From contig NW_003120436.1 in NCBI RefSeq assembly GCF_000003605.2, positions 27,531 to 50,724 on the forward strand: a stretch of DNA of 23,194 nucleotides. The letters run 5' to 3'. The notes under the pieces are model-generated. The model had not been told where the DNA came from and did no database searches. It saw only the letters and a list, made by a program, of their open reading frames with translations. This DNA is from Saccoglossus kowalevskii (Eukaryota; Hemichordata; Enteropneusta; Harrimaniidae). Position 1 is the first letter of the stretch; every line of letters begins with the position of its first letter. This document shows, piece by piece, positions 1 through 23,194 of this stretch. Made by a program: the position numbers and the translations under genes.

Positions 1-832
1 TTGCTTAGTAACAATGTTAGATTTACCCTGTTGCTCAGTAGCATTGTTAGATTTACCACGTTGCTTAGTAACATTGTTAGATTTACCATGTTGCTTAGTA
101 ACAATGTTAGATTTACCACGTTGCTTAGTAATATTGTTAGATTTACCCTATTGCTTAATAGTAACATTGTTAGATTGACCCTGTTGCTTAGTAACAATGT
201 TAGATTTACCATGTTGCTTAGTAGCATTGTTAGATTTACCACGTTGCTTAGTAACATTGTTAGATTTACCCAGTTGCTTAGTAACATTGTTAGATTGACC
301 CTGTTGCTGAAGAATACTGTTAGATTTACCCTGTTGTTTAGTAACATTGTTAGATTGACCCTGTTGCTTAAGAATACTGTTAGATTTACCTTGTTGCTTA
401 GTGGCATTGTTAGCATTGTTAGATTTACCATGTTGCTTAGTAACATTGTTAGATTTACCTTGTTGCTTAGTAACATTGTTAGATTTACCCCGTTGCTTAG
501 TAACATTGTTAGATTTACCATGTTGCTTAGTAGCATTGTTAGATTTACCACGTTGCTTAGTAACATTGTTAGATTTACCCTGTTGCTTAGTAACATTGTT
601 AGATTTACCCTGTTGCTTAGTAACATTGTTAGATTTACCCTGTTGCTTAGTAACATTGTTAGATTTACCTTGTTGCTTAATAACATTGTTAGATTTACCC
701 TGTTGCTTAGTAACATTGTTAGATTTACCCCATTGCTTAGTAACATTGTTAGATTTACCCTGTTGCTTAGTAACAATGTTAGATTTACCCTGTTGCTTAG
801 TAACAATGTTAGATTGACCCTGTTGCTTCCTC
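1..832. repeat. 30-bp minisatellite, at least 27 units
   Basis: The plus-strand unit is TTGCTTAGTAACATTGTTAG plus ATTTACCCTG. Twenty-seven full units are present, two with inserts of 3 and 9 bp, and the array is cut by the left window edge. On the gene strand each unit reads GGTAAATCTAAC (or GGTCAATCTAAC), then AATGTTACTAAGCAACAG. Every insert is a multiple of 3, so the plus strand stays open throughout with a ten-residue repeat (LLSNIVRFTL). There is no other sign that this frame is a gene. Confidence 0.95.
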
Positions 833-910
833 AGGTTGTTAAGTTACTGTGCTGTATCCTTTAATTGTTATAAAGCACAAACTCAGTTTTGAAAACGCGA
901 ATTTACTTAC
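1..910. other. Intron 18 (partial), mostly minisatellite
   Basis: This stretch follows exon 18 on the gene strand and runs off the left edge. Positions 1-832 are the 30-bp array. Positions 833-910 are plain intron sequence next to the donor. Confidence 0.8.
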
Positions 911-1185
911 CCATTCATAATTTTTATTGTTAAAAAATATATCTTTCACAGACTTTGTCATGAAATAAGCACTTTTATCTCGCTGTGCATGTGCAATTAT
1001 TAATAGCAACCAAATAAAGAAGATATATCCAAAAATTTCACGCATCAAAGCGTACATCTTCTTGACTCGAATCTTGGCTTCTTTACTCTGGTGTACTAAT
1101 TCTTGAGTTGGTGGAAAGTATTTTTCATTTTCAGAACGAAGTTTTTCAATTTCTTCATGTCTATGATGTAGTTTATTCCAGTCAT
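911..1185 (-). CDS. Exon 18: cytosolic linker and TM6
   Basis: This 275-nt exon has acceptor ATCATCTAG and donor GAATGG|GTAAGT. It enters in phase 1 and leaves in phase 0. The split codon G|AT makes Asp with any of the upstream tandem donors. It encodes DDWNKLHHRHEEIEKLRSEN, then KYFPPTQELVHQSKEAKIRV, the helix MREIFGYIFFIWLLLIIAHA (TM6) and QRDKSAYFMTKSVKDIFF. R-E-(I/L)-x-x-Y-x-x-F-x-x-L-L-x-x-(V/I)-A-x-x-x-RD-x-x-A(F/Y) opens the channel-like half of polycystin-1 proteins. The following exons lie beyond the left edge. Confidence 0.95.
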
Positions 1186-1980
1186 CTAGATGATAAAACA
1201 AGATGTGAATTTTAAGTAGTTCTGAATCAAATTAAACAATTATATAAGCACACATTCCCAGCAAAAACGTTGTTTTAATCAAAGAAAGCTTAGAAAGAAC
1301 CACTGCAATGAAAGAAAACCAAGTACACTTACCAACATTAACTGGCAAGGTACACTTACCAACATTAACTGGCAAGGTACACTTACCAACATTAACTGGC
1401 AAGGTACACTTACCAACATTAACTGGCAAGGTACACTTACCAACATTAACTGACCAGGTACACTTACCAACATTAACTGGCCAGGTACACTTACCAACAT
1501 TAACTGGCAAAGTACACTTACCAACATTAACTGGCAAGGTACACTTACCAACATTAACTGGCAAAGTACACTTACCAACATTAACTGGCAAGGTACACTT
1601 ACCAACATTAACTGACCAGGTACACTTACCAACATTAACTGGCAAGGTACACTTACCAACATTAACTGGCAAGGTACACTTACCAACATTAACTGACCAG
1701 GTACACTTACCAACATTAACTGGCAAGGTACACTTACCAACATTAACTGACCAGGTACACTTACCAACATTAACTGGCAAGGTACACTTACCAACATTAA
1801 CTGACCAGGTACACTTACCAACATTAACTGGCAAGGTACACTTACCAACATTAACTGACCAGGTACACTTACCAACATTAACTGGCAAGGTACACTTACC
1901 AACATTAACTGACCAGGTACACTCACCAACATTAACTGGCAAGGTACACTTACCAACATTAACTGACCAGGTACACTTAC
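1186..1980 (-). other. Intron 17 (length depends on donor used)
   Basis: Taken from the first donor, the intron is 795 nt. From the last of the 25 donors it would be only 147 nt. The acceptor is TTTATCATCTAG. Read-through past the whole array continues in frame to a stop near 1232, so full intron retention would truncate the protein before TM6. Confidence 0.85.
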
Positions 1981-1990
1981 CAACATTAAC
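1315..1990 (-). repeat. 27-bp minisatellite, 25 units, each a splice donor
   Basis: On the gene strand the unit is GGTAAGTGTACCTTGCCA plus GTTAATGTT. There are 25 tandem units, with donors starting every 27 nt from 1980 to 1332. Twenty-four carry GGTAAGT and one (third from the exon) carries GGTGAGT, which is also an acceptable donor. In the gene frame the array is open and encodes VNVGKCTLP or VNVGKCTWS. The array begins at the exon-intron border itself and includes the last codons of exon 17. The two unit types alternate strictly over the first 12 units next to the exon. It fills most of the 795-nt intron. Confidence 0.97.
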
Positions 1991-2077
1991 TGGAATTTCA
2001 TCTACTTCCTCACTCCCATCATCATCAACATCCATTGATTTCAAAAACAAAGCAACAAATACTGCCACGAATAGTAC
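1981..2077 (-). CDS. Exon 17: end of TM5 and acidic cytosolic loop
   Basis: This 97-nt exon, when spliced at the first donor, has acceptor GAATTTACAG and donor GTTG|GTAAGT. It enters in phase 0 and leaves in phase 1. It encodes VLFVAVFVALFLKSMDVDDD, then GSEEVDEIPVNV. QPL(N/K)-VL-x-x-A-x-F-x-A-L-x-L-K across the exon 16-17 junction is a signature of polycystin-1-like TM5. The donor is the first of 25 tandem near-identical donors, so the 3' boundary may vary in steps of 27 nt (down to about 1333). Confidence 0.93.
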
Positions 2078-3579
2078 CTGTAAATTCAATCAAAGAAAGC
2101 ATAAACAAAACGTACATGTGCTGATTGAGAGTATCTGAAACTGAAAATAGGGAATATTTAATTCAACATTTGAAAAAGAAGCCTGTTAGCTCTGTCCTTT
2201 GAGATGTACAATGTGAAAGCAATCTGATCTACAGTATTGACGTTTATGCAAATTAGGTCATTAATATGCATGGGTTTTGACCTCTAAAGTAATCGGATTT
2301 TGGGATTATCTAAGAGCAACTATATATGAAGTTTAATGTAAAATACAGGAAAAAAGGTATATTCACAAAATTTTATTTTCACTGAACCATACCTTCAGTA
2401 AAAATAGCGGAAAATAAATTTTTAGCGAAAATAAAGTATTTTTCGGTAACAAATTTAATCAATGAATTATGATATGAGAATCAGGATATTTTTTTTTAAA
2501 TATTAATATCTGTTCGACAGTTTCATACATTAAATGTAACTACATGTATTTCAGTTCCAGACATTACAGTTGTTCACGTCTGCCTTTGAACGTATCGCCA
2601 GATTTCCTTGTCTTTTACCATAAGGATTCATTTTCTGTTGTTGCTCAAAAAAACAGGTATGGTCACCAAACTAAATTTTTGCACAAAACGTGTGTTTTTG
2701 GTTCCTATGGTAGATCAATATCTCAAAATGTTAATAAATTATGTATAATTAATATTGGTACTAATAGTCGTTCTGAAGAATTGGGAAATATACTATTTAT
2801 TGTATGGATTACTAAAACATGAATAGTTTAAAAACTACTTTTGCATATTTTTATCAAAAAAGTAAAATACCCGAAAAGTATATATTTGTGTATAAATCAA
2901 CAATTACCAGGTATGTGACATTTTAGAAACAAAAATATTTTATTTTGTTAACTCTGTCTCGGTATCAACCAAGCACAAGAATTTTTCTGCAAACTAAAGG
3001 TAACCACCACCATACAATCACTGTCACAAAACATATGTAAATTGTCACTGTACCAATTTATCAGATTTAAGATGAGGATAGGTGGGATGTACATCAATCA
3101 GCGTCCTTGTAACAACAACTCGCATCAATTTCATAGCTAAGCTGACATAAACACGCGACTTTGCATTCGATTTCCTTTGGGAACTTGACACAACACTTGA
3201 CCATGAAAATTTACCACAGCACACGACATTGTTTTTGATTTCATCACGAGTAAATACAGGTTTATAGTAGGAATTCTGCCAAGGTGTAATGCTGAGGGGA
3301 TAGCTGAATTAATGAACCTTGGCTGGTGAAGATGGTTCTAAATTCTCAGACTATTGTTTCATTGTCATCGCATATTTATAAACTATGTATCACACCTTTT
3401 CACTATTTTGAATACCTTCGCTCATTTCTCTCGTCACAATCAAATCGTTTCAAGTAGCTTTTGTATTCTATAATGCCATAGGTCAGAATTAGTTTTATTG
3501 ATACATACATAGAATGGAATACGCTATCAACCACACATGATTACAAACCCCTATCTTAGAAATCATTGGGTATACTTAC
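2078..3579. other. Intron with a partial MITE copy
   Basis: This 1,502-nt intron includes a truncated copy of the palindromic MITE family at 2330-2450. A 92-codon plus-strand open frame at 2544-2822 shows no family features. The rest is AT-rich with nothing recognised. Confidence 0.7.
2330..2450. mobile_element. Palindromic MITE-like element, truncated copy D
   Basis: Body strings TAATGTAAAATACAGGAAAA and TTTTATTTTCACTGAACCAT and the right end (CTTCAGTAAAAATAGCG, AGCGAAAATAAAGTATTTTT) match copies A to C near 14.5-15.35 kb. The left inverted end is missing. Confidence 0.65.
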
Positions 3580-4659
3580 ATTCAGCGGCTGGTCCACAAA
3601 GATGCTTTCAAAAAGCGAAATAAACATGGATATCAACCAATCAATAGATTTTTGTTTGCCGTAACTGAGTCCATAAAGCATGACGAAATAAGCCGACACC
3701 ACACTTGTGCAGAAAACCAAAAACCAACCAACATAGACAAACCACCACGGTAACCAAAAAGAACAACTGCATTCTCTTGTTTTATTTTTAATGCCTTCGA
3801 GAACCTCAGAATGAGTACTCTGTGTCGGGAATTCCATATGGCAATCATATTTCGCATAGTCCACAAATTTTTCTTGGCTTTTTCGTATTCCTCCTCGGAT
3901 TCAAACTTTCCAGAATCTCGTTTCTCTATAAGTTCTTCATTAAGCTGTTGGAATTTTAAAATTATATACTCCTTGTAGCCAACGTTTAGCTCTGTCATGC
4001 TAGCTGAACTGTGATACGATGCAAAGGTCTCATTTGACTCCTTTTTAGAAGCAACCTCCAATGAGCTTGAAGATGAGAATTCAAAGTCGTCTGACATGAG
4101 AATTGAAACTTCCTCGTCGGATAACATGTCTATACTGACGTCTTCCACGTCCAGATGCTCTGGTACTTGTGTGTCTGTAGAATGGGAAGATTGTTTCTTT
4201 GGTTTACGTCTAGCATATCGGAAAGTCTGTACGATGATAATATTTATCGGAAGAACAATAATACCACTTTGGACACCTATGATCAGTTGTTGCCATGAGA
4301 ATGCAAAGACACCGAAGTCCATCTTCTGACTATTTGGATCTTCTGGTATACCATAAAACATGATATTTGCCAACATAGTGCAAAGGAGCATGGACAAACA
4401 GCAAGATAAACGTTGAAGACGAGTAAAGTGACTATGCGCTGGACATCCTATTATGGAAAACCACAGGTGACGATCGCGGAGATCTTTAGCGGTCTTAGCA
4501 ACAAAAAGATGATTGAACTGTTTCAAGTCGTGATCTGTAGCCGTGTTAAAGAACTTATCAACTAATCCGTCATCAATGTCTACAGCCAACCATGTGTTAC
4601 ACAAAAAATACCAACGTTCGTCTGTTTCTAGGTCATGGACCATAATGTGACCAACAAAC
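3580..4659 (-). CDS. Exon 16: end of PLAT, TM2-TM5, with an internal -1 frame change
   Basis: This 1,080-nt exon has acceptor TTTCTATTTAG (completing Trp, phase 2) and donor CTGAAT|GTAAGT. It encodes the end of PLAT (HIMVHDLETDERWYFLCNTW), TM2 (LSCCLSMLLCTMLANIMFYG), TM3 (LIIGVQSGIIVLPINIIIVQ), then an acidic Ser-rich cytosolic loop and a coiled-coil-like helix. After 3866 the family sequence continues only in the -1 frame: LPWWFVYVGWFLVFCTSVVS (TM4), SYGKQKSIDWLISMF and SLFESIFVDQPLN (TM5). The first frame stays open to 3633 but loses homology and would leave the donor out of phase. The new frame has stops just upstream (3942-3937 and 3903-3901), so the change lies between about 3900 and 3800. 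It may be a deletion, an assembly error or recoding. Confidence 0.93.
3864..3870 (-). other. A AAT TTG heptamer in -1 slippery-site phase
   Basis: On the gene strand the codons AAA AAT TTG contain A AAT TTG (3870-3864), which fits the X XXY YYZ rule for -1 ribosomal frameshifting in the incoming frame. Slipping here would give Lys-Phe-Val-Asp and enter exactly the frame that carries TM4 and TM5. The same A5T3 run is also a typical place for a one-base sequencing or replication deletion. I could not establish a downstream stimulatory RNA structure by eye. Confidence 0.4.
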
Positions 4660-5062
4660 CTAAATAGAAACAACGGTAGAATAAATGGGGTCTATCATTA
4701 TTGGTGATCATTCAATATGGAAGTCATATGCAGATTGAGCTATGAAGCACAATCAGTAGTTATGGAGTGCACAAGTTATGCGTGCACGAATTTGTCGCTC
4801 AGCTGCTAATTTATTTTTATCCGGTCAATCAAAAATCCCATCATGCAATGAGTTGTCAAAATGAAATGTTTCATGTTCCAAGTTCGCTTGGATGCAGTTG
4901 CAACAAATGTCATATACATTTTAATATAAGGAAAAAGCTTAAAATGCATTTGTCCAGTACGGCTAATCATCTAAAAATCAGAAAAATTTGAATGCAACTG
5001 CACGATGACCATGCCGTTCTAATTATTTCATCCAATCCCACAATGCACTTGATTTTGCTTAC
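4660..5062. other. Intron with an open frame resembling a zinc finger
   Basis: This 403-nt intron separates the PLAT exon from the TM2-TM5 exon. The plus strand is open over 4767-4991, see findings. I see no splice-compatible host exon in it. Confidence 0.6.
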
Positions 5063-5343
5063 CATTCAGGATCACTACCAACGTTGTCGTGCCACAACCT
5101 AATGGATTTGAGGCTACCCAAACTCTCGTTTGTAGTCATTAGAAATGAGTCTGTCGTGCCTCGCTGTAAAATTTTCTTGTTTTTATCGGCTAAGACATGA
5201 GGTTCACTCTCCTGATTCTCACCGTACAGAGTCACTGTGACATTAGCAGTTGTGCCTGCACCACGTCGGAATCCTGTATGTACTGTGATGTCATACCGAT
5301 ACAGGGCATATGGGTCGTTGTCTTCAAGTACCGTCACACCAGC
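5063..5343 (-). CDS. Exon 15: PLAT (LH2) domain
   Basis: This 281-nt exon has acceptor TTTGTAG and donor GAATG|GTAAGC. It enters in phase 0 and leaves in phase 2. It encodes YDITVHTGFRRGAGTTANVT, then VTLYGENQESEPHVL and GTTDSFLMTTNESLGSLKSI, and RLWHDNVGSDPEW. Y-x-I-x-V-x-TG-x-x-x-x-AGT-x-A-x-V, F-L-(L/M)-x-x-x-x-x-LG and I-x-(L/I)-WHDN are the classic PLAT pattern in polycystins and lipoxygenases. It is a cytosolic lipid- or protein-binding beta-sandwich between TM1 and TM2. Confidence 0.97.
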
Positions 5344-5618
5344 CTACAAAGAGTAACGTTCACACTATTAAAATACAACGACAAATATATGGATTTGTCC
5401 TTTTTATACATTTATACACTTCTTCGATTACCATTTTTAGTTTCAGATCGATAGAACAATATTTATTTCACCTAATTAACGATGTTAACATTTAGTCATA
5501 AATGTAGCAGTATAATTTATCTAAAGTGCGCAGTCTACAGACAACTTTTGTTTCTATTCTAACAAATAATAAAAACAAAAGAATCAATTTGATAACAATG
5601 GAAGTCATTGCATTTTAC

Positions 5619-5849
5619 CTGTGCTGCATCATGTCTATCTTTCCGATATGCCCATACCGCAATAAAGAGATAAATGACAAATATAGTAGCTACAGTAGAA
5701 ACTACAACGGGATTATCAACAAACGTTAAAAATAGTGCTGCATCCTTAATAAAATCGACGGTGTTGGGCATCACAAATAACGAACTACCAAACACAGTTA
5801 GATGATTACAAAGACAGTGTGTCAAAGAAGGCGTCGTCAGCCGTCCGGC
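5619..5849 (-). CDS. Exon 14: second half of GPS and TM1
   Basis: This 231-nt exon has acceptor TTTTTATGCAG and donor GCACAG|GTAAAA, phase 0 at both ends. It starts AGRLTTPSLTHCLCNHLT. The C-x-C-x-HLT motif is complete, so autocleavage between Leu and Thr (around 5799/5798) is predicted. After FGSSLFVMPN, a short linker leads to a hydrophobic segment, VVVSTVATIFVIYLFIAVWA, which is TM1, followed by basic YRKDRHD at the cytosolic face. Confidence 0.96.
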
Positions 5850-7064
5850 CTGCATAAAAAAAAAAATCAAATAATTACTTAAACAATATTAGAAGATACA
5901 CCGGTACCTCAGCAGGCAAGCTACGAGGCAACCTTGCCTATGACATCACCGTGCACAAAAAATGCTTCCATTCTTGGTTGACCCAATAGAGGGCGCTTAA
6001 ATATTGTCAAAATGGTGGCGACTATATTGGATACTATATGGGATCAATAATATTTTTTTTTTTCATTATTTAAAAAAGTGTTCATAACTGCTGTTATGTG
6101 ACCAACAATATTGACAGAATTGACCTTTCCTTCAAGGTAGGAAGCCTGTTTTTGAATACAAATACCCAGAATTTAATCATTTTCCGATAAATTGTACTTA
6201 CGAATAAAACAAACAATATTGACTTGGGAGTTGGGAGTCGATCACCAAGCTTAATTTTTGTATTTTAGTGAATAGTAGCTATTTTGTCAGCTTGTCCTTG
6301 TCAGATATTATGCCATATCTCAAATTGTAGGCTGGTGACAGAGACTGAGAAAATTATATATTGTGAATGACAGGGGTACTTTTTGTTGTCCTAAATTATT
6401 TAAAAAATCAGGATTTTAAAAAGTGTTAAAAAATGCTCTGCGGAATCGCAATTTAAATAGCAATTTTTGAAAAATATTAGAACATGTTTCTCAAAATACT
6501 TTACTGTAACACTATTTCATGGTGCCATGGGACAACAGCTTTGTGATTTTACACAATAAACCAATCAACATTGTCATACAATTTATGACAAAATTTTTCA
6601 AAAATTATGAGTAGGATCCTACCTTAAAGGCATGTAATTAACCAACAAAAGTGTGTAATGTTACATTAGTACATCCCAATTTTGTTTGATAAAATTTTTT
6701 TTTTTATTTTGAGCAAAATAATGCAGTATTAGCCGATGACTAGAATTATTTTATCCTCATCGAAAGCCCAGGATGTCCCTCAGACTTTCCATGTATGGAG
6801 ACAGCTAGGTTTCAGTGCAGTTCATACTGATGAGGATTGTTTAAAGCAGGGGAGTCATCACCTGCGCATGCATCAGATGGCCATAGCGTGTCATTGTTTA
6901 CAAACATGTGTCTAACCATGGGCCTTTGCGTTTTTAACATGTGTTGTTATCATCGCTTGGGACTCAATTTTCACATGTGCACAGGTGACGACCCTCCCGC
7001 CTTAAACACAGCATTATTTTCAACTGGAATAAAAAAGTAAATAAATGACATAATAAAAACTGAC
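5850..7064. other. Intron with TTAA-flanked MITE
   Basis: This 1,215-nt intron contains the MITE at 6841-7005. The remaining AT-rich sequence shows no supported exon. Confidence 0.75.
6841..7005. mobile_element. TTAA-flanked MITE, copy 1
   Basis: TTAA stands at both ends (6841-6844 and 7002-7005). The ends are inverted: AGCAGGGGAGTCATCACCTG on the left, and GGCGGGAGGGTCGTCACCTG on the right read from the minus strand. It is about 165 bp and non-coding. The ends resemble those of 9235-9355, so both belong to one family. Confidence 0.78.
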
Positions 7065-7531
7065 CCTACAGCCATGTGCCAGCCATTTATAAACATCTTC
7101 GTCCCAGTATTGGCACTCAGTGGTGTACGTATAGACGTCAAAAGTAACATTTTCTTCTAAGGCAGCACCTTGCGGCACAATAGTGACATAATAGGTTCCT
7201 AGTCCACTCAGATCACTAGACGATAAAAACCAGGTATTTTCATCTGGTAATGCATTAAACTCTGTGTCATCCTGCTGAATAATACGAGGTAGCGATGTAT
7301 TACTGTCACTTTCTCCCAAAGAAGCAGGAATATTAAAGCTGAGATGGAGGCGGAACGTAATGCCGGGTGTGTTACTTTTAACCCCTATCACTGCAGATTC
7401 AAATAAACTTGTGATATTGAAATCCAACACAGCTCTGGTGTCATTGGAAACATCCATTGTAAATGACTGACTTGGAATCTGTCTTGTTGTCTGTGGCAGA
7501 AAAAACTCAATATCTGCAGTCAAGTCAGTAA
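7065..7531 (-). CDS. Exon 13: GAIN beta domain and first half of GPS
   Basis: This 467-nt exon has acceptor ATATTATTACAG and donor TGTAGG|GTCAGT. It enters in phase 1 and leaves in phase 0. It encodes VTDLTADIEFFLPQ, then beta-rich sequence with several N-glycosylation motifs, and ends with CQYWDEDVYKWLAHGCR. The C-x-x-W and W-x-x-x-GC elements are the first half of the GPCR proteolysis site (GPS). The second half begins the next exon. The product is extracellular, and cleavage would occur in the next exon. Confidence 0.95.
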
Positions 7532-8212
7532 CTGTAATAATATAAAAAAAAGAGAAATTTGTTATAGAATAATTTCAGATATTAATTGTTAAATAACAAG
7601 GCTAATATATTTTTTAAAAACATTTACTTGTATTTGAAGGACAGTGATCTGTGTGCGGCACATGTTAGAATTCTGTGTTAACAGATATTGTAGTTTACAT
7701 GTGTGGATTGCACTATGAGACCCATTTTGAACAGGGCACCACCACCACCATCCTTCAATTTCACTATTTTGAGCACATATATAACACTGAGTTTAAACCC
7801 TTTGAATGACAAGGTTAACTTTTGTCACTGCACAATAAATAAAACCTGCATAATTTTTTACATGATTTTTCAAAAATTTTGATTAAGACCTGTAGGCCAC
7901 TGAAAATTAAGTCCATTTGGTTAAAAATTAACAAATAAATTATAGAAAAATGCAGAAAAACATTACATCAAAGGTTAAATTCAAGAATTGGTAAACAATG
8001 TGAATGTTCACATGGATTTAATTTAAATTAATAGATTACATTTAGCGAAATTCACGATTTAAAAATCCAGTGTGAAGTTATTGCATCTATAGTAGAGTCT
8101 ATCTCAGGAACAGCAAAGCAAATGTGAGATATCTGACGACAACAAAGTATTATACTGTACAGTAAAACCAATAAAGTAGGGAATGATTGAAAACAGTGTT
8201 AAAAAAATATAC
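7532..8212. other. Intron, nothing recognised
   Basis: This 681-nt AT-rich intron has no repeat or coding feature that I can support beyond a short CACCAC run near 7738. Confidence 0.7.
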
Positions 8213-8321
8213 CTTGAATTGTTTGATCACTGGAGGTTTTCAACTGCAGGCCCATTATTCCTTTCTGAACATTTTTACTGGACGGATCCCACGTAAAGGG
8301 ATTATTCAGCATATGAAGTAA
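8213..8321 (-). CDS. Exon 12: GAIN domain, NPFxW segment
   Basis: This 109-nt exon has acceptor ACATCCTCTAG and donor CAAG|GTATAT. It enters in phase 0 and leaves in phase 1. It encodes LLHMLNNPFTWDPSSKNVQK, then GIMGLQLKTSSDQTIQ. NPF-x-W is a well conserved motif in polycystin-1-like proteins just before the beta-rich GAIN subdomain. This exon is too short to be obvious as an open frame, but phase and motif support it on both sides. Confidence 0.9.
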
Positions 8322-8928
8322 CTAGAGGATGTAAAATTACAAGATAAAAGCAAGGTCCAAAGTGGGTATAGGATAATGACACACAGAATCTGTGCTGCAG
8401 AATCATGTATTACAATAAAAATTCTCTGTTTCTTGTTACATGGAAATTTTAAAATGATGCGGCGAGGCTAAAATGGGGGAAATATGAGACAAGTGCGAGT
8501 ACAAGCACATTTTGGAATGCTTTAGAAGGAAAAGGCTCATAGTTCAAAATTCTGCACGCGAAAACGAGAAACAGAGATATTTTTTTTTCACAGCCTTAAA
8601 GTTTTTCAGCACCAGTTCCCTCTTTTCATCACAAATTTAGAAAATGGTCCAAGTTTATAGTCAAAAGTTTCCTTCAGAAGACTGGGACAAAAATAGCCAA
8701 ATTTTTTGAGTCAAAACTGAAGATTTTGTCTGTTAGCTCCAAAATTAGGTTTCGCTTCCAAAAATATTGAAGAATATAAGAAAAAAGTGTGGACAAATTT
8801 GGGTGAGAAAGTCTGGTGATGATAAGGATAAATATTATTGTCTGGCCTGTGAACAATATATGACCCAGGTACAGTAACAGATTGTAAAAGATTTGTAGAA
8901 AAGAAACATCCATGGTACATGTACCAAG

Positions 8929-10570
8929 TAACAAAGCAATTGAGCTGATATTTTTAAAGAAGTCAAAAATAGCTTTTTTTACTAGAAATGGACAAAAGTA
9001 TTTGCTAAAAATTGAGAATTGAAATGAACAAATCTCACACAGTTACATGCCATGTATCTCAGCAATTGAGCTGGTAGTTTTCAAGAAGAACTTGAAAATA
9101 GCATTTTCTACCAAGAGTGACAAAAATATTTGCTAAAATTAGCAAATTGAAAATATCAACACAAAAATGAACAAGTCATTAAAAATTACACAGTCTCCAT
9201 TAAATTTGTGAAAGTTCTCTTTGTGCTTGTCATATTAAAGTGGAGGGGTTGTTGTCAGCGTGTCCTTGAAACTTGAGTCCAAAGTGACGTATACAACAGA
9301 TTGTTTATTTACATCAAATTCGAACACGTGTTGCGTGACGACCCCTCCAGTTTAAGACATAGCAAAGAAAAACATAGATCACAAGTGAAAGCATGTCCAA
9401 GATACCACATTTAAAAAAAAAACAAGATGCATGCCAGTCGGCCATCTTTTATCCAATTGCGAAAACATTTTTCATGGACATGTATCCTAACATGTATAAT
9501 CTATGAACCAATTTTGAATAAAAACTGACAAAAAGCATGTCCAAAATACAACATTTTCAAAAAACAAGATGGCTGCCAGTCGGCCATTTTGAATCAAATC
9601 ACTAAATCACTGCATGTGCATATGTCCCACATAAAGTACTAGGCACATGCAAAGAATGAACGAAATTGGTCTAAAAGATTCTGAAATATGATTTGCACGG
9701 ATGCACACACAGACGGACGGACGGACAGACACACACACACAGACAGTCGAAGGACATGTATTCTAACATGTATAATCTATGTGCCAAATTTGAATGAAAA
9801 CTGACAAAGCATGTTCAAAATACTTCATTAAAAAAAAACAAGATGTCTGCCAGTCAGCCATCTTTTATTCAATTGCGAAAGAAATTGTCATGGACATGTA
9901 TTCTAATATGTATAATCTATGAACCAATTTTGAATGAAAACTGACAAAGCGTGTCCAAAATACAACATTTTCAAAAAAACAAGATGGCTGCCAGTAGGCC
10001 ATTTTGAATCCAATCACTAAACCACTGCATGTGCATATGTCCCACATAAAGTACTAGGCACATGCAAAGATTGAAAAAAATTTGACCAAAATATTCTGAA
10101 ATATGATTCCGCACGGATGCACGAACAGACGGACAAACGGACGGACAGACAGACGCACGGATGGACGCACACACAGACAGTCGGAGGACGTGTATCCTAA
10201 CATGTATAATCTATGTACCAAATTTGAATGAAAACTGACAAAGCATGTCCAAAATACGACATTTTCAAAAAACAAAATGGCTGCCAGTCAGCTATTTTGA
10301 ATAAAAACCACTAAACCACTGCATATGTCCCACAATAAGTACTAGGCACATGCAAAGAATGAATGGAATCGGTCTGACGAATTCTAAAATATGACTCTGG
10401 ACGAACGGACGGACGCACGGATGGACGGACGGAGACCAAATTATAGTACACAGATCCAACCTTGTTTTCAAGAAGGAATTCGAAAATGGATTTTTTTACC
10501 AAAAATGACAAAAATATACGCTAAAACTAGAGAACTCAAAATACTGTCACAAACTGAACAAATCTAATAG
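8929..10570. repeat. Compound interspersed/tandem repeat block with GACGGAC simple repeats
   Basis: Two repeat families interleave. Type 1 appears near 8929-9050, 9055-9180 and 10455-10570, marked by TTTCAAGAAG..AAAATAG/GGATTT, AAATGACAAAAATAT and GCTAAAA. Type 2 recurs from about 9405 to 10440, marked by GGACATGTATYCTAACATGT, AAAACAAGATGGCTGCCAGT and ATATGTCCCACATAAAGTAC, and ends in (GACG)n/(CACA)n runs near 9710-9745, 10125-10180 and 10400-10432. Copies are tandem but some are truncated, which suggests unequal exchange within a dispersed family. Minus-strand open frames rich in SVRPSVRP come from the simple repeat. Confidence 0.8.
9235..9355. mobile_element. TTAA-flanked MITE, copy 2
   Basis: TTAA stands at both ends (9235-9238 and 9352-9355). 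The ends are inverted: AGTGGAGGGGTTGTTGTCA on the left, and ACTGGAGGGGTCGTCAC on the right read from the minus strand. The element is about 121 bp with no coding content. TTAA duplications are used by piggyBac- and Kolobok-type transposons. The same end type occurs at 6841-7005. Confidence 0.75.
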
Positions 10571-10740
10571 AGGTCCACCTAAGACAGTATGCGGCAGCAT
10601 AGATGCATGGTTGGAACTCTCATCTTTGTCCATAAGTAATTTCTATTTATATTTAATGTTTGCTTGGAATCCATTTCAGTTGTGAAAATAATTATTAATC
10701 AAATTTGTTTTCAGCAAAAATAAGATTGAATATAAACTAC

Positions 10741-10998
10741 CTGTGTATCTATTGCATCCGAGTAGTTTTCAGGTAAGGATTTTGACAAAGCGCTGTAATC
10801 AGGTAATATGAATCCACCATCAGTGTCTTCATCTTGAAACACAGCATTATTCAAACTTTCTACTTCCTGTCTGTTGAGGGTTACTGCTAGTAAATCTGTT
10901 TTCAATACTGTAGGTTTTTCACCAGAGACTTTATTCACTAGAATGGCAGACTGGATGTTTTCTAAGGTTGTGAGCAAAGAAAGCGTCACATTTCGTCT
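10741..10998 (-). CDS. Exon 11: GAIN-region helices
   Basis: This 258-nt exon has acceptor CATTGATTACAG and donor ACACAG|GTAGTT, phase 0 at both ends. It encodes RRNVTLSLLTTLENIQSAIL, then VLKTDLLAVTLNRQEVESLN, and a segment FILPDYSALSKSLPENYSD. FxLPD is a conserved short motif of this part of polycystin-1-like proteins. Confidence 0.92.
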
Positions 10999-11492
10999 CT
11001 GTAATCAATGAGAAAAATAAGTTTTATTGAATATGATGATATCACAAGAATAGTGCAGTATGGGGATTGTATCAACCGGCACTTAACAGAGGTCAATGCA
11101 ATCCCTAACTTACACTACAGTGCATACTTTGTAGTATTCTCATAGTAACCTTAATATTATACATTTTTTTTCCTGCTTGTAATAATAATAATTTAATGAG
11201 AGATAACAGCCAATGAATAATATTTTGCACTGTTCAAATTTTTGGCTTCAGTGACAGGAGTCCTATTTCCATCAGTGTGCATACAGGGTCTACAATCAAG
11301 AAAAGTTTGTTTAATTTCAGTATAAATAGAAAAGCAATTTGATAGCAAATCAAGCCAAGCCTGGAAACTGTTTACTTTGTTTTTATGCAAATTACTTATA
11401 AAAACAAAAGGATAGTAACATCTGAACACTGTCACAATGTTGATAATGGTGCAAACTTTGTGATTTGTGAAAATAGAATTCTAATAACTAAC
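10999..11492. other. Intron with one diverged MITE-like copy
   Basis: This 494-nt intron contains the repeat at 11053-11173, related to 12931-13083, and otherwise nothing recognised. Confidence 0.65.
11053..11173. mobile_element. Small MITE-like repeat (copy 1, degraded)
   Basis: Segments CAGTATGGGGATTGTATCAA, AGAGGTCAATGCAATCC and ACTTTGTAGTATTCTCATAG line up in order and spacing with the element at 12931-13083. The left inverted end is not recognisable. It is a diverged, probably old copy. Confidence 0.5.
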
Positions 11493-11711
11493 TCCTGCAT
11501 TTAGTGACTGGCTGTTTGTTTCCTTGTTGTCATCGTCTGTGGCATTATTTATGTCGTCTTGTATTTCTGATGAAACCAACGATGCACCTATGATGTTAGA
11601 TAAACCGGACATGATAGTCCGTGCTACCGTTTCAACAACTTCTCCCCCAGTACTAGATGACACTGACTTCAGAAAACTACCCATCTTGTCATATGCTGAA
11701 GCAGCTTGTGC
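11493..11711 (-). CDS. Exon 10: GAIN-region helices
   Basis: This 219-nt exon has acceptor TGTTTTTAG and a somewhat weak donor GCAGGA|GTTAGT, phase 0 at both ends. It encodes AQAASAYDKMGSFLKSVSSS, then VVETVARTIMSGLSNIIGAS and an acidic, Asn-rich tail. The amphipathic helices continue the GAIN subdomain A region. The donor departs from the usual GTRAGT but is the only one that keeps phase with the next exon. Confidence 0.9.
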
Positions 11712-12622
11712 CTAAAAACAAAGAGTAGGTAGAAATATTAGACAATTGGATACATGTCTGTGTATCGGTAACTATCACAACCGAGATCAAAGGATCTTTT
11801 TTGCATTGCATCTTACTAAACCAATGAGGATGAAAACTTTAATTTACAATATTTTTACATAATTTGGTTTACTGTATTACATCATCATAAAAAAGTGTTA
11901 CATTTATGGGACTATTTTATTTGAGGGTGTTATACACCACCTGATCACCGCACATGTCAAAAGTAGTGCGATGGGTGCTCAAAACGGTGGAATAAATAAC
12001 TCTCCGGTTAATTTGATATCTGTGTTCCTGAGACAATACGTTATAGTATGAATTATCATAAAATAAAAAGGTTTTTGGCAGCAAACTTGGCAATAATCGA
12101 TCAATGAAATAATGAAAAAAGTCTAAGAGAGCATTTACTTTACCTGTATGAATAGTAAAAACATACACACTTAGAGTTATAAATATTGCCTCTTAGTAAA
12201 GTAATATATGACTTCAGAAACAAGACATGAATGTCATAGTCCCCGTCATTTAATTATAAAATACTCATGTTAAAATAATACATGGAACATCTGCAAACAA
12301 TTGAATTAATATGTACACTATGAAGAAATCACAAAGTCATTGTTTCCATAGCAACAAGTTCGACTACCCTTGATTTCTCAGCATTTAACAACAGATCCAG
12401 AGTTTTAGTCTTTCTAAAATTTTCATATGTTCACTGGCTAACTGTGGCCATCCTTAAAATATTTCAATTGAAAAGAACCAAGAATCACTCACACAACATA
12501 AGTTGTAAAGTTGTAAATTGCAAGTCAATGGGTTTTTTCATTAAAAACGCCAATCAAGCACAGAAGAACTTCACAGACAAGATGAAAATCATTTAAATTA
12601 TGGGAGAGAAACACCAATTCAC
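11712..12622. other. Intron, nothing recognised
   Basis: This 911-nt AT-rich intron has no repeat array, element or coding frame that I can support. Confidence 0.7.
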
Positions 12623-12748
12623 CTGTGCATCTTCTGACACTTCATCTTTTTCTTGTGTAGCCATGTTGATAGCATCTGATGTCTGCTGCAACATTTCTAA
12701 AGATTCCACTGGCATGAGGGATAGTGTTTTCACCAACACTGTGCGTAC
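12623..12748 (-). CDS. Exon 9: GAIN-region helices
   Basis: This 126-nt exon has acceptor CCAACTATAG and donor GCACAG|GTGAAT, phase 0 at both ends. It encodes VRTVLVKTLSLMPVESLEML, then QQTSDAINMATQEKDEVSED ending in AQ. The pattern I/V-R-x-x-x-x-x-x-L, TS-x-x-I, T-x-x-x-x-E-x-S-x-x-A is typical of the helical part of polycystin-1 GAIN regions. Confidence 0.9.
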
Positions 12749-14223
12749 CTATAGTTGGAGTTTACATAAAATATTCAGAATTATCCCAAGATCAGATAAT
12801 TGTTATAACAAAATTAATTTCCATGCCAAGTTGAATCCTAAAATCGCTAAAAATGTAATTCCACACAAAAAAAAGCTTTCAGTATAAACTAAATATTGCA
12901 GCAAATGTTCTTCTCTATGAAGTATATATTACTAGTATGAGGTTATTACACAGTGTGCACAACGACAGTACAGGGAGAGTATCGAGTGACACGCAGCGGA
13001 GGTCGATGCGATCGTGTACTGTCTGAGTGTATACTTTGCAGTATCCTCGTAATAACCTTATTAGTATACATCTTTTCCTCCCACGAATACATCATGAGAA
13101 TGCGGAAATCCAAAGCGTGTAGAACAGATTCATGAACTTTTTTGTCTGGGGTTCAGTCAAACACTGGGGCCATGTTTGTTTTTATTATTAGAGGACACTT
13201 ACGCACATAATCGTTCCATATTTGGAATTTGCATTTCCTAATATGGTAGGATGAAAATACCCAGTGCAATACCACAAAAATACGGCACACTGTAACTTAT
13301 GGTGTTACAGTGACAGATGTATAATAATAGTATAAATTACTAGTAGAGGGTGGGCTTACCGTATGCACAAGGACCACCTTAGAAAAGATAATTTTTTTTG
13401 GGGGGGGGGGGTTTGAAATTGTAACCATCTTCCTACCAATGAAAAACTATTCAAATAAAATTGTTTGTTCACAGGGCTGGTCACCGAGAAATATTACGTC
13501 TTTTGAGGAAAAAATTGCAAAACAATCGAGTCGTCATTGATTTCCACAACATTTTTTACAATGAATAAACAAACATGTTCATAAAAATACACACATTTTA
13601 TTACAATGTGCTTTACATATCGTCTGAATTTACTGTGCAAAAATGAGTATCATGGTTTGTGGGAAAACAGTTGAAGGCAAGATCTTTATCATTATTTTCA
13701 TTGGAGAATGTTCTCGATTGTACGCAAACTCCCAATACAAAGCAATTTTTGCCATGATGTTTTTCATGATGATTTGACCTGAAACAACTTCCTTTGACCT
13801 AACAGGTCACGCTTTCGTTAACTAATCAAAATGCTGTGTCGTACAGACAAAGTTCTCTGATTATTTCAGAAGTAATTTTTTCAACGCAATGTTGAAGTGA
13901 ATTACCACGATGTTAAAATGAGATCCACTATCCACTATTGCGAATACTATGGTTTCCTTGTCCAGGGGAACAGTAAAGACGCAGTTATTAGGGAGTGGAA
14001 CATTATTTAAAAGGGAAAAAAATGTTGTGGCTGTCTTGGTTTCATTGAGATTTTGGCGGCCATTTATACATGTAAAGGTCTATTAGAACACACACCTTCA
14101 ACTTTCAACTCAATTTTTGTAACAAGTGTTACATTTTTTTCAGAGTAAAAGGAAGCTACATTCATGGATGTGATAATCTGTTTTGGTAGCCAACTAACTT
14201 AATGCTAATATTCCTACAAATAC
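12749..14223. other. Intron with one MITE-like copy and a G12 tract
   Basis: This 1,475-nt intron has no supported exon. It contains a small element at 12931-13083 and a T8-G12 tract at 13392-13411. The remainder is ordinary AT-rich DNA. Confidence 0.7.
12931..13083. mobile_element. Small MITE-like repeat (copy 2)
   Basis: The edges ACTAGTATGAGGTTATTAC and GTAATAACCTTATTAGTA are near inverse complements. The interior (CAGTACAGGGAGAGTATCGA, GGAGGTCGATGCGATCG) and the right end (ACTTTGCAGTATCCTCGTAA) are diverged copies of the stretch at 11053-11173 in a neighbouring intron. It has no coding content. Confidence 0.6.
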
Positions 14224-14430
14224 CTCAGTATTCTGTCTCTTATCCTCTTCCTTCTGTTTTGTATTGTTTGTTGACTGTGCATTCAACCACGAACTGACCG
14301 TACCAATCAGCTGTGTGGCTCTTTGCATATCTCCTGCCTTCATCATCGACTCAAGCGCAGAGTCTTCCGCCATTGTGAGATCCACAACTTTTTCACCGAC
14401 AGCGTCTGAATCTGTTTCAGGTTCCATAAC
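14224..14430 (-). CDS. Exon 8: REJ to GAIN helical region
   Basis: This 207-nt exon has acceptor ATAATTCCAG and donor CTGAG|GTATTT, phase 0 at both ends. It encodes VMEPETDSDAVGEKVVDL, then a helical acidic/basic stretch including MMKAGDMQRATQLIGTVSSW and ends in a charged tail. A-x-x-GD followed by L-I-x-x-x-S-x-x-LN is the family pattern right after the REJ Ig folds. Confidence 0.93.
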
Positions 14431-14500
14431 CTGGAATTATTGAGTTATGACATCATGATATCAATTCTCCTGAATTAGTAATGTACAGAAGTTACATACA

Positions 14501-14704
14501 ATAAAATACTTTATTTTTAATATATGGAATTAATTTTCGCTGAAAAGACATACCGGTAATGGGTGTTTTGTATGGAATTTATTTCCACTGATTTTTGATG
14601 AGTTGAATGTGAAATATAGGAAAAAAAGTATATTTCCTGGATTTTATTTTCACTGATTTATCCCTTCAGCGAAAATAGCGAAAATTAATTCCAAGTAATT
14701 AAAT
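14501..14704. mobile_element. Palindromic MITE-like element, copy A
   Basis: It starts ATAAAATACTTTATTTTTAA, followed by GGAATTAATTTTCGCTGAA. It ends TTCAGCGAAAATAGCG, then AAAATTAATTCC, the inverted counterpart. The outermost right end has decayed. Confidence 0.7.
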
Positions 14705-14918
14705 TCACAATGAATGTGTTCACCTGTCAGTTATGTTAAACTGAAGTCTTGATAAAGTAATATTCACTAGAAAGGTACATCATGTATGTGTGAATTCTGA
14801 ATGTAACATTGATTCTAACATGATATATTGATAACGTTATACATGCATACAGAAGTTTGACTGTGAAGAGTCATAGACAGATGGTCACATACATTCACGT
14901 AATAGCTATATGGATAAA

Positions 14919-15132
14919 ATACTGTAAAATACTTAATTTTAGCTGCAATAAATTTTTGCTGAAAAGACATTTTTGAGTGTTTTGTATGGAATTTATTTTC
15001 AATGTTTTTTGACGAGTTGAATGTAAAATATAGGAAAAAAAGTATATTCGCTGGATTTTATTTTCACTGAATCATTCCTTCAGTAAAAATAGTGAAAATT
15101 AATTCCAAGCGAAAATTAAGTATTCTACAGTA
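14919..15132. mobile_element. Palindromic MITE-like element, copy B (most complete)
   Basis: It begins TACTGTAAAATACTTAATTT and ends with the approximate reverse complement AATTAAGTATTCTACAGTA. The inverted ends extend about 45 bp (GCTGCAATAAATTTTTGCTG inside the left end, AGTGAAAATTAATTCC inside the right). TA at the edges would suit a Tc1/mariner-type MITE. That superfamily call is inference only. Confidence 0.75.
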
Positions 15133-15143
15133 TATGGATAAAA

Positions 15144-15354
15144 TACAGTAATTTAAAAATACTTTATTATAGATGGAATTAATTTTCGCTGGAAAGACAT
15201 TTTTGGGTGTTTTGTATGAAATTTACTTTCACTGGTTTTTGGCGAGTTGAATGTAAAATATAGGAAAAAAGGTATATTTGCTGGATTTTATTTTCACTGA
15301 ATCATATTCCTTCAGCGAAATTAATTCCAAGCAGAAATAAAGTATTTTACAGTA
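15144..15354. mobile_element. Palindromic MITE-like element, copy C
   Basis: The left end reads AAATACTTTATTAT, then GGAATTAATTTTCGCTGG. The right end is its approximate reverse complement (TTCAGCGAAATTAATTCC, then AAATAAAGTATTTTACAGTA). The internal body (TGTAAAATATAGGAAAAAA, TTTTATTTTCACTGAATCAT) is shared with copies A and B. Confidence 0.75.
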
Positions 15355-15487
15355 CGTCAATTCTGTTACTAAATTTAAGAGTATCTTTAAGGCTAATAAG
15401 TTTATTTTTATAATTAATTATACAGCTAAAATGATTTTTGGTTTATTGGTGCGGAATATGAAATGTATTATGCTGAATGAAACCTAC

Positions 15488-15633
15488 CCTTGCATGTGTA
15501 GTAACTTGTACAGTAGCTCCATATACGTCAGAGACTCTGACTACAATATCAATAGTATAATTGTTCTGAGCCAGGCCCAATGGTAAATAAATCGATGGTC
15601 GATATGGATCGTTTCCATAGTACAGCAAAGAAC
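15488..15633 (-). CDS. Exon 7: end of REJ domain
   Basis: This 146-nt exon has acceptor TTGATACTAG and donor AAGG|GTAGGT. It enters in phase 1 and leaves in phase 0. It encodes GSLLYYGNDPYRPSIYLPLG, then YTIDIVVRVSDVYGATVQV. The Y-x-I-x-V-x-V-x-D-x-x-GA ending is the last Ig-like strand pair before the helical region. Confidence 0.93.
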
Positions 15634-16140
15634 CTAGTATCAAAATACACATGTATTAATGTCAATATAAAACGTATTTATGTGGTAAAAGGTTATGTCA
15701 AAATTTTTCAACTTTTCAACAAAACTGGTCATACAGCGAAAACCATTGCAGTTTGAAAATTGGATAGTAAAACTGCTTGTGTTTTTATTAAACTAGTCTA
15801 AGTGAAAATAAACATGTGCCTAGAAATAACACACACTGACTCAGAGAACATCAGAGACAAAGTAGCCAAGCATTATTATATACATGCTTTTATACTCTTG
15901 TTTGACGACAGATTCTTGTTACTACAATATTATTTGATTTGACTTTAATAGGATTATTATTTTAATTTTTATTATTGGATATTAAAGATTATTATTATTT
16001 TTTCAGTTATCATCAAACAGGACAAAAAGTTACACATTGCACATATTGAACCGTCCAGCTGAATCAATTAACGTCAACATGGCATGTGCATATTTAGAAA
16101 GAAGACATTCATAACTGTCAGACTTCTCAATCATACACAC
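15634..16140. other. Intron, nothing recognised
   Basis: This 507-nt AT-rich intron shows only short ATT-rich stretches near 15945-16005. Confidence 0.75.
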
Positions 16141-16371
16141 CTGCTTTATGATCCAAAGAATTGATAGTTGCTCTTTTCTCTCCTCCAGTAATAACAGAAA
16201 ACTCGTACATGAGTGGGAGGTCATCATCACTGAAACCTTGACAATTGAGGGTAAAGATAGTTTCGAGAAGATAACCAGATATCGGTGATACTGTGCATGT
16301 ACCGGGTGACGGCGGTGAATTCACGATAACGGCATACTCAGAAAATCCTTCTTCTCTTCCAATAACTGTGC
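16141..16371 (-). CDS. Exon 6: REJ domain
   Basis: This 231-nt exon has acceptor TTCTCATAG and donor GCAG|GTGTGT, phase 1 at both ends. It encodes GFSEYAVIVNSPPSPGTCTV, then SPISGYLLETIFTLNCQGFS and DDDLPLMYEFSV. N-x-PP-x-x-G-x-C-x-V-x-P-x-x-G and C-x-G-(F/W)-x-D-D-D-x-PL-x-Y-x-F are conserved REJ features of polycystin-1. Confidence 0.96.
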
Positions 16372-17541
16372 CTATGAGAACCACAAACTTGTAAGATTAA
16401 TGTTTTTTGTTTGTTTTTTCATTTCAGGAAATATGTAATCAAAGAAAATTGCATAAAATTATTAAAACTTTTGTTGAAACAAAAAAGAATATGTATTCTT
16501 TTCATTTTCTAAAACCACACAGTTGGTCTGATTTTTAAGGTTTTTACAATTTCTGTGAAAATGTATTTATTATATCAATGTGGGTACAGTGAAAAAGATG
16601 CTTTAATTTAAGCTGTTTTGGTCTGATTGTATGATTTATCCACTTAAATTTAAGCATTTGAAAATTACTAACCAGGCTTTTTAAGAAAATGACATGGCAC
16701 ACCTTTAACCTTATATGCTTTAATTTTCAATATATAGAAATCAGTTATCTCAGAGAACCATGATTGTGAACACTTTCAAATATTAGGATTTAGTTTTATA
16801 TTAAATCCCAAAATGATTTTAGCCAGCCATATTTAATGAAATCTAGAACTAATTGACATGCCTAAATGACATCATACAATACCCATACCAATTTTGTAAA
16901 AAAAAATGGACAATGCATATCAGAGAAAGTTAGTTATGCCTACCATCCCTCTTGGGATCTCGGCCCTGTGCCAGTTTTTCCACACCGGACATCAGGTGTC
17001 AGAGAAATGGCTGTTAAATCAGTTTTGTGAGGAATGGCTGTACAAAACTAATTTAATTTAAAACAAAATTAATAGTCCTTACTTTGTCCAAACAGAAACT
17101 AAAAATCATGAAAATAAGAGAAATTTTCTTATTCTCAAATTAAATTGTTCAAGCAATAAAAAAAAACAATGTTGATGACACGCTAGGACCCCACTAGGTG
17201 AGTAGGAAAGTGGCAATCCTGTTAAAATACTTGTAATAAACACTGTAAAATAGGTTGAAATAGCTAAGCGTCATTTTAGCTAATCAGAGAAATTACAGAT
17301 TAGCTAAATTAGCTAAAATAGCATGCTAGCTAAAAATACATGTTTTACACAATGGTGCGTGACGATCTATTTGTGTGGTTGGATGGTGATGGAGATTCAT
17401 GGATGTCTATTGGGGGGGGGGGGCGACTATGTCCCGCTAACAGGACTTTATTTTTGCATGAATGAAATCAGGGTTCTACATGCATAATTCACAAGAAGAA
17501 GGTGGACGAAATCAGATCAGTTTTTTGTTAATTGCACTCAC
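16372..17541. other. Intron with G12 tract and AGCTAA-rich patch
   Basis: This 1,170-nt intron holds no exon. Around 17255-17340 the string TAGCTAA recurs several times and includes a near-palindrome (AGCATGCTAGCT). A run of 12 G on the plus strand lies at 17412-17423. The rest is AT-rich and unremarkable. Confidence 0.65.
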
Positions 17542-17783
17542 CACTAAGTTTTAGTTTGTAGCTTTCATCAGTGTTAGTGAAAACATCTACATTGATGGCT
17601 AGATTCTTTCCAAATATACCAGTGCTCGTCATTGCATCTAGATCGATGTTCGTCAAAGTACCGTCTTCATATAACAATTCCCATTTGTAAGTAATCTTTG
17701 ATAACGTGGTACAGTCGGAACAATGAGCAGATAACACCAGTCGTTTTGATGGGTTCATTTTCTCATCACAATTCTGCAAACAT
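17542..17783 (-). CDS. Exon 5: REJ domain
   Basis: This 242-nt exon has acceptor TTTCCAACAG and donor AGTG|GTGAGT. It enters in phase 2 and leaves in phase 1. It encodes CLQNCDEKMNPSKRLVLSAH, then CSDCTTLSKITYKWELL and ends SYKLKLSG. C-x-x-NC, NPS-x-RL-x-L-x-x-x-C-x-x-C and Y-x-W-x-L are the most recognisable REJ signature, so this exon anchors the family call. Confidence 0.96.
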
Positions 17784-18487
17784 CTGTTGGAAAATTACAT
17801 AATTATCATTTATTTAAAGTTGTCTTCATTCAAACGAGTTCACTGTATAGATCAAGTCAGAGACAAAAATAGTTAAATTCTGCTGACCTTGCCCATTGTA
17901 TACTTGATTAGTTATGTATGTTCATGAACTATTTTTATTATGGACGTCAGAAGTTTGATTTTTCGGTAAAGGTGTATTATCTGCTAAAACATTTGAATGT
18001 CTTTACCATTTATAATCAATTAATGCGCCATGAACCGATTGTTACAAATTTATTGTATGCAACACAATTTTGAATTCTGTATTGAGAATTCAAAGCATGT
18101 TCAGTCTTGAACATGCTCAAGTCAACTATGAAACTAGAAAGTTTGAAATGTTTCGTATTCATTTAAAGTTTGCTTGCATGCAGTATATTGGGAATGAATG
18201 TTAAGAGTTCTCCAATAAAGTCAGAAGGAAGATCCGGAATGCATGAAGAAAAATATAAGAGGCAGCTGTGCTCATCAATCGTAAGGGAATGTTTTGGATT
18301 TTAATTTAAGAAAGCCACATTAGAGACATGAATTTCAAGTGCAATTTGCTAGCCTTTAAGACTCCCTAAGATGCTGAAAACTCAAAAATTACAGCCATTC
18401 GGCTACTAAATACAACTTTAAACCATGAGCATGAGGGAATGCGTTTCATTTCATTTCAATGGCAGATTACAGAAATGATCAGTATAC
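17784..18487. other. Intron, nothing recognised
   Basis: This 704-nt intron has no coding frame, tandem repeat or element that I can support. Confidence 0.7.
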
Positions 18488-18677
18488 CTGATTGTCATGC
18501 TGGGGGGATTACCAGCGACAATACTAATCAGCTGTTGAGCTGTTCCACCAATTCGGTTTAATTTTTTGAATTCTAAATAAAACACATATTCTTCAGAAAC
18601 TTCTAACGTCTGTGCACTCAATGTGAATGATGCGCTTGTATAATCAGACAGATAAAATCCGTTGCCAAAGCAACCAC
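18488..18677 (-). CDS. Exon 4: REJ domain
   Basis: This 190-nt exon has acceptor ATTTTTCCAG and donor ATCAG|GTATAC. It enters in phase 1 and leaves in phase 2. It encodes GCFGNGFYLSDYTSASFTL, then SEEYVFYLEFKKLNR and QQLISIVAGNPPSMTIR. Y-x-F-x-L-x-V/F followed by Q-x-I-x-I-x-x-G-x-PP is the mid-REJ pattern preceding the conserved C-x-x-NC segment of the next exon. Confidence 0.93.
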
Positions 18678-19509
18678 CTGGAAAAATAAAAAAAAATTGC
18701 ATTACACCATTCCACAAACATATAATTGTATACATGTAGTTAAATATATATTCCCATACTTATACATACAAATAGACTGCAGGCCCAGTCGTGGTACTTT
18801 TTAATAATTCTTAATTCTTGGTCCGACGTGAAATTACCACGACTGGTCTATTCTGAGGCGCATTCATTACTGGTAATAATTCATGATATACATTGACGTT
18901 ATGGAACCTGGTTGTGGAACAATCACTTCCAAAACAAGAAAGTAAGCATGTGCATGCGCAAAAGATTCTACAGGCTTGTTCTTTGAGGAATTACAGTATC
19001 ATATAAAATTGCCATGACGACTAGACCAGTCTAATATACATCACATGTTAATTTAGAAAAATGATAAACCTACTCAGAGTCAATTATTAATCAATATTTA
19101 GAAATGTATCATAGCTTTATGTATGGTTTCACCAAAACAAATTCAATAACATCGAGGACTATAAAATAAAGATATACAATGTTGATATCTATGTGGATAC
19201 ATGTATATTATGCAATGACAATCTCACTCTGCGTGATCTCCAAACATAATTTTGATCAATCATGCATCAGTGTTGAACTTGTTATCACAGAATATAGTGA
19301 AAATAACCTGTGATGAAAAATATATTATTTTTTTTTGAGAAATGAAATGAAAATATCATTGAGCAATATTGAGATCATCTGACTATTTATGTGACTTTAA
19401 ATTGGCTTTTCATCGTCAGTTACACATCCATTATCTGATTCATCCTTATATATACTAGTATCACTTTATACATGTTCTAGACAATGTACGAGACTTTGGA
19501 TGCAAGTAC
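18678..19509. other. Intron with short inverted repeats
   Basis: This 832-nt intron has no coding signal. The perfect 12-bp inverted pair CCAGTCGTGGTA (18785-18796) and TACCACGACTGG (18835-18846) could form a stem-loop with a 38-nt loop. A related GACTAGACCAGTC string near 19018-19030 suggests the decayed end of a small palindromic element. Confidence 0.6.
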
Positions 19510-19650
19510 CTTCAGAAACAGATGAGATGTCTTCTGGAAATATTTCGTCTGCTTTTCTACAATACCAACTATATTGCAATGCATCCAGATCGGTTGTGTA
19601 GTCGGGATCGTATGATTCGCTGCCATCGAGCAAGAGTGACGATTCCCAGC
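19510..19650 (-). CDS. Exon 3: REJ domain
   Basis: This 141-nt exon has acceptor TAATTCCAG and donor GAAG|GTACTT, phase 1 at both ends. It encodes GWESSLLLDGSESYDPDY, then LQYSWYCRKADE. The pair L-D-x-S-x-S-x-DPD and Y-S-W-x-C is a hallmark of the REJ domain core. With the preceding exon it gives the expected continuous reading VYG-GWESS. Confidence 0.95.
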
Positions 19651-20078
19651 CTGGAATTACAATCGTGGAAAGGTTAATTAAGCTGCGAGAATGAGTAATT
19701 ACTTATGATACAATACACTACAAGCACATGTAGTTTCACAAAAAAATAGAGAATAAAAGTGAGAAATTGCTTTATATAATTTGCGGTCAATATCAAAAAT
19801 AATTCAAGTTGAAATACCCGTTCTGTTTTCAATAGTGTTATTGAAAACAGAAATGGTATAGGATGCTGCTCATCACAATGCGAACAATTTGACAGACGAT
19901 AATGATTGCTCAACTCCTATATACTTTCATGCTTTTGAGTGATTTTGGTGAATGTCAAACATTATTATTCATATTTCATAATATTTAGTGCTGCGATTCA
20001 CAATGTTTACTTTCAAACAGTCAGCAGTGGAATGGTTTCATAAATTCTACACCTATATATCAAAAGCTGACATCTTAC
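19651..20078. other. Intron, nothing recognised
   Basis: This 428-nt intron is AT-rich and has no repeat or coding signal that I can support. A short minus-strand open frame over 19674-19913 has no homology signal. Confidence 0.75.
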
Positions 20079-21053
20079 CATAGACCTTAGCTGAACCACC
20101 GCTTATTCTAGCAACCAATGCAGACTGGATAATCTCAATGTAAGTTTGGTCACTATTATACACCACAATTTCCATAGTATTGACGTCCACGATAGACACA
20201 GTTAATTTGAATACATATATGCCATAGTCCAGCATGGAGGCTGGAATAACCAGTGTAGTTTGCGTGCTATCAATGGTTTCTGGTATCCTGTATAGGTTTG
20301 AAGCATCTGGTGTAGTGCCCTCGCTGTCAACTTGATGTAGAGTCCATTCGAAGATAGCTTGGTTGGGGCCATCGCAGTTGATCACAACGTCTGTATTCAA
20401 TGTGAATCCAACACCTCTTTTGTATGTTGTCAGCTGCGTGGTGTTCGTAATGTCTTGTATCTGAACAGTCGGTAGATCACAAGACTGGCTAACCACGAAG
20501 ACATTACTTGTGGTCGTGACATCTGACACTGGGTTAGACGCATGAGCCACGACAGAAATGTGTCCAATACTGTCAGACGTATACTCGTACATCACAGCAT
20601 ACGTCTCCAGTGGGTCAAACGGTAGATTATTAGCTGACAGAACATCCTCGGGTAATCCCTCGGTGATTTCTGGCAGCGATAACTCGTAAGTATCATTCCC
20701 AATATGCAGCAAATACGTTGCCATAGTACCAACATCAGTAGTAAACAGAATCAAAATGACTTGTTCCCCAACAACCACTGGTCCATTGTTTATCAAATAT
20801 AATGACCCAACAGCTTCATAAGATGTCAGCAAAATAGTGTCAGTAAAAGTCTCATCCCAAGTTGAAAACACACCAACACTGATCAAGTAGACACCGACAT
20901 CATCAATTGTATACTTAAAAGTATTTGATCCTTCTGTGTCGTTTTTTAATTCCCCCATAAAAAATATTTGCCATCGAAAAGATGTCCCTAGAGAAGACTG
21001 GACAGGTGCTGTAAAAGTCAATGTGTCTCCCACTGTAGCATCTGAAACCACTT
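20079..21053 (-). CDS. Exon 2: PKD-like folds and start of REJ domain
   Basis: This 975-nt exon has acceptor ATTATTTTTAG and donor TATG|GTAAGA, phase 1 at both ends. The first roughly 190 residues form two Ig-like PKD-type repeats (FRWQIF... DDVGVYLISVGV, and VMYEYTSDSIGHISVVAHAS). The second part opens the REJ domain: a Cys followed by DLPTVQIQDI, a central VVINCDGPNQAIFEWTL, PASMLDYGIYVFKLTV, and SALVARISGG. This is the standard N-terminal layout of REJ domains in polycystin-1 and sea urchin REJ proteins. The product is extracellular. Confidence 0.95.
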
Positions 21054-21302
21054 CTAAAAATAATAATAACACTTACAATCACAAAGAAATCATCAACAAT
21101 TGAATTGATTGAGTTGTACTGAGGTGACAAAAACTCAATAGCACACAATTCCAAAATTCAGCCAAGGCCATTTTGACTTATGTAAAGGACAAATTTACTG
21201 TAAAGAGGATTTTTGACAACCAATTTCCGTTGGCAGCTAGACAGATGTTATGAACTGTGGCTACCGAAAATGCATACAATATCCCTACTCAACTAAACTC
21301 CT

Positions 21303-21423
21303 CGACCAGTTGAAATTATCTTGGTGCCACTTGACTCCCTAGACTAGTTGAAATTATCTTGGTGCCACTTGACTCCCTAGAGTCATTGAAATTATCTCTG
21401 ACACTTGACAAGACTAGTTGAAA
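21303..21423. repeat. 38-bp minisatellite, left arm
   Basis: The core GTTGAAATTATC recurs at 21309 and 21347, with a third, variant copy at 21385 (CATTGAAATTATC) and a shortened fourth at 21417. The linker is of the type TTGGTGCCACTTGACTCCCT. It is truncated on its right by the transposon-like element that begins at 21424. Confidence 0.88.
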
Positions 21424-22546
21424 CAGAGTCCCTCCACAACCAGTTATGAAACGCTATTGTCAAAAGGTGTGAACGAGCTTAGATCGAGAAACAGTGCGTG
21501 TTTCAGCCTTCCAGCTGAAGTTATGACGTCATAGTTCACGCTGAAGTGCTCACACTGAGGTCGGTCGTTGGTCGAGTCAGAGAAATCAACGTAGTGTAAT
21601 AGTTTCTTCAAATATATTTCGTAATTGACGCTATTATTCGAGTTTATTTAGTTGTCAGGAACATCTTGAGTGAATATTAGGTTGTGTGTGTCGTTTTTAT
21701 CCGAGGTATCAAATGATTTGTGACTGGGAACTTCAGGGGCAGTTTTAGAATCGGTCATTGCATTTGTGTTATGACGATGTCGGTAGTTTTGACCTAAATT
21801 GTTGACACTTTATCGAATATATAATGATAATTTTTCGAATTATTTTAAAATTGAATAGGATTTTACCAGGTTAATTAATTCAGTTTATTGCATTATAGGA
21901 CATATATTAAAATTGAAATTGTTTATTTCGCAACTCGTTTGTTTTTTTGTGTGTAAAACAAAATGGCTGCCACTCGGTAGATCGGTTTCATTTTCAAAAC
22001 GTCGTGATTTCGTAGCTGATTATATACATATATTCATCAATACTTACTGATAGACAGTAATGCTAGTTTTCTGCTCAAATTTATTCTTATTTTGTGTATA
22101 TTGTTTCCTGAAACGACAGCGATTTTGTATAGTCGCCCGTCATTGCTTCGTCCACTGTTGGCTCGTAATCTAAATTAGACTCTACATCACGGCTTTCCTC
22201 CTCTAAATCTGATGGCCAATCAACATTTTCATCGTCAAAATCGACGAAATCATCGTAGGATTTTCACATTACAGTAATATTTTAGAGTGATCACGGAAGT
22301 AAAAACTATGTTGACACGAATGAAAACATTGAAAGTACGCATGCGCACTAAAGAAACGCAATGCTTTGTGGGAGAAATTACATCATCGAATATGCTAATT
22401 TTATGTTAATGTTGGGGAAACGTCCGTATTTTACCGTTGGCAAAATAAACAACGATTAAGCTGTTAAATAAACAACGGATTAACCGAAACACGCATTGTA
22501 ACAATAGATATCTGACTGTTTCATAACCGGTTGTGGAGGGACTGTG
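21424..22546. mobile_element. Non-autonomous or decayed DNA transposon with 29-bp TIRs (hAT-like ends)
   Basis: The ends are inverted copies. Left: CAGAGTCCCTCCACAACC followed by AGTTATGAAAC. Right, read inward on the minus strand: CACAGTCCCTCCACAACC followed by GGTTATGAAAC. That is 27 of 29 matching. The 7 bases GTTGAAA stand directly outside both ends (21417-21423 and 22547-22553), which fits a 7-8-bp target duplication. The flanks are themselves tandem repeats containing this string, so the duplication is not independent proof. A CAGAG/CACAG start and an 8-bp duplication would suit the hAT superfamily. The 1,123-bp interior is too short for a full transposase but holds one acidic 58-codon frame. 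Confidence 0.8.
22087..22263 (-). pseudogene. Acidic 58-codon open frame inside the transposon-like element
   Basis: Between a TGA at 22266-22264 and a TAA at 22089-22087 the minus strand is open for 58 codons. The product is strongly acidic (19 Asp or Glu) with segments such as SYDDFVDFDDENVDWPSDLE and DYEPTVDEAMTGDY. It lacks an in-frame ATG near its start. Composition and balance look more protein-like than the surrounding AT-rich DNA. It may be a remnant of an N-terminal exon of the parental transposase or a captured gene piece. No family is recognised. Confidence 0.3.
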
Positions 22547-22690
22547 GTTGAAACTATACCAGTGTCACTTGACTTTTGAGACTGGTTGAAATTATTCTAG
22601 TATCATTGACTCCCTAGACTGGTTGAAATTATTCCAGTATCATTGACTACCTAGACTGGTTGAAATTATTCCAGTATCATTGGTGTCCTA
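22547..22690. repeat. 37-38-bp minisatellite, right arm
   Basis: The core GGTTGAAATTATT recurs with its GTTGAA at 22547, 22585, 22622 and 22659, so the period is 37 to 38 bp. The linker is of the type CCAGTATCATTGACTCCCTA. It is the same family as the array at 21303-21423, and the two arms are separated by the inserted element. Confidence 0.88.
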
Positions 22691-22730
22691 TTTTTAATGT
22701 ATCCCCAAAAGTGTTATAATGAGTACATAC

Positions 22731-22889
22731 CACCCTCAGAGTTGGTGACTGTAAGTTCTTCAACACTAACATCTTGTTGACATAACTCGTTATATAATTG
22801 ACCATCGTAAGATACAAGTACCGATATAGTGTAACTACCAGGTTGATAGTCGTGTGTTATAGATTCTTGTTCGGATAGCAGGTCAGTGA
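22731..22889 (-). CDS. Exon 1 (visible): PKD-like domain segment
   Basis: This 159-nt exon is bounded by acceptor TGTTTTCAG and donor G|GTATGT and is phase 1 at both ends. It encodes VTDLL, then about 50 residues with the motif HDYQPGSYTISVLV. That matches the closing strands of a PKD domain (the family pattern is H-Y-x-x-PG-x-Y-x-V-x-V). The earlier strands must lie on an exon outside the window. The codon split at the donor completes as Glu on the next exon. Confidence 0.85.
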
Positions 22890-22944
22890 CTGAAAACAAA
22901 CACAAGATAAATGTACATTCAGTAAGTGTAGCGATATTATTCAT

Positions 22945-23194
22945 ATCCCGAATACGAGAAGAAGGAATATCTCAATCATACATAGGTAACAAATATTTTG
23001 ATGCAAGCTTTAAATTAATCAAACAATAAAATTTGTGTGAACTGGAAATCTGTCTTTACCCTGGGTAAACTGGAAACCTGTCTAAACCAAACCCTGTGTA
23101 AACTGAAAAACTGCTAAACCAAACCCTGTGTAAACTGAAAAACTGCTAAACCAAACCCTGTGTAAACTGAAAAACTGTCTAAACCAAACCCTGA
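22945..23194. other. Intron sequence at right edge
   Basis: This stretch lies upstream of the first visible exon and has no coding signal. It contains the 32-bp minisatellite listed separately and otherwise AT-rich sequence. Confidence 0.7.
23059..23194. repeat. 32-33-bp minisatellite, about 4 copies, reaching window edge
   Basis: The motif CCCTGTGTAAACTG recurs at 23092, 23124 and 23156, with degenerate copies at 23059 and 23189, so the period is 32 to 33 bp. The middle copies are almost identical. On the gene strand each unit contains a pyrimidine-rich run ending in TTTTTCAG, which resembles a 3' splice site, within the intron before the first visible exon. The array continues beyond the window. 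Confidence 0.9.

Follow-up and report, generated by a model that had tools for sequence, protein, structure and literature searches.

A 27-bp minisatellite across an exon-intron border of a polycystin-1-like gene carries a 5' splice-site sequence in each of its 25 units

In amphioxus, minisatellite-like duplications of exon-intron borders have been named 'mirages'. The name comes from the Adh3 gene, and such duplications have also been described in globin genes (PMC3087553). In the part of that paper which deals with BflGb6, two haplotypes, with 6 and with 3 units, are reported, and its authors state that the Adh3 data and their own RT-PCR suggest that regular splicing is undisturbed (PMC3087553). 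Troponin C (TnC) and PGBD5 are cited as further mirage cases in a passage of PMC3902484. Two other papers on repeats concern, in outline, repeats within an exon (PMC7536079) and the intronic VNTR of ABCA7 and splicing (PMC5954066). Beyond the papers cited here, no report of a border repeat with one donor per unit was found at the level of titles and the beginnings of abstracts.

We analysed a stretch of DNA of 23,194 nucleotides (the window, to which all positions refer), whose minus strand carries a polycystin-1-like gene. Two REJ matches (E 8.2e-15 and 1.5e-19) and a PLAT match (E 1.2e-15) lie in order on this one strand, and the gene can be aligned with paralogs. Exon borders were inferred from GT-AG signals and protein similarity, without annotation. 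For the membrane-helix exon fragments of the gene no Pfam matches were obtained, and exon 911-1185 gave a weak PDB match to the S1 region of polycystin-2 (E 0.19). The repeat array lies in what we take to be the TM5-TM6 loop. An earlier note on this DNA had assigned the gene to the polycystins and the array to this loop, both of which are borne out by homology. On the 5' side of the gene the window reaches the end of the contig, and contig bases 1-27530, on its 3' side, are N. At ~3790-3880, the exon that precedes TM4 switches frame once, which points either to an error in the sequence or to a defective copy of the gene.

The array consists of 25 tandem units of 27 bp, when units are cut downwards from 1993. 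Tandem Repeats Finder (TRF) reports it at 1323-1993, with period 27, 24.9 copies and 94% matches; the span of 1315..1990 given in the earlier note was thus much the same. Unit 1 comprises 13 exonic and 14 intronic bases and therefore spans the exon-intron border, its initial 13 nt being the final 13 nt of exon 1981-2077. GGTRAGT is present on the minus strand in all 25 units, as GGTAAGT in 24 of them and as GGTGAGT in one, the third donor at 1927. Only four of the 27 columns vary, and the last unit, at the edge, holds two of the variant letters. The period is 3 x 9, and each of the 25 donors exits in phase 1, the phase required by the exon that follows: the acceptor ATCATCTAG sets the start of that exon at 1185, and its first two bases complete the codon G/AT. 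The frame of the gene is open through all units of the array, over 1232-2089 from one stop to the next. That the exon border is itself the repeat unit, that every unit keeps a strong donor, and that period, open frame and donor phase agree had all been recognised in the earlier note, and our analysis confirms these points. In its own genome, the array was seen at a single place. The antisense strand is an open frame as well (1248-2138, 296 aa, with VHLPTLTGK repeats), a by-product of the unit. Immediately past the array there is a pyrimidine-rich, acceptor-like sequence, and splicing to it from any array donor would lead to a stop (Table 1).

Table 1. Coordinates of the array and of the neighbouring gene features in the window (a slash marks a splice cut)
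Feature	Position	Strand	Basis or remark
Exon before the array (exon 17 of the earlier note): end of TM5 and acidic loop; length 97 nt, start phase 0, end phase 1	1981..2077	-	Acceptor TTTACAG/GTACTATTC
27-bp minisatellite, consensus CCAGTTAATGTTGGTAAGTGTACCTTG	1319..1993	-	One TTG/GTRAGT 5' splice-site sequence per unit
First donor, GGTAAGT, cut 1981/1980, inferred to be canonical	1975..1981	-	102 residues to RD, paralogs 101, 101, 101
25th (last) donor, GGTAAGT, cut 1333/1332	1327..1333	-	By arithmetic, its use would extend the exon to 745 nt and shorten the intron to 147 nt
Intron from the first donor, 795 nt	1186..1980	-	GT-AG reading
TTTTCTTTCATTGCAG, possible cryptic acceptor immediately past the array	1303..1318	-	Sequence inspection; gene frame stops at 1234-1232
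Next exon (exon 18 of the earlier note): end of loop, TM6 (S1 of the channel module)	911..1185	-	Donor GG/GTAAGT; weak polycystin-2 match

A short tandem repeat that spans the border of a coding gene and places a splice signal in each of its units resembles the amphioxus mirages. We consider it likely that the array is a mirage minisatellite, a large one and in frame, and that the canonical mRNA is made from donor 1. Evidence for the second part comes from the length of the encoded segment. Six other polycystin-like loci were found in the genome, four of which were aligned (L010 and L011 were omitted because their exon borders are unclear). If donor 1 is used, the segment of the window gene that runs from the exon start to the conserved RD behind TM6 measures 102 residues, and the equivalent segment has 101 residues in each of three paralogs; that of L017, counted from ~4 residues inside, has 96. 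Use of donor 2 would give 111 residues (by arithmetic), and use of donor 25 would give 318. The loops share little sequence similarity, which makes the agreement in length informative. By this measure, donor 1 is probably both ancestral and canonical, and the other 24 look surplus. The earlier note had proposed that splicing could use any of the donors, which finds no support here, as the paralog segment length points to donor 1. The paralogs also bear on the origin of the intron. Three of the four have a phase-1 intron in this loop, about ten residues further on (borders read by eye), and L007 has no loop intron. The intron of the window gene, therefore, need not derive from the array, and intron gain by tandem duplication seems to fit this distribution poorly.

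The core sequence of the donors does not discriminate between them. The 5' end of the genome's U1 snRNA reads ATACTTACCTG at all four loci listed, and the pairing energies with U1 of the three array donors that were computed are -11.7 to -11.8 kcal/mol. This near-identity means that the core favours none of them, including donor 1. Two other donors of the window gene pair with -8.0 kcal/mol each, and a third with -11.9 kcal/mol. In the predicted fold the unpaired fraction ranges from 0.11 to 0.39 across the 25 donors; the first donor stands at 0.27 and the last, the most paired of all, at 0.11. Such values are weak evidence. The fold of the first units has a z of -3.54. The first donor is favoured by the order in which the sites are transcribed and by the size of the resulting exon, which is 97 nt for donor 1 and 745 nt for donor 25. 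Duplicated donors, in experiments of Reed and Maniatis and of Eperon, reportedly showed preference for the intron-proximal site when all sites were occupied, which would favour late donors. If all sites of the array were bound by U1 and the last ones preferred, most mRNAs would carry ~216 extra residues, spliced over a compact 147-nt intron. However, the segment would then measure 318 residues instead of 101-102, and the last donor is the one most paired in the weakly informative fold. We regard this outcome as very unlikely. The U1 snRNA genes themselves were matched at least 42 times on three contigs, with 42/42 scored above the family cut-off; those at L066-L071, on contig C876, form a tandem array with a spacing of ~790 bp.

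With 25 U1-type sites within ~0.65 kb, the array could also act as a U1-binding platform that guards the transcript against premature polyadenylation, an option put forward in the earlier note. There is, however, little to protect: the intron from donor 1 measures 795 nt and contains no AATAAA and one ATTAAA. Furthermore, six other polycystin-like loci (L007-L011 and L021) have no repeats of period >=10 in the ~3-kb stretches around the loop that were run through TRF. We consider the platform extremely unlikely.

How could 25 donors be retained without loss? The units themselves indicate that the array is young. The first 12 units, on the gene side, alternate strictly between TGG and TTG forms, and a run of this length was seen in 58 of 20,000 shuffles. 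Over the first 24 units, the identity between units at lag 2 (0.973) is higher than at lag 1 (0.940). Both observations point to a recent amplification of the gene-side half by 54-bp dimers. Concerted evolution of the units is evident from the small number of variable columns (4/27) and from the dimer periodicity. The growth of this young array thus took place at least in part through 54-bp dimers, and its youth explains the retention of 25 donors without selection. Within the array there is indeed no support for selection on the donors. One of the four variable columns falls inside the 9-base donor, where the probability of one or fewer is 0.59 by chance, and 16 of the 27 7-mers of the unit equal or exceed the donor 7-mer in retention. 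The mean retention of 7-mers is 0.84 per copy, compared to 1.00 for the donor, and the single donor change, GGTGAGT, is still a donor. Among nine other donor-bearing arrays of the genome with one clear unit, donor retention is 0.43-1.02 per copy. The 25/25 of the window exceeds eight of them (0.43-0.82), the ninth being a short array with 6 donors in 5.9 copies. Selection on the donors could also account for this excess. The earlier note had called the full retention unusual. This holds in so far as the value lies above those of eight of nine other arrays; it does not hold in so far as the array is young and homogenised, its donor does not surpass the remainder of the unit in retention, and similar border repeats are known in amphioxus.

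Protein-level selection on the repeat has left no sign either. Three of the four variable columns are nonsynonymous, a share close to the 58 of 78 expected for random single changes that create no stop. The open frame through the array is not rare, since any one frame is open in 54% of shuffled units. When repeated, the consensus unit is open in two of three sense and in two of three antisense frames, and the prior for a period divisible by 3 is about one third.

These results bear on whether the array gives rise to a ladder of splice products, in which several or all donors would be used, 0-24 additional nine-residue blocks would enter the TM5-TM6 loop and repeat number would be polymorphic. 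The donors are in phase, free of stops and equal, those three that were computed pair equally with U1, and their retention exceeds that in eight of nine other arrays. Furthermore, the tandemly arrayed splice sites of human UBC give rise to a product ladder (PMC10809524). However, the UBC sites are dual-specific AGGT, and the consensus unit of the window contains no AGGT, so the array is not of the UBC type. The paralog length is matched with donor 1 only, later donors extend the exon to as much as 745 nt, and the repeat shows no sign of protein-level constraint. In addition, the amphioxus border repeats are reported without splicing disturbance in the relevant passages of PMC3087553 and PMC3902484. 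A ladder therefore appears unlikely. Likewise unlikely is its wider form, that copy-number mutation and stochastic choice among 25 equivalent in-frame donors together make the cytosolic loop that precedes the polycystin channel domain vary in length, both between individuals and between transcripts.

Repeats of 675 bp are open to assembly errors, and the real array might be shorter, longer or absent. The apparent frame switch in a nearby exon indicates that the sequence is not beyond doubt. The variant pattern among units is, however, non-random and the flanks are clean, and we hold an assembly artefact to be highly improbable.

To see how the array relates to others in the 572-Mb genome, a pattern of three GGTRAGT motifs at short spacing was counted. 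It had 2597+2995 matches vs 4585+3894 for the reversed control (matches overlap), and thus there is no genome-wide enrichment of donor arrays over the reversed pattern. At 13 of 14 loci picked from the matches listed (about the first hundred places, on contigs up to C401), the TRF consensus unit contains GGTRAGT. The main units at these donor-bearing loci are 19-49 bp long and occur in up to ~100 copies, and one locus is a messy mixture of units. Minisatellites with a donor in the unit are common in this genome; the start of an array at a real exon border is not. A second mirage was looked for as an open frame running into any of 14 donor-bearing arrays outside the window (at 13 of the 14 loci; L064, which is all array, was omitted), four of which have N upstream. 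None was found: six upstream peptides, from 5 of the other 10 arrays, yielded no Pfam match (0/6), a weak test. Viral contigs contained no relatives, and eight loci fetched for other reasons (25.5 kb) contained no repeats of period >=10.

The window itself is rich in arrays: seven have a period of at least 10, five of these a period of at least 27. The window gene looks like a local minisatellite hot spot. A second minisatellite at 1-828, with 27.2 copies of a 30-bp unit (87% matches) and truncated at the window start, sits in the next intron, ~80 nt past the donor of exon 911-1185. Its unit carries only a weak donor-like sequence, GGGTAAAT, with a U1 pairing of -6.2 kcal/mol. A 37-bp minisatellite at 22545-22682 starts some tens of bases past a possible exon donor. 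Perhaps, then, three arrays of the window gene lie near the 5' ends of introns.

A mirage minisatellite with donor 1 as the canonical site could have arisen as follows. The 27-bp border segment, 13 exonic and 14 intronic bases, would have been duplicated in tandem, and slippage or unequal exchange would have raised it to 25 units, some of them added as 54-bp dimers. Growth would have proceeded into the intron, with the original exon end and the first donor left intact. Donor 1 would be joined to the exon at 1185 to give the canonical mRNA, and the remaining 24 donors would leave with the intron. If a later donor were used now and then, the sole effect would be nine-residue blocks added to a flexible loop; with a period of 27 and an open frame, such an allele would be easy to tolerate. 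We infer this mutational route, and also that donor 1 is the site mostly used and that array length is polymorphic. For the main transcript the array is most likely neutral, and the neutral expansion listed in the earlier note is the best supported of its three options.

The array may be regarded as a natural experiment on 5' splice-site choice. It offers 25 sites that share phase and neighbours and have a near-identical core; what sets them apart is chiefly how far they lie from the start of the exon and from the acceptor. The choice made among them bears on whether the first-transcribed site, with exon definition, or the intron-proximal site is preferred in vivo.

The host of the array is probably not amphioxus, in which mirages were reported, a point against the mirage reading. 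Border-spanning minisatellites may extend beyond that group. On a mitochondrial contig of the genome (C4830), COX1 lies on the opposite strand to COX2 and ND1, the latter two recognised by eye. Its COX1 has ATA at nine sites, several of which are usually isoleucine, and leaves AGA and AGG unused in 515 codons. Amphioxus mitochondrial genomes are not known to have this gene layout and codon use.

Three described systems come close to the array. The amphioxus mirages of Adh3, BflGb6 and BflGb9, as far as portions of PMC3087553 and PMC3902484 describe them, likewise span a border, have splice signals in many units and show concerted evolution. The globin mirages differ in that their units measure 150-160 bp and that not all copies have splice signals, whereas the window array has 25 units with a donor in each, all in frame. 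Adh3 mirage units are given, second hand, as 10-72 bp in the same passages, compared to 27 bp here. UBC resembles the array in having a splice site within an in-frame unit and in that unit number can vary by splicing; its coding monomers, however, are 228 nt long and their AGGT serves as donor or acceptor, a motif that the window unit lacks (PMC10809524, in part). Finally, the variable internal tandem repeats of human segmental duplications share border units of minisatellite size and can alter splicing, to judge from part of PMC2812944. With units of ~30 bp and about four repeats on average, they can form new introns between paralogs, whereas the window repeat grew into an intron that was probably already present.
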